64,000 nucleotides of DNA from Caldimonas mangrovi. Lineage in GTDB: Bacteria > Pseudomonadota > Gammaproteobacteria > Burkholderiales > Burkholderiaceae_C. Of the stretch, positions 1 to 64,000 are shown one piece after another (within the stretch, counting starts at the first letter, position 1; each line of letters opens with the position of its first letter). The position numbers were made by a program, and so were the translations under genes. The DNA lies in the NCBI RefSeq assembly GCF_023721835.1, contig NZ_JAMKFE010000014.1:95472-159471 (forward strand). Direction: 5' to 3'. Under the pieces are notes generated by a model. That model saw only the letters and a program-made list of their open reading frames with translations. It was not told where the DNA came from and searched no databases.

Positions 1-31
1 TCGCTCTGCCTCATCACAACAAGGAGACTTC

Positions 32-1102
32 ATGCGCCACCCGAAACCCCTCGCGGCCGTTGCACTCGGCTGCCTTGCCGCGGCCCTCTCGACCCAGGCC
101 CCGGCACAGGACACCCCGGGCCTGCCCGGCGGCGTGACGATGTACGGATTGATCGACGCTGCCGTGCGGCATGCCGACAACGTGACCGCCGCCGGCGGAT
201 CGATGACCACAATGGGCGACGGCATCATCACCGGCACGCGACTCGGGTTCCGGGGACGCGAGCCGCTTTCGCGCGACCTGGCGGTGGTGTTCACGATGGA
301 GTCGGGCTTCGACCCGAGCAGCGGCAATTCGCTGCAGGGCACCGCGACAGCCGACTATGGCCAGGTGCAGGCCAACCCGCGTTTCTGGGGCCGCGACCTG
401 AACGTCGGCTTGCGCGGCAGCGCGTGGGGCCTGACGCTGGGCCGGCAGTACACGCTGGCGCACACGCTGGCCGCACGCTTCCAGCCGCTGGGCAACCCGA
501 ACAGCCTGGCGCATTCGCTCTTCAGCAGCCATCACATCGCGCGGCAGGACAACATGCTGCGTGTCGACACGAAGGTGGTCGGCATCGACCTCAGCGCCAC
601 CCACACCTTCGGCGAAGTGTCCGGCAGCAGCGCCAACGACGCCTGGGCCGTGGGTGCGGGATACTCCGGCGGCCCGGTGGCCCTGGGCGCCTACTTCCAG
701 CAGATGAAGAACCTGGCCGGCACTGAAACACGCAAGGTGCTCGGCCTGGGCGGCAACTACCGCTTCAATGCCACGGTGCAGCTGTTCGCCGGTGTGATGC
801 GGCGCACCGCGGAAGTGAGCCCGCAGACCAACAAGGCCTGGACCGTCGGCACCAACCTGCAGGTGGCTCCCAACGTCACGCTGAGCCTGGCGCACTACCA
901 GGACCACCAGTCCGGCAGCGCGGTGCTGTCCGGCAAGCGGCAGGTGAGCTGGGTGCATGCCGACTACCAGCTGTCCAAGCGCAGCAGCCTGTATGCCGTG
1001 CTCGACCGCAACAAGGTCGGCGACGGCTACGCGCTGCCTTCCTTCATGGGCAGCAAGGGCACGCAAACCGGCCTGGCTGCCGGGCTGCGCCATCGGTTCT
1101 GA
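32..1102 (+). CDS. Trimeric outer-membrane porin, Burkholderia type
   Basis: A 356-aa porin that should form a water-filled beta-barrel in the outer membrane for small hydrophilic solutes. The first 26 residues are a signal peptide ending in APAQ. The mature N terminus reads GVTMYGLIDAAV, typical of Burkholderiales general porins, and the protein ends in ...GLRHRF with the terminal Phe used for barrel insertion. Alternating polar and apolar strands with Gly/Asn-rich turns fill the remainder. The start has an AAGGAG ribosome site at 21-26. A Bug receptor follows 17 bp later, so the pair may serve uptake of one organic acid; that link is inferred. Confidence 0.93.
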   Translation: MRHPKPLAAVALGCLAAALSTQAPAQDTPGLPGGVTMYGLIDAAVRHADNVTAAGGSMTTMGDGIITGTRLGFRGREPLSRDLAVVFTMESGFDPSSGNSLQGTATADYGQVQANPRFWGRDLNVGLRGSAWGLTLGRQYTLAHTLAARFQPLGNPNSLAHSLFSSHHIARQDNMLRVDTKVVGIDLSATHTFGEVSGSSANDAWAVGAGYSGGPVALGAYFQQMKNLAGTETRKVLGLGGNYRFNATVQLFAGVMRRTAEVSPQTNKAWTVGTNLQVAPNVTLSLAHYQDHQSGSAVLSGKRQVSWVHADYQLSKRSSLYAVLDRNKVGDGYALPSFMGSKGTQTGLAAGLRHRF

Positions 1103-1119
1103 CATTGCGGAGGCCTCGC

Positions 1120-2121
1120 ATGCACGACACACACTGCGTTTTTCATCTGGGTGCCTGGACACGCCGCGTCGCCGCGGTCGCTCTGACGCTGGCAGCGGCC
1201 TGCAGCCAGGCACTGGCGCAGGGCAGCTACCCGGACCGCACCGTCACGCTGCTGGTGCCGTTCGGCGTCGGCGGCATTGCCGACGTCACCGCACGGGCCG
1301 TCACCGAGTCGATGAGCAAGACGCTCGGCCAGACGGTCATCGTCGACAACAAGCCGAGTGCCGGCAGCATCGTCGCCTCTCAGGCGGTCGCGAAGGCCAG
1401 GCCCGATGGCTACACCCTGCTGCTGATGAGCAACGGCAACGCGGTCAGCGTCAACCTGTTCAAGAAGCTGCCCTACGACACGGTCGAGGACTTCCAGCTC
1501 GTCTCGACGCTGGGCTTCTTCGACCTGGGGGTCTTCGCGTCCGCCAAGTCGAAGTACGGCAGCCTGAAGCAGGCGCTGGCCGCGGCCAGGGCCGAACCCG
1601 GGAAGCTGACGATCGGCACCATCGCGGTCGGCAGCACGCAGCACCTCGCTGCCAAGCTGTTCCAGACCCAGGCGGGCATCGACGTGCTGCTGGTGCCCTA
1701 CAAGACCTCGCCGGCGCTGCAGACCGCGCTGATCGGCGGCGAAGTCGACCTTGCGATCGAGATCGTCGGCCCGATGCTGCCGCAGGTGCGCGGCGGCACG
1801 GTCAAGGCGCTGGCGGTCACCGGCGACGAGAGGAACCCGACGCTGCCGAACGTGCCCACCGTGCAGGAGTCGGGGCTGGCGCAGTACAGCGTCGCGTCGT
1901 GGAACGCCATCGCCGTGCCCAAGGGCACGCCGGCACCGGTGGTGGAACGGCTGAACCAGGCCATCCGCGAGGCACTCGCCTCACCGCCGGTGCAGGCCAC
2001 GCTCGGCGCGGCCGGCATGCGCTACCGGGCCGGCACGCCGGAGCAGGCGCGTGAGCTGCTGGTCAACGACATCAAGCGCTGGGGCGAGGTGATCCGCCAG
2101 GGCAACATCAAGCTGGAATGA
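1120..2121 (+). CDS. Bug-family TTT receptor (periplasmic solute-binding protein)
   Basis: A 333-aa receptor of the Bug/TctC family, which binds carboxylates or similar small molecules in the periplasm. After the signal peptide (cleavage near SQALAQ) comes the family signature YPDRTVTLLVPFGVGG, followed by DVTARAVTESMSK and VIVDNKPSAG, which line the Bug ligand cleft. I chose ATG 1120 because GCGGAGG sits 7 bp upstream; an in-frame TTG at 1105 lies too close to the porin stop. No TctA or TctB membrane genes are nearby, so this is an orphan receptor, common in Burkholderiales. The ligand is unknown. Confidence 0.92.
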   Translation: MHDTHCVFHLGAWTRRVAAVALTLAAACSQALAQGSYPDRTVTLLVPFGVGGIADVTARAVTESMSKTLGQTVIVDNKPSAGSIVASQAVAKARPDGYTLLLMSNGNAVSVNLFKKLPYDTVEDFQLVSTLGFFDLGVFASAKSKYGSLKQALAAARAEPGKLTIGTIAVGSTQHLAAKLFQTQAGIDVLLVPYKTSPALQTALIGGEVDLAIEIVGPMLPQVRGGTVKALAVTGDERNPTLPNVPTVQESGLAQYSVASWNAIAVPKGTPAPVVERLNQAIREALASPPVQATLGAAGMRYRAGTPEQARELLVNDIKRWGEVIRQGNIKLE

Positions 2122-2133
2122 AGCCGCGGCCGG

Positions 2134-3540
2134 CTACCCGCCGCGCCGTTTCAGCGCGGCCCGCAGCGCCTTGGCGAAACGCGGGTCGCCCACCGCGCCG
2201 ACGTTGAAGCGCGACCAGCGGCAGGTGGCCGACGCATCGACGCAGAAGATGCGCCCCGGCGCCAGCACGATGTTCTGCGGCAGCACCTCCTTGGCGAATT
2301 CCAGCGTGTCCGGCACGCCAGGCAGCGCGGCCCACAGGTACAGCGACTGCGGCGTGCGCGCGAAGATCTCGGCGCCCACCGCGTCGAACAGGCGTTGCGC
2401 CTGTTGCGTCGCCTCGCCGAGTCGGTCGCGCAGGCGCTTCAGGTGCCGCTGGTAGTGCCCTTCGCTGAGGATCACGTCGACCGTGCGCTCGCAGTACTCG
2501 GAGCTGCCCACGTGGATCAGCGCCTTCAGGTCGGCCAGGTCGCTGGCGAGGTCGGCGCTCGACGCGATGAAGCCCACCCGCAGCGCGGCCGAGAACGACT
2601 TCGAGAAGCTGCCGATGTAGATGGTGCGTTCCAGCTGGTCGAGCGCCGCGAGCCGCGGCGTCGAGGTCGGCACGAAGTCGGCCAGCGCGTCGTTCTCGAC
2701 GATCAGCAGGTCGTGCTTCTGCGCCAGCTGCAGCACCTTGAACGCCTTGGCGGCCGACAGCGCCGAGCCGGTCGGGTTGTGCGCGATCGACTGCGTGAAG
2801 AACAGGCGGGGCTTGTGCGCGAGCAGGCACTGCTCCAGCGCCGCCAGGTCGGGACCGTCCGGTTGCCGCGGCACGCCCACGATGCGCGCGCCGGCCAGCT
2901 TGAGCTTGCCGAACAGCGGGTAGTAGCCCGGGTCGTCGACCAGCACCGTGCCGCCCGGCGGCACGAAGTAGCGCACCACCATGTCCATCGCTTCGTTGGC
3001 GCCGTGCGTCAGCACGATCTGGCGCGGCTCGGCGCCGATGCCGAAGTCGGCCAGCTTGCGCACCAGGCGCTCGCGCAGCGGGCGGTAGCCGAAGCGGCTG
3101 CCATAGCGAAACAGCGCGCCCAGCCCGGTGCGCACCACCTTGTGGTGGTAACGGTCCAGGCGCGCCTCCGACAGCCATTCCACCGGCGGAAAGCCGTCGC
3201 CCACCGCAAACGCGCCGGCTTCGGTCTTGAGCTGCTCGCGCATCATCCAGACGATGTCCATCGCGCGGCCCAGCGAGCCGGCTTCGTCTTCTTCCGGCGC
3301 CTTCCTCGCCGCCAGCTCGCGCACGAAATAGCCGGCGCCGCGCCTCGGTTCGACCAAGCCCTGCGCCACCAGCCATTCGAAGGACGCCACCACGGTGTTC
3401 TTCGCATAGCCGTGCAGCTGGGCCAGTTCGCGCAGCGAAGGCAGCTTGTCGCCGGGCTTGAAGGCCCCCTCGCGGATCTGCCGCTCGATGGACCGCGCGA
3501 GCGTGGAAGCGATCGAGGGGCGGGGGTGTTTCGCGCTCAT
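2134..3540 (-). CDS. MocR/PdxR-type transcriptional regulator (GntR HTH fused to aminotransferase fold)
   Basis: A 468-aa MocR regulator. Residues about 8-75 form a GntR winged helix (LPSLRELAQLHGYAKNTV). Residues about 110-468 form a class I aminotransferase-like domain with the PLP-binding lysine K314 in SFSKSFSAALRVG, the NPTG loop (HNPTGSA, near 254) and VDDPGYYP near 201. In this family PLP or an amino compound modulates DNA binding. It is transcribed away from the TRAP/HMG-CoA reductase operon at 3710 and shares that control region, so it is the likely regulator of mevalonate use; this is inferred from position. Confidence 0.9.
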   Translation of the reverse strand: MSAKHPRPSIASTLARSIERQIREGAFKPGDKLPSLRELAQLHGYAKNTVVASFEWLVAQGLVEPRRGAGYFVRELAARKAPEEDEAGSLGRAMDIVWMMREQLKTEAGAFAVGDGFPPVEWLSEARLDRYHHKVVRTGLGALFRYGSRFGYRPLRERLVRKLADFGIGAEPRQIVLTHGANEAMDMVVRYFVPPGGTVLVDDPGYYPLFGKLKLAGARIVGVPRQPDGPDLAALEQCLLAHKPRLFFTQSIAHNPTGSALSAAKAFKVLQLAQKHDLLIVENDALADFVPTSTPRLAALDQLERTIYIGSFSKSFSAALRVGFIASSADLASDLADLKALIHVGSSEYCERTVDVILSEGHYQRHLKRLRDRLGEATQQAQRLFDAVGAEIFARTPQSLYLWAALPGVPDTLEFAKEVLPQNIVLAPGRIFCVDASATCRWSRFNVGAVGDPRFAKALRAALKRRGG

Positions 3541-3628
3541 GCGGGGCTTGGCGTCAGCGGGTGGAAGGCGTCCGGACTATGACACGCACCGGCTGTCGCA
3601 GGGCCCGGTACGCGACTGTCCCGGCAAA

Positions 3629-3663
3629 CTGTAACCATATCGATTGGTACAGCTCACCTACAG
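3629..3663. promoter_or_regulatory. Candidate MocR operator between mocR and dctP
   Basis: CTGTAACCA (3629-3637) faces TGGTACAG (3645-3652), an inverted repeat with one unmatched base, and a further half-site CTACAG follows at 3658-3663. The group lies in the divergent mocR-dctP interval, 47-81 bp before the dctP start. Repeated half-sites in such intervals are typical MocR binding sites. Assignment to this regulator is inferred. Confidence 0.45.
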
Positions 3664-3709
3664 TGAGTGCGCAGCGGTGCATCCACTGCCACAACACAGG
3701 AGACAGACC

Positions 3710-4759
3710 ATGAGCGACAGAACGATCCGGCGTCGCAGCCTCATCAAGACGGCCCTGGCCGGCGCGGCCGTGGCGGGTGTCGCCGCCCCGCGCATCGCCG
3801 CCGCCCAGGCGGCCAGCGTGACCTGGCGCATGCAGGCGCTGTGGGACGGCGGCACCACGCCGCAGAAGTTCGAGGAGGCCTTCGTCAAGCGGGTCAGCGA
3901 ACTGACCGGCGGACGCTTCAAGATCAACCTGTTCGCCGCCGGCCAGATCGTGCCCGCCGCGCAGGCGTTCGACGCGGTGCGCGGCGGCGCCTTCGAGATG
4001 ATGAAGACCTTCGACGGCTACGAAGCCGGCAAGATCCCTGCGTTCGCGTTCACCAGCACCATCCCGTTCGGCTTCGGCGAGAGCGACGAGTTCGAGGCCT
4101 GGTTCTACGAAAAGGGCGGGCTCGAGCTGGCTCGCCAGGCGTACGCGCCGGCCGGCCTTCACTACGTGGCACCCACCGTCTACGGCCAGGAGCCGCTGCA
4201 CTCCAAGGTGCCGATCCGCAAGCTGAGCGACCTCGCCGGCAAGAAGGGCCGCTTCGTCGGCCTGGCGTCGTCGGTGATGGGCGCGTTCGGCGTCGCGGTG
4301 ACCCCCCTGCCGACCGGCGAGGTGTATTCGGCGCTGGACAAGGGCGTGATCGACATGGCCGACCGCGGCGACCTGACGGCCAACTTCGAGGCCGGCCTGG
4401 CCGAGGTCGCGAAGTACGTGATCCTGCCCGGCTTCCACCAGCCGACCACTGCCACGGCCTACGTCGCCAACCGCGCCGCGCACGACAAGCTGCCCGCCGA
4501 GTTCAAGGCGGCGCTGACCATCGCCGCGCGCGAAACGTCAGCGGCGCTGCGCCAGCGCATCCTGGTCAACGACGCGAGCGTGCTCGCCAAGTACCAGGCC
4601 AAGGGTTGCGAGATCATCCGCTTCAGCGCCGCCGACCTGGCCGCCGCGCGCCCAAAGGCGATGGAAGCCTGGCGCGCCGCGACCAAGAACGATGCGCTCG
4701 CCGGCAAGGTGCTCGACAGCCAGGTCGCCTTCATGAAAGAGCTGGGCCTGCTGGCCTGA
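3710..4759 (+). CDS. dctP: TRAP transporter solute-binding protein DctP
   Basis: A 349-aa periplasmic receptor of the TRAP family. It starts with a twin-arginine-like signal (RTIRRRSLIKTALAGAAVAG), then VTWRMQALWDGG. The family's conserved arginine region, which clamps the ligand carboxylate, lies around GKKGRFVGLASSVMGAFG. ATG 3710 is preceded by AGGAGA at 3698-3703. It heads dctP-dctQ-dctM followed by a degradative HMG-CoA reductase. The ligand is therefore most simply mevalonate or a close 3-hydroxy acid; that is inferred from context, not readable in the binding site. Confidence 0.93.
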   Translation: MSDRTIRRRSLIKTALAGAAVAGVAAPRIAAAQAASVTWRMQALWDGGTTPQKFEEAFVKRVSELTGGRFKINLFAAGQIVPAAQAFDAVRGGAFEMMKTFDGYEAGKIPAFAFTSTIPFGFGESDEFEAWFYEKGGLELARQAYAPAGLHYVAPTVYGQEPLHSKVPIRKLSDLAGKKGRFVGLASSVMGAFGVAVTPLPTGEVYSALDKGVIDMADRGDLTANFEAGLAEVAKYVILPGFHQPTTATAYVANRAAHDKLPAEFKAALTIAARETSAALRQRILVNDASVLAKYQAKGCEIIRFSAADLAAARPKAMEAWRAATKNDALAGKVLDSQVAFMKELGLLA

Positions 4760-4823
4760 CGTCCCGCCGGCCGCGTCACGCCTTTCGGCGCCGCACGGCC
4801 GGCTCTTGCCGGAGCCCATCGTC

Positions 4824-5357
4824 GTGCCCGCCTGGCTGCACCTGCCCTCTCGCGCGATCACCCGCTTCAACCACGGCCTGTTCCGGCTCACCGTGTGGCT
4901 CATGGCCATCGTGGTGCCGGTGATGCTGTACGAGGTGGTGTGCCGCTACCTGTTCAACGCGCCGACGGTGTGGGCGATGGAGCTGGCGGTGCTGCTGTTC
5001 GGCCCCTACTTCCTGCTCGGCGGGCCCTACCTGCTGCACCTGCGCGGCCACGTGGCGCTCGACCTGGCGCATGCGCGCATGAGCCCCGCATGGCGCCGCC
5101 GCATGGACCTGCTCAACTACCCCGTCATCATCGTGTTCTGCGCCATCTTGCTGTACTTCAGCCTGCCGTCGGCGCTGAACGCGTGGGCCTATCGCGAGAC
5201 CAGCTTCTCGGCCTGGAACCCACCCATCTGGCCGGTGAAGGCCGCCGTGCCGCTGGCGCTGCTGTTGATGCTGCTGCAGGCGCTGGTCGAGTGGCTGACG
5301 GTGTGGTTCGGCTCCACGGCGCGCCATGACGAGAGCGCCCAGGGAGCGCCGCAATGA
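4824..5357 (+). CDS. dctQ: TRAP transporter small permease DctQ
   Basis: About 177 aa with four predicted membrane helices, the small subunit that couples the receptor to the large TRAP permease. Conserved features include VCRYLFNAPTVWAMELAVLLFG near the second helix and the charged loop HLRGHVALDLAHARMSP. I prefer the GTG at 4824, with GGAG at 4811-4814 as ribosome site; an in-frame TTG at 4806 would add six residues. Its stop overlaps the next start (ATGA at 5354), which indicates translational coupling to dctM. Confidence 0.9.
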   Translation: MPAWLHLPSRAITRFNHGLFRLTVWLMAIVVPVMLYEVVCRYLFNAPTVWAMELAVLLFGPYFLLGGPYLLHLRGHVALDLAHARMSPAWRRRMDLLNYPVIIVFCAILLYFSLPSALNAWAYRETSFSAWNPPIWPVKAAVPLALLLMLLQALVEWLTVWFGSTARHDESAQGAPQ

Positions 5358-6670
5358 GCCCCAACGCCATCCTGCTGCTGATGTTCGGCAGCCTCACCGT
5401 CTTCATGCTGACCGGCCTGCCGATCGCCTTCGTGCTCGGCGGTCTGTCGCTGCTGTTCACGGTGACGCTGTGGGAGCCGAACGCCGTCATCGTGCTGGTG
5501 CTGCAAATCTTCGACACCATGAAGTCAGAGGCACTGCTGGCCATCCCGCTGTTCATCCTGATGGCCTGCATCCTGCAGCGCTCGGGTGTCATCGAGGCGC
5601 TGTACCGCGCGATGGAGCTGTGGTTCGGCCGGCTCAAGGGCGGGCTCGCGATCGGCACGGTGGTGATCTGCGTCGTGATGGCGGCGATGACCGGCGTGGT
5701 CGGTGCCGCGGTCACCGCGATGGGCATCCTGGCGCTGCCCGAGATGCTGCGCCGCGGCTACGAGCCTCGGCTGGCCCTGGGCACCATCTGCGCTTCGGGC
5801 ACGCTGGGCATCCTGATCCCGCCGTCGGTGCTGACCATCGTCTACGCCGTCACCGCGCAGATCTCGATCGGCCAGATGCTGATCGCCGGGCTGGCGCCCG
5901 GGCTGCTGCTCGCGACGCTGTACATCGGCTACATCCTCGTGGTCGGCTGGCTGCGCCCCGACTGGGTGCCGCTGGACCAGGACACCCGCCGCGTGCCGTG
6001 GCGCGAGAAGCTGCTGGCACTGAAGGCACTGGCCGTGCCCGCGCTGCTGATCGTGCTGATCCTGGGCTCCATCTTCTTCGGTGTCGCAACGCCTACCGAG
6101 TCGGCCGCGATCGGTGTGGTGGGTGCGCTGCTGCCGGCGCTGAGCAGCCGCAAGCTGCGCCTGTCCATGCTGCGCGAGGCCGGCACCGACGCGCTCAAGG
6201 CCACGTCGATGATCCTGTGGATCACGCTCGGTGCGAAGGCCTATGTGGCCATCTTCACCGGCCTGGGCGGCGCCGACACGCTGCTGGAAATCATCAAGAG
6301 CCTGGACGTCAACCGCTGGCTGATCCTGGGCGCGATGATGCTGCTGCTGGTGTTCCTCGGCACCGTGCTCGACGAGCTCGGCATCATCTTGCTCACCGTG
6401 CCGGTGTTCCTGCCCATCGTGCGGCTGCTCGGCTTCGACGAGCTGTGGTTCGGCGTGCTGTATGCGCTGACGATCCAGATGGGCTACATCAGCCCGCCGT
6501 TCGGCTACACGCTGTTCTACGTGAAGGCCACGCTGCCCAAGCACATCGGCATGGGTGCGGTCTATCGCGGCATCGTGCCCTTCTTCCTGCTGCAGATCGT
6601 CGGCCTGCTGATCTGCGCCGCTTTCCCCGACCTGGTCACTTTTCTGCCGCGAATGATGACCAGCCGCTGA
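5354..6670 (+). CDS. dctM: TRAP transporter large permease DctM
   Basis: A 438-aa inner-membrane protein with about 12 helices, the sodium-coupled transport subunit of the TRAP system. Motifs include the glycine-rich ALGTICASGTLGILIPPS in the first half and MGYISPPFGYTLFYVKA in the second, the two inverted-repeat hairpins of the ion transporter fold. Length matches the family (about 425-440 aa). The start overlaps the dctQ stop and the reductase gene begins 17 bp after its stop, so the four genes form one operon. Confidence 0.95.
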   Translation: MSPNAILLLMFGSLTVFMLTGLPIAFVLGGLSLLFTVTLWEPNAVIVLVLQIFDTMKSEALLAIPLFILMACILQRSGVIEALYRAMELWFGRLKGGLAIGTVVICVVMAAMTGVVGAAVTAMGILALPEMLRRGYEPRLALGTICASGTLGILIPPSVLTIVYAVTAQISIGQMLIAGLAPGLLLATLYIGYILVVGWLRPDWVPLDQDTRRVPWREKLLALKALAVPALLIVLILGSIFFGVATPTESAAIGVVGALLPALSSRKLRLSMLREAGTDALKATSMILWITLGAKAYVAIFTGLGGADTLLEIIKSLDVNRWLILGAMMLLLVFLGTVLDELGIILLTVPVFLPIVRLLGFDELWFGVLYALTIQMGYISPPFGYTLFYVKATLPKHIGMGAVYRGIVPFFLLQIVGLLICAAFPDLVTFLPRMMTSR

Positions 6671-6687
6671 CATCGACGAGACCCTCC

Positions 6688-7980
6688 ATGGACGCCACAC
6701 CGAAGAGCAGCCGGATCGCCGGCTTTCACAAACTCGACATCGCCGGGCGCATCGACAGCGTGGCGCGTTTCGCGCAGCTGGACGCCGCCGAAAAGGCGCA
6801 CCTGGCCGACACCGGCAACCTGCCGCCCGAGCTGGCCGACCACATGATCGAGAACGTGGTCGGCACGCTGAACATCCCCGTCGGCATCGCCACCAACCTG
6901 CGCATCGACGGCTGCGACCGCCTGGTGCCGATGGCCACCGAAGAATCGTCGGTGGTGGCCGCGGTGTGCAATGCGGCCCGGCAGTGCTACGACAGCGGCG
7001 GCTTCACCACGTCGATGTCGGGCATGCTGATGATCGCGCAGGTGCAACTGACCGGCGTGAGCGACCCGCAGCACGCGCGGCTGCGCATCCTCGAGCGCGA
7101 AGCCGAGATCCGCGAGCTGTGCAACGCCTGCGACCCGGTGCTGGTGCGCCTGGGCGGGGGCTTTCGTGAACTGGAGGTGCGGGTGATCGACACGATCGCC
7201 GGCCCCATGGTGATCGTGCACCTGATCGTCGACACGCGCGACGCGATGGGAGCCAATGCCGTCAACACGATGGCCGAGCGGCTGGCCCCTCATCTGGCGC
7301 AGTGGACCGGCGCCACCAGCCGGCTGCGCATCCTGTCCAACCTGGCCGACCGGCGCGTGGCGCGTGCGCGCTGCACCTGGAAGCTGGCCGACATCGGCGG
7401 CGAGAGCGTGCGCGACGGCATGCTCGCCGCCTACCACTTCGCCGAAGCCGACCCCTACCGCGCGGCCACCCACAACAAGGGCATCATGAACGGCATCAGC
7501 GCGGTGGTGCTGGCCACCGGCAACGACACCCGGGCCGTGGAAGCCGGCGCCCACGCCTATGCGGCGCGCAAGGGCCGCTACGGCAGCCTCAGCACCTGGG
7601 AAGCGTCGGCCGACGGCGACCTGGTGGGTGTGCTCGAGATGCCGATGGCCGTGGGCCTGATCGGGGGCGCCACACGCGTGCACCCCACCGCGCGCCTGGC
7701 GCTGAAGATCCTCGGCGTCGACACCGCCGAGCAACTGGCCCGCGTCATCGTCGCCGTGGGCCTGGCGCAGAACTTCTCGGCGATGAAGGCACTCGCGACC
7801 TCCGGCATCCAGAAGGGCCACATGGCCCTGCATGCGCAGAACATCGCGATGATGGCCGGCGCGACCGGGCCCGAGGTCGACCTGCTGGCCCGCGTGCTGG
7901 TGGCCAAGGGCAGCGTGCGCATGGACACGGCCGAAGCAGAACTGGCCGCGCTGCGGGCCGCCACAGCCGGTGGCACATGA
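6688..7980 (+). CDS. mvaA: Hydroxymethylglutaryl-CoA reductase, degradative (class II)
   Basis: A 430-aa class II HMG-CoA reductase, which in bacteria such as Pseudomonas mevalonii and Delftia oxidises mevalonate with CoA and NAD to HMG-CoA. Catalytic residues are all visible: E85 in TEESSVVAA, K264 in HNKGIMNGI, D280 in GNDTRAVEAG and H378 in KGHMALH. ENVVGTLNIPVG and DAMGANAVNTM are further signatures. The frame is open far upstream inside dctM, but ATG 6688 gives the normal length. No HMG-CoA lyase lies in the window. Next to a TRAP operon and without other mevalonate-synthesis genes, a catabolic role is favoured. Confidence 0.95.
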   Translation: MDATPKSSRIAGFHKLDIAGRIDSVARFAQLDAAEKAHLADTGNLPPELADHMIENVVGTLNIPVGIATNLRIDGCDRLVPMATEESSVVAAVCNAARQCYDSGGFTTSMSGMLMIAQVQLTGVSDPQHARLRILEREAEIRELCNACDPVLVRLGGGFRELEVRVIDTIAGPMVIVHLIVDTRDAMGANAVNTMAERLAPHLAQWTGATSRLRILSNLADRRVARARCTWKLADIGGESVRDGMLAAYHFAEADPYRAATHNKGIMNGISAVVLATGNDTRAVEAGAHAYAARKGRYGSLSTWEASADGDLVGVLEMPMAVGLIGGATRVHPTARLALKILGVDTAEQLARVIVAVGLAQNFSAMKALATSGIQKGHMALHAQNIAMMAGATGPEVDLLARVLVAKGSVRMDTAEAELAALRAATAGGT

Positions 7981-7998
7981 CAGCGCGCAGCGGGCGCG

Positions 7999-8532
7999 TC
8001 ACTCGGCCCTGGTGCTCGGCATGAAGGTCTGCCGCATCCCTTCGAAGCTGCCGTAGCTGTCCGATGGCGTCGAGGACCACCACGGTGTGATGCCGCGCTG
8101 CGGCGCCTCGGCGGCGGCCACCTGCACCTGCAGCGTGTCGGCCAGCACCTGGCACATGCGCCAGCCGCCCGCGTGTTCGAGGATGCGGCAGGCATGGATC
8201 TCGACGCCGCGCGCGCCGCCCCCGTGCGTGAAGTAAGGCTGCAACGGCCGGAACCGCGGTGCCGTCAGGTCGGACAGGTCGGCCAGGTCGCTCAGCGACA
8301 CGATGCCGATGCCGCGCGGCGTGGGGCGGGTCGCCTCCCACCCATGCGCATTGACGAGCATCGTGTAGATGGTGCGCTCCGTCTGCACCGCCGAGATGAT
8401 GCGCTCGACGATCATCGAGATCGAGTCGTCTCGCCCCAGCAGCACGTGGCGGACGTCGGTGGCATGGGCGTGGCGGTCCCAGGTCATGCCCCGGTCGTGG
8501 CCGATGTCGTAAGCGTGCACGTAGACGATCAC
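7999..8532 (-). CDS. Hypothetical protein resembling a DUF4347-type domain
   Basis: A 177-aa soluble protein with no signal peptide. The arrangement of TIYTMLVNAHGWE in the middle and ARGVEIHACRILEHAGGWRM later, ending in an LADTLQVQVAAAE segment, recalls DUF4347 domains normally fused to large surface proteins. Here it would stand alone. The start chosen is GTG 8532, directly behind a GGGAGAGG ribosome site; the frame stays open upstream but without a better start. It converges on the HMG-CoA reductase gene. Family assignment is tentative and the function is unknown. Confidence 0.55.
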   Translation of the reverse strand: MIVYVHAYDIGHDRGMTWDRHAHATDVRHVLLGRDDSISMIVERIISAVQTERTIYTMLVNAHGWEATRPTPRGIGIVSLSDLADLSDLTAPRFRPLQPYFTHGGGARGVEIHACRILEHAGGWRMCQVLADTLQVQVAAAEAPQRGITPWWSSTPSDSYGSFEGMRQTFMPSTRAE

Positions 8533-8594
8533 GGTCCTCTCCCGTTCGGAATGGCCCAGGGTAGGCTCATGCCCGGCCGATGCACATCCTTCAT

Positions 8595-8810
8595 CTAGGG
8601 GAACCAGATGCGCCACAACCCGACGATCACGTGCCCCCAGACCAGCACGTTGAATCCCAGCAGCGCGAACGAGCGGGCGAAGCCCCACAGGCTGCTCGCC
8701 CGCCGCGCATGCAGGTCGCTGCCCGTCAGCGCATAGAGCAGCATGAAGAGCGCCGACGGAACGAGGGTCCCGACGATGAGCAGACCCATCACCCAGTAGA
8801 AATATGTCAT
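8595..8810 (-). CDS. Small two-helix membrane protein, unknown
   Basis: A 71-aa protein with two hydrophobic helices (about 4-27 and 45-68) joined by a short basic loop (GSDLHARRASSLWGFARS), ending in WRIWFP. It starts 7 bp after the stop of the upstream LysR gene on the same strand, so it may be cotranscribed with that regulator. No good ribosome site is visible, so translation may depend on coupling. I do not recognise the family. Confidence 0.5.
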   Translation of the reverse strand: MTYFYWVMGLLIVGTLVPSALFMLLYALTGSDLHARRASSLWGFARSFALLGFNVLVWGHVIVGLWRIWFP

Positions 8811-8817
8811 GCCGCGA

Positions 8818-9756
8818 TTATTGGGGTGATGGGGCTTGCTTGACCAGCGGTGGCTCGCCTTCGACGGCGGCCTGCATCAGCCAGCGCCTGAAGGCCAGCA
8901 GCGGCTCGATCGACGAGCGGTTCTCGGGGTAGCACAGGTAGTAGCCTGCTTCGGCCTCGTAAACCCCCGCGGCGCCGCGCAACGGCATCACCACTTCGGC
9001 ACGGGCCAGTTCGTCCTCGACCAGGCATCGCGGCACCAGGCCGAGGCCCATCCCCGCTGCCACCGCGCGCACGATCGCGGCGTACTGGTCCAGCTGGATG
9101 CCGCCGTGCGGGTTGATGCCGCCGACCCCTTGCCGTTCGCACCAGTGGGACCACGCCGAGGGCACCGTCACGTGGTGCAGCAGCCGGTGGTTCACCACGT
9201 CGGCCGGCCGCTTCAGCGCGGGCCGGCCCCGGCCGGCCGGCGGCGCGATCAGCACCATGCGCCGGCCGATCACGTATTCGCAGACGGCGCCTTCCCACGG
9301 CCCTTCGCCGTAGCGGACAGCACAGTCCAGGTCGGCGCGATGGAAGTCGTAGCCCTGCACATACGGCACGAACTGCAGCATCACCTTGGGGTGCGCCGCC
9401 TGGAAGGCCGGCAGCCGCGGGATCAGCCACTTGGCGGCGAAGGTCGGCAGCGCCGACAGGTGCAGCACGCCGCCATCATGCGGGCTGCTCATGAGATCGA
9501 GCGTCGCCGCTTCGAGCTGCAACAGCAGCGGCTGCACCGCCAGCAAGTAACGCTGCCCGGCCGGCGTCAGCTGCAGCCGGCGGCGCACGCGGGCGAACAG
9601 CGTCACGCCAAGCCAATCCTCGAGCTCCAGCACCTGTCGGCTGACCGCCCCTTGCGTCAGATGCAGGGCGTCCGCCGCTGCGGAAACCGTCTTCAGCTGG
9701 GCCGTCGTGACAAACGCACGCAACAGGTGCATCGGGGGCAGGAGTCTGCGGTTCAT
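8818..9756 (-). CDS. LysR-family regulator, GcvA type
   Basis: A 312-aa LysR regulator. The N terminus RRLLPPMHLLRAF and helix-turn-helix TVSAAADALHLTQGAVSRQV are typical of the GcvA subgroup, followed by a 200-aa ligand-binding domain (LSALPTFAAKWLIPRLPAF, then the conserved VAAGMGLGLVPRCLV near the end). It is divergent from a Bug receptor gene at 9850 with a 93-bp interval, the usual arrangement for a regulator of that receptor. A small membrane protein follows directly. The inducer is unknown. Confidence 0.9.
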   Translation of the reverse strand: MNRRLLPPMHLLRAFVTTAQLKTVSAAADALHLTQGAVSRQVLELEDWLGVTLFARVRRRLQLTPAGQRYLLAVQPLLLQLEAATLDLMSSPHDGGVLHLSALPTFAAKWLIPRLPAFQAAHPKVMLQFVPYVQGYDFHRADLDCAVRYGEGPWEGAVCEYVIGRRMVLIAPPAGRGRPALKRPADVVNHRLLHHVTVPSAWSHWCERQGVGGINPHGGIQLDQYAAIVRAVAAGMGLGLVPRCLVEDELARAEVVMPLRGAAGVYEAEAGYYLCYPENRSSIEPLLAFRRWLMQAAVEGEPPLVKQAPSPQ

Positions 9757-9849
9757 TCCAAATGCAAATGATCTCTTGCTGAAGTTTCGATTGTCGCCGC
9801 ACCGGGTGCCCCGCCAAGATGCGCCTGACCAACGGATGAGGAGAGCTTC

Positions 9850-10821
9850 ATGATGAACCGCAGACAATTCACCACCGCGCTGTCGTCCACGCTGATCGCG
9901 CCGGCATGGGCCGCCAGCAGCACCGACGGCAAGCCGCTGCGCCTGGTCGTGCCGTTCGCGCCGGGCGGGGCCACCGACATCACCGCGCGTGCGGTCGGCG
10001 ACCAGCTCTCGAAAGAGCTGAGCCAGCCGGTGATCGTCGAGAACAAGGCCGGCGCCGGCGGTTCGATCGGCATGCAGGAAGTGGCGCGCTCCGAGCCCGA
10101 CGGCCTGACACTGGGCGTGGCCACGCTGTCGACGCACGGTGTCAACCCGGCGGTCTACAAGAAGCTGGGCTACGACCCGGTCGCAAGCTTCGCCCCGGTG
10201 GCCGAACTGGTGAAGGCGCCCGGTGTGCTGATCGTCAACGCGGGCCTCGGCGTGCGCGACATGGCCGCCTTCCTGAAGCTGCTGAAGTCGCAGCCGGGCA
10301 AGCTGATGTACGCGTCGCCCGGCAACGGCACGATCGGCCACATGTGGGCCGAGCTGTTCAAGCGCTCGACGCAGACCTTCATGCTGCACGTGCCCTACCG
10401 CGGCGCGGCGCCGGCCCTCAACGACGTGCTGGCCGGCCAGGTGCACGCCTATTTCGACCAGGTGGCCTCGGCGCTGCCGCACATCCAATCCGGCAAGGTG
10501 AAGGCGCTGGCGGTGTCCTGGCCCACGCGGCTGGAGGTGCTGCCCGACGTGCCGACCTTCGCCGAGGTCGGCCTGCCCAACAACAACCTGCCGTCGTGGT
10601 TCGGTCTGGTCGCACCGGCCGGCACACCGGCCGCTGAGGTGAAGCGCCTGCATCAGGCCGTCGGCAGCGCCCTGAAGGCGCCCGGCATAAGCGAACGCCT
10701 GGCGAAGCTGGGGCTGTACCCATCGCCGCTGCGCTCGCCTGCCGAGTTCGGCACGCAGATCCGCCAGGAGATCGAGCGCATGCAGCAGGTGGCCCAGTTC
10801 GCCAAGATCCAGCTCGACTGA
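9850..10821 (+). CDS. Bug-family TTT receptor, second copy
   Basis: A 323-aa periplasmic receptor with signal peptide (MNRRQFTTALSSTLIAPAWA) and Bug motifs LRLVVPFAPGGATDITARAV and VIVENKAGAGGSIG. Its start has a GAGGAG site 7-12 bp upstream. It shows only family-level similarity to the receptor at 1120 and is not a recent duplicate. No membrane partner is encoded nearby. The divergent LysR at 9756 and the downstream binding protein and amidohydrolase suggest one uptake and degradation unit, perhaps for an acylated amino acid; this is inferred. Confidence 0.92.
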   Translation: MMNRRQFTTALSSTLIAPAWAASSTDGKPLRLVVPFAPGGATDITARAVGDQLSKELSQPVIVENKAGAGGSIGMQEVARSEPDGLTLGVATLSTHGVNPAVYKKLGYDPVASFAPVAELVKAPGVLIVNAGLGVRDMAAFLKLLKSQPGKLMYASPGNGTIGHMWAELFKRSTQTFMLHVPYRGAAPALNDVLAGQVHAYFDQVASALPHIQSGKVKALAVSWPTRLEVLPDVPTFAEVGLPNNNLPSWFGLVAPAGTPAAEVKRLHQAVGSALKAPGISERLAKLGLYPSPLRSPAEFGTQIRQEIERMQQVAQFAKIQLD

Positions 10822-10854
10822 GCCCCCCTAAGCACTGCAAGAGGAGACACGAGC

Positions 10855-12009
10855 ATGAAGTCTGTGCTCTGGTTCCATCGCGTCGCCTGCGCGCTCGGCG
10901 TCGCGGCACTGTCGTCGGCGGCCGCGCAGCCCAGCCCCGGCGTGACGCCCCACGAGGTCCTGCTCGGCCAGTCGGCCTCGTTTTCGGGCAGCTTCGCGTC
11001 GCAGGCCGCCTCGTACCGCGACGGCGCGCTCGCTTACTTCGCAGCCGTCAACGCGCGCGGCGGCGTGCACGGCCGGCGCATCCGGCTGATCTCGCTGGAC
11101 GACGGCTACGTCGCCGAGCGCGCAGTCGAGAACACGCGCCGGTTGATCGAGCGCGACCGGGTGTTCGCGCTGTTCAACCCGACCTGGACCAACACCGTGA
11201 AGGCCAGCCTGCCGCTCGCCGAAGCAGCCGGCGTGCCGCTGTTCGCCCCGTACACCGGCTACGAGGAGCTCTATGCACGCTCTTCGCCGCAGGTCTTCAC
11301 GACGCGCGCGAGCTTCGCCGACGAACTGGCCCAGATCGTCCGGCACCTGCACACGATCGGGCTCACGCGCATGGGCCTGGTGCACTACGACAGCCCGCCC
11401 GGTCGGGAGCTGCTGGACGACACGCGGCAACGTGCCGAAGCGCTGCAGATGAAGCTGGTCGCGACCGGCACGATGAAGGCCGGCTCGCGCGATGCCGCGG
11501 CCGCCGTCGACGCACTGAAACGCACCGACGACCTGCAGGCACTGATCATCGGCGTCTCGGGCAGCGACGCCGTCGCCTTCATCCGCGCGTTCGACCGCGT
11601 CCGCAAGGGCCGCACCGCGTACTACGCGCGCAGCCTGATCGGCATCCAGCACCTGGTGAGCGAGCTCGGAGCGCAGGCCCAGGGGCTGTCGGTCAGCCAG
11701 ACGGCACCGAACCCGCACAAGAACCGCACGCCGGTGGCCGTGGAGTACCGCGCGCTGCTGCAGCACTACAACCCGGCGCTCCAGCCCGACTACATCGGCC
11801 TCGAAGGCCTGGTCTCGGCGAAGGTGTTCGTCGAAGCACTGCGCCGCACCGGCCCGCGACCCACTCGGGAGGCGCTGCGGCACAGCCTGGAGCGCATGAA
11901 CGCCTACGACGCGGGCGGCTACACCGTCGGCTTCTCGCCGCAACAGCATCACGGCTCCCGCTACGTCGACATCGTGATGATCGGCGCGGGCGGCCGCATC
12001 GTCGACTGA
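10855..12009 (+). CDS. ABC-type branched-chain amino acid binding protein (Peripla_BP_6)
   Basis: A 384-aa secreted type I binding protein. After the signal peptide (to about AAAQP), VTPHEVLLGQSASFSG and YRDGALAYFAAVNARGGVHG match LivJ-like receptors, as do RLISLDDGY and the C-terminal GGYTVGFSPQQHHGS. ATG 10855 follows a GAGGAG site. No LivHMGF genes accompany it, so it is orphaned or uses a transporter elsewhere. It sits between a Bug receptor and an N-formylglutamate amidohydrolase, all on one strand, which suggests an amino-acid derivative as ligand. Confidence 0.9.
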   Translation: MKSVLWFHRVACALGVAALSSAAAQPSPGVTPHEVLLGQSASFSGSFASQAASYRDGALAYFAAVNARGGVHGRRIRLISLDDGYVAERAVENTRRLIERDRVFALFNPTWTNTVKASLPLAEAAGVPLFAPYTGYEELYARSSPQVFTTRASFADELAQIVRHLHTIGLTRMGLVHYDSPPGRELLDDTRQRAEALQMKLVATGTMKAGSRDAAAAVDALKRTDDLQALIIGVSGSDAVAFIRAFDRVRKGRTAYYARSLIGIQHLVSELGAQAQGLSVSQTAPNPHKNRTPVAVEYRALLQHYNPALQPDYIGLEGLVSAKVFVEALRRTGPRPTREALRHSLERMNAYDAGGYTVGFSPQQHHGSRYVDIVMIGAGGRIVD

Positions 12010-12040
12010 TGCCGCCGGGCATCGCTTTCCTCCCCTGCAC

Positions 12041-12907
12041 ATGACCCTCTCCGATATCGCTTCCTTCTGGGACCGCCATCCCGCCTGCACGCTGCACCCG
12101 GGGCGGACCGCCCTGGTGCTCGACTCGCCGCACAGCGGCACGCTCTATCCGGCCGATTTCCGCTTCGCCTGCCCGGCGCAGGCGCTGCGCATGGCCGAAG
12201 ACACCGACGTCGACACCCTCTGGGGCTTCGCGCCCTCGATGGGCGCGGCGCTGTTGCTGGCCCATTTCCCGCGCAGCTACATCGACGTCAACCGCGCGCT
12301 GGACGAGCTCGACGCGTCCATGCTGACCGGCACGTGGCCCCTGCCGCTGGCCCGCAGCACCAAGGTGCGCCTCGGCAAGGGCCTGATCTGGCGACAACTG
12401 GACGACGGCACGCCGATCTACGACCGGGGGCTGTCGGTGGCCGAAGCGCAGATGCGCATCGACCGCTGCTGGCAGCCCTACCATCGTCTGCTGGACGAGG
12501 CGATTGCCGAGGCCCGCAGCCGGCATCCAATGGTCATCCACATCGACTGCCACTCGATGCCTTCGGTCGCACAGGCCTATTCCACGGAGCACCCCTATGA
12601 GGCCCACCCGGACTTCGTCCTCGGTGACCGCGACGGCACCACCGCCGCTCCGCAGCTGACCCGGTGGATCGAGCGCTTCCTGAACAGCCGTGGCTACACC
12701 GTCGGCGTGAACCATCCTTACAAGGGTGTCGAAATCGTGCGACGTCACGGCCGCCCGAGCGAGGGCTGCCATTCCATCCAGCTCGAGATCAACAAGAGGC
12801 TCTACATGAACGAAACCACACTCGAGCGGCGCGCCGAGTTCGACCGTGTGCAGGCCGCGTTGCGTGAATTGCTCGAGCAGCTGACGGCGACGAAGCACAA
12901 CTTTTGA
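12041..12907 (+). CDS. N-formylglutamate amidohydrolase family protein
   Basis: A 288-aa zinc amidohydrolase-like enzyme. Members remove formyl or similar acyl groups from amino acids, for example N-formylglutamate in histidine breakdown. Visible motifs are LVLDSPHSGTLYPADF with the early metal-binding His, EDTDVDTLWG, INVNRALDEL-like YIDVNRALDELDASML, VIHIDCHSMPS and VNHPYKGVEIVRR, all expected for the family. No hut genes are nearby, so an assignment to hutG is not justified. Close spacing to the upstream binding protein (31 bp) supports cotranscription and a role in using an imported acyl-amino acid. Confidence 0.85.
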   Translation: MTLSDIASFWDRHPACTLHPGRTALVLDSPHSGTLYPADFRFACPAQALRMAEDTDVDTLWGFAPSMGAALLLAHFPRSYIDVNRALDELDASMLTGTWPLPLARSTKVRLGKGLIWRQLDDGTPIYDRGLSVAEAQMRIDRCWQPYHRLLDEAIAEARSRHPMVIHIDCHSMPSVAQAYSTEHPYEAHPDFVLGDRDGTTAAPQLTRWIERFLNSRGYTVGVNHPYKGVEIVRRHGRPSEGCHSIQLEINKRLYMNETTLERRAEFDRVQAALRELLEQLTATKHNF

Positions 12908-12917
12908 AGCAGCCTTC

Positions 12918-12990
12918 GCGGAACGCCGCGGGCGCGGCTGCCGCCCGCATGACCGTGGTTGGGCAGAGGCCGGCGTTCCGCCCTTTTCTT
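12918..12990 (+). terminator. Nested-hairpin terminator after the amidohydrolase gene
   Basis: An 11-bp perfect inverted repeat GCGGAACGCCG (12918-12928) / CGGCGTTCCGC (12971-12981) encloses an inner hairpin GCGGGCG / CGCCCGC (12928-12948) and is followed by CCTTTTCTT. It begins 10 bp after the stop at 12907. The T-rich tail gives the + strand direction. Confidence 0.6.
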
Positions 12991-13103
12991 CTGGGCAGCT
13001 GTCGAATCGGGGCACACCCGATCGTCGTGGTGAATGACCGCCTGGTCTTTCCTTCATCATCCCGGCCTGCGGCTTCGTCCGAGGCCCCCTGCAGGAGCAT
13101 CCC

Positions 13104-13754
13104 ATGTCCAGACTGCGCATCGCCTGTTTCGCCATTTCCGTCGACGGCTACGGCGCCGGCCCCCGCCAAAGCCTCGAGCAGCCGCTCGGCGAGAACGGCG
13201 AAGAACTGCACCCGTGGGCCATCGCGACCCGCCACTTCCAGCAGATGCACGGCAGCGGCACCGGCGGCAGCACCGGCGTCGACAACCGTTACGTGGAACG
13301 CGGCTTCGACAACGTCGGCGCCTGGATCCTCGGTCGCAACATGTTCGGGCCCGTGCGCGGCCCGTGGCCCGACGACCACTGGCGCGGCTGGTGGGGCGAC
13401 GAGCCGCCCTATCACACCCCGGTGTTCGTGCTGACGCACCATGCGCGGCCGCCGCTGGAAATGAAGGGTGGCACGGTCTTCCACTTCGTGACCGACGGCA
13501 TCGAGGCCGCACTGGCCCGCGCGAAACAGGCGGCCGGCAGCCGCGATGTGCGCCTCGGCGGCGGCGTCGCGACGCTGCGGCAATACCTGGCAGCCCGGCT
13601 GGTCGACGAGGCCCACCTGGCGATCGCGCCGGTGCTGCTCGGCACCGGCGAGCCGCTGTTCGCCGGGCTGGACCTGCGCACGCTGGGCTACGCCTGCACC
13701 GAGCACGTCGCCGGCGAGAAGGCAACCCACGTGGTCTTCACGCGGCAGCCGTGA
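13104..13754 (+). CDS. Dihydrofolate reductase / RibD C-terminal family protein
   Basis: A 216-aa protein of the RibD C-terminal (dihydrofolate reductase-like) fold. Such stand-alone proteins are NAD(P)H-dependent reductases of mostly unknown substrate. Motifs include RIACFAISVDGYGAG at the N terminus, GAWILGRNMFGPVRGPW, PVFVLTHHARPPL and the nucleotide-loop RLGGGVATLRQYLAARLVDEAHL. It is flanked by a terminator upstream and a convergent LysE gene downstream, so it is a single-gene unit. Confidence 0.85.
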   Translation: MSRLRIACFAISVDGYGAGPRQSLEQPLGENGEELHPWAIATRHFQQMHGSGTGGSTGVDNRYVERGFDNVGAWILGRNMFGPVRGPWPDDHWRGWWGDEPPYHTPVFVLTHHARPPLEMKGGTVFHFVTDGIEAALARAKQAAGSRDVRLGGGVATLRQYLAARLVDEAHLAIAPVLLGTGEPLFAGLDLRTLGYACTEHVAGEKATHVVFTRQP

Positions 13755-13764
13755 CGCCGGTTCG

Positions 13765-14394
13765 TCAGCGCACCGACGACACCAGCTTCAGCCCCAGCCC
13801 GACCATCACGCCGCCGGCAATGCGGTCGGCCCAGCGTTTGCAGCGCAGGTAGGCGCGCCGCGGGCCTTCGGCCGACAGGCCGAGCGCGACCAGGGCATAC
13901 CAACCGGTTTCGATCAGCAGCACCAGCGCCAGCACGGCAGCGCCGAACTGCAGCGTGACGGCCGGCGGCAGGAAGGCGGCAAACACGCTGGCGTAGACGA
14001 TCGCCGTCTTCGGGTTGCTGACCTGCGTGGCAAGGCCGAGTGCGAAGGCACGCAGGCGGCCTGCGGCGGCTCGGCCGGCACCGGCTGCATCGACCGCAAG
14101 GGGCTGCGCCGCGCCGCGCCAGATGCGCACGCCCAGGTAGGCGAGGTACAGGCCACCGGCCACCTTCAACACGACGTACAGCGACGGCACGGCGAGCAAC
14201 ACGCCCTGCAGCCCGACCAGTGCGGCAATGGCGAACAGGAAGCCGCCGACGCCCATGCCGACGGCGGCGGCCAGAGCCTGCGCGCGGGATGCCGCCACCG
14301 CGGTGCGCGCGATCATCACGAAGCTGGGCCCAGGGCTGACCACACCGACCGCGAGGGCGCCGGCGATGCCCAGCAGGGCGAGCAGGTCGTTCAT
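13765..14394 (-). CDS. LysE/RhtB-family amino-acid exporter
   Basis: A 209-aa inner-membrane protein with about six helices. The N-terminal VGVVSPGPSFVMIARTAVAAS carries the PGP signature of the RhtB/LysE superfamily, which exports amino acids or homoserine lactones. Length fits the family (about 205-210 aa). It is 33 bp downstream of an AhpD-like gene on the same strand and may be coexpressed with it. The substrate cannot be told from the sequence. Confidence 0.9.
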   Translation of the reverse strand: MNDLLALLGIAGALAVGVVSPGPSFVMIARTAVAASRAQALAAAVGMGVGGFLFAIAALVGLQGVLLAVPSLYVVLKVAGGLYLAYLGVRIWRGAAQPLAVDAAGAGRAAAGRLRAFALGLATQVSNPKTAIVYASVFAAFLPPAVTLQFGAAVLALVLLIETGWYALVALGLSAEGPRRAYLRCKRWADRIAGGVMVGLGLKLVSSVR

Positions 14395-14427
14395 CTCATC
14401 ATCTCCTGTAGGGGGTGGCAGTAGGTG

Positions 14428-15018
14428 TCATGCCGGCTTCTTCTCGCGCGGCAGGCGCCCCATCAGATAGAACTCGTCGTTGGGTCGCAGGTTGATCAGG
14501 TTGGCCATGCGGTTGCTGAGACCGAACAACGCGGTGATGGCGCCGATGTCCCAGATGTCCTCGTCGCCGAAGCCGTGCGCACGCAGCACGTCGAGGTCAG
14601 CGTCGTTCACCTGCGCCGAATCCTTGCAGACCTTGAGCGCGAAGTCGAGCATCGCCTTCTGGCGCGGCGTGATGTCGGCCTTCAGGGGGTTGGTCGCCAG
14701 CTGGTCGGCCAACTGCGGGCGCTTCTCGTAGACGCGCAGGATGGCGCCGTGCGCGACCACGCAGTACAGGCAGCGGTTGGCTCCGGACGTGGCGACGATG
14801 ATCATTTCCCGCTCGCCCTTGCTCAGGCCGCCTTCCTTCAGCAGCAGGGCATCGTGATAGGCGAAGAAGGCTCGCGCCTCGTCGGGCCGGTGCGCCAGTG
14901 CGAGGAAGACGTTGGGCACGAAGCCGGCTTTCTCCTGCACCTCGAGGATGCGCCGGCGGATGTCGTCGGGCAGGTCGGTGAGTGCGGGGACGGGATAGCG
15001 GCTGATCGGCGGGTTCAT
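14428..15018 (-). CDS. AhpD-like peroxidase-related protein (carboxymuconolactone decarboxylase fold)
   Basis: A 196-aa alpha-helical protein with the redox motif C83-x-x-C86-x-x-x-H90 (CLYCVVAHGA), as in alkylhydroperoxidase AhpD. Features outside the motif (FVPNVFLALAHRP, DEDIWDIGAITALFGLSNRMANL) match the peroxidase-related subgroup of about 190 aa. The frame is open further upstream, but ATG 15018 starts the conserved part. A role in peroxide or thiol redox chemistry is known for the fold; the physiological substrate here is not known. Confidence 0.9.
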   Translation of the reverse strand: MNPPISRYPVPALTDLPDDIRRRILEVQEKAGFVPNVFLALAHRPDEARAFFAYHDALLLKEGGLSKGEREMIIVATSGANRCLYCVVAHGAILRVYEKRPQLADQLATNPLKADITPRQKAMLDFALKVCKDSAQVNDADLDVLRAHGFGDEDIWDIGAITALFGLSNRMANLINLRPNDEFYLMGRLPREKKPA

Positions 15019-15067
15019 GGCGGCTCGGGCAAACGGCGTTGCCGTCCAGCATAGCGGCAAGCGGACG

Positions 15068-15907
15068 CTACCAGAAGAACCCGGCGCGGCGCGCCACCAC
15101 GACAAGGCCGTCGACCGGCAGCTTCGGCGTCCCGCCCGAGATCAGGAACTGCCGCCGCCCCGAGACGGTCGCGGAGGTTTCTCTCAGCAGCACGCGCTCG
15201 TTGCATTGAGGCCCGCCACTGGAACTCTGGCAGACGTCGATCTGCACGGTCTTGGCATCCACCATGCTCCAGATCCAGTCGACCATCGCGATATGGCCGT
15301 TCCATACCAGGAAGTCGAGCGCCTTCACCTCGCTGGCCTTGTTCACTTTCCCCTGGCAGTGCCACATCGGCCACTGCGCGGGCTCGGCGCCCTTGTACTC
15401 GTCCCACTCGTGGTTGTAGAGCAGGTAGTTGGCGACGTAGCCGACGCAGTCGATACCGAAGAAGCGGTCGGCGATCATCTGCTGGATCGCGGCGCTGTCG
15501 CTGCGGCCCTTGAAGTACAGGTCGTAGACGTTGCCGGTCTTCAGCACCACCTTCTCGGCCGGTTTCTTCTTGTCGCGCCGCCCGCAGACTTCGACGTCCA
15601 GCTTCTTGAGCTGCTCCTTGTTGCGGCACATGAAGTTCCAGATCGCGACGAAGGCGTCGCCCGAGCCCTGACCCTTGAGCGCCAGGTCGACCGCCTTGCC
15701 GCCGACCAGCGAGTTCATCGTGGGGCCGGTGCCGCCGTCCTTCATCCAGCGCAGCTTGCCGAACAGGCTGGTGGCGCTGTCGTTGCCGCCGTTGCTGGCG
15801 GTCTTGCTGAGGTAGGCGTTGAGCGGTATGCGGCCGGCGGCGGCGTTCAGCCCCGGGTGGCAGAGGTGGTCGACAAAGTGGAAAGGCAGCGCAAACGCTT
15901 CAGCCAT
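15068..15907 (-). CDS. Hypothetical protein, possible NlpC/CHAP-like cysteine peptidase
   Basis: A 279-aa protein starting at ATG 15907 behind a GGGGGAGA ribosome site. It has no clear signal peptide. The central FFGIDCVGYVANYLLYN followed about 60 residues later by FLVWNGHIAMVDWIWS recalls the Cys and His blocks of NlpC/P60 or CHAP peptidases, where Cys starts a helix and GH starts a strand. The C-terminal part (RRQFLISGGTPKLPVDG) is a beta-rich tail. I recognise no exact family. It forms a single-gene unit between the AhpD-like gene and a thiolase. Confidence 0.65.
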   Translation of the reverse strand: MAEAFALPFHFVDHLCHPGLNAAAGRIPLNAYLSKTASNGGNDSATSLFGKLRWMKDGGTGPTMNSLVGGKAVDLALKGQGSGDAFVAIWNFMCRNKEQLKKLDVEVCGRRDKKKPAEKVVLKTGNVYDLYFKGRSDSAAIQQMIADRFFGIDCVGYVANYLLYNHEWDEYKGAEPAQWPMWHCQGKVNKASEVKALDFLVWNGHIAMVDWIWSMVDAKTVQIDVCQSSSGGPQCNERVLLRETSATVSGRRQFLISGGTPKLPVDGLVVVARRAGFFW

Positions 15908-15996
15908 GATCGTCTCCCCCAACCGCAGCAGCGGCACAGCCCGGTTGTGCGATTTTCGGGCCGCTGGGTCAATGGCTCGAAGGGGGGAATAACCCG

Positions 15997-17175
15997 CTAT
16001 CCCAGCCGTTCGATCACCGTCGCGGTGGCCATGCCATGGCCGATACACATGACCTGCAGGCCCAGCGTGCCGCCGGTCGCCTTCAGTCCGCTGAGCATCT
16101 TCGCCATCAGAGCGCCGCCGGTGGCGCCGAGCGGGTGGCCATGCGCGATGGCGCCGCCCCACGGGTTGAGCTTGGCCGGGTCGGGCGCGAACTCGCGGGC
16201 CCAGGCCAGCGCGACGCTCGCGAAGGCTTCGTTGACCTCGATCCAGTCGAGGTCGCGCACCGAAATGCCGGCACGCTTGAGCGCCTCGTGTGTCGCCGGG
16301 ATCACCCCGGTGAGCTGCATCACCGGGTCGGAGCCGCAGGCGACGCGCGCCCGGAAGCGCGCCTGGGGACGCAGGCCGTCGGCCACCGCCGCGTCGCGAT
16401 CCGCCACCAGCACCGCCGAGGCGCCATCGGAGATCTGACTGGCATTGGCGGCCGTCACGACACCTTCACCCGGCGCACGGAACACCGGGTTCATGCTCGC
16501 CATGCGAGCTTCGTCGACGACCGCACGGATGCCTTCGTCGCGCGTCACCCGGACCGGCTGGCCCTCGGCGTCGACCCCAGGCGTCACGACGATCTCGCGG
16601 TGGATGTCCGCCTGGGCCGCCTGCTGCGCGCGCCGGTGGCTTTCCTTCGCGAACGCGTCGCACTCGGCACGCGACAGCTTCCAGTGCTCGGCGACGCGCT
16701 CGGCGCTCTCAACCTGATGTACCAGCGGATAGCGCTGCAGCAGGTCGGGGTTGAGCGCCTCGAAGCCGCGGAATTCGGCCTGTCCCAGCGTCACGTCGAG
16801 GAACATCGGCACCCGGCTCATGCTCTCGACGCCACCGGCAATGACGTACTTCGCATCGCCCGCCGCCACCGCCTGGGCCGCGAAGTGCACTGCCTGCTGG
16901 CTGGAGCCGCACATGCGGTTCAGCGAGACCCCGGCCACCCGCGTCGGCAACCCCGACAGCAGCACCGCCAGCCGCCCGACATTGGCACCCTGCTCGCCCG
17001 CCTGGCTGACGCAACCCGCAATCAAGTCGTCCAGCTGCTCCTCGGCAACGCCGGTGCGCTCGACCAGCGCACGCACGGCAAAGGCCAGCAGGCAGTCGGG
17101 ACGGGAGTTCCGCAATACGCCATTGCGCTTGCCGAACGGCGTGCGGATGGCATCGATGATGACGGCTTCAGACAT
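15997..17175 (-). CDS. Acetyl-CoA C-acyltransferase (degradative thiolase)
   Basis: A 392-aa thiolase with all catalytic residues: nucleophilic C89 in [15 protein letters not shown], the HP motif GHPLGATGG near residue 347, and the second cysteine C377 in [13 protein letters not shown]. It cleaves 3-ketoacyl-CoA with CoA to acetyl-CoA plus a shortened acyl-CoA. Without a beta-oxidation partner gene beside it, the chain-length preference is open. It is transcribed toward the hypothetical gene at 15907 with an 89-bp gap. The tandem repeat array lies immediately upstream. Confidence 0.93.
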
Positions 17176-17245
17176 GACAACGGGCTCCTTCAGAGCCCGA
17201 TCATCTTAGTTCGTCGCCACGACGCTGCGCCACCGGCCCCACCCG

Positions 17246-17495
17246 CGCTGCATTCGTCGAGTGCCACCATGGATCCGGCTCCGCCGTCCACCGGTAGGCC
17301 TTGGCAGCCCACGCTGCATTCGTCGAGTGCTGCCGTGGATCCGGCTCCGCCGTCCACCGGTAGGCCTTGGCAGCCCACGCTGCATTCGTCGAGTGCTCCC
17401 GTGGATCCAGCTCCGCCGTCCACCGGTAGGCCTTGGCAGCCCACGCTGCATTCGTCGAGTGCTGCCGTGGATCCGGCTCCGCCGGTCCACCGGCA
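17246..17495. repeat. Tandem array of a 66-bp repeat, 3.8 copies
   Basis: Copies begin at 17246, 17312, 17378 and 17444 with exactly 66-bp spacing. Each begins CGCTGCATTCGTCGAGTGC and contains GTGGATCC and CACCGGTAGGCCTTGGCAG. The copies differ at only a few positions (for example CCACCA, TGCCG and TCCCG after the first block). The fourth copy breaks off after about 50 bp and runs into a separate GC-rich element. The array lies in the intergenic space upstream of the thiolase and behind the stop of fpr. Confidence 0.95.
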
Positions 17496-17535
17496 GCGCC
17501 CCCTTGAGGGGGCCGGCGCAGCCGGTAGGGGGTGG
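17496..17535. repeat. Stop-adjacent dispersed element, copy 1
   Basis: CGCCCCCTTGAGGGGG (a self-complementary core) followed by GCGCAGCCGGTAGGGGGTGG. It sits 2 bp beyond the TAG stop of fpr on the minus strand. The same two blocks recur at 56021-56148 and a degenerate half at 36292-36313, always just behind a stop codon and in the same orientation relative to the gene. Confidence 0.7.
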
Positions 17536-17537
17536 AC

Positions 17538-18311
17538 CTATTGATCTGCGAAAGCGCGTTCGATGACGTAATCGCCCGGCTTCGACGTGTTGCCCTCATG
17601 GAAGCCGCGCGCGTCGAGCAGGTGCTTCAGGTCCTTCAGCATGTGCGGGCTGCCGCAGATCATCACGCGGTCGTGCTCGCGGTCCAGCTGCGGCAGGTGC
17701 AGGTCGCTGCACAGCTTGCCGGACTCGATCAGCGTCGTGATGCGGCCGCGGTTGACGTACGGCTCGCGCGTGACGGTCGGGTAGTACATCAACTTGCCGG
17801 CGGCCAGCTCACCGAGGAACTCGTGCTCGGGCAGGTCCTTGGTGATCAGGTCCTGGTACGCCAGCTCGGAGACTTCGCGCGTGCCGTGCACCAGCACCAC
17901 CTTCTCGTAGCGCTCATACGTTTCCGGGTCGCGGATGATGCTGAGGAAGGGAGCCAGCCCGGTGCCGGTGGACAGCAGGTACAGGCGCTTGCCGGGCAAC
18001 AGGTAGTCGAGCAGCAGCGTGCCGGTGGGCTTGCGGCCGACCAGGAGGGTGTCGCCCTCCTTCAGGTGCTGCAGCCGCGAAGTCAGCGGGCCGTCGGGCA
18101 CCTTGATGCTGAAGAACTCGAGGTGCTCTTCATAGTTGGGACTGGCGACGCTGTAGGCCCGCAGCAGCGGCTTGCCGTCGACCTTCAGGCCGATCATTGT
18201 GAAGTGCCCGTTCTGGAAACGGAAAGCCTGGTCACGGGTGGTGGTGAAGCTGAACAGGCGGTCGGTCCAGTGACGCACGCTCAGCACGCGTTCTTCGTTG
18301 AAGGCACTCAT
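17538..18311 (-). CDS. fpr: Ferredoxin--NADP reductase
   Basis: A 257-aa FAD enzyme that passes electrons between NADPH and ferredoxin or flavodoxin. RAYSVASPNYEEHLEFF (from residue 51) is the FAD-binding motif, LLSTGTGLAPFLSIIRDPET (near 110) the NADP phosphate-binding loop, and MICGSPHML the second nucleotide motif. The C terminus ends YVIERAFADQ, as in bacterial class I enzymes. The frame is open upstream, but ATG 18311 gives the normal 257-258 aa. A perfect palindrome lies about 60 bp upstream of the start and may control it. Confidence 0.95.
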   Translation of the reverse strand: MSAFNEERVLSVRHWTDRLFSFTTTRDQAFRFQNGHFTMIGLKVDGKPLLRAYSVASPNYEEHLEFFSIKVPDGPLTSRLQHLKEGDTLLVGRKPTGTLLLDYLLPGKRLYLLSTGTGLAPFLSIIRDPETYERYEKVVLVHGTREVSELAYQDLITKDLPEHEFLGELAAGKLMYYPTVTREPYVNRGRITTLIESGKLCSDLHLPQLDREHDRVMICGSPHMLKDLKHLLDARGFHEGNTSKPGDYVIERAFADQ

Positions 18312-18369
18312 GGCAGATGACGACAGGGTGGAAGTGGCAGCGAAGGCCGGAGCCCCGTGCTCCGGCAGA

Positions 18370-18392
18370 TGCACCGGGGTTAACCCGGTGCA
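18370..18392. promoter_or_regulatory. Palindrome upstream of fpr
   Basis: TGCACCGGG (18370-18378), five-base spacer GTTAA, CCCGGTGCA (18384-18392): perfect 9-bp arms. It lies 59 bp upstream of the fpr start, inside the likely 5' leader or promoter. It may be an operator or an mRNA hairpin; no T tract follows on either side. Confidence 0.45.
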
Positions 18393-18530
18393 CAGCCGCG
18401 ATGATACAGACACAATGGGAATGAATCACCCCTATCGAAATAGCCCAAAAGCATAAAGAGCCTCTCCTTTGACGTCGGCAGACGCCCGGCGCGACGCCAG
18501 CGGGCCCTGCGGCGACCCTCTGTTGCCGGC

Positions 18531-20783
18531 TCAGCCGGCCAGACGCAGGTTGCGCGTCGTGGTGCCGCGCGAGGGATCGCGCGCCAGCGGGGTCAGGGCC
18601 TGGGCCAGCCGCTCCAGCCGCACCGGCTTTTCCAGCACCTGCAGCCCCTTGTCGCGGGCATCGGCCAGACGCTTGTCGGCGGCATCACCGGTCAGCACCA
18701 GTGTCAGCGCCTGCGGTTGGCTCTGCCGAACGCGCTCCAGCACGTCGAGCCCGCTGTGCGTGGGCAGGCGGTAGTCGGCCAGCACGGCATTCCATGTCTG
18801 CAGCGTGTCGTCGATCAGCTGGAAGGCTTCTTCTGCGCTACCGACCACCGAGACGTGCAGGCCCCACGAACGCAGCAGGTCGGCGGTGCTCTCGGCCACC
18901 AGCAGGTCGTCTTCGACCAGCAGTGCGCGGCCTTCGAAGTGCAGGCTGTCCAGATCGGGAGCGCGGCGCTCGAGCCGGTGTGCGCGCGGCACCGACATGC
19001 TGACGGTGGTGCCGACGCCCGGCTCCGAGTAGAGCTGCACCGGGTGCTGCAGCAACATGCTCATGCGCTTGACGATCGCGAGCCCCAGACCCAGCCCCAG
19101 GGACGGGTTGCGCTGCGGATTGCCGAGCTGGCGGAATTCCTCGAATACCTCTTCCTGCTTGTCGGCGGGAATGCCGGCCCCGGAATCGGCCACCACGATG
19201 TCGATGTGATCGACGCAGTCCCGGCAGCTGACCTTCACCCAGCCGCCGGCCTCGGTGTACTTGACGGCATTGCTGACCAGGTTGCGCGCCATGCGACCGA
19301 GCAGCACCGGGTCGCTACGGACCGCGGCGTGGAAGGGCTCCACGCTCAGGTGCACGCCCTTCTGGCGCGCGGCCGCCGAGAATTCGTCGGCAATGGATTG
19401 CAACAGCGATTCGAGCCCGAAGTCCGAGACGTTGGGCTTGATCAGCCCGGCATCGAGCTGCGAGACGTCGAGCAGCGCGTTCAGCAGCTCGGCCAGGCTG
19501 CCGACCGAGCGCCGCAGGCGCTCGATGGTGGTGGCGTCGGGGCCCTGGCCGTGGCGCGCGGCGAGCAGCGCGATGTTGAGGTTCATCGCCTGCAGCGGCT
19601 GGCGCAGGTCATGGCTGGCGGCCGCCAGGAAGTGGGTTTTCGACAGGCTGGCCTTGAGCGCCTCGTCGCGCGAGCGGCGCATCTCTTCGTTCGCGGCCGC
19701 CAGTTCCTGCTGCCGCGTGTGCAGGTTCTCGGCCATGCTGTCGAGCGTGGTGCCAAGCAGGCTGAATTCGACGTCCTCGACCTTTGCCAGGCCGGTCCGG
19801 GCGGTCAGATCGCCTTCGCTCCAGCGGCCGGCAGTGGCGGTCAGCATCGACAGCGGGCGGTACAGCTTGCTGCGTGCGACGAACCAGGCGAGGAACAGCC
19901 CGAGCCCGACCGCGGCCAGCAGCGTGACAGCGTCGCGCAGCGCGGCCCGACGCAGCGGCGCCATCACCGCATCGCGAGGCATGGACAACGCGACCGACAA
20001 CCCGCGGGGGCCGGCGTCGAGCGGCACATAGCCCACGATGCGCTCTTCTCCACTGCTGTCGACCCACGAAGCCGCGCCGGGCTGGTGGCGTTCGAGCAGC
20101 AGGCTGCGCAGCTGCGGATTGACCGGCTTGCTGACGCCGTCGCGCTCGGGCAATTCGATGAGCGCGGTCCCCCTGCGGTCGGTCACTGTCAGGCGAGCCC
20201 CAGCAGGCAGCGGATTCTCGGCGAGGATGTCAGCGACCCTTCGCAGCAGAAGCGAAACGATCAGCACGCCCTCGGGCTGCTGCGTATCAGGATCGAGCAT
20301 GGGGTAGGCGTAGTGCAGCACCGCATCTCCGGGCACGCGCGCAAACGCGTGCTCGCCGACGACGAAATCACCCGTCTCCAGCGCCTGCTTGAAGTAGGTT
20401 CGGTCGGCGATGTTGATGGGTCGGCCACGCAAGAAGGGCTGCCCGACGCAGTAGACGTTCCCCTTCAGGTCGGCTGCCCCCAGCATGAAAGTGGGCACGC
20501 CGCCAAACTGCTGCGCCAGATCGTCGATGTATGCGTTGCAGCGCTCAACGTCGCTGGGCTGTACAGCCCCGGACGCGTTGACCGCCATCAGCAGCTCGCG
20601 GTAGCCCGACGTCAGCTGCTCCAGCTGGCCGGCCACCAGGGAAGCCCGGCTCTGCACCTCGCGCAGCGCGGCGTCCTCCTGCTGGGAGATCCGCTCGATG
20701 CGGTCGACGACCTGGATGCCCACGGCGGGCGCCAGTGTCACCACGATGAGAACCACCAGGCGGGTGCGCAGTTTCATGTGCAT
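18531..20783 (-). CDS. Hybrid sensor histidine kinase with C-terminal receiver
   Basis: A 750-aa membrane kinase. A first helix (about 9-26), a periplasmic dCache-like sensor (about 35-270, with GQPFLRGRPINIADRTYF), a second helix (about 284-303) and a HAMP region (about 304-360) lead to HisKA with H391 (AAASHDLRQPLQ). The ATPase has an N box (NLVSNAVKYT, 501-510) and G boxes (DSGAGIP 533-539, GLGLGLAI). The receiver (about 618-735) has phosphoacceptor D670 (LADYRLP) and K719. This DLRQPLQ subfamily is common in Betaproteobacteria. No output regulator is encoded beside it. The sensor signal is unknown. Confidence 0.93.
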   Translation of the reverse strand: MHMKLRTRLVVLIVVTLAPAVGIQVVDRIERISQQEDAALREVQSRASLVAGQLEQLTSGYRELLMAVNASGAVQPSDVERCNAYIDDLAQQFGGVPTFMLGAADLKGNVYCVGQPFLRGRPINIADRTYFKQALETGDFVVGEHAFARVPGDAVLHYAYPMLDPDTQQPEGVLIVSLLLRRVADILAENPLPAGARLTVTDRRGTALIELPERDGVSKPVNPQLRSLLLERHQPGAASWVDSSGEERIVGYVPLDAGPRGLSVALSMPRDAVMAPLRRAALRDAVTLLAAVGLGLFLAWFVARSKLYRPLSMLTATAGRWSEGDLTARTGLAKVEDVEFSLLGTTLDSMAENLHTRQQELAAANEEMRRSRDEALKASLSKTHFLAAASHDLRQPLQAMNLNIALLAARHGQGPDATTIERLRRSVGSLAELLNALLDVSQLDAGLIKPNVSDFGLESLLQSIADEFSAAARQKGVHLSVEPFHAAVRSDPVLLGRMARNLVSNAVKYTEAGGWVKVSCRDCVDHIDIVVADSGAGIPADKQEEVFEEFRQLGNPQRNPSLGLGLGLAIVKRMSMLLQHPVQLYSEPGVGTTVSMSVPRAHRLERRAPDLDSLHFEGRALLVEDDLLVAESTADLLRSWGLHVSVVGSAEEAFQLIDDTLQTWNAVLADYRLPTHSGLDVLERVRQSQPQALTLVLTGDAADKRLADARDKGLQVLEKPVRLERLAQALTPLARDPSRGTTTRNLRLAG

Positions 20784-20924
20784 GTGCAGAAATGCTCATC
20801 GCACATGATGAAGCACAAGGCCTCGGAAATGAAGGCTGCAGTTTCCGGCAGTTGCGGCGAGCCGCCAGATGGGCTCAGCGACGCTTGCGAATCGCGCCAC
20901 GCTCGGCTCGCCGGACTGTCACGC

Positions 20925-21386
20925 TCAGTAGCAGTAGCCCGTCTTGACGGCAGGTGCCGCGCCCGCCTCGCCGCTGGCCGCCGCTTCGAGCGGCTCACCG
21001 AACTCGCGCTCGTAGAGCTCGCGCATTACCCATTCCGCGGTGTCGTGCTGCTCTTCGGTATAGCCGGCATCGCCGAGCGTCGGGTTGTGGTGCATGAAGC
21101 CACCGAACACCGCCTGGCAATCCTCGGCGTACTTGCGGGTGTCGAGGATGTGGGCGTGCCAGAAGACGTCGACGTCTTCGGTCGGCGACATCTGCACGCC
21201 GGGGTACTTCGCCCGCAGCGTCAGGTAGCGGCGATACCCCAGCTCGGCGCGCTCGGCACGCTCGGCGGACCAGCGGTAGTCGCCCTTCTCGTGCATGAGG
21301 CGGCGCTTGATCGAATCCAGGTCGAGTGTGTCGATGGCATCGAACACCCGGCTCAGGGAGGACTTCTTCTGAAGTTGCAGTTCCAT
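20925..21386 (-). CDS. GRDP-like (glycine-rich domain-containing protein-like) small protein
   Basis: A 153-aa cytoplasmic protein. The segment VDVFWHAHILDTRKYAEDCQ followed by FGGFMHHNPTL carries the HxH and HH residues of the GRDP-like (DUF1399-type) domain, better known from plants and fungi. ATG 21386 has an AGGAG site. The tail AAPAVKTGYCY is an unusual Cys- and aromatic-rich end. Neighbours give no functional clue. The metal-ligand-like histidines suggest a bound metal, but that is inference. Confidence 0.75.
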   Translation of the reverse strand: MELQLQKKSSLSRVFDAIDTLDLDSIKRRLMHEKGDYRWSAERAERAELGYRRYLTLRAKYPGVQMSPTEDVDVFWHAHILDTRKYAEDCQAVFGGFMHHNPTLGDAGYTEEQHDTAEWVMRELYEREFGEPLEAAASGEAGAAPAVKTGYCY

Positions 21387-21735
21387 GATGTTTGGCTCCT
21401 GAGAGGGTAGGGATCGCGGGGCCCGGAGTGGGACCAGTCGAGAGAGGACCCGCACTCAAACTTTGTTCCAGTCGCAAGCCGCTGTCGGTAACAGAGGGTG
21501 TCCTGCCTCACGGGAAATGGGCCGATGTCCGGCATGCGTCCAGTTTTCACAGCAAACTCCGGGCCCGCCAGCCCCTGGAAACGGGTGCTGCAGGCTCATG
21601 GCATGCGGCCCAGACCGGAAGTGATCCCACGCATCCTGCGATCCGGCGCGAAAGCCGACTGACAGTCGCCGCTGCTAGCATCGGTCCGCGCCTCTTGAAA
21701 ACCCGGGGTACCGACCCCGTATTGCCCTGCCCGTC
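21387..21735. other. Divergent intergenic interval, no gene
   Basis: 349 bp between the GRDP-like gene and the AbrB-type gene, which are divergent. It should hold both promoters, though no clear sigma-70 pair is readable. A hairpin CGGGGT-ACCG-ACCCCG lies at 21704-21719, 16 bp before the GTG start of the membrane protein. Confidence 0.6.
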
Positions 21736-22809
21736 GTGTTGTTTTCCTCCTCCCGGTTGCGCCTGACGCGCGTCGCCGCGACGCTGGCCCTCGCCACGGC
21801 CGCCGCCTGGTTGTTCCAGGTCCTGGGTACCCCGCTGCCGTGGATGATCGGCCCGCTGCTCGCCACCGCCGCCGGCATGATGGCCGGTGCTCCACTGGCC
21901 GCCGCCGCACCGCTGCGCAACGCAGGTCAATGGGCCATCGGTACCGCGCTGGGCCTGTACTTCACGCCGCAGGTGGTCGGCACGGTCGCCAGCCACTGGG
22001 TCGCCATCGCCGTCGGCATCGCGTGGGCGCTGGCCATCGGCAGCGCCTTCGGCCTCTTCCTCGCGCGCAGCAACCGGCACATTCCCGGGCTGGACCGGGC
22101 GACCACCTATTTCGCCAGCGCTGTCGGTGGAGCTTCCGAGATGGCGGTGCTGGCGGAGCGGCATGGGGGCCGCATCGACCTCGTCGCGTCGGCCCATAGC
22201 GTGCGCATCCTGCTGGTCGTGTTGATCATTCCATTCGGCTTCCAGTTCACCGGCATTCATGGACTGGACCCCTTCGTGCCGGGTCCCCGCCACGTCGACA
22301 CGGGCGGCCTGCTGGTGCTGGTCGCGCTGACGGCGGCAGCTTCGCTGCTGCTGCAGCGTCTGGACAAGCCCAACCCGTGGGTGCTGGGCTCGCTCGCGGC
22401 GGCTGCGACGCTGACGGCCAGCGGCATCGAGCTGTCGGCACTGCCGCAGTGGATGACCAACCTCGGGCAGCTGTTCATCGGCGTCGCGCTCGGCTCGCGT
22501 TTCACGCCAGCCTTCCTGCACACCGCGCCGCGCTGGTTGTTCACGGTGGCGGCCGGAACAGTGGCGATGATCGCTGCCAGCGGCGCATTCGCGCTGCTGC
22601 TCGCCCAGTGGACCGACGTGCACCCGGCGACCTTGATGCTCGGCACCTCGCCCGGCGGCATCGCGGAAATGTGCATCACGGCCAAGGCCCTGCAGCTGGG
22701 CGTGCCCATCGTCACCGCCTTCCACGTCACGCGCATGGCGGCGGTGGTGCTGCTGGCGGGGCCTCTGTTTCGCTGGTCGCAGCGGCGAGCCGGCGCGGCG
22801 ACGTCCTGA
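21736..22809 (+). CDS. AbrB-family membrane protein (AbrB duplication)
   Basis: A 357-aa inner-membrane protein with about ten helices in two similar halves. GTPLPWMIGPLLATAAGMMAG opens the first half. The pair SAVGGASEMAVLAERHGG and LMLGTSPGGIAEMCITAKAL are the matching signatures of the AbrB-like transporter family (named from a B. subtilis regulator region, formerly annotated as putative ammonia monooxygenase). The function is not established; transport of a small organic molecule is the common assumption. The start is GTG 21736. It stands alone. Confidence 0.88.
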   Translation: MLFSSSRLRLTRVAATLALATAAAWLFQVLGTPLPWMIGPLLATAAGMMAGAPLAAAAPLRNAGQWAIGTALGLYFTPQVVGTVASHWVAIAVGIAWALAIGSAFGLFLARSNRHIPGLDRATTYFASAVGGASEMAVLAERHGGRIDLVASAHSVRILLVVLIIPFGFQFTGIHGLDPFVPGPRHVDTGGLLVLVALTAAASLLLQRLDKPNPWVLGSLAAAATLTASGIELSALPQWMTNLGQLFIGVALGSRFTPAFLHTAPRWLFTVAAGTVAMIAASGAFALLLAQWTDVHPATLMLGTSPGGIAEMCITAKALQLGVPIVTAFHVTRMAAVVLLAGPLFRWSQRRAGAATS

Positions 22810-22814
22810 GCCGA

Positions 22815-23414
22815 CTACCGGCGTATGCGCGCCTGGAACAGCTCGCGGATGGACACCTCTCGCGGCCCCGGGATCAGCTCGCAGGCTTCGCCCGCCTCGA
22901 TGCGGCCCGGCTCGCGCACCGCCAGGTAGAAGCCGCAGTAGCCCGACTGGACCATCAGCTTGCTGGCGTGCCTGAAACCCATGGCGGCATCGAACTTGAA
23001 ACACGGCTGACGCGGCGCACTGACGGCCAGCGCGCAGTGCGCAAAGCGCAGCACGTCGCCGACCCACACCTGCGACTCCAGCAGGCCCAGCAGCGTCAGG
23101 TTCTCGCCGAAACTGCCCGGCGGCAGCGACGCGGCCGGGTCGGCCGCCCAGGGCTGGGCCTTGGCCTGGGCCCGCACGGTGGCCCAGAACGCATAGTGCT
23201 CGTGGGGGTAGCCGTAGACCGCCTTCTCGAGCCCGCCGTGGACGCTCAGGTCGGCCTGCTCGTCGCCCGCCAGCCCCAACGCGCGCACCTGAACCGGCCC
23301 GGCGACCGGCTGCTTGCCGTAGCCGGTCGCCACCTGGCGCCCGTGGATCTCGACCTCGCGCACCCGGCCGGCATTGACGGCCACCACACGCGGTGTCACG
23401 CCGGTACCGCTCAT
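22815..23414 (-). CDS. MOSC domain protein
   Basis: A 199-aa MOSC-domain protein of the YiiM-like group. Recognisable are the region GLAGDEQADLSVHGGLEKAVYGYPHEHYAFW, the block PGSFGENLTLLGLLESQVWVGD, and the conserved cysteine in APRQPCFKFDAAMG. MOSC proteins handle molybdenum cofactor or transfer of sulfur or N-hydroxylated bases. The start overlaps the stop of a tungstate-binding-like protein (ATGA at 23411-23414), so the two are translationally coupled. That coupling supports a link to molybdate or tungstate metabolism. Confidence 0.9.
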   Translation of the reverse strand: MSGTGVTPRVVAVNAGRVREVEIHGRQVATGYGKQPVAGPVQVRALGLAGDEQADLSVHGGLEKAVYGYPHEHYAFWATVRAQAKAQPWAADPAASLPPGSFGENLTLLGLLESQVWVGDVLRFAHCALAVSAPRQPCFKFDAAMGFRHASKLMVQSGYCGFYLAVREPGRIEAGEACELIPGPREVSIRELFQARIRR

Positions 23415-24235
23415 GCGGCGCGCGACCGGAACCCGCCCGGAGCGCGGTTGACCGCGCGGCGCCCGGTCGGGCCGGTCAGCCAGTTGAGGAACAGCTTGGC
23501 CGCCGGGTGGTTGCTGCGGAACGACCGCATTGCGTGATAGGAGTCCGCCAGGCGCGGGTCGCCTTGCACCAGCACGCCCAGCGGTCCGCGCTGGCGCGAG
23601 GCCGACCAGGTGCCACGATCGACCAGCACGTAGGCCCCCTGCGCAGCCGCCTGCGCCAGCGCTTCTCCCATGCCGCCGCCCGACTTCAGGAACCACCCAC
23701 CCTGCGGCACGACCCCGGCCGCCTTGAACAGCGCCGCCTCTTTCAGCTGTGCGCCGGAACGGTCGACCGAAGAGACGTAGCGGGCCCGACCCTGCGCACC
23801 GGCCGACGCGATGAGCGCCAATGCGGCGGCGGCGTCGGCAGAGCCGGCAAGGCCCAGCGCATCCTTGCCCCGGTCCTTGCCCTGGGACACCACCGGGCCG
23901 GCGAGGACGAAGTCGTTGGCCGCGACCAACCGCCTGTCGTGCAGCAACCCCTGCTGCACGAGCCCCGCTTCGATCTCGGGCGCGTGCGTGAGGGCGACGT
24001 CCAGCTCGCCCCGCTCCAGCAGATCGAGCAGCTTGCCGCTCGCCCCGGGGACGACCTCGATCGCCAAGCCGGTGTCGCGGGCCAACGCTCGCTGGATGTG
24101 GCGCGCAAAGCCGCTGTCGAACAAGGCCGTCGCCACGCCGACGAGCAGCAGCTCCTTCTGGGGGCGCCGTTGTTGAGCCGCCGACGGCGCGGTGCCGGCG
24201 GCGAGAAGCGAGGCGAGGAAAAAACGGCGAAGCAC
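23411..24235 (-). CDS. Periplasmic binding protein, TupA/tungstate-like
   Basis: A 274-aa secreted binding protein. After a signal peptide (MLRRFFLASLLAAGTAPSAAQ), LLVGVATALFDSGFARHI and the phosphate/oxyanion-type loop VVPGASGKLLDLLERGELDVALTHAPEIE match TupA/WtpA-like receptors, as do FVLAGP and DRGTWSASRQRG. The family binds tungstate or molybdate with high affinity. No permease or ATPase gene is adjacent, so it either uses a distant transporter or has another role. It is coupled to the downstream MOSC gene by a 4-bp overlap. Confidence 0.8.
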   Translation of the reverse strand: MLRRFFLASLLAAGTAPSAAQQRRPQKELLLVGVATALFDSGFARHIQRALARDTGLAIEVVPGASGKLLDLLERGELDVALTHAPEIEAGLVQQGLLHDRRLVAANDFVLAGPVVSQGKDRGKDALGLAGSADAAAALALIASAGAQGRARYVSSVDRSGAQLKEAALFKAAGVVPQGGWFLKSGGGMGEALAQAAAQGAYVLVDRGTWSASRQRGPLGVLVQGDPRLADSYHAMRSFRSNHPAAKLFLNWLTGPTGRRAVNRAPGGFRSRAA

Positions 24236-24357
24236 GGCTTGAAGGTCGGCAGGCAGGCCAAGACGGCGTCGCCATCTTACCGACGACGCCGCCGACCGCT
24301 GGACCGGTACGCGTCTTGCCGCACGAACCGCAGCGCAACCGAGAAATAGGCCGCAAG

Positions 24358-24831
24358 ATGCTGCTGATCTGGCTCCGCATGGCCGCGATGCTGCTGACGG
24401 TCCTGGGCCTCGGCGCCTCGTTGGCGCACTTGTACGAACTGCCAGCCAAACTGTCGATCGACGGCGCGCTGTGGCTCACCCTGCTGCAGCAGTTGTACCC
24501 GCCGCTGTTCGGCCCGTTGGCCGGCACGGCGGAAGGCGCGTCGGTCGCCGCTGCGCTGCTGCTGTGCCTGCTGCTGCGCCGCCGGCCAGCCGCACTGCGC
24601 TGGACCGCCGCGGCGGCGCTGTGTCTGGTGGCCGCCCACGCGGTGTTCTGGCTGCTGGTGGCGCCGGTGAACACCGCCTTGCTGCCGCTCACTCCACCCA
24701 CCCTGCCGCCCGACTGGGAGGCCCTGCGCATGCAATGGGAGCTGTCCCACGCTGCGCGAGCGGCGTTGCAGCTCGCCGGCCTGCTGCTGCTCTGGTGGTC
24801 GGTGCTGCGCGAAACCCTGGCGCAATCCTGA
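24358..24831 (+). CDS. Small integral membrane protein, DUF1772-like
   Basis: A 157-aa protein with four hydrophobic helices (about 4-24, 57-75, 80-103 and 131-150). The pattern, with SLAHLYELPAKL after helix 1 and MQWELSHAARAALQL before helix 4, resembles DUF1772 (anthrone oxygenase-like) proteins. I prefer ATG 24358; an in-frame TTG at 24316 would add 14 residues without a ribosome site. The family's physiological role is unknown. Confidence 0.65.
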   Translation: MLLIWLRMAAMLLTVLGLGASLAHLYELPAKLSIDGALWLTLLQQLYPPLFGPLAGTAEGASVAAALLLCLLLRRRPAALRWTAAAALCLVAAHAVFWLLVAPVNTALLPLTPPTLPPDWEALRMQWELSHAARAALQLAGLLLLWWSVLRETLAQS

Positions 24832-25167
24832 GGCGACGTGCGGCCGGGAGGCCGGCTGTCGGCGCATGCAGTCATTCCCGATACGCATAACCCGCAGGAC
24901 CACGGAGGTTACCTCGCGATTACACTGACCGGTGGCTGTCCCTTCCGGCGCCCGGCTCCTGCCCATCCGGCTCCGGAGCCCCGCCCCGCCTGCGCACGAC
25001 GCTTGCTTATCCGGGTCCATGGCAGCCCGGCACCCCCAGTCGCTGGGGTAACCCGCCGTAACTCGCTCACTGGCGCGGCATCCGGAAAGCCGCGTGCTGC
25101 TCGGTGCGCCCACGACCCCTGCAGTCGGCTTTCCGAATTCCGTGTTTTCAATGTTTGGAGAGTTCTG
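24832..25167 (+). other. Long leader region of pckG, no gene
   Basis: 336 bp between the small membrane protein and pckG. An in-frame extension of pckG runs through it, but its codons look non-coding and carry no homology. It holds a 10-bp stem (25083-25135) close to the start of pckG. No clear promoter hexamers were identified. Confidence 0.6.
25083..25135 (+). promoter_or_regulatory. Inverted repeat in the pckG leader
   Basis: CGGAAAGCCG (25083-25092) pairs perfectly with CGGCTTTCCG (25126-25135) across 33 bases. It ends 32 bp before the pckG ATG. It could be an mRNA stem or a split operator. Confidence 0.4.
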
Positions 25168-27027
25168 ATGAACCAGCCTGTCATGCAGGGGCTGCAGCTG
25201 AATGCGCCCATCTACGTGAAAAACGCCAAGTTGCTGGCCTGGGTCGCCGAGATCGCGGCCTTGACGCAACCCGAACGCATCCACTGGTGCGACGGCAGCC
25301 AGGAAGAATACGACCGGCTGTGCCAGCAGCTCGTCGAAGCCGGCACCTTCCGCAGGCTCAACGAAGCCAAGCGTCCGAACAGCTACCTCGCCTGGAGCGA
25401 CCCGAGCGATGTCGCCCGCGTGGAGGACCGCACCTTCATCTGCACCGAGCACAAGGAAGACGCCGGCCCGACCAACAACTGGATGGCGCCCGCCGAGATG
25501 CGCGCGACGCTGCAAACGGGCGAAAACGCACTGTTCAAGGGCGCGATGCGTGGGCGCACGATGTATGTGGTGCCGTTCTCGATGGGCCCGCTGGGTTCGC
25601 CGATCGCGCACGTCGGCGTCGAGTTGTCCGACAGCCCCTACGTCGCCGTCAACATGCGCATCATGACCCGCATGGGGCGCGCCGTGTACGACGTGCTGGG
25701 CGTCGAGGGTGAATTCGTGCCCTGCGTGCACACGGTCGGCGCACCGCTGCAACCGGGCGAAAACGATGTCGCCTGGCCCTGCAACAAGACCAAGTACATC
25801 GTCCATTACCCCTCGACCCGCGAGATCTGGAGCTACGGCTCCGGCTACGGCGGCAACGCGCTGCTGGGCAAGAAGTGCTTCGCGCTGCGCATCGCCTCGA
25901 CCATGGGCCGCGACCAGGGCTGGCTGGCCGAGCACATGCTGATCCTCGGCGTCAGCTCGCCCGAGGGCAAGAAGTACCACGTCGCCGCGGCTTTCCCCAG
26001 CGCCTGCGGCAAGACCAACTTCGCGATGCTGATCCCGCCGGCCGGCTTCGAAGGCTGGAAGGTCACCACCATCGGCGACGACATCGCCTGGATCAAGCCC
26101 GGCCGCGACGGTCGCCTGTATGCGATCAACCCCGAAGCGGGCTATTTCGGCGTCGCCCCGGGCACCAACACGCTGACCAACCCGAACTGCATGGCCTCGC
26201 TGGACCGTGATGTCATCTTCACGAACGTCGCACTGACCGACGACGGCGACGTCTGGTGGGAAGGCCTGAGCGAGGCGCCGGCCCATTGCATCGACTGGCA
26301 GGGCCAGGACTGGACGCCCGCGACCGCGAAGGAAACCGGCCGCAAGGCCGCCCACCCGAACGCCCGCTTCACGGTGGCCGCCGCCAACAACCCGGCACTC
26401 GACGATGCCTGGGACGATCCCAAGGGCGTCGCGATCGACGCTTTCATCTTCGGTGGCCGCCGTTCCACCACGGTACCGCTCGTGACCGAGGCCCGCAACT
26501 GGACCGAAGGCGTCTACATGGCCGCCACGATGGGCTCGGAAACCACCGCCGCCGCCGCTGGTCAGCAGGGCGTGGTGCGCCGCGACCCGTTCGCGATGCT
26601 GCCCTTCATGGGCTACCACATGGCCGACTACTTCCAGCACTGGCTCGAGCTCGGCAAGAAGCTCGACGCCAGCGGCGCGAAGCTGCCCAAGATCTATTGC
26701 GTCAACTGGTTCCGCAAGGGCGACGACGGCAAGTTCGTCTGGCCCGGCTACGGCGAGAACATGCGTGTGCTGAAGTGGATGCTCGACCGGGTGGAAGGCC
26801 GCGGCGCAGGCAGCGAGCACATCTTCGGCGTCTCGCCGCGCTACGAAGACCTCGAGTGGAGCGGCCTCGACTTCAGCCAGCACAAGTACCAGGCCGTCAC
26901 CAGCGTCGACCCCGCCGCTTGGCAGCAGGAGCTGCGTCTGCACGACGACCTGTTCCGCCAGCTCGGCACGCGAGTGCCGCAAGCGCTGCAGGAGGTCAAG
27001 CGCCTGTTCGAAGCCCGCGTGGGCTGA
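25168..27027 (+). CDS. pckG: Phosphoenolpyruvate carboxykinase (GTP)
   Basis: A 619-aa GTP-dependent PEPCK, converting oxaloacetate and GTP to PEP for gluconeogenesis. Family features are the substrate loop [19 protein letters not shown], the P-loop [12 protein letters not shown] (near 280-290), the downstream metal-binding [11 protein letters not shown], and [12 protein letters not shown]. Length matches the family (about 600-620). ATG 25168 follows TTTGGAGAG. A classical terminator follows its stop. It is consistent with growth on organic acids, fitting the many carboxylate receptors here. Confidence 0.97.
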
Positions 27028-27043
27028 ACACCGGCCGCACCGG

Positions 27044-27068
27044 AAAAGGCACCTTCGGGTGCCTTTTT
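27044..27068 (+). terminator. Rho-independent terminator of pckG
   Basis: AAAAGGCACC, TTCG tetraloop, GGTGCCTTTT: a 10-bp perfect stem starting 17 bp after the stop, with its T run forming part of the stem. Confidence 0.9.
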
Positions 27069-27211
27069 CACGCCCGCGGCAGGCGTGCCGTGGAAGGACT
27101 TCACTTGTCAGCAGCTGTGTCCGCCCGTTGTGAGCATTTACTCCACCCGATAGCATCCCTGCACCCAGGAGCCGACTCAACGCTCCGGGACACTCCGTGG
27201 AGGGACGCCCG

Positions 27212-29020
27212 ATGTCTGCAGGCTTTTACCCCGGCGCGCTGTTGCGCGCGGCCGCCCTGACCCTGGCCGTGACCGGCGGCGCCACCCAAGCCGGCGGCGA
27301 CCCGGCCCCTCTGCCGCCCGGCAGGAGCACCGCGGTGCCACCCGCCGGTGCTGAAGGACGGCCGACCGACCAACTGATTGTCAAATACCGCGACGACACC
27401 GCGGCCCTGCCCAGCCGCGCGCTGTCCGCAACGCTGCCTCGCACCGCGGCGACCCTGGCACGGCTGGCGGTGCAGGTGCAGGACCGCCGGCCGCTGGGCA
27501 CGCGAGCGCAGGTACTGAAACTCAGCCGTGCGCTCCCGCTCGCCGAAGCGGCACGGCTGGCCCGCGACCTGGCCGCCGACGACGCCAGCATCGACTACGC
27601 CGAACCCGACCGTCTGCTGACCCGCCAGGCGGTGCCGACCGATCCGCGCTACGGCGAGCAGTGGCATTACTTCGAGCCGACCGGGGGCATCAATGCGCCG
27701 GCCGCGTGGGATCGCGCCACCGGCGCCGGTGTGGTCGTCGCGGTGCTCGACACCGGCGTGCGGCCGCACGCGGATTTGCTGCCCAACTTGTTGCCCGGGT
27801 ACGACTTCATCGCGACCGGCTTCGTCGCCAACGACGGTGACGGGCGTGACGCCGATGCGAGCGACCCTGGCGACGCAGTCCAGGCAGGCGAGTGCGGCGG
27901 CGGCCAGCCGGTGGTCGATGAACCGAGCAGCTGGCATGGCACCCACGTTGCCGGCACCGTGGCCGCCGCCGCAGACGGCCGGGGTGTCGTCGGCGTGGCT
28001 CATGGCGCGAAGCTGTTGCCGGTGCGCGTGCTCGGCCGCTGCGGGGGCTACACCTCGGACATCGCCGAAGCGATCGTCTGGGCGGCGGGCGGCAGTGTGG
28101 CCGGGGTGCCGGCCAACCCGCGTCCGGCGCGCGTCATCAACCTCTCGCTGGGCGGGCCGGGCGGCTGCGCCCAGACCACGCAAGCAGCGATCGACCAGGC
28201 ACGCAGCCGGGGGGCTGTCGTCGTCGTCGCCGCGGGCAATTCCGCACAGGACGCCGCGCAGTTCTCGCCGGCCAGCTGCCGAGGGGTTGTCACCGTCGCC
28301 GCCACGACGCGCGAGGGCGGCCGCGCGTACTACTCCAACCACGGCGCCACGGTGGAACTGTCGGCTCCGGGTGGGGAGGCCTATGCCATCGAGGCAGACG
28401 GCGTGCTGTCCACGCTGAACACCGGCCACGACGCGCCGGCCGCCGACGGCTACGCTTACTACCAGGGCACGTCGATGGCCGCGCCGCATGTCTCCGGCGT
28501 CGCGGCACTGGTGCTCGAACGCGCGCCCGGGCTTGCGCCGGACGCGGTCGGCGAGCTGCTGGCCGGTACGGCGCGTGCTTTTCCGGCTGCCTGCGACGGC
28601 TGCGGCCGCGGCATCGTCGATGCGGCGGCCGCGGTGACGGCCGCCGCAGGTGGCGGCGACACCGGACTCGCCGAGATAGAGCCGAACGACCGGCGCATCG
28701 AGGCGCAAGTGGTCGCCGCGTCCGGCACAACCGTCGACGGCAGCATGAGCCGCCGGCGTGACCGCGACGTCTATGCGGTGTCGGTCGCTGCCGGACGCAC
28801 GCTGGCCGTCGCGCTCACACCCACCGCCGACGCCGACTACGATCTGTTCGTGTACGGCAGCGACGGGCGCCTGATCGGGCGCAGCCTGCGTGCCGCCGGC
28901 GAGGTCGACACCGTCACGCTGCCTCAGCTGAAGCCGGGCAGCTACTACGCCGAGGTGCGTTATTACAGCGGCGGCACCGGCGCGCAGGCCGGGCGTTACA
29001 CGCTGCAGCTCATGTTCTAA
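27212..29020 (+). CDS. Secreted S8 family serine peptidase (subtilisin-like) with PPC domain
   Basis: A 602-aa extracellular subtilase. It has a signal peptide (about 1-27), an inhibitor propeptide (about 50-135, DQLIVKYRDD), and a catalytic domain with D180 (VVAVLDTGV), H242 (WHGTHVAGTVAA) and S421 (GTSMAAPHVSGVAAL). The oxyanion Asn lies in AAGNSAQD. A C-terminal PPC domain (about 488-602) begins EIEPNDRRIEAQ and contains the DRDVYAVSV and DLFVYGSDG strands; it is normally removed after secretion. ATG 27212 has GGAGGG 8 bp upstream. Terminators on both sides mark it as a single-gene unit. Confidence 0.95.
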   Translation: MSAGFYPGALLRAAALTLAVTGGATQAGGDPAPLPPGRSTAVPPAGAEGRPTDQLIVKYRDDTAALPSRALSATLPRTAATLARLAVQVQDRRPLGTRAQVLKLSRALPLAEAARLARDLAADDASIDYAEPDRLLTRQAVPTDPRYGEQWHYFEPTGGINAPAAWDRATGAGVVVAVLDTGVRPHADLLPNLLPGYDFIATGFVANDGDGRDADASDPGDAVQAGECGGGQPVVDEPSSWHGTHVAGTVAAAADGRGVVGVAHGAKLLPVRVLGRCGGYTSDIAEAIVWAAGGSVAGVPANPRPARVINLSLGGPGGCAQTTQAAIDQARSRGAVVVVAAGNSAQDAAQFSPASCRGVVTVAATTREGGRAYYSNHGATVELSAPGGEAYAIEADGVLSTLNTGHDAPAADGYAYYQGTSMAAPHVSGVAALVLERAPGLAPDAVGELLAGTARAFPAACDGCGRGIVDAAAAVTAAAGGGDTGLAEIEPNDRRIEAQVVAASGTTVDGSMSRRRDRDVYAVSVAAGRTLAVALTPTADADYDLFVYGSDGRLIGRSLRAAGEVDTVTLPQLKPGSYYAEVRYYSGGTGAQAGRYTLQLMF

Positions 29021-29025
29021 AACAA

Positions 29026-29053
29026 AAAACCCGCCGGATCACGGCGGGTTTTC
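29026..29053. terminator. Bidirectional terminator between subtilase and small-protein gene
   Basis: AAAACCCGCCG (29026-29036), loop GATCA, CGGCGGGTTTT (29042-29052). A and T runs flank both sides, so it can end the + strand subtilase (stop 29020) and the - strand gene ending at 29070. Confidence 0.9.
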
Positions 29054-29069
29054 TGACCTGGTGCGGGTT

Positions 29070-29336
29070 TCAGCGCTCGTCGGCATCGAACCGGCAGGCC
29101 GCGGCGCGCAGGTCGGCGGCGAAGCTCGGCTGCGTGTGTTCGTACTGGCGCGCCATGTTCAACACGGCTTCGATCGACTCGTAGCGGGTCGGCTCCCGGT
29201 CGAACACGCGGGCGATGCGCTCGCCCAGGCTGCGCGCGCCGATGTAGGCTTGGGCGGCCAGTTGGCCCAGGGGCCGGGCACCGCGCGGAGCGATCTCGCG
29301 AGCGGCGACGTGCAGTTCCACAGTGGTAGCAGTCAT
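29070..29336 (-). CDS. Small hypothetical protein, paralogue of the neighbour at 29361
   Basis: An 88-aa soluble protein. Its N terminus MTATTVELHVAAREIAPRGARPLG parallels that of the next gene upstream (MNATTVEVQVATRDVAPRGA), and both share a middle AxxYxxTQPxxAAxLRxAA block (MARQYEHTQPSFAADLRAAA here). It is probably helical in the second half. The 24-bp gap to the upstream paralogue and the shared strand indicate one operon ending at the bidirectional terminator. I do not recognise the family. Confidence 0.75.
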   Translation of the reverse strand: MTATTVELHVAAREIAPRGARPLGQLAAQAYIGARSLGERIARVFDREPTRYESIEAVLNMARQYEHTQPSFAADLRAAACRFDADER

Positions 29337-29360
29337 GTCTATCTCCTAGGCGAGGTCGGT

Positions 29361-29615
29361 TCAGCGGGCAAAAGCGGCCGCAAGGTAGGCCCGCGCAGCG
29401 CGGCGAAGCTCAGCCGCCTCGCGCGGCTGAGTGGCCTGATAACGATTGGCGAGGCTGTTCAGCTCATGCGCGACACGCGTGGCGTGCGGACGGCCGGTGT
29501 AGAACAGCGCCGAGACGAATTTGATGGCGCCTGCAAACACGGCGCCGAGGAAAGCGGCGCCACGCGGGGCAACGTCGCGGGTGGCGACTTGCACTTCAAC
29601 GGTGGTGGCGTTCAT
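29361..29615 (-). CDS. Small hypothetical protein, paralogue of the neighbour at 29070
   Basis: An 84-aa protein sharing the MxATTVExxVAxRxxAPRGA N terminus and the RYQATQPREAAELRRAARAY block with the downstream gene. In between it has a short hydrophobic stretch (FLGAVFAGAIKFVSALFY) that the paralogue lacks. It is transcribed divergently from the LysR gene at 29725 and is the likely target of that regulator. Its function is unknown. Tandem duplication followed by divergence is the simplest explanation. Confidence 0.75.
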   Translation of the reverse strand: MNATTVEVQVATRDVAPRGAAFLGAVFAGAIKFVSALFYTGRPHATRVAHELNSLANRYQATQPREAAELRRAARAYLAAAFAR

Positions 29616-29665
29616 GGTGGGTCCTTGTGGGTCTACGATGGAACGAAGTATGGGGTAAACCCTAG

Positions 29666-29708
29666 ATATGTCGCCAATGAATTGTGTGAATCATTGACAT
29701 TCACATAT
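29666..29708. promoter_or_regulatory. Candidate LysR operator region with two nested inverted repeats
   Basis: Inner repeat: CAATGA (29675-29680), 10-base spacer, TCATTG (29691-29696). Outer repeat: ATATGT (29666-29671) and ACATAT (29703-29708). Both are perfect and sit in the 109-bp divergent interval between the small paralogue genes and lysR. The AT-rich setting stands out from the GC-rich surroundings. Its use by the adjacent LysR protein is inferred. Confidence 0.55.
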
Positions 29709-29724
29709 CGTATAACGTCTCGCC

Positions 29725-30681
29725 ATGAGCTTTCGTACCCTGGACCTGAACCTGCTGCGCGTCTTCGACCAGGTGATGGCCGAGCAGAACCTGACCCGCG
29801 CCGCGGAGCGGCTGGCGATGACGCAGCCCGCCGTGAGCAACGCGCTGAAGCGATTGCGCGAGGCACTGGGCGACGATCTGGTGGTGCGCACCGCGTTCGG
29901 CGTCAAGCCGACTCCGCGCGCCGAAGCGTTGTGGCCCGACGTCCGTTCCGCACTGGCACGGTTGCGCGAGGCGATCGACCCGACCGTCTTCGACCCCGAG
30001 ACCAGCGAGGCGAGTTTCCGTCTCGCGATGGCCGACGCCACGGCCGCAACGCTGATGCCGCCGCTGGTCGCGGACATCGAGCAGCAGCGGGCACTGGTCA
30101 ATGTGCGCGTGCTGCCGCTCACCACACGCGACCCGCGCATGCTGCTGGAACACGGCGAAGTCGACTTCGCGATCGGCTACTTTCCCGACGCGGTGGCCGC
30201 GTTGTCGTCGCAGGGGGTCAACGCCACACTGCATCACGAGCGGCTGTGGGACGACGAATACGTCTGCGTCATGCGCAAGGGCCATCCGCTGGCCGAGGGC
30301 GAGCTGACGCTCGACGCGTTCTGCACCGCGCACCACCTGCTCGTCAGCTTTTCGGGCCGCGCGCACGGCTTCGTCGACCAGGCGCTCGCGGCCCTGAACC
30401 GCACGCGCCGCATCGTGCTGACCGTCAACCAGTTTTTCACCGCCGGACGGGTGGTCACCCATTCCGACCTGCTGACCGTGCTGCCGCGCCAGTTCGTGCC
30501 GGCCACCGGCATGGCGCGGGAGCTGGCGATTCAGCCGCTGCCGCTGGCGCTGCAGGGCGTGCACGTCGAGGTGTTGTGGCACCAGCGGCACGACCGCGAT
30601 CCCGCACATCGGTGGATGCGGGAGCACGTCTTCGCGGCGGCGGCGCGGCGGCCGCAGACCTTGCTGGCGAGCGCGAGTTGA
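29725..30681 (+). CDS. LysR-family regulator (NodD/NahR-like subgroup)
   Basis: A 318-aa LysR regulator with N terminus FRTLDLNLLRVFDQVMAEQN and helix-turn-helix LTRAAERLAMTQPAVSNALKRL, the form typical of the NodD/NahR-like branch. The effector domain (about 90-305) contains VNQFFTAGRVVTHSDLLTVLP near the end. It is divergent from two small paralogous genes, with a palindromic region between them. The inducer is unknown; members of this branch often respond to aromatic compounds. Confidence 0.92.
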   Translation: MSFRTLDLNLLRVFDQVMAEQNLTRAAERLAMTQPAVSNALKRLREALGDDLVVRTAFGVKPTPRAEALWPDVRSALARLREAIDPTVFDPETSEASFRLAMADATAATLMPPLVADIEQQRALVNVRVLPLTTRDPRMLLEHGEVDFAIGYFPDAVAALSSQGVNATLHHERLWDDEYVCVMRKGHPLAEGELTLDAFCTAHHLLVSFSGRAHGFVDQALAALNRTRRIVLTVNQFFTAGRVVTHSDLLTVLPRQFVPATGMARELAIQPLPLALQGVHVEVLWHQRHDRDPAHRWMREHVFAAAARRPQTLLASAS

Positions 30682-30711
30682 CGTCTCGGCGGCACGCGCC
30701 GTGCCGCTTTC

Positions 30712-31365
30712 TCAGAGTTGGAACGGCCGCAGCGCGAGTTGCACCGCCATCCACAACATGACGCCGGAAATGGCGGCATCGATGGCACGCCACACCGCCG
30801 GCTGGTGCAGCCAGCGAGAGGCGACCGCCGCACCGAAACCCAGCACCGAGAACCACAGCGCCGAGGCCAGTCCCGCTCCGCCGACGAAGGCCACGCGCGC
30901 CTCGCCGACATGCTGAGCGCCGAGCGTGCCCATCAGCACGACCGTGTCGAGATAGACATGCGGGTTCAGATAGGTCATGGCCAGCGTCGCGGCCAGCGTC
31001 GGCCCCAGCTGTTGCACCGAGCCGGCGGCCGCCAACGCCTCGGCCGGCCCTGTCCAGGCGCGCCACGCCGAACGCACGCCGTAGAGCAGCAGGAAGGCCG
31101 CACCTGCATAGCGGCAGACCTCTAGCCACACTGGCGAGCGCGCAATCACCGCGCCGAGCCCGAACACGCCGAGCGCCGTCAACAGCCAATCGGAGACAGT
31201 GCACAGCGCCACCACCGGCCACACGTGCCTGCGCGCCAGCCCCTGGCGCAGCACCAGGGCGTTCTGAGCGCCGATCGCGACGATCAGGCCGGCCATCGTC
31301 AACAAGCCTTGCATGCCGGCAGCGCCGACGACTTGCGGATTGGAGATCGCTTCGCTGGGAATCAT
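30712..31365 (-). CDS. argO: ArgO/LysE-type basic amino-acid exporter
   Basis: A 217-aa inner-membrane protein with about six helices. GLLTMAGLIVAIGAQNALVLRQGLARRHVWPVVALC is the characteristic LysE/ArgO N terminus (GPQN-like GAQN). In Escherichia coli and Corynebacterium such proteins export arginine, canavanine or lysine. It faces an ArgP-like LysR gene across a 72-bp interval, the classical ArgP/ArgO pair, which supports the name. An internal ATG at 31314 is an alternative start closer to the family's normal N terminus. Confidence 0.88.
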   Translation of the reverse strand: MIPSEAISNPQVVGAAGMQGLLTMAGLIVAIGAQNALVLRQGLARRHVWPVVALCTVSDWLLTALGVFGLGAVIARSPVWLEVCRYAGAAFLLLYGVRSAWRAWTGPAEALAAAGSVQQLGPTLAATLAMTYLNPHVYLDTVVLMGTLGAQHVGEARVAFVGGAGLASALWFSVLGFGAAVASRWLHQPAVWRAIDAAISGVMLWMAVQLALRPFQL

Positions 31366-31424
31366 CCGGCGATTCTGCTGCGGGCACCGAGTCGATGAAG
31401 CTGCATGAATATTTTTCGTCTAAC

Positions 31425-31439
31425 ATTAGTGTCACTAAT
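31425..31439. promoter_or_regulatory. Perfect palindrome overlapping the argP start
   Basis: ATTAGTG (31425-31431), one central T, CACTAAT (31433-31439). The last two bases are part of the chosen ATG at 31438-31440. It is a likely autoregulatory ArgP/LysR site or a sign that translation begins elsewhere. Confidence 0.55.
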
Positions 31440-32364
31440 GCAAAGCATCGACCCCGCTACGCTTGAATGCCTGGCTGCCCTGGTGGACGAAGGCAGCTTC
31501 GAACGCGCCGCCGCGCGCCTGTCCATCACGCAGTCGGCCGTGTCGCAGCGGCTGCGCGCGCTGGAAGCTTCCGTCGGGCAACCCGTGGTCGTGCGCGCGC
31601 GCCCGCTGCGGCTCACCGAGCCGGGCAAGGTGCTGCTGCGCTTCGCGCGCCAGTGGCAGGCGCTGCGCGCCGATGCGGAACGCGAACTCGAAACTGCCGC
31701 GCGGCCCGATGAGCGGCTGCCGATCGCCGTGAACGCAGACAGCCTGGCAACCTGGGTGCTGCCGGCGCTCGACCCGCTGGTGCAGGAAGGCGTGTCGCTC
31801 GAACTCATCGTCGACGACCAGGACTTCACGCACGAATGGCTGCGCCAAGGCGCGGTGCTCGGGTGCGTCACGACCGTCGGGCAGGCGCTGCGCGGCTGCC
31901 GGGTCGCGCCGCTGGGCGTGATGCCGTACATCGCGGTGGCCAGCCCGCGCTTCATCGAACACGAACTGCCGCGCGGGTTGCACCGCGGCAATTTCGCACA
32001 GACACCGTTCCTCGTCTTCAACCGCAAGGACGACATGCAGAACCGGTGGGTCTCGCGTGCGTTCGACTTGCGGGCGCCGCGCCTGCGCGAGCGCTTCGTG
32101 CCGTCGTCCGAGGCTTACGTGCACGCCGCCCGCATGGGCTGGGGTGTCGGCGTGGTGCCGGTCGTGCAGGTGCAGCCCTGGCTGGACAGCGGCGAGCTGG
32201 TCCCCGTCCTTGCCGACGTGAGCCTGCCGGTCGCGCTGTACTGGCATCGCTGGAAACTGGGCGACGACCAACGGCCAGGCGATCTGATCGGCCGCATCGG
32301 TGACGCGCTTGTCGAAGGCGCACGCGCGGTGCTGCAGCCCCTGGGCGCCGAGGCGGCCGCATGA
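31438..32364 (+). CDS. argP: LysR-family regulator ArgP-like
   Basis: A 308-aa LysR regulator close to ArgP/IciA. LECLAALVDEGSFERAAARL and SITQSAVSQRLRALE match the ArgP helix-turn-helix closely. The effector domain shows NADSLATWVLPAL, TTVGQALRGCRVAPLGVMPY and the late GWGVGVVPVVQVQPWL. ArgP senses lysine or arginine and activates the exporter gene. ATG 31438 aligns with the family start, but an in-frame ATG at 31405 would place the palindrome inside the gene. It is divergent from argO. Confidence 0.9.
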   Translation: MQSIDPATLECLAALVDEGSFERAAARLSITQSAVSQRLRALEASVGQPVVVRARPLRLTEPGKVLLRFARQWQALRADAERELETAARPDERLPIAVNADSLATWVLPALDPLVQEGVSLELIVDDQDFTHEWLRQGAVLGCVTTVGQALRGCRVAPLGVMPYIAVASPRFIEHELPRGLHRGNFAQTPFLVFNRKDDMQNRWVSRAFDLRAPRLRERFVPSSEAYVHAARMGWGVGVVPVVQVQPWLDSGELVPVLADVSLPVALYWHRWKLGDDQRPGDLIGRIGDALVEGARAVLQPLGAEAAA

Positions 32365-32434
32365 GCACCACCCGGCCGCGCGGAGATGCGGACGCCCTCC
32401 CCGAGAAACAGGCGCTCAGCGCCCGGGGTGCGCG

Positions 32435-33349
32435 ATGAGCACCGAAGCGCGGCGGCTCTCCGCGGGCATTGCTGCCGGCCTGGCCGCGGGTGCGTTGTGG
32501 GGGCTGGTCTTCGTGCTGCCGCGGCTGGTCACCGGCTACAGCAGCGTCGAGGTGACGCTGGGACGCTACGCCGCTTATGCGGTGGTTTCCGTCACGGCAA
32601 TGGCCTGGGCCTGGCAGCGCACCCGGCCCCACCTGCGGCCGACGGTGCTCGGCGCGGCGCTGCTGCTCGGCTGGCTCGGCAACAGCGTGTACTACCTGCT
32701 GGTGGTCTTTGCCGTGCGCTGGGCCGGCACCGCGCTCACCGGCTTGATCATCGGCACGATCCCGTTGTGGCTGCTGCTGATCGGTCGCCCGCCCGGCTTG
32801 AAGCTGGCGCGTCTGGCGCCCGGGGCGCTGTGCACTGCAGCCGGCCTGGCGCTGATGCACTGGAGCGCGACGCACGCGGGCACCGGCCCGCGGTTCTGGT
32901 GGGGCATCGGCTGCGCCGTGGCCGCGCTGGCCAGCTGGACGGCCTATGCGCTGTTGAACGCGAGCTGGATGAAACGCCATCCTTCGCTGCCCAACGGTGT
33001 CTGGACCAACCTGCTGGGGCTGGCGACGCTGCTCGGGCTGCTGCCGCTGCTGGGGCTGGTGGAGTCGCCGTCGCCGGCCGCGGCCGAACGCGAGGCGCAA
33101 TGGAGCCTGTTCCTCGGCGTGTCGCTCGCGATGGGCCTGGGGGCGTCGTGGGTGGCCACGTGGCTGTGGAACCTCGCCAGCCAGCGCCTGCCGACCTCGC
33201 TCGCCGGGCAGTTGATCGTCAGCGAGACGCTGTTCGCGCTGGCCTACGGCTATGCCTACGAGCAACGCTGGCCGCTGGCGCTGGAATGGGTGGCCGGGGC
33301 ACTGTTCACGTCGGGCATCGTCTGGGCGATCCGCCACCACCGCAGCTAG
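32435..33349 (+). CDS. EamA/DMT-family transporter
   Basis: A 304-aa membrane protein with ten predicted helices in two five-helix repeats, the drug/metabolite transporter architecture. Features are GLAAGALWGLVFVLPRLV at the start, TALTGLIIGTIPLWLLLIG ending the first half, and TSLAGQLIVSETLFALAYGY in the second. It begins 71 bp after argP on the same strand, so it may belong to the argP transcript and export an amino acid or similar metabolite. The substrate is unknown. Confidence 0.88.
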   Translation: MSTEARRLSAGIAAGLAAGALWGLVFVLPRLVTGYSSVEVTLGRYAAYAVVSVTAMAWAWQRTRPHLRPTVLGAALLLGWLGNSVYYLLVVFAVRWAGTALTGLIIGTIPLWLLLIGRPPGLKLARLAPGALCTAAGLALMHWSATHAGTGPRFWWGIGCAVAALASWTAYALLNASWMKRHPSLPNGVWTNLLGLATLLGLLPLLGLVESPSPAAAEREAQWSLFLGVSLAMGLGASWVATWLWNLASQRLPTSLAGQLIVSETLFALAYGYAYEQRWPLALEWVAGALFTSGIVWAIRHHRS

Positions 33350-33505
33350 ACGGCGCCCCCTCGCGTCGTCGTGCCAGAACCTGCCGTTGGGCATTCTCGA
33401 TCGCGCCGTGGACTCGATCGTCGAAATCCGCACAACACCGGCTGGCGGCTTGAACTTTGCGTCGGCCAGGCGCGTCAGAATGGCTCGCCTGACACCCGAC
33501 GCCTC

Positions 33506-35086
33506 ATGTACCGACGCCATGCCCTGACCCTGCTGAGCCGCAGCGCCGCCGCGATTGCGCTCGGCAGCCTGTTCAGTGCTTCCAGCGGGCCGCAGGCGCG
33601 CGTGCCGGCTTTCGAGAAACCGCGTTTCGGCACCTACCCGTTCACGCTCGGGGTCGCCAGCGGCATGCCCCGGCCGCAATCGGTGGTGCTGTGGACGCGG
33701 CTGGCGCCGCAACCATATGAACCCGGCGGCGGCCTGCCGGAATTGCCGATGCCGGTGCGCTGGGAGCTGGCCGACGACGAGCATTTCGGCCGCCTGGTGC
33801 AAAGCGGCGAGGTCGCGGCGCACCCGGCTCATGCGCACAGCGTGCACGTCGAGGTGGGCGGCCTCGCCAGCGGGCGCAGCTACTTCTACCGCTTCATCAG
33901 CGGCGACGCCGTCAGCCCGATCGGCCGCACGCGCACCGCCCCGGCCGAGGACGCGCCGGTGCAGCGGCTGCGGCTGGCGCTGGCCTCGTGCCAGCACTAC
34001 GAACAAGGCCACTACGCGGCCCATCGCGAGATCGCCGCACGGGATCTCGACTTCGTGCTCTTCGTCGGCGACTACATCTACGAATCGAGCAACCCCGACT
34101 ACATCGTTCGGCCGCATGAAAGCGGCCCGCCATACCGGCTGCAGATGTTCCGCCGCCGGCACGCGACCTACAAGCTCGATCCGCATCTGCGCGCGGCCCA
34201 TGCGGCCCATCCCTGGCTACTGACCTGGGACGACCACGAGGTCGAGAACGACTATGCCGAGGCCTACTCGTGGTTCGATCACGACGCGCAGTCCTTCCTG
34301 CGCCGGCGCGCGGCCGCCTACAAGGCTTATTTCGAGCACATGCCGATCTCGCCGTCGATGGCCCCCAAGGGCCCGTCGATGCGCATCCATGACCGCTATG
34401 TCTGGGGCCAGCTGGCCGAGCTGTGGACGCTGGACGCGCGTCAGTACCGCAGCGTGCAGGCCTGCGGCGCCGACGCCCAACTGGCCGGCGGGCGCCTGCT
34501 GCACAGCTGTGCAGCGCTCGATGACGACACCCGCAGCATGTTCGGCGCCGAACAGGAGCGCTGGCTGGCCGACGGCCTGGCAGGCAGTGTGCGGAGCTGG
34601 AAGCTGCTGGGCCAGTCCACGCAGATCAGTCCCTGGGGCGTCGACACCCCGTTGGGGCGCAGTGTCTACAGCGACAGCTGGGACGGTTATCCGCGCGCTC
34701 GCAACCGGTTGCTGAGCGGCATCGCCGAGGCCGGTGTGAAGGACGTGCTCGCGCTCGGCGGCGACGTGCACCGGCATGTCGCGGCGCAGCTGCGGCTGCG
34801 GCCGAACGACCCGCGCTCGCCCGTCGTCGCGAGCGAATTCGTGACCAGCTCGGTGACCACCCGCGGCCTGCCGGAAACGGTGATGAGCGTGATCCGGTAT
34901 TCCAACCCGGACCTGGCCCACGCGCGCAGCGACGAGCGCGGCTATGCGCTGATCGAGCTGCGTCCGCAGGCGGCCCGTTGCGAGTTCCGCGCCACGGTGT
35001 CCCCGGCGGCCCAGGATGCGCGTCTGCACGCGCAGGCCGTGTTCGGTGTGGAGCGCGGGCGCGCCGGCGTACAGCGCGACACCTGA
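33506..35086 (+). CDS. phoD: PhoD-like alkaline phosphatase/phosphodiesterase
   Basis: A 526-aa exported metallo-phosphoesterase. The N terminus MYRRHALTLLSRSAAAIALG is a Tat-like signal. After an N-terminal fibronectin-like domain (YPFTLGVASGMPRPQSVVLWTRL) come the PhoD metal ligands: LASCQHYEQGHYAAH, LFVGDYIYES, WDDHEVENDY and LGGDVHRHVAAQ. PhoD enzymes release phosphate from phosphodiesters in the periplasm or outside the cell, using calcium and iron. Upstream frame extension to 33371 is rejected because ATG 33506 starts the signal. No Pho box was recognised. Confidence 0.9.
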   Translation: MYRRHALTLLSRSAAAIALGSLFSASSGPQARVPAFEKPRFGTYPFTLGVASGMPRPQSVVLWTRLAPQPYEPGGGLPELPMPVRWELADDEHFGRLVQSGEVAAHPAHAHSVHVEVGGLASGRSYFYRFISGDAVSPIGRTRTAPAEDAPVQRLRLALASCQHYEQGHYAAHREIAARDLDFVLFVGDYIYESSNPDYIVRPHESGPPYRLQMFRRRHATYKLDPHLRAAHAAHPWLLTWDDHEVENDYAEAYSWFDHDAQSFLRRRAAAYKAYFEHMPISPSMAPKGPSMRIHDRYVWGQLAELWTLDARQYRSVQACGADAQLAGGRLLHSCAALDDDTRSMFGAEQERWLADGLAGSVRSWKLLGQSTQISPWGVDTPLGRSVYSDSWDGYPRARNRLLSGIAEAGVKDVLALGGDVHRHVAAQLRLRPNDPRSPVVASEFVTSSVTTRGLPETVMSVIRYSNPDLAHARSDERGYALIELRPQAARCEFRATVSPAAQDARLHAQAVFGVERGRAGVQRDT

Positions 35087-35124
35087 CACGTCGACACACT
35101 CCATGACGCGCTGGCGCCACAGTC

Positions 35125-35162
35125 CCCCACGAACTAGGGGTGAATAAGGGGGCCTTGCCCCC
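35125..35162. promoter_or_regulatory. GC-rich inverted repeats upstream of the small ORF at 35250
   Basis: CCCC (35125-35128), spacer ACGAACTA-like, GGGG (35137-35140), then a hairpin GGGGG-CCTTG-CCCCC (35148-35162). No T tract follows. It lies 39-74 bp behind the phoD stop and about 90 bp before the next gene, so it may be a regulator site or a weak terminator. Confidence 0.35.
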
Positions 35163-35249
35163 CCATCTCGGGATATCGAAAAAAGGGCGAGCGGCGCACA
35201 CTGATTTGCACCGCCTCACTCCACCGCCCTTGCTGAAAAGAGGTCCATC

Positions 35250-35450
35250 ATGGGCAGCTTCGCACTCCCGACCTGGATGCAGTCGTTCATGCATCCCGAC
35301 GCTCCCGCTGCCGAACTCGACCCTGCCGACCTGGGCACGGTGCTCGGCCTCGAGATCAGTCTGATGCCCGAGGTGTCGAGCCCTGCGCCGCGCCACAAGA
35401 AGCCGGTCGCCGAGAGCGCCACCGACTTCGGCGACTTCTCGCACGACTGA
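35250..35450 (+). CDS. Small acidic hypothetical protein
   Basis: A 66-aa acidic protein (MGSFALPTWMQSFMHPDAPA ... TDFGDFSHD) with no membrane segment or recognisable domain. AAGAGG at 35238-35243 is a convincing ribosome site, and the codon pattern fits the host. Its own upstream region with inverted repeats suggests a separate transcript. I do not recognise the family, and it could be a non-conserved ORF. Confidence 0.5.
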   Translation: MGSFALPTWMQSFMHPDAPAAELDPADLGTVLGLEISLMPEVSSPAPRHKKPVAESATDFGDFSHD

Positions 35451-35638
35451 ACGAAGCACGCCGGCGGAGCGCCGCAGGGCGACTCCGTGCCGGCGAAGCG
35501 CCTGCATGCCTTGCAGCAAGGCAACCGCGGCCTGCCGGCCGCGTTCTCCGGGCCGCTGCCGCCTCGCGGCCCTTCCCGTCGGCACCTGTCATCGCACCCG
35601 TCGACGATGAAGTCTCGGCAGCGACCGGCGCGTCGCAA

Positions 35639-35658
35639 CAAGAACCGCATCGTTCTTG
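35639..35658. promoter_or_regulatory. Perfect palindromic operator upstream of tetR
   Basis: CAAGAAC (35639-35645), CGCATC spacer, GTTCTTG (35652-35658). Arms are perfect, the length (20 bp) is normal for TetR operators, and it lies 18 bp before the TetR start. Autorepression is the likely use. Confidence 0.65.
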
Positions 35659-35676
35659 CCGCATAGAATCCCGCGC

Positions 35677-36288
35677 ATGGCCCGCCTTTCATTCAGGGAA
35701 CAGGTGCTTCGCGCCCGGGAAGACGCGATCCTCGTGTCGGTGAACCGGCTGCTGGCGGAGAAAAGCTTCGATCTGATGACGGTGGACGAGGTCGCCGCCG
35801 ACGTCGGCATCGCAAAAGCCAGCCTGTACAAGCACTTCAACTCAAAGGAAGCGCTCGCCGCCGCAGCGATGGTGCGCGTGTTGCAGCGTGCCATCGATTT
35901 CGTCGACGGGTTGCAGGCACAGGCGCCTGAAGCCGACGCGCTGGATCAGCTGCGCGCTGTGGCGCGCTGGACCATGGAGGTGCAGCTGGCGGGCGAGATG
36001 CCGTCGCTGCCGGCGCAGAACTCGACGTTGCGGCATGCGCTGGCCGATCACCGCGAGTACATGGACCGGCTGTTCGCGCTGAGCGACAAGCTCGGCGCCT
36101 GGATCGCCGCGGCCCGGGCAGCCGGCACTCTCAACGCGTCGGTGCCGGCCGAGGTGGTGCTCTATACGCTGTTCGCGCGGGCCTGCGACCCGGTGCTGGG
36201 GGTGCTGAAGGCGAGCGGGCAATACACCGACGAGCAGATCATCGAGCACCTGCTGTCGATCTGCTTCGACGGGTTGCGGGGACGGTAA
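35677..36288 (+). CDS. TetR-family transcriptional regulator
   Basis: A 203-aa TetR regulator with the helix-turn-helix LMTVDEVAADVGIAKASLYKHFNSKEALAAA (residues about 27-57) and an all-helical ligand domain behind it. The start ATG 35677 is chosen because the conserved helix RLSFREQVLRAREDAIL begins there; a TTG at 35656 lies inside the palindrome. No target gene is obvious: the neighbour on the same strand is upstream, and the next gene downstream is convergent. It probably controls itself through the 35639 palindrome. Confidence 0.9.
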   Translation: MARLSFREQVLRAREDAILVSVNRLLAEKSFDLMTVDEVAADVGIAKASLYKHFNSKEALAAAAMVRVLQRAIDFVDGLQAQAPEADALDQLRAVARWTMEVQLAGEMPSLPAQNSTLRHALADHREYMDRLFALSDKLGAWIAAARAAGTLNASVPAEVVLYTLFARACDPVLGVLKASGQYTDEQIIEHLLSICFDGLRGR

Positions 36289-36291
36289 GGA

Positions 36292-36313
36292 CCACCCCCT
36301 GCGGCCTCCGGCG
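36292..36313. repeat. Stop-adjacent dispersed element, degenerate half copy
   Basis: CCACCCCCTGC followed by GGCCTCCGGCGGCCGGC begins 3-4 bp after the tetR stop. It matches the reverse complement of the right half of the elements at 17496 and 56021, and thus has the same orientation relative to the gene it follows. Confidence 0.4.
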
Positions 36314-36338
36314 GCCGGCAGTCTGCCCCGGACCGCGC

Positions 36339-36761
36339 TCAGCGCACCAGCAGTACCGGCACCTTGCAGTGAGCGAGCACGTTGGTGGCGACCGAACCGA
36401 GCACGAGGTTGCCGAGCGACGAGTGGCCGTGCGAGCCCATCACGACCATGTCGAACTTGCCCGACGCAGCCGTCTTCGAGATCGCCTCTGCCGGGTGGCC
36501 GACCTTGAAGCTGGTCTTCGCCTTCAGGCCCTGCTTCTCGAAGAAGGTGCGCACCGGCTTGAGCACCTTCTCGGCCTCTTCGGCGTAGTACTCCTGCAAC
36601 GTCTCCTTGTCGATCACGGCGGCGGCACGCGGCGGCACGGCAGGCACCGCGGTGAAGACGGTGTATTCCTGTGCCGGACCGAACAATTCGTCGTGGGCGG
36701 TCACGTAGCCGAGCATGCGCTTGGTATAGGCGCTGCCGTCCGCGGCGATGAGTATCTTCAT
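36339..36761 (-). CDS. Universal stress protein A family
   Basis: A 140-aa UspA-like protein: MKILIAADGSAYTKRML at the N terminus and the ATP-binding tail MVVMGSHGHSSLGNLVLGSVATNVLAHCKVPVLLVR. The GxHGHxxxxxxxxGSVA pattern marks the nucleotide-binding subgroup. Members help survive starvation or redox stress, often as dimers. ATG 36761 follows AAGGAGCC; the longer frame to 36854 is not supported. It is convergent with tetR. Confidence 0.93.
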   Translation of the reverse strand: MKILIAADGSAYTKRMLGYVTAHDELFGPAQEYTVFTAVPAVPPRAAAVIDKETLQEYYAEEAEKVLKPVRTFFEKQGLKAKTSFKVGHPAEAISKTAASGKFDMVVMGSHGHSSLGNLVLGSVATNVLAHCKVPVLLVR

Positions 36762-36963
36762 GGAGGCTCCTTGTTGTTGGATGGATCCGGCGCATGGGGC
36801 CGCAGCCGGAGCACCGCCTTTCGGCGACGCCAGATCACGAGCGCAGCATCGCACCCGGGCCCGCAGCGTGGCTTGATCGCGCTCAAGATCATAGACACCG
36901 GCCGGGCCGGCGTGCGATGTGGACAGCCGCAGCGTACGACCATCACAGCCATCACCTTACCCG

Positions 36964-36993
36964 CTGACGCGATTCCCTTGTCTCGGTTACTAT
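36964..36993 (+). promoter_or_regulatory. Sigma-70-like promoter of the candidate small RNA
   Basis: -35 CTGACG (36964-36969), 18-bp spacer, -10 TACTAT (36988-36993). A transcript would begin near 37000. Confidence 0.4.
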
Positions 36994-36999
36994 CGCTTG

Positions 37000-37224
37000 C
37001 ACATTGGAGCCTGCCGGAGCGCCCCGCGGGGGGCCGTTCTCCCTCATCTGAGGGATGCCAGTCCCGAGGGCGGCGATTACAGTTCTTCCCAACTGCTGTC
37101 ACACGGAATTCGGGTACTTGTATCAGCGCCGAAGACGCAAACAAGGCCCAGCCACTCCCAACGACGTCCTTCTTACCAAGGACTTCCAACAGCCCACCCG
37201 GGTCTTCCGGGTGGGCTTCTTTTT
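37000..37224 (+). ncRNA. Candidate structured small RNA, about 225 nt
   Basis: An interval with no protein frame, a promoter-like sequence at its 5' end and a strong terminator at its 3' end. Local hairpins are CCCTC-ATCT-GAGGG (37041-37054), CAGTT-CTTCCC-AACTG (37080-37095) and GTCCTT-CTTACC-AAGGAC (37166-37183), plus the terminator stem. TTGGA near the 5' end can pair with TCCAA just before the terminator. Two loops are C/U-rich and could pair with Shine-Dalgarno sequences. I compared it from memory with 6S RNA, tmRNA and SRP RNA and saw no convincing match. Confidence 0.4.
37191..37224 (+). terminator. Rho-independent terminator of the candidate small RNA
   Basis: AGCCCACCCGG (37191-37201), loop GTCTT, CCGGGTGGGCT (37207-37217), then TCTTTTT. 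An 11-bp stem with T tract on the + strand. Confidence 0.85.
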
Positions 37225-37538
37225 GTCGCTTCGCCACATCCGAAGCGGCGCGCCATCAGCCTCCGAAGACTCGTAGTTCCGGGCGCCAGGGCGGCCCGGG
37301 TCGGGGCTGTCCGGCAACACCACCACGCCCCGGCCCGGTACGAGCCCGCCCACGAAGACGCAGTCGTCGATACGGCGCCCGGCAGCATCGCTACGCGTCT
37401 TCGTAGCTTGTTGCCGACGCGAGCCTCGGGGAATATCCGGCACCCACCGTGATGTGAACGGCCGCTTCCTTCGATCGTCACCCTCGATCGGGCGAAGCAC
37501 CGGTTGCCTCGGCCAGGACTCATTTGCCGGAGTACCCG

Positions 37539-38288
37539 ATGAGCCTATGCCCGCATGCCGCCCCGTCGCCCGACTACACCGAGCAGATCCTCGAAGGCGC
37601 CGGCGACGACGATTACGCGCGCTACATGCGCACCGACGCCCTGCTTTCCCTGCAACGGCGGCCGGAAGACATGGTGCATCGCGACGAACTGCTGTTCCAG
37701 ACGGTCCACCAGTCGACCGAGCTGTGGCTCAAGCACGCCTGCTTCGAGCTGCTGGCAGTGGACCAAGCCATGGCGGACCGGCAGGTCGAACCTGCCGTGC
37801 GCCTGCTGCGACGCGCGGTGCTGGCGGTGGAGTTGTTGACCCAGCAGCTCGAGATGCTGCGTCACCTGCCGCCCTGGGACTTCCAGACGTTGCGCACGGC
37901 CCTCGGCCACGGCTCGGGTTTCGACTCGCCGGGGTGGCGCCAGGTGCGCACGCTGACGCCCAAGCTGGGCCGCAGCTTCGACGAACTGATGGCCCACCAG
38001 CAGACCACCCTGCGCGACGTCTACACGGGAGCCCCCCATGACGGCTTGTTCCGCCTGGCGGAGTCGCTGCTCGACTGGGACGAGGCCATCGCGCTGTGGC
38101 GCACGCGGCACTACAAGCTGGCGCTGCGCGTGAACGGGCATGGCGCGGTGACGACGCAGGGGCGCACCGTCGACGTCCTTGCGAAGCTGGTGGCGTCGCG
38201 CTTCTTCCCGGCGCTGTGGGACGTGCGCAGCGAGCTGACCGCGATGGGCCCGATGGGCCACCGGCAGGCGTCGGAGGCCGGTTTGTGA
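37539..38288 (+). CDS. Tryptophan 2,3-dioxygenase-like heme protein A, divergent
   Basis: A 249-aa protein of the tryptophan dioxygenase superfamily, shorter than KynA (about 280-300). DDDYARYMRTDALLSLQ, HRDELLFQTVHQSTELWLK (F53, H57 as in KynA) and DFQTLRTALGHGSGFDS (F115 replacing the usual Tyr, R119 kept) are clear. The axial heme ligand is H191 in ALWRTRHYKLALRVNG. The following GTGGSSG substrate loop of true KynA is replaced by HGAVTTQG. ATG 37539 has GGAG at 37529-37532. It starts a tightly coupled cassette. Heme binding is likely; the substrate may be a modified indole. Confidence 0.85.
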   Translation: MSLCPHAAPSPDYTEQILEGAGDDDYARYMRTDALLSLQRRPEDMVHRDELLFQTVHQSTELWLKHACFELLAVDQAMADRQVEPAVRLLRRAVLAVELLTQQLEMLRHLPPWDFQTLRTALGHGSGFDSPGWRQVRTLTPKLGRSFDELMAHQQTTLRDVYTGAPHDGLFRLAESLLDWDEAIALWRTRHYKLALRVNGHGAVTTQGRTVDVLAKLVASRFFPALWDVRSELTAMGPMGHRQASEAGL

Positions 38289-39532
38289 TCATGCCGGTGC
38301 GCGGCCGCCTGGACGCGGCCGGCTTCCGCACCTGGTTTCCCGGGCTGCGCGACAGCACCTATCTGGCGAGCTGCAGCCTGGCTGCACGCCATGCCGGGTG
38401 GGATGCGGCCTGGGCCGAGATGCTCGACGAAGTGCACCGCAGCGGCACGCCCTGGAGCGCCTACGAACACAAGGTGGATGCGGTGCGCCGGCGGGCGGCC
38501 GCATTGCTCGGCGCCCGCGCGGCCCAGATCGGCCTGATGCCGAACGCGAGCATCGGCGCCTACCAGGTGGCCTCCACGCAATCGTTCGAGGACAGGCCTC
38601 GCATCGTCAGCACGGCAGACGAGTTCCCTTCGGTGTCTCACGTGTGGCTGGCGCAGCGCAGCCGGGGCGCGCAGGTGGTGCACGTGCCGCAGCACCTCGG
38701 GGACGAAGACGAGACCCTGGCGCACTGGAGCGCAGCCATCGACGAACGTACGGCACTCGTCTCGGTGCCGCTGGTGTCGTACCGCACTGGAGCCGTGCTG
38801 CCGGTGCGGGCGATCGCGGCCCGCGCACGCCGGGTGGGAGCACGGGTGTTCGTCGATGCGTACCAGGGGGCCGGTGTCCTGCCGGTGGATGTCGCTGAAC
38901 TCGGTTGCGACTACCTCGTCACGGGCACCTGCAAGTACCTGCTGGGCGTGAGCGGTTTGGCGTTTCTCTACGCCGCAGATGGCGCCGGCGGCCTCGAGCC
39001 CAGCCTCACGGGGTGGATGGGTCGTGTCTCGCCGATGTCGTTCGACCCCTGCCGGCTCGACTTTCCCGACGAGGCACGACGCTTCGAAACCGGCACGCCC
39101 GCCATGCCGGCGGTGTATGCGGCCGATGCCTCGATGGGCCTGCTGCAGGCGTGCGGGGCCGCCGAGATACGCGACCACGTGCTGCACCTGGTGCGCCGCA
39201 CCGACGCGCGCCTGCGCGAAGCCGGCGAGCGGCTGGCGTTGCCGCACCCGCAGCCGGGCCCGATGGTGGCGCTGCTCGACGCGGACCCGGCCGCGCTCGC
39301 GAGCGGGCTGGCAGTGCGGGGGGTGCATGTGAGCCCGCGCGCGAATGCGGTGCGCATCTCGTTCCATTACTACAACGACGAAAGCGACGTCGATGCACTG
39401 GTGGAGGCGCTGCGCCTCTGTCGCCGGGAGGCCGGCCGAGCGGCCGCAGCACAGGGAGTCCCATCACAAGGAGTATTGCGTGACGATCGACACCCGGATC
39501 GACAGTTGGCGGGGCGGACCCTTCCCCCATGA
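38285..39532 (+). CDS. Class V PLP-dependent enzyme, kynureninase-like
   Basis: A 415-aa aminotransferase-class-V fold protein. TYLASCSLAARHAGWDAAW opens the fold; FVDAYQGAGVLPVDVAELGCDYLVTG precedes the Schiff-base lysine in TCKYLLGVSGLAFLY, the order seen in kynureninases. RFETGTPAMPAVYAA is the following substrate loop. The GTG at 38285 overlaps the upstream stop (GTGA) and has GGAGG at 38273-38277; ATG 38291 is the alternative. Its 3' end overlaps the next gene by 53 bp. Cleavage of a kynurenine-like product is the obvious guess, but canonical KynU identity is not claimed. Confidence 0.85.
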   Translation: MIMPVRGRLDAAGFRTWFPGLRDSTYLASCSLAARHAGWDAAWAEMLDEVHRSGTPWSAYEHKVDAVRRRAAALLGARAAQIGLMPNASIGAYQVASTQSFEDRPRIVSTADEFPSVSHVWLAQRSRGAQVVHVPQHLGDEDETLAHWSAAIDERTALVSVPLVSYRTGAVLPVRAIAARARRVGARVFVDAYQGAGVLPVDVAELGCDYLVTGTCKYLLGVSGLAFLYAADGAGGLEPSLTGWMGRVSPMSFDPCRLDFPDEARRFETGTPAMPAVYAADASMGLLQACGAAEIRDHVLHLVRRTDARLREAGERLALPHPQPGPMVALLDADPAALASGLAVRGVHVSPRANAVRISFHYYNDESDVDALVEALRLCRREAGRAAAAQGVPSQGVLRDDRHPDRQLAGRTLPP

Positions 39533-40691
39533 CGAGGTGCTGCAGGAGTACTGGCGGGTCGGCAAGCACTTCGTTGCGCCCTCGGTGTTGCAGGCGCTGG
39601 CGCGCGTGCGCGAACTGCTGAGAAACGACGCCGGGGTGCGCGCCCGCCAGCGCGGGCTGCTGGAGTTTCTCGACGTCGCGCTGGACAAGCACGACGGCAG
39701 CTACGACTACCGCAGCTACCTGGCGCTGCCGCTGCTGGCCGTGCCCTATGGCGACGCTTACCGCGGCCGGCCCGAGGCGGCGGCCTCCCAGCGTGATCGC
39801 CTGCTGGCGCTGCTGGTCACCGACCTGCTGGATTTCGAGCTGCGTGCGCTCGATGCGCAAGCGGTGCCGCTGCCGCAGATGCGGGCCGATCCGGCGCTGG
39901 TGGCCAAGCGCTGCCGGCTCGGGCTGCGTGCGCTGGCGCCGGCCCTCCGCAGGATGGGCCGCGTGCCTGACGTCGGCGAGCACATCGACGCCTGCGCCCG
40001 CGCGTGGGCCACCTGCAGCGCCGTGCGCGAGACGATGCGGCCCGAGGAAGCCCTGATGCTGCGCACCACGATGCTGCCGGTTTACACCTTGCACGACGAA
40101 TACCTCTTCCTGCGCGTGCTGCAGTCGTTCGAAACCTGCTTTTCCTTCATCTGCACCGGCCTTGAAGCGGCGATCGCCGCCGTGCACGAGGGCATGGCCG
40201 ATGACGCGTGCGCCTGCCTGGAGCAGTGCGATGCAGCGCTGCAGGAGGCGGCCCCGCTGTTTTCGATGATGGCGACGATGCGGGTCGACGCGTTCCGGGT
40301 GTTCCGGCAGTACACCGAGGGCGCCAGCGCGATCCAGTCGCGCGCCTACAAGCGGCTCGAGGCGCTGTGCTCGCGCCCGCACCCGGAGCGGCTCGATTCG
40401 CCGGGATACCGCTCGGTGCCCGAATTGCGGGCGCAGATCGGCGATGGGTGGCACAGCCTGCAGGGCGCCTGCGATGCAGCGCACCGGTCGCACCGCTTGT
40501 CGGCGGGCGACCTCGCCGCGCTGCGGCGCCGCATGGCGGCGTTCGAGGATCGCGTGCTCGCATGGCGCAAGACGCACCACGGGCTCGCGGTGCGCATGCT
40601 CGGGCCGGCCAGCGGCACCGGCTACACCGAAGGCACGCCGTATCTGCACGCGGTGATGACCGAGCGCCTGTTCGCCGCTCCGATGGCGTAG
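39480..40691 (+). CDS. Tryptophan 2,3-dioxygenase-superfamily protein B, long form
   Basis: A 403-aa protein. Residues 1-180 are a helical region I cannot place. Residues about 195-403 follow the tryptophan dioxygenase pattern: LHDEYLFLRVLQSFE (205-219, catalytic His position replaced by L214), DAFRVFRQYTEGASAIQS (F272, R276) and WRKTHHGLAVRMLGPASGTGYTEG (axial H366, GTG loop at 379-381). GTG 39480 has AAGGAG six bases upstream. Loss of the distal His but retention of heme and carboxylate residues suggests a different heme chemistry from KynA. It is the last gene of the cassette. Confidence 0.8.
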   Translation: MTIDTRIDSWRGGPFPHDEVLQEYWRVGKHFVAPSVLQALARVRELLRNDAGVRARQRGLLEFLDVALDKHDGSYDYRSYLALPLLAVPYGDAYRGRPEAAASQRDRLLALLVTDLLDFELRALDAQAVPLPQMRADPALVAKRCRLGLRALAPALRRMGRVPDVGEHIDACARAWATCSAVRETMRPEEALMLRTTMLPVYTLHDEYLFLRVLQSFETCFSFICTGLEAAIAAVHEGMADDACACLEQCDAALQEAAPLFSMMATMRVDAFRVFRQYTEGASAIQSRAYKRLEALCSRPHPERLDSPGYRSVPELRAQIGDGWHSLQGACDAAHRSHRLSAGDLAALRRRMAAFEDRVLAWRKTHHGLAVRMLGPASGTGYTEGTPYLHAVMTERLFAAPMA

Positions 40692-40700
40692 CGCCTGCCG

Positions 40701-41642
40701 TCAGGGCGGGAAGCCCGGCGCCAGCATCTCGCGCAGGTAGCCGACCAGCGCCTGTACTGCGCGCGGCACCACCGGGCTGTACGGGCGGATCGCGTAGATG
40801 CGCTCGCCGAAGGCGCCCACCGGGCGCCAGCCTGGCAGCACCGGCTGCAGGCGTTTCGCGCGCAGGCTCGCCTGCGCACTGAAGTCGGGCAGCACTGCGA
40901 GGCCCAGGCCGTCGAGCACGGCCTCGCGCAGCACCTCGCTGTTGTTGGCCGCGAAGCTGCCGCGCACCGGCACCGTCACACGCTGCGCCTCCGGCCGCTG
41001 GCCGCCCTCGGGCACAAAGGACCAGCTGGGCGTGTCGCCCGGGCGCAGGTAGTGCAGGCAATCGTGCTGCGCCAGCGCCTCGGGCGAGTCGGGCAGGCCG
41101 CGCCGGCGCAGGTAGGCGCGGCTGCCGACCAGCCACGAGCGGGTCTCGCACAGCACCCACGCCACGTGGGTGTCCGGCGCGGCCGCCGTGTGGCGGATCG
41201 CGAGGTCATAACCCTCCTGGGCCAGCGGCATGATGCGATCAGCGAGGTCCAGCTCGATGCGCACCTCCGGGTGGCGGCGCAGGAAGTCGCCCAGACGCGG
41301 CACGATCTGCTGCCGGCCCAACGCGACCGGCGCGGTCACGCGCACCAGGCCGCGCGGCGCGCCGGCCAGGTCCTTCACGCCGGCGAAGCTGCGCTCGATC
41401 TGCTCGAAGGCCTCACGCGTGGCGTCGACCAGTTGCTGGCCGGCTTCGGTGAGCCGCACCGAGCGTGTGGTGCGCAGCACCAGCGGCACGCCGGCCGCGC
41501 GCTCGAGTTCGGCGATGCGCTGGCTCATCGCTGCCTTCGAGACGGCCAGCCGCTGCGCCGCCGCCGTGTAGCTGCCGTGACGGGCCAGCACGCCGAGCGC
41601 GTGCAAGTGCGACCACCAGGCCTGGATCCGGGCGCCATCCAT
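40701..41642 (-). CDS. LysR-family regulator of the neighbouring aldehyde dehydrogenase
   Basis: A 313-aa LysR regulator (helix-turn-helix [21 protein letters not shown]; effector domain with [18 protein letters not shown] and [19 protein letters not shown]), of the CrgA/AaeR-like branch. It is divergent from the methylmalonate-semialdehyde dehydrogenase gene, with a perfect 22-bp inverted repeat between them. It converges on the dioxygenase cassette, so it probably does not control that. Confidence 0.92.
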
Positions 41643-41667
41643 CGTCTGTCTCCAAAGTAGCGACCCT

Positions 41668-41689
41668 ATTGTTCACCATACTGAACAAT
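41668..41689. promoter_or_regulatory. Perfect operator-like palindrome in the lysR-mmsA interval
   Basis: ATTGTTCA (41668-41675), CCATAC spacer, TGAACAAT (41682-41689). It lies 26 bp upstream of the lysR start and 82 bp upstream of the mmsA start, where LysR binding is expected. Confidence 0.65.
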
Positions 41690-41770
41690 GAAGTCAGCTT
41701 TCCGGTCTTGGACGCGGCGGGTCCGACGCCTAGACTGCCCTCATCGCAGACCGACTCGAAGGAGACCGCC

Positions 41771-43288
41771 ATGGGCGCAGCCGACCCGCACCTCGCCACC
41801 ACCGTGCAACACTGGATCGACGGGCGGCTGGTGGCCGGCCGCAGCGGCCGCCAGCAGGACGTGTACAACCCGGCCACCGGTGAGGCGGCCCGCCAGGTGT
41901 CGCTGGCGTCGGCCGACGAGGTGAACGCCGCCGTGGCGGCCGCCAAGGCGGCGTTCCCGAAGTGGGCCGATACGCCGCCGATCCGGCGTGCGCGCGTCCT
42001 CAACAAGTTCCTCGAATTGCTGAACACCCACCGTGACACGCTGGCCGCCCTCATCACCAGCGAGCACGGCAAGGTGATCACCGATGCGCAGGGCGAGGTC
42101 ACGCGCGGCATCGAGATCGTGGAGTTCGCCTGCGGCATCCCGCAGCTGCTGAAGGGCGACTACACCGATCAGGTCTCGACCGGCATCGACAACTGGACGC
42201 TGCGCCAGCCGCTCGGCGTGGTGGCCGGCATCACGCCGTTCAACTTCCCGTGCATGGTGCCGTGCTGGATGTTCCCGGTGGCGCTGGCGTGCGGCAACAG
42301 CTTCGTGCTGAAACCCAGCGAGCGCGACCCGTCGGCCTCGCTGTTGATGGCCGAGCTGCTGAAGCAGGCCGGCCTGCCCGACGGCGTGTTCAACGTCGTG
42401 CAAGGCGACAAGGTGGCCGTCGACACGCTGCTCGAGCACCCCGACGTGAAAGCGCTCAGCTTCGTCGGCTCGACGCCGATCGCGCACTACATCTACGAGC
42501 GCGGCGCCCATTTCGGCAAGCGGGTGCAGGCCCTCGGCGGCGCCAAGAACCACATGGTGGTGATGCCCGATGCCGACCTCGACCAGACCATCGACGCGTT
42601 GATCGGCGCCGCGTACGGCTCGGCCGGCGAGCGCTGCATGGCGATCTCGGTCGCGGTACTGGTCGGCGACGTGGCTGACAGGATCGTGCCGAAGCTCGCC
42701 GAGCGGGCGCGCGCGCTGAAGATCGGCAACGGCATGGAACCCGACGCCGAGATGGGGCCCCTCGTGACGCGCCAGGCACTCGACCGCATCTGCGGCTACA
42801 TCGACGACGGCGTCAAGAGCGGCGCACAGCTGGTGGTCGACGGCCGCGGCCACAAGGTGTCAGGCCACGAGAACGGCTTCTGGCTCGGCGGCACGCTGTT
42901 CGACCATGTGACACCGGACATGCGCATCTACCGGGAAGAAATCTTCGGACCGGTGCTGGCTTGCGTGCGGGTGCCGGACTTTGCGGCGGCCGTCGAGCTG
43001 GTCAACGACCACGAGTTCGGCAATGGCGTGGCCTGCTACACGCGCGACGGCCATGTCGCGCGCGAGTTCGCACGCCGTATCCAGGTCGGCATGGTCGGCA
43101 TCAACGTGCCCATCCCGGTGCCGATGGCCTGGCACGGCTTCGGCGGCTGGAAACGCAGCCTGTTCGGCGACATGCACGCCTACGGCGAAGAGGGCGTGCG
43201 CTTCTACACCAAGCAGAAGTCGGTGATGCAGCGCTGGCCTGAAAGCACGGCCAAGGGCGCCGAGTTCGCGATGCCGACGGCGAAGTGA
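41771..43288 (+). CDS. mmsA: Methylmalonate-semialdehyde dehydrogenase (CoA-acylating)
   Basis: A 505-aa aldehyde dehydrogenase. The CoA-acylating MmsA group is shown by the N terminus [35 protein letters not shown], the catalytic Cys in [14 protein letters not shown] and [17 protein letters not shown], with [19 protein letters not shown] at the end. It converts methylmalonate or malonate semialdehyde to propionyl- or acetyl-CoA in valine, beta-alanine or inositol breakdown. AAGGAGA lies at 41758-41763. The companion 3-hydroxyisobutyrate dehydrogenase is absent here. Regulation by the divergent LysR is inferred. Confidence 0.95.
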
Positions 43289-43666
43289 CGCCGCGCGGCT
43301 GCCACGCGGCGCGCCGCGACTGAAGCCGGCGCGGCCCGGCTGCCCCCGTACCGCGGCCGACCGGCCTTGCCCGGCGGCCGCGGTGCCGTTTCTGCGGTTG
43401 CGCCTCCTGTACGCGCCCGTGCGGCACGCCGCCAGCCCGCCAAAGCAATGTGCGGAAACCCGCACGGGCGACGGCCCGACGCCACCGGCACTCCAGCGCC
43501 CTTGCTCCGGGAAGCCGGGCAATTCCTCAGACAAATCAAGCAGTTGCCTGCGGACCGCAGACGCGGGCCGCGGCGCGCAGGCGCTGGCATGGCTCTCGCA
43601 AATGGGCATCGGGCAGGTCCCTCGCCGACCTGCACCTCCAACCCAGTACCGCACGGAGCTTGAGCA
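43289..43666. other. Interval between mmsA and the secretion-like locus, no gene
   Basis: 378 bp with hairpins but no supportable gene. A large inverted repeat ACCGCGGCCG (43350-43359) / CGGCCGCGGT (43375-43384) follows mmsA and may end its transcript. Smaller hairpins GTGCGG-AAAC-CCGCAC (43450-43465) and CTGCG-GAC-CGCAG (43548-43560) lie in the probable leader of virB3. Open frames of up to about 100 codons here look like GC-driven artefacts. Confidence 0.6.
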
Positions 43667-43969
43667 GTGGACGACCGGAACGACCAAAGCCTGCGCGAGG
43701 TCAAGATCTTCTCGCGCGAGAACACGATCTGGGGCATCCCCAGCAAGCAGTTCGTGGGCGCCGCGGTGTTTTCGGTCGCGATGCTCACGCAGATCCCCAT
43801 CCTGTTCGCGTTGCCGATCGCCGGACTGCTGTTCGGCGTGCTGTTCACCATCTACAACGACGACCCGCGGGCGCTGGTGGCGTGGCAGCGTTCGTTCGGC
43901 CGGCCGGTACGGTGGTCGGTCTGTCCGCGCGAGCCCCGTCGTGTGACCCTGCTTCCCTTCAAAGAGTGA
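43667..43969 (+). CDS. VirB3-like inner-membrane protein
   Basis: A 100-aa protein with one broad hydrophobic region (about 29-62, FVGAAVFSVAMLTQIPILFALPIAGLL) holding two close helices, followed by a basic tail. The pattern REVKIFSRENTIWGIP and YNDDPRAL are VirB3/TrbD-like. VirB3 anchors the VirB4 ATPase in the inner membrane of type IV secretion systems. The start is GTG 43667. Next come a VirB2-like gene and VirB4, which supports the call. Sequence similarity in this family is low, so size and order carry weight. Confidence 0.75.
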   Translation: MDDRNDQSLREVKIFSRENTIWGIPSKQFVGAAVFSVAMLTQIPILFALPIAGLLFGVLFTIYNDDPRALVAWQRSFGRPVRWSVCPREPRRVTLLPFKE

Positions 43970-43989
43970 CTTCACAGGAGCCCCAACCC

Positions 43990-44352
43990 ATGAGCACAAA
44001 GTCCATCCTCACCGATGTCGTCCACGCCGCACGCTCCGCACGGTCCCGTGCCGGCGTCTGGTCTCTGGCACTGGCCGCCAGCGTGCTGTCTCCCGCCGCC
44101 CATGCGCAGGCAACGACGGCCAACTTCACGGCACTGCGCAACTTCCTGCAGCAGTTCGCTGACTTCATGACGGGGCCGTTCGGCAAGGCGGTGGTGGTGG
44201 TCTCCATCATCGCGGCCTTCTGCACCTGGGTGTTTGCGCCGCGCGACGGCATCTTCGGGCCCGTACTGCGCGTGGTGGTCGCGGGCATCGCCATCATGAA
44301 CGCGGCACTCTGGGTCGGCCAGCTGGGCGGCGGCGGCGGCATCGCGCTCTGA
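43990..44352 (+). CDS. VirB2/TrbC-like pilin
   Basis: A 120-aa precursor: a long signal peptide (cleaved near AAHAQA, residue 38), then a small mature protein with two helices (about 60-77 and 88-106) separated by the short basic loop APRDG. The end is GQLGGGGGIAL. This is the layout of VirB2/TrbC pilins. Order VirB3 before VirB2 differs from the Agrobacterium virB operon. An extracellular pilus is implied but not proven. Confidence 0.78.
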   Translation: MSTKSILTDVVHAARSARSRAGVWSLALAASVLSPAAHAQATTANFTALRNFLQQFADFMTGPFGKAVVVVSIIAAFCTWVFAPRDGIFGPVLRVVVAGIAIMNAALWVGQLGGGGGIAL

Positions 44353-44379
44353 TCGATCGAAAGTAACGGGGTCACACGC

Positions 44380-46917
44380 ATGGGCGCCAGAGAAAAAATC
44401 GGCACGGTCCTGGACTTGCACACCTGCTATGGGGTGTACAACGGGTTCGTGCTGACCAAGACCGGGTCGCTGATCGGCGCCATCGAGCTGACGGGGCGTG
44501 ACCCCAACGGCATGGCGCCGATCGACCACCAGGGTCTGATGCGCATCGTGCGGGTGATCTACAGCAAGCTGCCCAAGGACATCTCGATCACGCAGTACTA
44601 CTCGCATTTCGAGGGCGCCAAGGTCAGCCTGCGGCCGCGCGAGCATCCCATCAGCAACCTGATGTCACAGCGGCGCGAGGCCTACCTGAACAGCCGCGGG
44701 CTCTGCAACTCGCGGCTGATCCATTACTTCGAGATCCAGGCGCCGGAAAACTCCACCAAGCTCGACATCCCGGGGCTGATCAAGCACCTGGCGATGTCAC
44801 CGGTGAGCCCGGCCAGCCGGCGCATGGTCAAGCAGGTGATCTCCAAACAGGGGGCCCTGCTGTTCATCGCCGACCAGCTCGAGCGCCAGTCCTGGGCACT
44901 GAAAGACGCCCTGTCGGTCATCGAGACCAAGTGGTCCGGCATCATGGGTGCACGCCAGCTCGGCATCGAGGAGCTGTGGGCTCACATGCGCTTCCTGGCA
45001 ACGCTGCAGCCGCGCCGTCTCGACACCGCCATGCAGGAGACGCTGCCGGAAAGCAACTGGGACCACTTCATGACCAGCGGCGACGTGCGCCACATGCGGG
45101 TGGCCAACATGGACGTGCTGAAGGTCGACGACACCGAGCACCAGTACGTCAAGATCGGCGCCATCAGCCGGCTGGGCAACCCGGTGCGCGAGGGTCTGTG
45201 GGGCAACGGCGACGATGCGCCGGTGCACCTGCGCGGCAACTACCTGCTGATGCACCGCTTCACGCCGTTCACCGAGTTCAAGCGCTCGATGCTGTTCCAC
45301 AGCAAGCAGACCGAGCTGGAGCGTAGCGCGTTGAACCCCTGGGACGTGCTGCAGGGCCGCGAGCGTTCGCTCTACGAAAAACAGATGACGATGAAGCCCG
45401 CCATCGCCCAGAAGATCGAGGAGCTCGGCGAGGCCGAGGCGCTCGACGAGGTCTGGGGTCAGGGCCATGCCTTCGTCGCGGCATTCCATCAGAACCCGGC
45501 CAAGCTGCGCGATATGGTGCTGTCGCTCGACCGCGCCTGCTCCAATGCCGGCATTTCGGTGGTCTGGGAAGGCGTGGACCTGCCCTATGCCTACCAGACC
45601 ATCCAGCCGGGCGGGCAGCACAAGAGCATGCGCGACATCGTGATGAATGCCACGCAGAGCGCGGCCGCCTCGCTGGTCTACCAGAGTTCGCTGGGTCAGC
45701 CCTTCGTCGAGGACCTGGGCAACGAGGAAGCCCAGTACATCCTCGAGAGCAACGACGGCCGGCCGTTCTTCTACAGCAATTTCATCGGCGGACGCGCGAT
45801 GCTGGTCGGCATCGGCCCCATCCGCAGCGGCAAGACCTTCCTGAAGAACACGCTGGCGACGCACTTCCTGAAGTACGGTGGCGTCATCCGCGCCATCGAC
45901 ATCGACCCTGGCACCGAAACGCTGGCGCAGGCCTTCGGCGACGATGGCGGCATCTTCCGTGTCACGGCCGACGGCGCGCACGGCCTGAACCCCTTCGTCA
46001 ACTACCAGGGCGACGGCGACATCGGCTTCATCGTGCACATGACCGAGCTGCTGATCGAGATGATGCGGGCCAACGACGACCCGCTGCTGCAGACGCTGGC
46101 GCACAACGAGCAGGAGTACCTCGACGGTGCCATCCGCAAGACACTGCTGCTGCCCCCCGAGATGCGCACGCTCGACTCGCTGGTCGCGCACATGCCGATG
46201 CAGCTGGCGCAGAAGTTCACGCGCTGGACGCGCGGCAACGACCCGCAGATGGCCGGCCGCTACGCGCCGCTGTTCGCAGCCCAGCAGGACTCGGCCGGTG
46301 GTCTCGACAAGCGTGTGGCGGTCTACAACCTGCAGGCAGTGCGCGACGACGAAAACGGCATGCGGCCTTTGCTGCTGGAACTGTTCTATCGCATCACGCG
46401 AGCCTTCGAGGACCCGCGCCGGCGCGGCATCCCGAAGGAACTGCACGTCGACGAATGCCACCACGCGCTGCGGCTGAAGGCCTTCGCCGACTACCTCGTC
46501 GCCAAGGTGCGCACCTGGGGCAAGTGGGGCGCCGGGGTGCAGCTGTGGACGCAGTCGCCGGAGGAACTGCTGCACAGCGAGAGCTGGGCTGCGGTGCGCA
46601 GTGCCGCCAGCACCTTCGTCTTCATGGCCGATCCCAAGATGGACCCGGACCTCTATCTCGAGACCTTCCCCTTCCTGCAGCACGGCGAGTGCGAGGCGAT
46701 CCGCGGGCTCATCCCCAAGCGGCAGGCCTTCATCGTGCAGCAGGAGCTGGGCGTGTCCAAGGTGGTCAACCTGAGCGTGGAGCCGGAGCAGTACGTGATG
46801 AACACGTCGCATCCGCGCGAGGCGGCGATCCGCACCGCGCTGATCGAGGAGCACGGCTACGAGCGCGGCATGCAGCTGACGCTGCAGCGCTTCCGCGAGG
46901 AAAGGATCCTCAAGTGA
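44380..46917 (+). CDS. VirB4-like secretion ATPase
   Basis: An 845-aa VirB4/TrbE-type ATPase. The N-terminal domain (about 1-430) includes LHTCYGVYNGFVLTKTGSLIGAIEL. The C-terminal motor has Walker A GPIRSGKT at 479-486 and Walker B KELHVDECHH with D691/E692, plus the later QLWTQSPEELLHS. VirB4 energises pilus assembly and substrate transport, usually as a hexamer on the inner membrane with VirB3. Length is typical (about 790-850). It is the best-supported marker of a type IV secretion-like locus here. The next gene overlaps by 4 bp. Confidence 0.95.
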   Translation: MGAREKIGTVLDLHTCYGVYNGFVLTKTGSLIGAIELTGRDPNGMAPIDHQGLMRIVRVIYSKLPKDISITQYYSHFEGAKVSLRPREHPISNLMSQRREAYLNSRGLCNSRLIHYFEIQAPENSTKLDIPGLIKHLAMSPVSPASRRMVKQVISKQGALLFIADQLERQSWALKDALSVIETKWSGIMGARQLGIEELWAHMRFLATLQPRRLDTAMQETLPESNWDHFMTSGDVRHMRVANMDVLKVDDTEHQYVKIGAISRLGNPVREGLWGNGDDAPVHLRGNYLLMHRFTPFTEFKRSMLFHSKQTELERSALNPWDVLQGRERSLYEKQMTMKPAIAQKIEELGEAEALDEVWGQGHAFVAAFHQNPAKLRDMVLSLDRACSNAGISVVWEGVDLPYAYQTIQPGGQHKSMRDIVMNATQSAAASLVYQSSLGQPFVEDLGNEEAQYILESNDGRPFFYSNFIGGRAMLVGIGPIRSGKTFLKNTLATHFLKYGGVIRAIDIDPGTETLAQAFGDDGGIFRVTADGAHGLNPFVNYQGDGDIGFIVHMTELLIEMMRANDDPLLQTLAHNEQEYLDGAIRKTLLLPPEMRTLDSLVAHMPMQLAQKFTRWTRGNDPQMAGRYAPLFAAQQDSAGGLDKRVAVYNLQAVRDDENGMRPLLLELFYRITRAFEDPRRRGIPKELHVDECHHALRLKAFADYLVAKVRTWGKWGAGVQLWTQSPEELLHSESWAAVRSAASTFVFMADPKMDPDLYLETFPFLQHGECEAIRGLIPKRQAFIVQQELGVSKVVNLSVEPEQYVMNTSHPREAAIRTALIEEHGYERGMQLTLQRFREERILK

Positions 46918-48062
46918 AACGCGCGGCTCCATCCCGTGGCCGCCATGCGGCCCGCAGGCTGCGAGCCTGGGGCGCTGCCTGTGCCTGGCTGGTGCTGGGC
47001 ACCGGGTGGGCGGGCGCGCAGAGCGCGGCCGACCAGGAGATCGACGCCATCGTCGCCGAGATCGCGCAGTTGCCGCACGAGACCTTTGCGCAGGACCCGC
47101 AGCTGTGGCAGGAGGTGTTCGACCTGCTGGAGCAGTACTACGCCGCACGGCGCCAGGCCGGCGCGGCGCCGCCTTCGGCCCCGGCACCCGCAGCGGTGCC
47201 CAAACCTCCCGGCGCCGAGCCGCCGCCGCTGGAGGCCGACAACTTTCCGGCCGCCTTCCACGGTCTGGTGGCCGCCGCACGCAGCGTCGGCGGGCAAGAC
47301 CTGGCCGGGCTGCTGCTGTCCGACGGCATGAACGGCGGTGGCGCGCCCGGCGTTGGCGCAACCGCCGCCGTGGATGACGCCGCAAGGCGTGCAGGGGTGA
47401 GCTTTCCCAGCCCGGAGCAACTGCGATTGCTGATGACGCAGGTCGAAACCGCCAATGCGCGCAATCCCAACGCCGACACGCTGAACAAAGGCATGCGGGA
47501 CGCCCTCAACGGGCTGCAGGCGCGCGCCACGCAACAGCGCCAGGAACTCGATCGGCTGCAGCGCGTGGGCATGGGCGTGGCCAAGCGGCTCGAGCTGCTC
47601 GACTCGATCGTCGGCCGCGCGGGCGGCCTCGATCTGCAGGCTCCCGCGGTGTCCGCTGCCCAGCTGACCGAGCTGCGCTCGATGCTGAGCGGCGTGCGCA
47701 GCGCGCAGGACCAGGACATGGGACGCGTCGGTGCCCACGAGGTGCAGGGGATGCTCTGGGCCTCGCGCAACAACCCGCGCGATGGAGCCGCCGGGGTGCC
47801 GGCCGGTCACGGCGAGCTGGTGCAGTCGGTGACGCGGCGCATCGAGGCGTTGCGCGCGCAGCAGGACATGGCAGAGGCGCTGCGTTCGCTGCAGATCGGC
47901 CAACAGGAGCTGTACCTGGCGGCGCTGGACGCCCTGGCGCGCGAAGAGTCGGTGAAGGCGGCGGCGCTGCACCAGGGTGGCCGTGCCCAGCAGCAGCTGC
48001 AGCAGGTCAGTGAAGAAACCAAGCGCCTGTCGAGCGCCGTAGAACGCCTGCTGACGAGATAG
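46914..48062 (+). CDS. Exported coiled-coil protein in the VirB5 position
   Basis: A 382-aa protein with a signal peptide (about 1-36, cleaved near GAQSA), a Pro/Ala-rich linker (about 83-105), and helical coiled-coil regions (QARATQQRQELDRLQRVGMG; QQLQQVSEETKRLSSAVERL at the end). GTG 46914 overlaps the virB4 stop (GTGA) behind AGGAAAGGA. Its position after VirB4 and its helical, periplasmic nature fit VirB5/TrbJ, but I see no diagnostic motif. It is longer than usual VirB5 (about 220-260). Confidence 0.65.
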   Translation: MKRAAPSRGRHAARRLRAWGAACAWLVLGTGWAGAQSAADQEIDAIVAEIAQLPHETFAQDPQLWQEVFDLLEQYYAARRQAGAAPPSAPAPAAVPKPPGAEPPPLEADNFPAAFHGLVAAARSVGGQDLAGLLLSDGMNGGGAPGVGATAAVDDAARRAGVSFPSPEQLRLLMTQVETANARNPNADTLNKGMRDALNGLQARATQQRQELDRLQRVGMGVAKRLELLDSIVGRAGGLDLQAPAVSAAQLTELRSMLSGVRSAQDQDMGRVGAHEVQGMLWASRNNPRDGAAGVPAGHGELVQSVTRRIEALRAQQDMAEALRSLQIGQQELYLAALDALAREESVKAAALHQGGRAQQQLQQVSEETKRLSSAVERLLTR

Positions 48063-48179
48063 CAGGCAACAGGAATCGCGGAGGGAGCGCCCGTGCGTGG
48101 CGCGCCCTTCGCGTGGCAGCCGCGGGGCGTGTCGTTCACGCCCCGCGGCTGACTCGAGATCAAGGAACAGAGCAAGCGA

Positions 48180-49193
48180 GTGCCCCCCGTGCTGCCCATC
48201 CCCTCCAGGCTGAGAAGCCTGTTCGCTTGTCTGGCCCTTGGTCTGCTGTTGTGGGGGTGGGCGGTACCCGCTCACGCGGTTTCGGTTCCGGCGCTGCACG
48301 AGATCTTCGAGTCGTTCGACCAGGTCTCGCAGCAGATCACGGACTCCATCAGCAATGCGCTGGGCACGTCGCAGATCAGCACCATCGTCAACGTGCTGTT
48401 CGCGTCGTTCGCGCTGTTCCTGTTCGTGTGGAAGTTCGCCGGCTTCGCGCTGCGCGGCTTCAACATGCTGGACCTGATGACGTTGATGCTGTCGATCTTC
48501 TTCGTTTACATCCTGCTGACCGGCTACCAGGCCATCTTCCCGCCCATCATCGGCGCCGGCCGCCACATCGCCAACGTGCTCGGCAGCGGCATCAGCGGCC
48601 GCGACCCGACGATCAGCATGGCCGAAGCCATCTTCGGCATGATCGGCTCGGTCGATTTCGAGGCCGGCTGCAGCGGCCTGAGCTGCCTGGGGGCCGACAT
48701 CCTGTCGTGGCCGGCCGCGCTGGTCGCCTACGCGATCGTCATCATCCTCGGCATCATCGCGACGCTGGTGGAACTGTGGACGCTGTGGGGCTTCCAGATC
48801 GCCTATGCCATCGGCTGGTTCACGATTCCCTTCCTGCTGTTCGAGCGCCTGTCGTTCCTGTTCGACGGCTGGCTGAAGTTCTTCTTCGGCATGCTGGTGT
48901 ACATCATGGTGGCCAACGTCAACCTCGGCGTCGTGCTGCTCGGGCTGGAGATCATGTTCGGCGTGGCCCACGGCACCAATGACATCCCTGCGCAAACGGT
49001 CACGGTGGACGGCTTCTTCGACATCATGGGGATGATCGTCTTCCTGGTCGTCGGCATCGCGTCGCTGTATTCCACCGGCAAGTTCGCGTCGGCCATCGTC
49101 CACTCGGCGGCCGGCGGCGGCATCGGCGACGTGGTCCAGAAGGCCGCGCAAGCCACTGCCACCGCGGCCGGCGCCGCCGTCGCACTCCTGTAG
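48180..49193 (+). CDS. VirB6/TrbL-like membrane protein, copy 1
   Basis: A 337-aa polytopic protein with an N-terminal signal-like segment (cleavage near AHAVS) and about six further helices. STIVNVLFASFALFLFVWKF and the motif RLSFLFDGWLKFFFGMLVY recur in the next two genes. VirB6 proteins form part of the inner-membrane channel. It is preceded by a short 117-bp gap, the largest in the locus. The start is GTG 48180. C-terminal residues are Ala/Thr-rich. Confidence 0.8.
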   Translation: MPPVLPIPSRLRSLFACLALGLLLWGWAVPAHAVSVPALHEIFESFDQVSQQITDSISNALGTSQISTIVNVLFASFALFLFVWKFAGFALRGFNMLDLMTLMLSIFFVYILLTGYQAIFPPIIGAGRHIANVLGSGISGRDPTISMAEAIFGMIGSVDFEAGCSGLSCLGADILSWPAALVAYAIVIILGIIATLVELWTLWGFQIAYAIGWFTIPFLLFERLSFLFDGWLKFFFGMLVYIMVANVNLGVVLLGLEIMFGVAHGTNDIPAQTVTVDGFFDIMGMIVFLVVGIASLYSTGKFASAIVHSAAGGGIGDVVQKAAQATATAAGAAVALL

Positions 49194-49207
49194 CCGAGGT
49201 GTCCTCG

Positions 49208-50668
49208 ATGCTGTCCTTTCTGCGCGCTCCCTGCTCCGGCGCCTCGCTGCTTCGCGCCTGCAAGCTGCTGTTGCTGGCTCTCTGGCTGACCGGCGCGGCC
49301 GTGCCCGCGCAGGCCGGCGTCGACGACGCGTTCAACCAGATCCGGGAGTATGAGGACGCGATGGTCGAACGCGTCACCGACGTCGTCGAGAGCGACGAGG
49401 TCAACGACATCGCGAACACCTTCTTCCTGGTGATGGCTCTGGCGCTGTTCGTGCTGAAGTGCACCGCCTACGCATTGCGCGGGTTCGACCTGGCCGACAT
49501 GTTCCAGACCATGATGCAGATCATGATCACCGGCTTCATGATGGTCTCGTTCACCGTCATCGTGCCGGCCATCTTCAATGCGGCGTTGTATGTCGGGCAG
49601 GCGCTGCTCGCCGGCCTCGGAGGCATCTCGTTCAACTCGAACGAGGCCCGGGACCTGCCGACGTCGCTGGTGGCCATGCTGGTGAAGTACGGCGGCACGA
49701 TCGGCCCGGAGTGCGACGTCGACTGGTACAACCCCTTCAGCGCGCTGGACTGCATCAAGAACGGCGTCGTCTCGGTCATCGCGACGTTCATCATGACCAT
49801 CATCATCGGCCTGCTGTGCATCGCGGTGACGCTGGTCGACATCTGGGGCTTCTGGCTGTATGCGATCGCGCTGGCGCTCGGCAAGCTGCTGGTGCCCTTC
49901 ACGTTGTACCGTCGCCTGAGCTTCCTGTTCGACGGCTGGCTGCGCTTCTACTTCGGGGCGCTGGTCTACCTGATCCTGGCACAGGCCAACGTGGCGCTGG
50001 TGGCCGTGGCCATCCTCACCTTCCTGGGTACCACGGTGCAGGCGGTCTCCACGGGCTCGTTCACGGCACCGGCACAGCCGCCGATCAAGGACCTGGCCGA
50101 CATCCTGGGCATGGTGCTGTTCTGTGGCGTGGGCATCTTCACGCTGTTCGCCACCGGCCGCTTTGCCGGTGCCATCGTCGCCGGTGCCGGGGCGGGCGGG
50201 TTGAATTTCGCCAAGATCGCCCAGTCGGTGGTGCGCATCGTGGCGGCGCCGGTGATGGTCGCCGCCACTGGCGTGAAGGGCGCCGTGCAGGGCGTGAAGG
50301 ACAAGAAGGCCTCGCTGGCCGCGCAGCAGCGCGAGGAACGCGCGGCCCGCCGCGCGGCACGTGGTGGCGGCTCCCCGCGCCCGCGCCCCGCCAACGCGCC
50401 GGCGCGGCCCCCGGCACCCGCACCCAGCCTGAGCTTCGGCCAGTTCATCGGCGCCGCGGCAGGCGGCATGGCGCGGGCCTACCGCGATGCCGGGCTGCGC
50501 AGCATGAACCGCAACCGCTCGTTCCGGCGCGGCTACAACTTCGTCAAGGGCGGCAACAGCTCGAGCGGTGGCCGCGGTGGCGGTTCGCGTGACCGCCACA
50601 CGCAGGCGCAGATGGACGCCGACCGCTGGATGCAGGACAACGCATCGCGCAGCGGAGCGGGCACGTGA
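49208..50668 (+). CDS. VirB6/TrbL-like membrane protein, copy 2, long C-terminal tail
   Basis: A 486-aa member of the same family: signal-like start (AVPAQAG), helices at about 62-82, 95-125 and beyond, and the shared motif RLSFLFDGWLRFYFGALVY. Unlike its neighbours it has a 120-residue basic, Gly/Arg/Pro-rich tail (from about 365), ending in SSSGGRGGGSRDRHTQAQMDADRW. Such a tail would face the cytoplasm or periplasm and may bind a partner or nucleic acid. ATG 49208 has GAGG 8 bp upstream. It overlaps copy 3 by 4 bp. Confidence 0.8.
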   Translation: MLSFLRAPCSGASLLRACKLLLLALWLTGAAVPAQAGVDDAFNQIREYEDAMVERVTDVVESDEVNDIANTFFLVMALALFVLKCTAYALRGFDLADMFQTMMQIMITGFMMVSFTVIVPAIFNAALYVGQALLAGLGGISFNSNEARDLPTSLVAMLVKYGGTIGPECDVDWYNPFSALDCIKNGVVSVIATFIMTIIIGLLCIAVTLVDIWGFWLYAIALALGKLLVPFTLYRRLSFLFDGWLRFYFGALVYLILAQANVALVAVAILTFLGTTVQAVSTGSFTAPAQPPIKDLADILGMVLFCGVGIFTLFATGRFAGAIVAGAGAGGLNFAKIAQSVVRIVAAPVMVAATGVKGAVQGVKDKKASLAAQQREERAARRAARGGGSPRPRPANAPARPPAPAPSLSFGQFIGAAAGGMARAYRDAGLRSMNRNRSFRRGYNFVKGGNSSSGGRGGGSRDRHTQAQMDADRWMQDNASRSGAGT

Positions 50669-51651
50669 GCGCCTTCGCCGCCCGGACGTGCGTGCGGGGT
50701 GCGCTGCAGCTCGGGCTCGGTCTCGGGCTCGGCCTGCTGCTGTGTGCCGAACCGGCGCACGCGCAGCAGATCCCCGTGGTGCACGACGTCTTCGTGGCGC
50801 TCGAGGAGATGGGCGACAAGCTGACCGAGGCGGTCTCCAACGGATTGCAGACGGCGCAGGTGTCGAACATCGTCAATGTGCTGTTCGCCTTCTTCGCGCT
50901 GATGACCTTCGTCTGGAGGTTCGTCGCCTTCGGCATGCGCGGCTTCAATCTGCACGACATCCTCGAGCTGATGTTCGCGATCTTCTTCGTCTACCTGCTG
51001 CTCACCGCGTATCGCACGCTGGTGCCGGCGATGGCGGCGGCGGGACGCTACGTGGGCGACGCGCTGGCCGACGGGCTGATCGGCACCGAGGACGACATGA
51101 CGCTGGCCGAATCCATCTTCGTCAAGGTGCTGACGCTCAGCCTCAAGGCCGAGTGCCCCGGATTCTGGGGGTGCTGGGAGAACCCGCTGCCGATGCTGGT
51201 GACCTGGATCGGCAACTTCGTGCTGATCGTGCTGGGCATCATCGCCACGGTGGTCGAGGTGTGGATGCAGTGGGGTTTCGAGATCGCCTATGCGGTGGGC
51301 TGGATCACCCTGCCCTTCCTGCTGTTCCGCAAGCTGGCCTTTCTGTTCGACGGCTGGCTGCGCTTTTTTCTCAGCGTGATCATGTACGACATCGTCGCGA
51401 AGGTGACGCTGTCCGTGGTGCTGGTGTGCTTCTCGGTGCTCACCGGGCGCATTCCCGGCGCGATGGGCGCGACCATCGACGTCACCGGCCCCTACAGCCT
51501 GGTGGCGCTGTTCCTGTTCGTCGTCGTCGGCATGTTCGTGCTGGCCACCACCGGCCGCTTCTCGCTGGCGCTGGTCTCGGGTGTGAAGGGCGTGGGCGGT
51601 GTGCTGCAGGACATGGCGGGCGGTGCGGCGCGTGCCACGAGCGGCCGCTGA
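50665..51651 (+). CDS. VirB6/TrbL-like membrane protein, copy 3
   Basis: A 328-aa paralogue most similar to copy 1: SNIVNVLFAFFALMTFVWRF, FFVYLLLTAYRTLVP, QWGFEIAYAVGWITLPFLLF and KLAFLFDGWLRFF repeat in the same order. GTG 50665 overlaps the previous stop (GTGA). The three tandem copies are about equally spaced in design and probably act together, for example as a hetero-oligomeric channel. Conventional systems have one VirB6. Confidence 0.8.
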   Translation: MSAFAARTCVRGALQLGLGLGLGLLLCAEPAHAQQIPVVHDVFVALEEMGDKLTEAVSNGLQTAQVSNIVNVLFAFFALMTFVWRFVAFGMRGFNLHDILELMFAIFFVYLLLTAYRTLVPAMAAAGRYVGDALADGLIGTEDDMTLAESIFVKVLTLSLKAECPGFWGCWENPLPMLVTWIGNFVLIVLGIIATVVEVWMQWGFEIAYAVGWITLPFLLFRKLAFLFDGWLRFFLSVIMYDIVAKVTLSVVLVCFSVLTGRIPGAMGATIDVTGPYSLVALFLFVVVGMFVLATTGRFSLALVSGVKGVGGVLQDMAGGAARATSGR

Positions 51652-51861
51652 CCGGCGGGATTCCGGACAAGCCCCGCAGCGGTGTGCGGCATCCCGCACA
51701 CCTGCATCGGCTGCGCCGGCATGGAAGCACCGGGGCAAGCCGCGCGCGAACGTCGGCCGCTCATCGCCGGGCTGGCACGGAAATCGCGCAGGCCTGCGAT
51801 GGCTCGGGGCGCTTCGGGCAACGCGAGCCAAACACGAAGATCAAGTCTCACCGGAGGCCCC

Positions 51862-52683
51862 ATGTTGTCATTTCTGCCACGCGCCCGCTTCGGGCTTCAC
51901 TTCTCCTGGCGGCCGTTGTTGGCCTTCGCCTGCGCGGCGATGCTGATGGCCGTGTCGCAGCATGCCGCTGCGTTCGCCTGCGGCGCAGCGCCGTCCGCCT
52001 ATTTCGACGGCAAGAGCGGGTTCGACAAGTTCGACGATCCCACCGGCTTTCCCGTCTTCAACAAGCATCACTGCTACGGCAACCCGATCTTCAGCACCAA
52101 CGGCAAGGACACCTACACGTCCAACCCGTTCGGCAACCGCATCATGACCAACAGCGGGTTCGGCTACCAGTGCTTCGAGCTGGCGCAGCGCTACTTCGGC
52201 TTCAAGTTCAACAAGTGGATCATCATGCCGTCGGCCAAGAACATGTGCGACTGGCCGCTGCCGCAAGGGGTCAAGCGCTTCCGGCCGGGCCAGGGCACGC
52301 CGGTGCCGGGCGACCTGTTCGTGTTCGGCGGCGGCCAGTGCGGCGCCAGCCAGGAGCATGGCCACGTGGCGGTCGTCACGCGCGTCTACAACGACGAGAG
52401 CGTGCAGATCATCCAGCAGAACATGCGCAGCGAAAGCTCCACCGTCGTCAACATCCGCATGTCCTGCGCCTGCGCGATCCTGCACGCCGAGGACAACAAG
52501 CTGGCGAACGCGCCGCGCACCGGCACGCCGACCGACGCCTGGGGCCCCGACAGCTACCCGGCCGATGCCGGGCCGGTGCACACCGGCGGCGGCAACCTGT
52601 TGAGCAAGCCCGAGAACGCCTGCCGCTGCTCGTCGGACGATCCGGACAAGGTGTGGCCGTTGTGCTGCAAGGGCGGTGACTGA
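51862..52683 (+). CDS. Exported CHAP-domain amidase/peptidase
   Basis: A 273-aa secreted protein: signal peptide ending near AAAFA (about residue 37), then a CHAP-type cysteine peptidase region with C104 in GYQCFELAQRYFG and H168 in EHGHVAVVTRV. Up to ten or more other cysteines, many in the C-terminal NACRCSSDD ... LCCKGGD, suggest disulfides. CHAP proteins cut peptidoglycan cross-links; in this place it could do the job of VirB1, opening the wall for the secretion apparatus. ATG 51862 follows CGGAGG at 51852-51857. A 210-bp non-coding gap separates it from copy 3. Confidence 0.85.
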   Translation: MLSFLPRARFGLHFSWRPLLAFACAAMLMAVSQHAAAFACGAAPSAYFDGKSGFDKFDDPTGFPVFNKHHCYGNPIFSTNGKDTYTSNPFGNRIMTNSGFGYQCFELAQRYFGFKFNKWIIMPSAKNMCDWPLPQGVKRFRPGQGTPVPGDLFVFGGGQCGASQEHGHVAVVTRVYNDESVQIIQQNMRSESSTVVNIRMSCACAILHAEDNKLANAPRTGTPTDAWGPDSYPADAGPVHTGGGNLLSKPENACRCSSDDPDKVWPLCCKGGD

Positions 52684-52771
52684 AGCGCTCGCCCGGCGTT
52701 CGCGCCGGGCGGGATCCTGCACGCCGGCGGGGCCGGTCGTGCGTTGCGCCGCATACCGCGGCGTGCTCGGG

Positions 52772-53128
52772 TCAGGAAGTCTCGTCGGCCGGCTGAGCGG
52801 CCGCCGCCGGCTCGGAGTCGGCGCCCGGCCCGCGGTGCAGCGACAGCGCGTAGTGCCCGACCGCATCGGCGATGCCGTCGACGGCGAGCGCCTGCGCCAG
52901 CAGCGCGGCGACGACAACCGAGGTGTCCGGCCTCATGCGCAGCTTGCGCTGCACGTCGATGCGCAGCGCGAGCGCGGACTGGAACAGCTCCTCGGGGATC
53001 GGGATCCAGCGCACGCCCGACTTGGCCTGTGCATCCTGTTGCCGGCGCTTGCCGGTGTCCAGACGATAGACCTTGCCGGCGTCGCGCGGCGCATTGTTCC
53101 TGCGGGGCGTGGGGGCAGCGTTCTTCAT
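52772..53128 (-). CDS. Small basic hypothetical protein
   Basis: A 118-aa protein with a basic, disordered-looking N terminus (MKNAAPTPRRNNAPRDAGK), a central WIPIPEELFQSALALRIDVQ, and DTSVVVAALLAQALAVDGIADAV helices. It converges on the CHAP gene. Possibly a DNA-binding or plasmid-maintenance-type accessory to the secretion-like locus, but no family is recognised and the function is not claimed. Confidence 0.5.
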   Translation of the reverse strand: MKNAAPTPRRNNAPRDAGKVYRLDTGKRRQQDAQAKSGVRWIPIPEELFQSALALRIDVQRKLRMRPDTSVVVAALLAQALAVDGIADAVGHYALSLHRGPGADSEPAAAAQPADETS

Positions 53129-53216
53129 GCGGCGTCTCTCCTTCGCGCCGCAAGAACGCAAGTTCCGAGCCTGCGGAATGCTCCGCCACGCTGCGATGCG
53201 CGCTCGGCAGGCTGGC

Positions 53217-54227
53217 TCAGCAGCTGACGGCGCTGGCCAGCGTGGCCGGTCCCTGCAGCCGGCTGCGCGGCAGCAGGGGCCCGTCGTCGAGGCCGTTGCG
53301 GGCGCTCCCCCAGTGCATCGACTCCGGTGCCGGCTCGGGCTTGCGCGCCGTCAGGTGCTGCACCAGCCGCCGTGCAGAAGCCGGCAGCGACTGCAGGTCG
53401 CGACAGCACACGTGCACCGGCATGCTGGCCCAGGCCTCGTCGAGCGCGAGCACGCGCAGGCGCAGCGGCTGCGCATACAGCCGTGCCGAGTCGGCCGGCA
53501 CCACCGCCAGCCCGAGGTTGGCGGCCACCAGGCGGCACACCGCCTCGTAGTTGTCGGCCCGCATGCGCACGTTCAGTGCGCCGCCCCGCCCCTGCGCCAT
53601 GCGACCGAGCAGGATGTCCCATTCGCCGTTGGCCGTCAGGCTCACGTGGTCGTGCACCAGCGTGTCGGCGAAGCTGACCGACTCGCGTCGCGCCAGCGGG
53701 TGCGACGGGTGCGTGACGATCACGTGCGTCACGGTGTCGTAGTGCCAGACGCACAGGCTCTCGGGATACGGTGCCACCGGCGCAACGATGCCGACGTCGG
53801 CTTCACCCCGCACCAGCATGTCCAGCGTGTCGGCCGGTGCGTGCGACGTGAGGTCGACCTGTACCTGCGGGTGCATCTCGACAAAGGAGGCCAGGTCGCC
53901 CGGCAGCCGCTGCACCGCAGCCGCGCTGCTCGAATGCAGCCGCACCCGCCCGCGCACGCCCTGGGCGAACTGGCTCATCTCGACCATCAGCAGTTCCAGA
54001 TCACCCATGGTCGCCTTCACGCGCCGGTGCAGCATTTCGCCGGCGTCGGTCGGTCTCACGCCGCGCGCATGCCGATGCAGCAGCTTGGTCTGGAACAGGT
54101 CCTCCAGGTCGGTGATGCGCTTGCTCGCCGCCGACACCGCGATGTGGTTCTGCCGGGCCCCGCGGTTGATGCTCTGGGTATCGACCACGTCGGCAAACAG
54201 GTGCAGGGAGAAGAAGTCCAGGCGCAT
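53217..54227 (-). CDS. LysR-family regulator at the end of the amino-acid operon
   Basis: A 336-aa LysR protein (helix-turn-helix SINRGARQNHIAVSAASKRI; effector domain with VRLHSSSAAAVQRLPGDLA and CRLVAANLGLAVVPADSAR). The last 40 residues form an extra Pro/Arg-rich tail. It lies 28 bp behind the isoaspartyl peptidase gene on the same strand and appears to be the last gene of the rpiR operon. Its own target is unknown. Being inside an operon it would regulate is unusual for LysR genes. Confidence 0.9.
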   Translation of the reverse strand: MRLDFFSLHLFADVVDTQSINRGARQNHIAVSAASKRITDLEDLFQTKLLHRHARGVRPTDAGEMLHRRVKATMGDLELLMVEMSQFAQGVRGRVRLHSSSAAAVQRLPGDLASFVEMHPQVQVDLTSHAPADTLDMLVRGEADVGIVAPVAPYPESLCVWHYDTVTHVIVTHPSHPLARRESVSFADTLVHDHVSLTANGEWDILLGRMAQGRGGALNVRMRADNYEAVCRLVAANLGLAVVPADSARLYAQPLRLRVLALDEAWASMPVHVCCRDLQSLPASARRLVQHLTARKPEPAPESMHWGSARNGLDDGPLLPRSRLQGPATLASAVSC

Positions 54228-54255
54228 GGTGGGTTCCGATCCAGGGGAAACGCGG

Positions 54256-55194
54256 TCAGCGGAAGATGCCGGTACGTCCGGCCTCGCCTTCGTGCACCCA
54301 GGCGCGGTACATGCCGCGCGAGTTGAACGGCATCGCAACGCGTCCTTCGCGTCCAACCGACACCAGGCCCCCGAGCCCTCCCAGCGGCGCCAGCGACTGC
54401 GCGAGCGCTTCGTCGGCGGCCACCGCCAGCTCCTGGCGCGCGTAGACCATGCGGGCATGCACGTCGTGCGCCAGGCAGGCGCGGATGAAGTGCTCGCCGG
54501 TGCCGGTGCACGACACCGCGCAGCTCGCGTCGTTGGCATACACCCCGGCGCCGACGATGGGCGTGTCGCCGACCCGCCCGGGCATCTTGTTGGTCATGCC
54601 GCCGGTCGACGTGGCGGCCGCGAGATGTCCGTGGCGGTCGCGCGCCACCGCCCCGACGGTGCCGAAGCGGTGCGGTGCGTGGCGCGCCTCGGCGGCGTCA
54701 TGGTCGAGCACCGCCGTCTGGCCGTGCCGGGCCTGCACCTCGCGCAGCTGAGCCAGGCGTGCAGGCGTCGAGAAGTACGACGGCTCGACGATCTCGACGC
54801 CGTTGGCGCGCGCCATCCGGTCGGCCGCCTCGCCGGCCAGCAGCACGCAGCGGCCGTCGCGCATCACCTGCAACGCGGCCCGCACCGGGTTGCGCACCGT
54901 GCGCACGCCAGCGACGGCGCCGGCGGCGAGTGTCTGCCCGTCCATCACGCCGGCGTCGAGCTCGTGCCGCGCGTCGGCGCAGAACACCGCACCGCGACCG
55001 GCATTGAACAACGGGCAGTCCTCCAGCGCGGCGACGGTGGCGACCACGGCGTCGAGCGCACTGCCGCCTCGGGCGAGCACCGCCTCGCCGCACTCGAGCG
55101 CGGCGGCCAGCCCGGCGTGATAGGGGGTTTCGTCGCCGCCGGCCGCGATGGTGCCGGCACCGCCGTGCAGGGCGAGAGCGTAGGAAGCAGCCAT
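54256..55194 (-). CDS. iaaA: Isoaspartyl peptidase / L-asparaginase, Ntn-hydrolase type
   Basis: A 312-aa precursor that self-cleaves before the catalytic T179 in FGTVGAVARD, making alpha and beta subunits. SYALALHGGAGTI starts the alpha chain; AAATSTGGMTNKMPGRVGDTP and GAGVYAND hold the substrate-binding residues. It hydrolyses isoaspartyl dipeptides and L-asparagine. The start abuts the ABC ATPase stop (1 bp apart), so they are cotranscribed. Together with the general amino-acid ABC transporter it would use imported peptides or asparagine. Confidence 0.93.
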   Translation of the reverse strand: MAASYALALHGGAGTIAAGGDETPYHAGLAAALECGEAVLARGGSALDAVVATVAALEDCPLFNAGRGAVFCADARHELDAGVMDGQTLAAGAVAGVRTVRNPVRAALQVMRDGRCVLLAGEAADRMARANGVEIVEPSYFSTPARLAQLREVQARHGQTAVLDHDAAEARHAPHRFGTVGAVARDRHGHLAAATSTGGMTNKMPGRVGDTPIVGAGVYANDASCAVSCTGTGEHFIRACLAHDVHARMVYARQELAVAADEALAQSLAPLGGLGGLVSVGREGRVAMPFNSRGMYRAWVHEGEAGRTGIFR

Positions 55195-55935
55195 TCAGTG
55201 CGTCAGGATCTTGCCGAGGAACGCGCGCGTGCGCTCGCTCTGCGGGTTGTCGAAGAAGCGGTCCGGCGGCTGCACCTCGACGATGCGCCCGGCCTCCATG
55301 AAGATCACGCGGTCGGCGACCTGGCGCGCGAAGCCCATCTCGTGCGTGACGACGATCATCGTCATGCCCTCGCGCGCGAGTTCCTGCATCGCCTCCAGCA
55401 CCTCGCCCACCATCTCCGGGTCGAGCGCCGAGGTCGGCTCGTCGAACAGCATCAGCTGGGGCTGCAGCGCCAGTGCGCGTGCGATCGCGACACGCTGCTG
55501 CTGGCCGCCGGACAGCTGCCCGGGGTATTTGTTCGCCTGCTCGACGATGCGCACGCGCTCCAGCAGCGCGAGCGCCTGCTGCCGGCTCGGCGTCGGCGCC
55601 TGGCGCTTGACCAGCATCGGCGCCAGCATCACGTTGTCGAGCACCGTCAGGTGCGGGAACAGGTTGAACTGCTGGAACACCATGCCGATGCCCTTGCGCG
55701 CCTGCACCGCCTCGCGCCCGTCGTCGAGCGACACACCGCTGAAGGTGATGCGGCCGCCGTCGTGCCGCTCGATCGCATTGATGCAGCGGATCAGCGTCGA
55801 CTTGCCCGAGCCCGACGGCCCGCAGATGACGATCTTCTCGCCCTGCGACACCTCGAGACTGCAATCGTCCAGCGCATGGAAGCCGCCGAACCACTTGTGT
55901 ACGCCGTCCATCGACAGCAAGGTCATAGCACTCAT
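55195..55935 (-). CDS. aapP: Polar amino-acid ABC transporter ATP-binding protein
   Basis: A 246-aa GlnQ/AapP ATPase: Walker [10 protein letters not shown] (39-47), Q loop [13 protein letters not shown], signature LSGGQQQR, Walker [15 protein letters not shown] and switch His in [11 protein letters not shown]. It energises the AapQM permease. I use ATG 55935; ATG 55926 and a longer frame to 55974 are alternatives. A dispersed repeat element lies in the 214-bp gap between it and aapM, so its expression may be partly separate. Confidence 0.95.
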
Positions 55936-56020
55936 CAGTTTGATCTCACGTCTTGGTCGCGCCTTGGTACGCACGAACCGGTTGTCCGAGTGGCGCCGCA
56001 GCTCCGGCGCCGCCGGTCTG

Positions 56021-56148
56021 CCAGCGCCGCCCCCTTGAGGGGGCTGAGCCCGGACACGAACGGTCCCTGCGGACTGTTCGCGCCTGCGAAGGGCCGGGCC
56101 TCCTGGCCCGGCGCGGCCTGCAAGGCCGGCGAAGCCGGCAGGGGGTGG
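56021..56148. repeat. Stop-adjacent dispersed element, copy 2
   Basis: CGCCCCCTTGAGGGGGC at the left and GGCGAAGCCGGCAGGGGGTGG at the right, as in the 17496 copy, with about 85 bp of extra GC-rich sequence between them that itself folds (GGGCCGGGCC / GGCCCGGC). The right end is 1 bp from the aapM stop on the minus strand. Confidence 0.7.
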
Positions 56149-56149
56149 G

Positions 56150-57214
56150 TCATCTCAAGCTATAGCGACGGTTGAGGTAGCGGCTGTACTGGGCGATCGA
56201 CAGGCCGATCGTCAGGTAGATCGCGCTGACCACGATGTACATCTCGACGAAGAAGGGCTGCCACTGCGGGTCGCTCATCGCCAGTCGCAGCGTGCCGGTG
56301 AGGTCGTAGATGTTGACGATGGCCACCAGCGAGGTGTCCTTCACGGCGCCGATGAAGTTGTTGGCCGTCGGCGCAATCGTGATGCGCAGCGCCTGCGGCA
56401 GCACGATGCGGCTCAGGGTCTGCCACTTGTTCAGCCCCAGGGCGTGGGCCGCCTCGTACTGCCCGCGCGGCACCGCCTGCAGCCCGCCGCGGAACACCTC
56501 GGCCAGGTAGGCTGCGTGGAACAGCGTCAGGCACGCGCCGATGCGCAGCATCGGGTCGAGCCGCCATTGCGCCGGCAGCAGCAGCGGCAGCACGAAGGCG
56601 CCGAAGAACAGCAGCGCGATCAACGGCACGCCGCGGATGGCTTCGATGTAGCCCGTCGACAGCCAGCTCAGCACCGGCAGCTTCGAGCGCCGGCCGAGTG
56701 CCAGCGCGATGCCGAGCGGCACGCCGATCAGCAGCGCGGCCACGGCCAGGAACAGCGTCAGCGGCAGCCCGCCCCACAGGTCGGAGCCGACTGGCGTGAG
56801 GCCGAACACGCCACCGGCCATCAGGACGCCGAACGCCAGCAGACCGGCCACCAGCAGCGCCAGCCCGGTGCGGCCGAAGCAGCGCGGGTGGGCCGCCGCG
56901 CCGACCGTGCCGAGCAGCACGATGCTGGCGACGATGGGCCGCCACAGTTCGCCGGGCGGGAAGCGGCCCAGCAGCACCAGCTGGTGCTTTTCGATCAGCA
57001 CGCCCCAGCAGGCGCTCTCGGTGGCGCGGCAGGCGACCGGGTCGGCGACCGTCACCGCGCCGAACACGCCCCACTGCAGCGCCTGCCAGACCGCGTAGGC
57101 CAGTCCGAGCAGCAGCGCGCTGGACACCAGGGCCGAGGGTGCGTCGCTGAACAGCGTTGCGCGCAGCCGCTGCAGCAGCGAGGCCGGCGCGGGAGGTTGA
57201 AGCATCTGCGCCAT
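56150..57214 (-). CDS. aapM: Amino-acid ABC transporter permease AapM-like
   Basis: A 354-aa inner-membrane permease of the HisMQ type. The C-terminal two thirds carry the AapM signature: [45 protein letters not shown] and the EAA loop [24 protein letters not shown] that contacts the ATPase. The N-terminal extra helices (about 29-130) are typical of AapM, which is longer than HisM. It is directly behind aapQ (1 bp gap). The operon transports a broad range of L-amino acids. Confidence 0.95.
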
Positions 57215-57215
57215 C

Positions 57216-58373
57216 TCAGCGCTCCTTGAGTTGCACGCGCGTGTTGACCGCGCCCATCACCACCGCGATGACCAGGTTGAGCATCAGGTACACGCCCGCG
57301 ATGATGCTCAGGCATTCGATGGCCTGCCCGTTCTGGTTCAGCGACGTGGTGGCGACCGAGACGATGTCCGGGTAGCCGATGGCCACCGCCAGCGACGAGT
57401 TCTTGACGGTGTTCATCACCAGGCTGGTGTACGGCGGCACGATGACGCGCAGGGCCTGCGGCACGATCACGCGCGCCAGTGTCTGGGTGCGCGTGAAACC
57501 GAGCGCATGCGCGGCTTCCCACTGAGCGCGGGGGACCGCCTGCACGCCGGCCCGAACGACCTCGGCGCAATAGGCGCCTGCGTACACCGTCAGCGCTCCG
57601 ACCAGGGCCAGCCACTCGGGGCTCAGCGTGGCGCCGCCGCTGACGCCGAAGATGCCCACCGTCGGCTGCTGCCAGCCTTGTGGCAGCGCGAACCACAGGG
57701 CCGCCGAAACCGCCAGCGCACCCGCCACGGCGAGGCCGCGGCGCGCCGCAAAGCGCCAGGCCGCGGCCAGCAGCGCCAGCGTGACCACCAGCCCCGAGAC
57801 GATGCGACCGGTTCCCAGCTCCGGGATCGCGACCGCCAGCCCACCCTTGCTCAGGTAGACGTGTTCGCCCCATTGCATGGGCTGGTCCGGGCTGGGCAGG
57901 GACAGCGTGAGCGCGAAGTACCACATGAGCACCTGCACCAGCAGCGGCACGTTGCGCACCACGTCGACGTAGACGCTGGCCAGCAGCCGCACCAGCGCAT
58001 GGCGGCTCACCTGCGCCAGCCCGGCGGCAAAGCCGAGCAGGCTGGCCAGCAGCACGGCGGGCACCGCGGCGCGCACGGTGTTGGACAGGCCGGCGGCAAA
58101 CGCCTTGGCGTAGCTGTCGCCGGCCTGGTACTCGACCAGCCCTTCCGAGAGCGCGAAGCCGGCACTGTCATCGAGGAAGCCGAACCCGGAGGCGATGTTG
58201 CGCGCCTCAAGATTTTGCGCCGCGTTGTGCGCCAGCCAGCCTCCGGCCGCCAGCACCAGCGCCAGCGCAACCACCTGCAGCAGCAGCGAGCGCCACTTCA
58301 GCGGTGCCGCGGGCGGCTTGGGTGCGGCATTCATCTCGGCGGGCGCCGGCAAGGATGCAGAAGTCGTGGACAT
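57216..58373 (-). CDS. aapQ: Amino-acid ABC transporter permease AapQ-like
   Basis: A 385-aa permease with the AapQ pattern: a first helix (about 28-48), the inserted periplasmic segment LSEGLVEYQAGDSYAKAF, GLSNTVRAAVPAVLLASLLGFAAG, DVVRNVPLLVQVLMWYF, a long cytoplasmic/periplasmic insertion and the EAA loop EAAHALGFTRTQTLARVIVPQALR. It pairs with AapM. The start ATG 58373 lies 6 bp behind the binding-protein stop. Confidence 0.95.
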   Translation of the reverse strand: MSTTSASLPAPAEMNAAPKPPAAPLKWRSLLLQVVALALVLAAGGWLAHNAAQNLEARNIASGFGFLDDSAGFALSEGLVEYQAGDSYAKAFAAGLSNTVRAAVPAVLLASLLGFAAGLAQVSRHALVRLLASVYVDVVRNVPLLVQVLMWYFALTLSLPSPDQPMQWGEHVYLSKGGLAVAIPELGTGRIVSGLVVTLALLAAAWRFAARRGLAVAGALAVSAALWFALPQGWQQPTVGIFGVSGGATLSPEWLALVGALTVYAGAYCAEVVRAGVQAVPRAQWEAAHALGFTRTQTLARVIVPQALRVIVPPYTSLVMNTVKNSSLAVAIGYPDIVSVATTSLNQNGQAIECLSIIAGVYLMLNLVIAVVMGAVNTRVQLKER

Positions 58374-58379
58374 GGTCTT

Positions 58380-59414
58380 TCAGCGCAGCGGGGGCGACAT
58401 CATCAGACCGCCATCGGTCCACAGCTTCATGTAGCCACGCGGCAGCTTCACGAGCGACTGCGCGCCCAGATTGCGATCGAACGACTCGCCGTAGTTGCCC
58501 ACCTGCTTGACGATGCGGTAGGTCCACTCCTTGTCGAGGCCGAGGAACTTGCCCATGTCGTCACCGGCGCCGACGAAGCGCGCGATGGCGGGGTTGTCGC
58601 CGTCGGCCTTGAGCTTGTCGATGTTCTTCGAGCTGATGCCCAGCTCTTCGGCCTCGACCATCGCGTACAGCGTCCAGCGGGCGATCGCGAACCATTCGTC
58701 GTCGCCGCGACGCACGGCCGGTCCGAGCGGCTCCTTGGAGATCAGCTCGGGCAGGATCTCGTAGTCGTCGGGGTTCTTTAGCTGCGTGGCCTTGAGCACC
58801 GCCAGTGCGCTGCTGTCGCCACTGAACACCTGGCAGCGGCCGCTGGTGAAGGCGTGCAGCGTGGCCTCGTGCTGGTCGAACACCACGGCCTTGTACTTCA
58901 GGTTGTGGGCGCGGAAGTACTCGGCCAGGTTCTTCTCGGTGGTGGTGCCCGAGTCGACGCAGATGGTGGCGCCGTTGAGCTGCTTGACGCTCTTCAGGCC
59001 GGGGCGCTTCTTCACGATGAAGGCCTGCCCGTCGTAGAAGTTGATGCCCACCCAGGCCAGCCCGAGCGACGTGTCGCGCGTGTAGGTCCAGGTGGTGTTG
59101 CGCGACAGCACGTCGATCTCGCCGCTTTGCAGGGCCGTGATGCGCGTCTGCGCGCTGGTCGGCACGAATTTCACCTTCTCGGCGTCGCCCAGCACGGCCG
59201 CAGCCAGCGCACGACAGTAGTCGGCATCCAGGCCGGTCCACTTGCCGTCGGCGCTGGTCAGCGCGAAGCCGGCACGGCCGGTGTGCACACCGCAGGTCAC
59301 CACGCCTTTCTGCTTCACGCCATCGAGTACCTTGCCCGCGTGGGCCACGCCGGGAAGCGCCAGGCCGGCAGCCATGGCGGCGCCGATGATGCTTGCTGCG
59401 AATACAGTCTTCAT
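58380..59414 (-). CDS. aapJ: General L-amino-acid ABC transporter binding protein AapJ-like
   Basis: A 344-aa periplasmic receptor: signal peptide (cleaved near AHAGK), then KGVVTCGVHTGRAGFALTSADGKWTGLDADYCRALAAAVLGD, the typical AapJ/YnaJ cleft with ligand-binding R in SRNTTWTYTRDTSLG. The start overlaps the rpiR stop by 4 bp (ATGA at 59411-59414), so it is coupled to the regulator. With AapQMP it forms a complete transporter for amino acids, amides included. Confidence 0.95.
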   Translation of the reverse strand: MKTVFAASIIGAAMAAGLALPGVAHAGKVLDGVKQKGVVTCGVHTGRAGFALTSADGKWTGLDADYCRALAAAVLGDAEKVKFVPTSAQTRITALQSGEIDVLSRNTTWTYTRDTSLGLAWVGINFYDGQAFIVKKRPGLKSVKQLNGATICVDSGTTTEKNLAEYFRAHNLKYKAVVFDQHEATLHAFTSGRCQVFSGDSSALAVLKATQLKNPDDYEILPELISKEPLGPAVRRGDDEWFAIARWTLYAMVEAEELGISSKNIDKLKADGDNPAIARFVGAGDDMGKFLGLDKEWTYRIVKQVGNYGESFDRNLGAQSLVKLPRGYMKLWTDGGLMMSPPLR

Positions 59415-60268
59415 GTCTCGTCCTTGTCGTTGGAGTCGGGGATGTATCCGTCCGTGGTCAGATGCGCGAGCACTGCTTCGGACAACTCGCGGGCGATACG
59501 CACCGCATCCGGATTCAGGCGCATGACGGCCGAGGCCAGTGCCTCGACGACAACCAATGCGCCCAGCGCGGAACTGGGCATGACGCTGTGCTGCGCCGGC
59601 GCCAGCAGCAGGCTGTCGGCCTGCTGCGCGAGCGGGTTGCCGGCGGCGTCGGTGATGGCGATGACATGGGTGCCGCGCTCACGCGCGAAACGGGCCATGC
59701 GCACGGTGGCGGTGGAGTAGCGCGGCAGCGACAGCGCCAGCAGCACGTCGGTGCCGGCGCAATGCGACAGGCGGCGCGCCGCCACCTCGGTGCCGCCCGG
59801 GCCGGCCAGTGGATAGACCTGCGGCAGGTAGGGCATCAGCACGTGCGCGGCGTAGCCGGCCACGAAGCTGCTGGCGCCGAGGCCGAGCACGAACACGTTG
59901 CGCGCCTTCAGCAGGCGGCCGGCGGCCCGCTGGACCTGCGGCCCCGCGGCAGCGGCCTGCAACGCATCGGCATCGATGTCGACGTCGCCGCGCGCCTTGC
60001 CCCTGGCCCCACCGACCTTGCGCACCGGATCGACCACCGACTCCAGTTCCTTGCCGAGGGACGCCTTCAGGTGTGCGAAGCCGTCGAACCCCGCCGCACG
60101 CGAGAAGCGGTTGACCGCGGCGACCGACGTGCCGGTGAGCGAAGCGACTTCGTCGGCACTGCACGACAACGTCTGGATCGGGTGAGCGGACATCCAGTGA
60201 CCGACGCGCGCCAGAGAGGGCGAAGCGTCGGAAACCGCGGTCGTGATGCGTTGCTGGATGGAGGGCAT
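59411..60268 (-). CDS. RpiR/MurR-family transcriptional regulator
   Basis: A 285-aa RpiR-type regulator: an N-terminal helix-turn-helix (SADEVASLTGTSVAAVNRFSRAAGFDGFAHLKASLGKE, about 37-74) and a SIS sugar-isomerase fold domain (about 130-255, VFVLGLGASSFVAGYAAHVL and ALSLPRYSTATVRMARFARERG). SIS domains usually bind phosphosugars, so control of an amino-acid operon is uncommon but known. No good ribosome site lies before ATG 60268. It heads the operon rpiR-aapJQMP-iaaA-lysR. Confidence 0.9.
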   Translation of the reverse strand: MPSIQQRITTAVSDASPSLARVGHWMSAHPIQTLSCSADEVASLTGTSVAAVNRFSRAAGFDGFAHLKASLGKELESVVDPVRKVGGARGKARGDVDIDADALQAAAAGPQVQRAAGRLLKARNVFVLGLGASSFVAGYAAHVLMPYLPQVYPLAGPGGTEVAARRLSHCAGTDVLLALSLPRYSTATVRMARFARERGTHVIAITDAAGNPLAQQADSLLLAPAQHSVMPSSALGALVVVEALASAVMRLNPDAVRIARELSEAVLAHLTTDGYIPDSNDKDET

Positions 60269-60271
60269 GAG

Positions 60272-60287
60272 TGAATGATGCCATTCA
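60272..60287. promoter_or_regulatory. Inverted repeat upstream of rpiR
   Basis: TGAATG-ATGC-CATTCA directly before the rpiR start, with a further ATTTCATTCAA at 60305-60316. Such paired half-sites suggest autoregulation by RpiR. An AT-rich stretch accompanies them. Confidence 0.5.
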
Positions 60288-60345
60288 TTATTGGCGTTGT
60301 AAATCATTTCATTCAATCGACCTCGGCCGGCCGATCCGCGTCCAC

Positions 60346-60373
60346 TTGACATAGGGCGGGCCCGCCCTATGTC
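60346..60373 (+). promoter_or_regulatory. Promoter overlaid by a perfect 26-bp palindrome
   Basis: The palindrome is 60348-60373; each half is GACATAGGGCGGG or its complement with no spacer. The same stretch reads as -35 TTGACA (60346-60351), 16-bp spacer and -10 TATGTC (60368-60373) for the + strand gene at 60461. A repressor bound here would cover the whole promoter. A bidirectional hairpin terminator is the alternative, but no T tract follows. Confidence 0.55.
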
Positions 60374-60379
60374 CAACCT

Positions 60380-60444
60380 GCGGCAGACAGCCGCATCCCC
60401 GCAAGGGGGATCCTTCGACCCGACGAGCGACCAAGCTCCTCGGG
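60380..60444 (+). promoter_or_regulatory. Structured 5' leader with three adjacent hairpins
   Basis: GCGGC-AGACA-GCCGC (60380-60394), ATCCCC-GCAAG-GGGGAT (60395-60411) and CCCGAcGAG / CTCcTCGGG (60419-60444, 8 bp with one mismatch). They follow each other directly and end 4 bp before the AGGAAAGGGG ribosome site. Could be a riboswitch-like or translational control leader; no known class is recognised. Confidence 0.4.
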
Positions 60445-60460
60445 ACCAGGAAAGGGGTGA

Positions 60461-61663
60461 GTGGCCTTGTCGCCACGAATGAGTTGGCGCGACCCGATGG
60501 GGCGCGCCTTCGGAAGCGTCGCGTTCATGACGGTGTTCCTCTACATCGTCTACAACGCCGGCGTGGTCGGCATGCAGACCGCGAGCCGTGCCCTCGAACT
60601 CGAGGGCACCGTGTCCCAGTCCACCGTCTGGGTGTACCGGTTCATCTGGTTCACCGCCGCGGTGGTCGGCACCATGTTCGCGATCAATATCTGCCGGGCC
60701 GTCATGGCCCGGTTGACGAAGCGGCCGCAGCACTACGTCAAGTTCCGTCCCGCGCACATCCCGGCCAGCATCGGCCAGGCCGTGACGCAGGGTGGACAGA
60801 CGATGTGCATCGTGTTGGCTGCCGGCATGCTGACCGGCCAGTTCCAGAGCAACCTGTCCCTGATCATCCTGCCGATCTGGACCGTGATCGTCGAGGTCAT
60901 CGTCTGGAAGGTGCGCGTGCGCACCGAGCGCACGCGTGCTCGCAAGGAAGGTCGCGACGCGAAGGTGATCGAGCGCCCGTCGCTGAAGGCCCTGCTGGGG
61001 TCGGCGGCGTACGCGGTGATCGGTGCCTTCACGATCGGCGGGGGCAGCCTCGGGAACGGCAGCATCGGACTCGGCATCGGGCTGATGGTCGCCAGCGGGT
61101 TCTTCACCGCCTGGCTCCAGCAGTTCACGCAGGTGTCCGTGAGGGCGCTGGGCAAGAAGGTTCGTGAGAACCTGCGCGTCCAGCACCCGAACGCTTCCGA
61201 CAACGAGATCGAGCAGCTCTTCAAGGCGCTGCCGAACCGCGAGAAGAAGGAGAGCAACCTCACCACGGCGCTGTGGCAGAACGGCCTCCCGGCCGTGCTG
61301 CTGCTGCCCCTGCTCTTCATGCCCGTCGCCGGGCTGGAGCAGGCGGAGCTGGTGGGCCCTGCGTCCATCGGGTGGAAGAGCTTCCTGATTCTGCTGGCGG
61401 TGCCTGCGTTCTCGCTGGCGCAGCAGGTCGCGCTGTACGGCTCGCTGCGGGTCGCGCCCGATGACACCATGCCCAAGTCCCGGCTGGCCCTGCTGAGGGG
61501 CTCGCAGGTGATCCTGGGCGGGTTCAGCGACGCGGTCTTCTTCTCCGTCCGGTTCACCGGTGGAGACTGGCTGGTGAGTGCCGTCATCTTCGTCACGATG
61601 AGTGTGTCGTTCTGGTTCGCCGGGCGACGCAAGCAGAAGGGCGAAGACGACAAGAAGAGCTGA
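60461..61663 (+). CDS. Ten-helix membrane protein, DMT/EamA-like, of foreign composition
   Basis: A 400-aa polytopic protein with about ten helices (near 17-38, 52-74, 101-120, 125-146, 170-190, 195-215, 268-288, 302-325, 343-362 and 370-388) and a basic C terminus (GRRKQKGEDDKKS). A long soluble charged loop (about 221-265, RENLRVQHPNASDNEIEQLF) lies between the halves. The layout suggests a transporter of the drug/metabolite type, but I do not recognise a family. GTG 60461 has AAAGGGG close upstream. Codons differ from the host (more CTC, CGT, GGT). It precedes an ATP-grasp gene. Confidence 0.75.
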   Translation: MALSPRMSWRDPMGRAFGSVAFMTVFLYIVYNAGVVGMQTASRALELEGTVSQSTVWVYRFIWFTAAVVGTMFAINICRAVMARLTKRPQHYVKFRPAHIPASIGQAVTQGGQTMCIVLAAGMLTGQFQSNLSLIILPIWTVIVEVIVWKVRVRTERTRARKEGRDAKVIERPSLKALLGSAAYAVIGAFTIGGGSLGNGSIGLGIGLMVASGFFTAWLQQFTQVSVRALGKKVRENLRVQHPNASDNEIEQLFKALPNREKKESNLTTALWQNGLPAVLLLPLLFMPVAGLEQAELVGPASIGWKSFLILLAVPAFSLAQQVALYGSLRVAPDDTMPKSRLALLRGSQVILGGFSDAVFFSVRFTGGDWLVSAVIFVTMSVSFWFAGRRKQKGEDDKKS

Positions 61664-61675
61664 GTGGGCCGGGGC

Positions 61676-61700
61676 GCGGACGTGTCGTCGACACGTCCGC
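61676..61700. other. Perfect 10-bp hairpin after the membrane protein gene
   Basis: GCGGACGTGT, loop CGTCG, ACACGTCCGC, 13 bp after the stop. No T tract follows, so it may protect the transcript end or act as a weak terminator. Confidence 0.6.
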
Positions 61701-61768
61701 GTGCCCGGATGCGTAGCTCCATGCATGCCGGGACCCATTCCTGAAGTGCCTGAGTGAACGTCGGGCAG

Positions 61769-61822
61769 GCGCTGGTTCGGACGCGGATATCTCTCCGCGT
61801 CCGGCCAGCGCTTCTTCATTTG
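61769..61822 (+). terminator. Long two-part terminator hairpin
   Basis: GCGCTGG / CCAGCGC (outer, 61769-61775 and 61805-61811) around CGGACGCGGA / TCCGCGTCCG (inner, 61778-61787 and 61794-61803), followed by TTCTTCATTT. The tail gives the + direction. Confidence 0.75.
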
Positions 61823-61868
61823 TGGCGCCGCTTGGCACATCGCGTACCCACCCACCCATCCCCCTCCC

Positions 61869-61896
61869 TTGACAGATTTGTGACCCGCCCTAGACC
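61869..61896 (+). promoter_or_regulatory. Sigma-70-like promoter upstream of the ATP-grasp gene
   Basis: -35 TTGACA (61869-61874), 16-bp spacer, -10 TAGACC (61891-61896). The -35 matches consensus; the -10 is weak. It suggests the ATP-grasp gene can be expressed separately from the membrane protein. Confidence 0.45.
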
Positions 61897-62000
61897 ACCG
61901 ACGTGGGCCCGCCAACTGGCGGGAACGACCCACGACGGTTGGAGGGCTCGACCCCATTGGGGACGATGAACCTCCACGGACGAAAGGACAGTGATCGGTA

Positions 62001-63134
62001 GTGACTGAGCAGAACTGGATGGAGGCTCTCGAGCCGACCATCTACTGCGTGAACCCCGCCGGAGCGTTCGAGGCCAGCCAGGAGCGGCTGAACGGTGCCT
62101 TGGCGCAGGCGTTCGGTGCGACCCGCGAGGGTATCGACCGGATCTGCCTGCCCGAGTCGTTCCGCCCGATCTTCGGGACGGCCCTGAACCACCTGCGCAA
62201 CCGGGGGCTGAACCCGACCACCGACGTGGTCTGGTCGCTGAACCCGAGCGTGCAGGAGATCGGCAACCGGGTGCTGGTGCCGCACACGCACAACGATCGG
62301 AACAACAATCCGAACGCTGTCGACGTGCGGGACGCCGCCGGCGACAAGGACCGCACGCCCGGCTGGATGAGCTTGATCGGTCAGCGGCACGAGATGCCGC
62401 GGACCGTCGTGCTCCAGCCGGGTCAGCAGTTCGACCTCGCTCGGTGGGGCAACCAGCGCGTGTTCGTCAAGCGCTGCACGGAAAGCAGCGGCGTGACCGA
62501 GTTCCCGAACGTCGTCGGCCCCATCTCGGGGCAGGCGGTGGTGGACGCGGTCGCCCAGCTCCACGCTCGCAACGAACCGGTGCAGGTCCAGGCGGCGGTG
62601 CCGGAGACCGGCAACGGCTGGGACGGCTCGGCGCAGTTCTTCGCCAGCGATGGCAAGGACGGCGGCGTGCTCAGGCTGCTGGGTATCACCCGGCAGCTCG
62701 TCGACGCCCGCAACCACCACTTCGGCAACGAGGCGCCGGTGAAGATCAACCGGCGCATCCGGCGAGCGCTGCTGAAGGTCGCCCGCACCCTGGTCAACCA
62801 GGGACTGCGCGGTGCCTTCGGTATCGACTTCCGGGTCAGCGAGGACGGTGAGAACGGCTGGATCACGGAGTTCAACCTCCGTGTGAACGGCAGCACCTTC
62901 CCGCTGCTCATCATGCTGCTCCTCGGCAAGAGCAACATGTGCTGCGTGCGAGAGATCCAGGTCCACGAGGACCTCTCGCTGGAGCGCGCGCTCGAGTTCG
63001 TCGAGGACGCCGACGGGGTGGCCTACCACTTCGGCTTCTGGCAGACGCAGCACAGGCTCGGTGTCGTCATGTTCGACGACAACGCCGCCTCGCGTCTGGA
63101 GGAGCTGAGGGACCGGCTGACCCTCGGCGTCTAG
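62001..63134 (+). CDS. ATP-grasp fold protein, unknown substrate
   Basis: A 377-aa protein with an ATP-grasp domain in the second half: nucleotide Lys K157 in FVKRCTESSG, the adenine-strand region VQVQAAVPETG, and metal-binding GAFGIDFRVS (272-280) with E290 and N292 in ITEFNLRVNGST. ATP-grasp enzymes join a carboxylate to an amine or thiol through an acyl-phosphate. The N-terminal 130 residues (IYCVNPAGAFEASQERL) I cannot place; they may hold the acceptor site. GTG 62001 has a distant AAAGGA. Codon use is foreign. With the upstream transporter it suggests synthesis and export of a ligase product. Confidence 0.8.
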   Translation: MTEQNWMEALEPTIYCVNPAGAFEASQERLNGALAQAFGATREGIDRICLPESFRPIFGTALNHLRNRGLNPTTDVVWSLNPSVQEIGNRVLVPHTHNDRNNNPNAVDVRDAAGDKDRTPGWMSLIGQRHEMPRTVVLQPGQQFDLARWGNQRVFVKRCTESSGVTEFPNVVGPISGQAVVDAVAQLHARNEPVQVQAAVPETGNGWDGSAQFFASDGKDGGVLRLLGITRQLVDARNHHFGNEAPVKINRRIRRALLKVARTLVNQGLRGAFGIDFRVSEDGENGWITEFNLRVNGSTFPLLIMLLLGKSNMCCVREIQVHEDLSLERALEFVEDADGVAYHFGFWQTQHRLGVVMFDDNAASRLEELRDRLTLGV

Positions 63135-63457
63135 TCACGCTGCGTCGTCTTCGACGACACGGCTGACTGACAGGGTGTGAACGGCACGACACCCTGCGGC
63201 AGGAGTCTCGACTCCTTGCCGTAGGGTTCGTGTCGTTCCACTCTCGGGTGAAGTTCACAGTTCGATACGCAAGTTCGTTCGTTCGAGCCCGGCCCCGGGG
63301 GGTAGGCGTGTTCACACACGCCTCCTCCCGGGTTCTTCTCTTTGGGCCCGTCATCTCTTGCGCCGCGCCTGCGGCGACCTATACCGCCTCGGACCCCTCG
63401 GATGTCTTATCGACGTCCATGAGGTCGACGTTCCCTGCTCACAGATCGGAGAGGTTC
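63135..63457. other. Hairpin-rich interval, no protein gene
   Basis: 323 bp with at least five hairpins. Right after the ATP-grasp stop: GTCGTC-TTC-GACGAC (63144-63158), CAGGGTGT / ACACCCTG (63171-63196) and CGGCAGGAGT / ACTCCTTGCCG (63197-63221). The large hairpin at 63297-63329 follows. A frame reading into the gene at 63458 runs through this but has no credible start. Confidence 0.7.
63297..63340 (+). terminator. Large hairpin with pyrimidine-rich tail
   Basis: AGGCGTGT, loop TCAC, ACACGCCT (63304-63323) with additional G-C pairs outward (GGGG / CCTCCC). TTCTTCTCTTT follows at 63333-63343. It may end the ATP-grasp transcript or act as an attenuator for the gene at 63458. Confidence 0.5.
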
Positions 63458-63877
63458 ATGTTCAGGACACTGGCCGCGTGGTGGCTCGCCCTGCGCGACA
63501 GCATCCGCCCGCGCCGGCAGACGCAGAGCGCTGCGGCGCCCCCTGCCTCGCAACAGGCCCTGTGGGAGCTGCTGGCTCAGATGAAGCGGCAGCCCGAAAC
63601 GTTCGATGTCCCGGACGTTCCGGAACTGCAGGCCTTGCTGGCAACGGGTCCCGCCGCACGCGCTGCGCTGGCGGCGTTGGCCAGCAGCAAGGAAGGAGAC
63701 GACAAGGAAGCGCTCAGGGCCACGCTCATGGGCGCGCTCGGCCCCTGGATGGACGCTCGTCACGAGGCCCAGGCCTACTGCGAGCAACGGTGCCAAGGCG
63801 CCTGCCTGTCCAGGGCAGCCGGCTGCCATGTCGCTCGGATCCAGCGCTGGTACGAGGACCTTCCCGAACCGGGCTAG
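63458..63877 (+). CDS. Small cysteine-containing hypothetical protein
   Basis: A 139-aa protein starting at ATG 63458 behind GGAGAGG. The N terminus FRTLAAWWLALRDSIRPRR is amphipathic; the middle is Ala/Leu-rich helical. The C-terminal YCEQRCQGACLSRAAGCHVARIQRW has four cysteines and one histidine in a short span and could bind a metal. Codon use is host-like, unlike the two genes before it. A strong terminator follows. No family recognised. Confidence 0.6.
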   Translation: MFRTLAAWWLALRDSIRPRRQTQSAAAPPASQQALWELLAQMKRQPETFDVPDVPELQALLATGPAARAALAALASSKEGDDKEALRATLMGALGPWMDARHEAQAYCEQRCQGACLSRAAGCHVARIQRWYEDLPEPG

Positions 63878-63916
63878 GGTGCGTGCCGGCGTTGTTCGAG
63901 CTTTCGGCCAGCGCAA

Positions 63917-63957
63917 GAAGCCGCGGAGATGCATGTCATCTCCGCGGCTTCCTTCTT
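63917..63957 (+). terminator. Rho-independent terminator, 14-bp stem
   Basis: GAAGCCGCGGAGAT (63917-63930), loop GCATGTC, ATCTCCGCGGCTTC (63938-63951), then CTTCTT. It lies 39 bp after the stop of the cysteine-containing protein. Confidence 0.85.
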
Positions 63958-64000
63958 GTGCAGATGAAAAACGGCACGCCGGGTGCGCGCGAGGGAAGCC

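What the first reader, a model, noticed from the sequence alone, without database searches (positions are those of the whole stretch)
37539..40691. Cassette of two divergent tryptophan-dioxygenase-superfamily proteins around a kynureninase-like PLP enzyme
Three genes overlap or abut (GTGA at 38285; 53-bp overlap at 39480), so they should be made together. Protein A keeps F53, H57, R119 and axial H191 but lacks the GTGGSSG substrate loop of KynA. Protein B has a 180-aa unknown N-terminal region, keeps the axial His (H366), R276 and a GTG loop, but the distal His position is Leu. A canonical kynurenine operon would have KynA, KynB formamidase and KynU; here no formamidase is present and two heme enzymes of different design flank the PLP enzyme. 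This looks like a dedicated route to a modified indole, anthranilate-like or other aromatic product. Sequence features are seen; enzyme family knowledge is established; the pathway is inferred.
Basis: partly seen in the sequence, partly recalled or inferred. Interest (0 to 1): 0.82.

Follow-up and report, generated by a model that had tools for sequence, protein, structure and literature searches.

The report
Likely tryptophan-to-isatin gene cassette
Three overlapping bacterial genes encode two divergent relatives of the heme enzyme tryptophan dioxygenase and a kynureninase-like enzyme; the same trio recurs in distant bacteria, often beside a relative of isatin hydrolase, so together they are predicted to turn tryptophan into an isatin-type compound rather than run the ordinary kynurenine pathway.

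Summary
A (37539-38288), P (38285-39532) and B (39480-40691) overlap as described. A and B pass Pfam's Trp_dioxygenase cut-off but fall far below NCBI's tryptophan 2,3-dioxygenase cut-off; P falls far below the kynureninase cut-off. The genome has a separate KynA-KynU-KynB set. B's 'unknown' N-terminal region is recognisable: the predicted model aligns along its length with PrnB and IDO. A's model is closest to MarE, a 2-oxindole-forming enzyme. In 80 loci fetched through B, the order A-P-B occurs in 33, from three phyla; 23 of those 33 carry a PF04199 protein of a family matching isatin hydrolase at 290 bits and kynurenine formamidase at 31 (nine-sequence profile). I had predicted that before looking. 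My reading: A and B oxidise tryptophan's indole to a 3-hydroxy-2-oxindole amino acid, and P cleaves it to isatin plus alanine. This is inference; no activity was tested, and the window lacks the hydrolase. Main rival: B is an indole-ring hydroxylase. None of my ten paper searches listed a paper recognisably about this cassette.

The parts
37539..38288 (+). Gene A: 249-aa single-domain heme-superfamily (HDAO) protein, TDO/MarE-like, keeps distal His57, Arg119, axial His191, lacks the GTGGSSG loop and the alphaF/alphaG segment of TDO
38285..39532 (+). Gene P: PLP protein (Aminotran_5), kynureninase-like by the TGW...GTP stretch; Lys217, Asp191, Arg357 aligned to the kynureninase residues
39480..40691 (+). 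Gene B: 403-aa two-domain HDAO protein, distal His replaced by Leu214, keeps Arg276, axial His366 and a GTG loop
39480..40019 (+). Part of gene B coding residues 1-180: predicted cap domain like that of PrnB and IDO (boundary approximate)
   Evidence: PrnB and IDO align over model residues 10/14-403, TDO only from about 164-184
40020..40688 (+). Part of gene B coding residues 181-403: TDO-like heme domain (boundary approximate)
37529..37532 (+). Shine-Dalgarno-like GGAG before gene A
   Evidence: read directly from the sequence
38273..38277 (+). Shine-Dalgarno-like GGAGG before gene P, inside the end of gene A
   Evidence: read directly from the sequence
39468..39473 (+). Shine-Dalgarno-like AAGGAG before gene B, inside the end of gene P
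   Evidence: read directly from the sequence

Best explanation
Three overlapping genes encode two divergent members of the heme tryptophan-dioxygenase superfamily (A and B) and a kynureninase-like PLP protein (P), which would likely act in series to oxidise the indole of L-tryptophan and then split off its side chain as L-alanine, releasing an isatin-type product. Proposed steps, all inferred: A (MarE/TDO-like) oxygenates the C2-C3 edge of the indole to a 2-oxindole amino acid; B (IDO/PrnB-like, distal His replaced by Leu) adds the second oxygen, giving 3-hydroxy-2-oxindolyl-alanine (dioxindolylalanine) or a ring-hydroxylated form of it; P forms the PLP imine and cleaves the Cbeta-Cgamma bond in a retro-aldol, so that C3 leaves as the ketone of isatin and the side chain leaves as alanine. 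In relatives with the larger cluster an isatin-hydrolase-like enzyme would then open isatin to isatinate, an alpha-keto acid that a class IV transaminase could turn into 2-aminophenylglycine for ATP-grasp ligases. In the window's genome no isatin-hydrolase-like gene was found, so isatin or a substituted isatin may be the end product there.
Against: No activity, heme or product was tested. By sequence A is nearer TDO than MarE (profile 132 against 62 bits), and it has neither GTGGS nor MarE's SLGGR loop; MarE itself favours dioxygenation without ascorbate (PMC12312684, passages). P scores higher against the SufS cysteine desulfurase family (99 bits) than against kynureninase (54 bits), both far below cut-off. 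In the isatin-hydrolase-like family one metal ligand, Gln219 of LaIHA, is Thr, and Trp59 is not kept, so its substrate may differ from isatin. Ten of 33 A-P-B loci, and the window, have no such gene in the stretch held (L008 is cut by its contig end and L010 is short). B occurs without A and P, and beside a canonical-looking TDO in Rhodobacteraceae loci, so B need not be tied to isatin. In the 20 A-B-P loci the PF04199 gene is absent, an O-methyltransferase match is present in all 20, and A's Arg119 is Gln in 18 and Lys in 2.
Confidence: 0.42

Rival explanations
1. B (or A) is a heme-dependent indole-ring hydroxylase like BifE of biffamycin biosynthesis, and the cassette makes a ring-hydroxylated, side-chain-cleaved product such as a hydroxyisatin or hydroxyanthranilate.
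For: BifE is described as a heme-dependent Trp C4-hydroxylase of a new sub-family of Trp 2,3-dioxygenases, working with an O-methyltransferase and a halogenase, with a Na/H exchanger gene in the cluster (PMC13285481, passages). B stands beside Na/H exchangers in L014 and L071 and near a halogenase, an exchanger-like and an NRPS gene in L079; 20 of 20 A-B-P loci carry an O-methyltransferase match.
Against: The sequence of BifE was not available, so kinship with A or B was not tested. It does not by itself explain the isatin-hydrolase-like gene, though it can be combined with the isatin route.
Confidence: 0.25
2. A private kynurenine branch: A dioxygenates tryptophan (or a modified one) to an N-formylkynurenine, P cleaves it to an anthranilate, B adds a further oxidation; the genomic KynB removes the formyl group.
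For: A keeps the TDO residues F53, H57, R119, H191 and is nearer TDO than MarE by sequence; P is kynureninase-like; KynB exists in the genome.
Against: A lacks the GTGGSSG loop; A and P fail the TDO and kynureninase equivalog cut-offs; the genome already has a full KynA-KynU-KynB set; the PF04199 gene of the related clusters is isatin-hydrolase-like, not KynB-like.
Confidence: 0.17
3. PrnB-like rearrangement: B carries out a ring rearrangement of tryptophan as PrnB does, and A and P act on that product.
Confidence: 0.07
4. The window's trio is a leftover of a larger cluster and has no working product here.
For: The flavin hydroxylase, class IV transaminase and PF04199 genes that accompany the trio in 24, 17 and 23 of 33 A-P-B loci, and in G127 of the same family, are not beside it.
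Against: All three frames are open with conserved active-site residues; close copies (92-95% identity) exist in other sequence records; Nocardia and Micromonospora loci also carry the trio without those genes in the stretch held.
Confidence: 0.06

Closest known systems
Canonical kynurenine operon (KynA, KynB, KynU)
   Same: A tryptophan-dioxygenase-superfamily enzyme and a kynureninase-like PLP enzyme encoded together.
   Different: 26% identity of A to the genome's KynA and of P to its KynU; two heme-superfamily proteins; no KynB beside them; A and P below the equivalog cut-offs.
MarE (2-oxindole-forming HDAO of maremycin biosynthesis)
   Same: Predicted fold of A, short connection where TDO has alphaF/alphaG, distal His, Arg and Phe (PMC11904535, passages).
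   Different: SLGGR loop not present; 22% identity over the structural alignment; A lies in an operon with P and B.
PrnB and IDO (two-domain HDAO enzymes)
   Same: B's predicted two-domain fold; the lack of a distal His in IDO is recalled.
   Different: About 9-15% identity in the structural alignments; B's heme domain is found by TDO in sequence searches.
BifE / heme-dependent tryptophan hydroxylases
   Same: TDO sub-family members used in natural-product clusters with O-methyltransferase and halogenase genes (PMC13285481, passages).
   Different: Not compared by sequence; BifE hydroxylates Trp without a PLP partner.
iad pathway of auxin (IAA) breakdown
   Same: An indole oxidised at its C2-C3 edge; earlier work cited there proposed dioxindole-3-acetic acid, isatin and isatinic acid as intermediates (PMC12633357, passages).
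   Different: Rieske-type oxygenase and IAA as substrate, not heme enzymes and an amino acid; that preprint itself reports a revised route.

Membership tests
HDAO / tryptophan-dioxygenase superfamily (A and B) | PF03301 match above the gathering score | tested here: met
   A 94.6 bits, B 51.2 bits, cut-off 34.9
HDAO / tryptophan-dioxygenase superfamily (A and B) | Axial His aligned to the TDO ligand | tested here: met
   H191 in A, H366 in B, invariant in the 61 and 77 aligned sequences
HDAO / tryptophan-dioxygenase superfamily (A and B) | Heme bound | not testable with these tools
   needs protein
Canonical tryptophan 2,3-dioxygenase (KynA) | NCBIfam equivalog TIGR03036 cut-off 390.7 bits | tested here: not met
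   A 122.9, B 62.2
Canonical tryptophan 2,3-dioxygenase (KynA) | GTGGSSG substrate loop | tested here: not met
   A has VTTQGRTVD; B has GTGYTEG
Canonical tryptophan 2,3-dioxygenase (KynA) | Distal His | tested here: inconclusive
   met by A (H57), not met by B (L214)
MarE-type 2-oxindole-forming enzyme (A) | No alphaF/alphaG segment | tested here: met
   26 residues in A where Xanthomonas TDO has 77 between the two aligned blocks; predicted helices
MarE-type 2-oxindole-forming enzyme (A) | SLGGR loop | tested here: not met
   loop is VTTQGRTVD; SLGGR from PMC11904535, passages
PrnB/IDO two-domain fold (B) | Cap domain plus helical heme domain | tested here: met
Kynureninase (P) | NCBIfam equivalog TIGR01814 cut-off 246.4 bits | tested here: not met
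   54.2 bits
Kynureninase (P) | PLP Lys, Asp, Arg and the GW stretch | tested here: met
   K217, D191, R357, T242-G243-W244 aligned to the genome's KynU; its Asn51 is Cys30 in P, Cys in all 36 A-P-B-type sequences
Isatin hydrolase (the PF04199 gene of related clusters, not in the window) | HxGTHxDxPxH and Asp/His pair | tested here: met
   invariant in the 9 sequences of A5, against residues listed in PMC6117287 (passages)
Isatin hydrolase (the PF04199 gene of related clusters, not in the window) | Metal ligand Gln219 of LaIHA | tested here: not met
   Thr at that column in 9 of 9
Heme-dependent tryptophan hydroxylases (BifE; Shi et al. 2023) | Sequence kinship with BifE | not tested
   no sequence at hand; in the L006 genome the Trp-halogenase family gave only one partial match, so no bif cluster was located there

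The most novel reading that the evidence does not exclude
A so far undescribed tryptophan-to-isatin pathway: two heme oxygenases of different architecture make dioxindolylalanine and a kynureninase-fold retro-aldolase releases isatin; as a mobile module it feeds natural-product clusters in three phyla, where isatin is opened and transaminated to 2-aminophenylglycine and ligated by ATP-grasp enzymes, or is varied with nitration and halogenation genes.
Probability: 0.3. Interest if true: 0.82.

Novelty: new variant of a known kind. Interest (0 to 1): 0.62.

Why it matters
If right, it gives a genetic basis for enzymatic isatin formation from tryptophan, adds a retro-aldol role to the kynureninase fold, pairs two heme-superfamily enzymes of different architecture in one pathway, and points to cryptic clusters that would make aminophenylglycine-type building blocks. 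Each step can be tested with single purified enzymes and a simple substrate. Even if the product is another one, the conserved trio flags genes that sources name 'tryptophan 2,3-dioxygenase' and 'selenocysteine lyase/cysteine desulfurase' and that are probably neither.

Tried and rejected
Rejected: the trio as the genome's kynurenine operon (separate KynA-KynU-KynB found); P as a plain cysteine desulfurase (its best NCBIfam score is SufS, but 99 bits where 475 are asked, and it shares kynureninase's GW stretch); the PF04199 gene of related clusters as KynB. First idea dropped: a quinolobactin-like xanthurenate route (recalled) with KynB and a kynurenine hydroxylase; the flavin hydroxylase of the clusters belongs to NCBI's PRK08132 subfamily (two members tested), and among the 60 of 88 solved relatives shown the best are rifampin monooxygenases and none is named a kynurenine hydroxylase.

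Led nowhere: a hydroxylase like BifE could not be compared by sequence; the L006 genome (Streptomyces albidoflavus NRRL B-1271) has further PF03301 matches but only a partial halogenase match. The heme hydrazine-synthase paper PMC12154649 (abstract and outline) and the paenidepsin paper PMC13036774 (passages) showed no link to the trio. Own-genome search with the isatin-hydrolase profile found only the KynB place at 20.9 bits. Absence of a family from the VIA lists was not used as evidence.

Paper searches (all ten used) listed no paper that by its title and start of abstract is about this cassette; most listed papers were not opened, and the library holds only open-licence PubMed Central papers, so this is weak evidence of novelty. 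From recall, not from a call: that kynureninase can carry out a retro-aldol on dihydrokynurenine, and that hydroxyphenylglycine is made by transamination of the matching glyoxylate.
Full report
What is there. In at least four relatives the called frames of A and P share a 4-bp overlap too (L005, L011, L024, L083). The next gene, a LysR regulator at 40701-41642, is on the other strand, and an aldehyde dehydrogenase follows at 41465-43288; neither looks like part of the unit.

What the proteins are. A and B both pass Pfam's Trp_dioxygenase threshold (94.6 and 51.2 bits, cut-off 34.9), but score 122.9 and 62.2 bits where NCBI asks 390.7 for a true tryptophan 2,3-dioxygenase. P scores 54.2 where 246.4 is asked for kynureninase, and 99.1 where 475.1 is asked for SufS. 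The genome's own kynurenine genes lie together on another contig: KynA at C1:102541-103341, KynU at 103443-104642 (313 bits, over its cut-off), KynB at 104905-105342. A is 26% identical to that KynA, P 26% to that KynU, and B's heme domain 24% to that KynA.

Conservation of the trio. One scan of genome contigs with the B alignment gave 107 confirmed places, of which 80 were kept. In these 80: A-P-B 33, A-B-P 20, A-B 7, one other (L074), and 19 with B but without a close A and P nearby (that last group includes L053, where A and P lie at the far end of the same cluster). The A-P-B loci come from Actinomycetota, Chloroflexota and Pseudomonadota (my reading of the titles). Among genomes related to the window's the B gene is rare: family 2 of 399, order 2 of 399, phylum 1 of 398, at E 1e-20 and each count including the window's own genome. 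Such a patchy spread suggests horizontal transfer (inference). One database protein, P0013, reads as the C-terminal part of P fused to B; a sequencing error there cannot be excluded.

Neighbours in relatives. In the 33 A-P-B loci a flavin hydroxylase occurs in 24, a class IV transaminase in 17 and a PF04199-type protein in 23 (from profile matches; families of sample members). ATP-grasp proteins are common: cluster c3 occurs in 18 of 80 loci, and the five members that I scanned are ATP-grasp. G127, of the window's own family, has B, flavin hydroxylase, transaminase, PF04199, A and P in a row. Other settings: a nitric oxide synthase gene in 4 of 33 A-P-B loci (L035, L042, L065, L077), a Trp-halogenase-like gene in L049, an O-methyltransferase match in 20 of 20 A-B-P loci.

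The test. Seeing A resemble MarE and P resemble kynureninase, I reasoned that two oxygenations of tryptophan would give dioxindolylalanine and that a kynureninase-like enzyme could cleave it to isatin and alanine, in which case the PF04199 gene should be isatin hydrolase and not KynB. It is nearer isatin hydrolase: 226 bits against 25 for kynurenine formamidase with one sequence, 290 against 31 with a profile of nine. The prediction was made before but written down only after it, so a reader must take my word for the order. The match is not perfect: Gln219, a manganese ligand of LaIHA, is Thr in 9 of 9, and Trp59 is replaced, while His69, His73, Asp75, His79, Asp193, His207, Trp61 and Trp80 are kept (alignments; residue list from passages of PMC6117287; the residues were placed by eye).

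Mechanism. Inferred: A and B oxidise the indole while the substrate is still an amino acid (both keep an Arg that in TDO binds the carboxylate; clusters with A, B and an NRPS but no P would use the amino acid whole), and P then removes the side chain. Precedent for P's chemistry, seen as passages only: PLP transaminases join L-alanine to isatin, the reverse reaction (PMC13397446). Oxindolylalanine and dioxindolylalanine are known tryptophan degradation products (PMC8228365, passages). Which of A and B acts first, and whether B works on the C3 position or on the benzene ring, is open; the BifE precedent (PMC13285481, passages) makes ring hydroxylation by B a serious alternative that can also be combined with the isatin route.

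Limits. The 80 loci were chosen by B, so the counts describe B's surroundings and not those of A or P. Gene calls in high-GC contigs were made by my own scripts and can miss starts or genes (B of L089 was hidden by an antisense frame). Contig ends cut some loci (L008, L010, L050). No heme binding, activity or product was tested.

Noticed in passing
L035:11020-12411, L042, L065, L077 (Micromonospora): A nitric oxide synthase gene follows the A-P-B trio, which suggests a nitrated tryptophan-derived product.
   Followed up: partly
L060, L068, L076, L080, L082 (Rhodobacteraceae): B sits near a canonical-looking TDO instead of an A protein (Pfam-tested in L060 only, 220.6 bits), with a LacI regulator in L060; no P or PF04199 gene in the profile scan.
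   Followed up: partly
L063:11324-12172 and similar Streptomyces loci (L064, L067, L070, L075, L081): B is followed by a very divergent TDO-like protein (weak match to the A profile; no Pfam match for the L063 copy) and an NRPS-type gene.
   Followed up: partly
L006:5222-6568 and 11 other loci (cluster c8): A conserved protein of about 460 aa upstream of A; the L006 copy has no Pfam match at E 0.001 and no NCBIfam match at 1e-12.
   Followed up: no
P0013 (metagenome protein): C-terminal part of P fused in frame to a whole B protein.
   Followed up: partly
L078:8084-8875 (Nocardia testacea): Gene A is split over two frames there; described only.
   Followed up: no
window 30712-31365 (-) and 31405-32364 (+): Divergent pair of a LysE/ArgO-type exporter and an ArgP/LysG regulator.
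   Followed up: no
window 44380-46917 (+): 845-aa protein with a weak TraG P-loop match below Pfam's cut-off.
   Followed up: no
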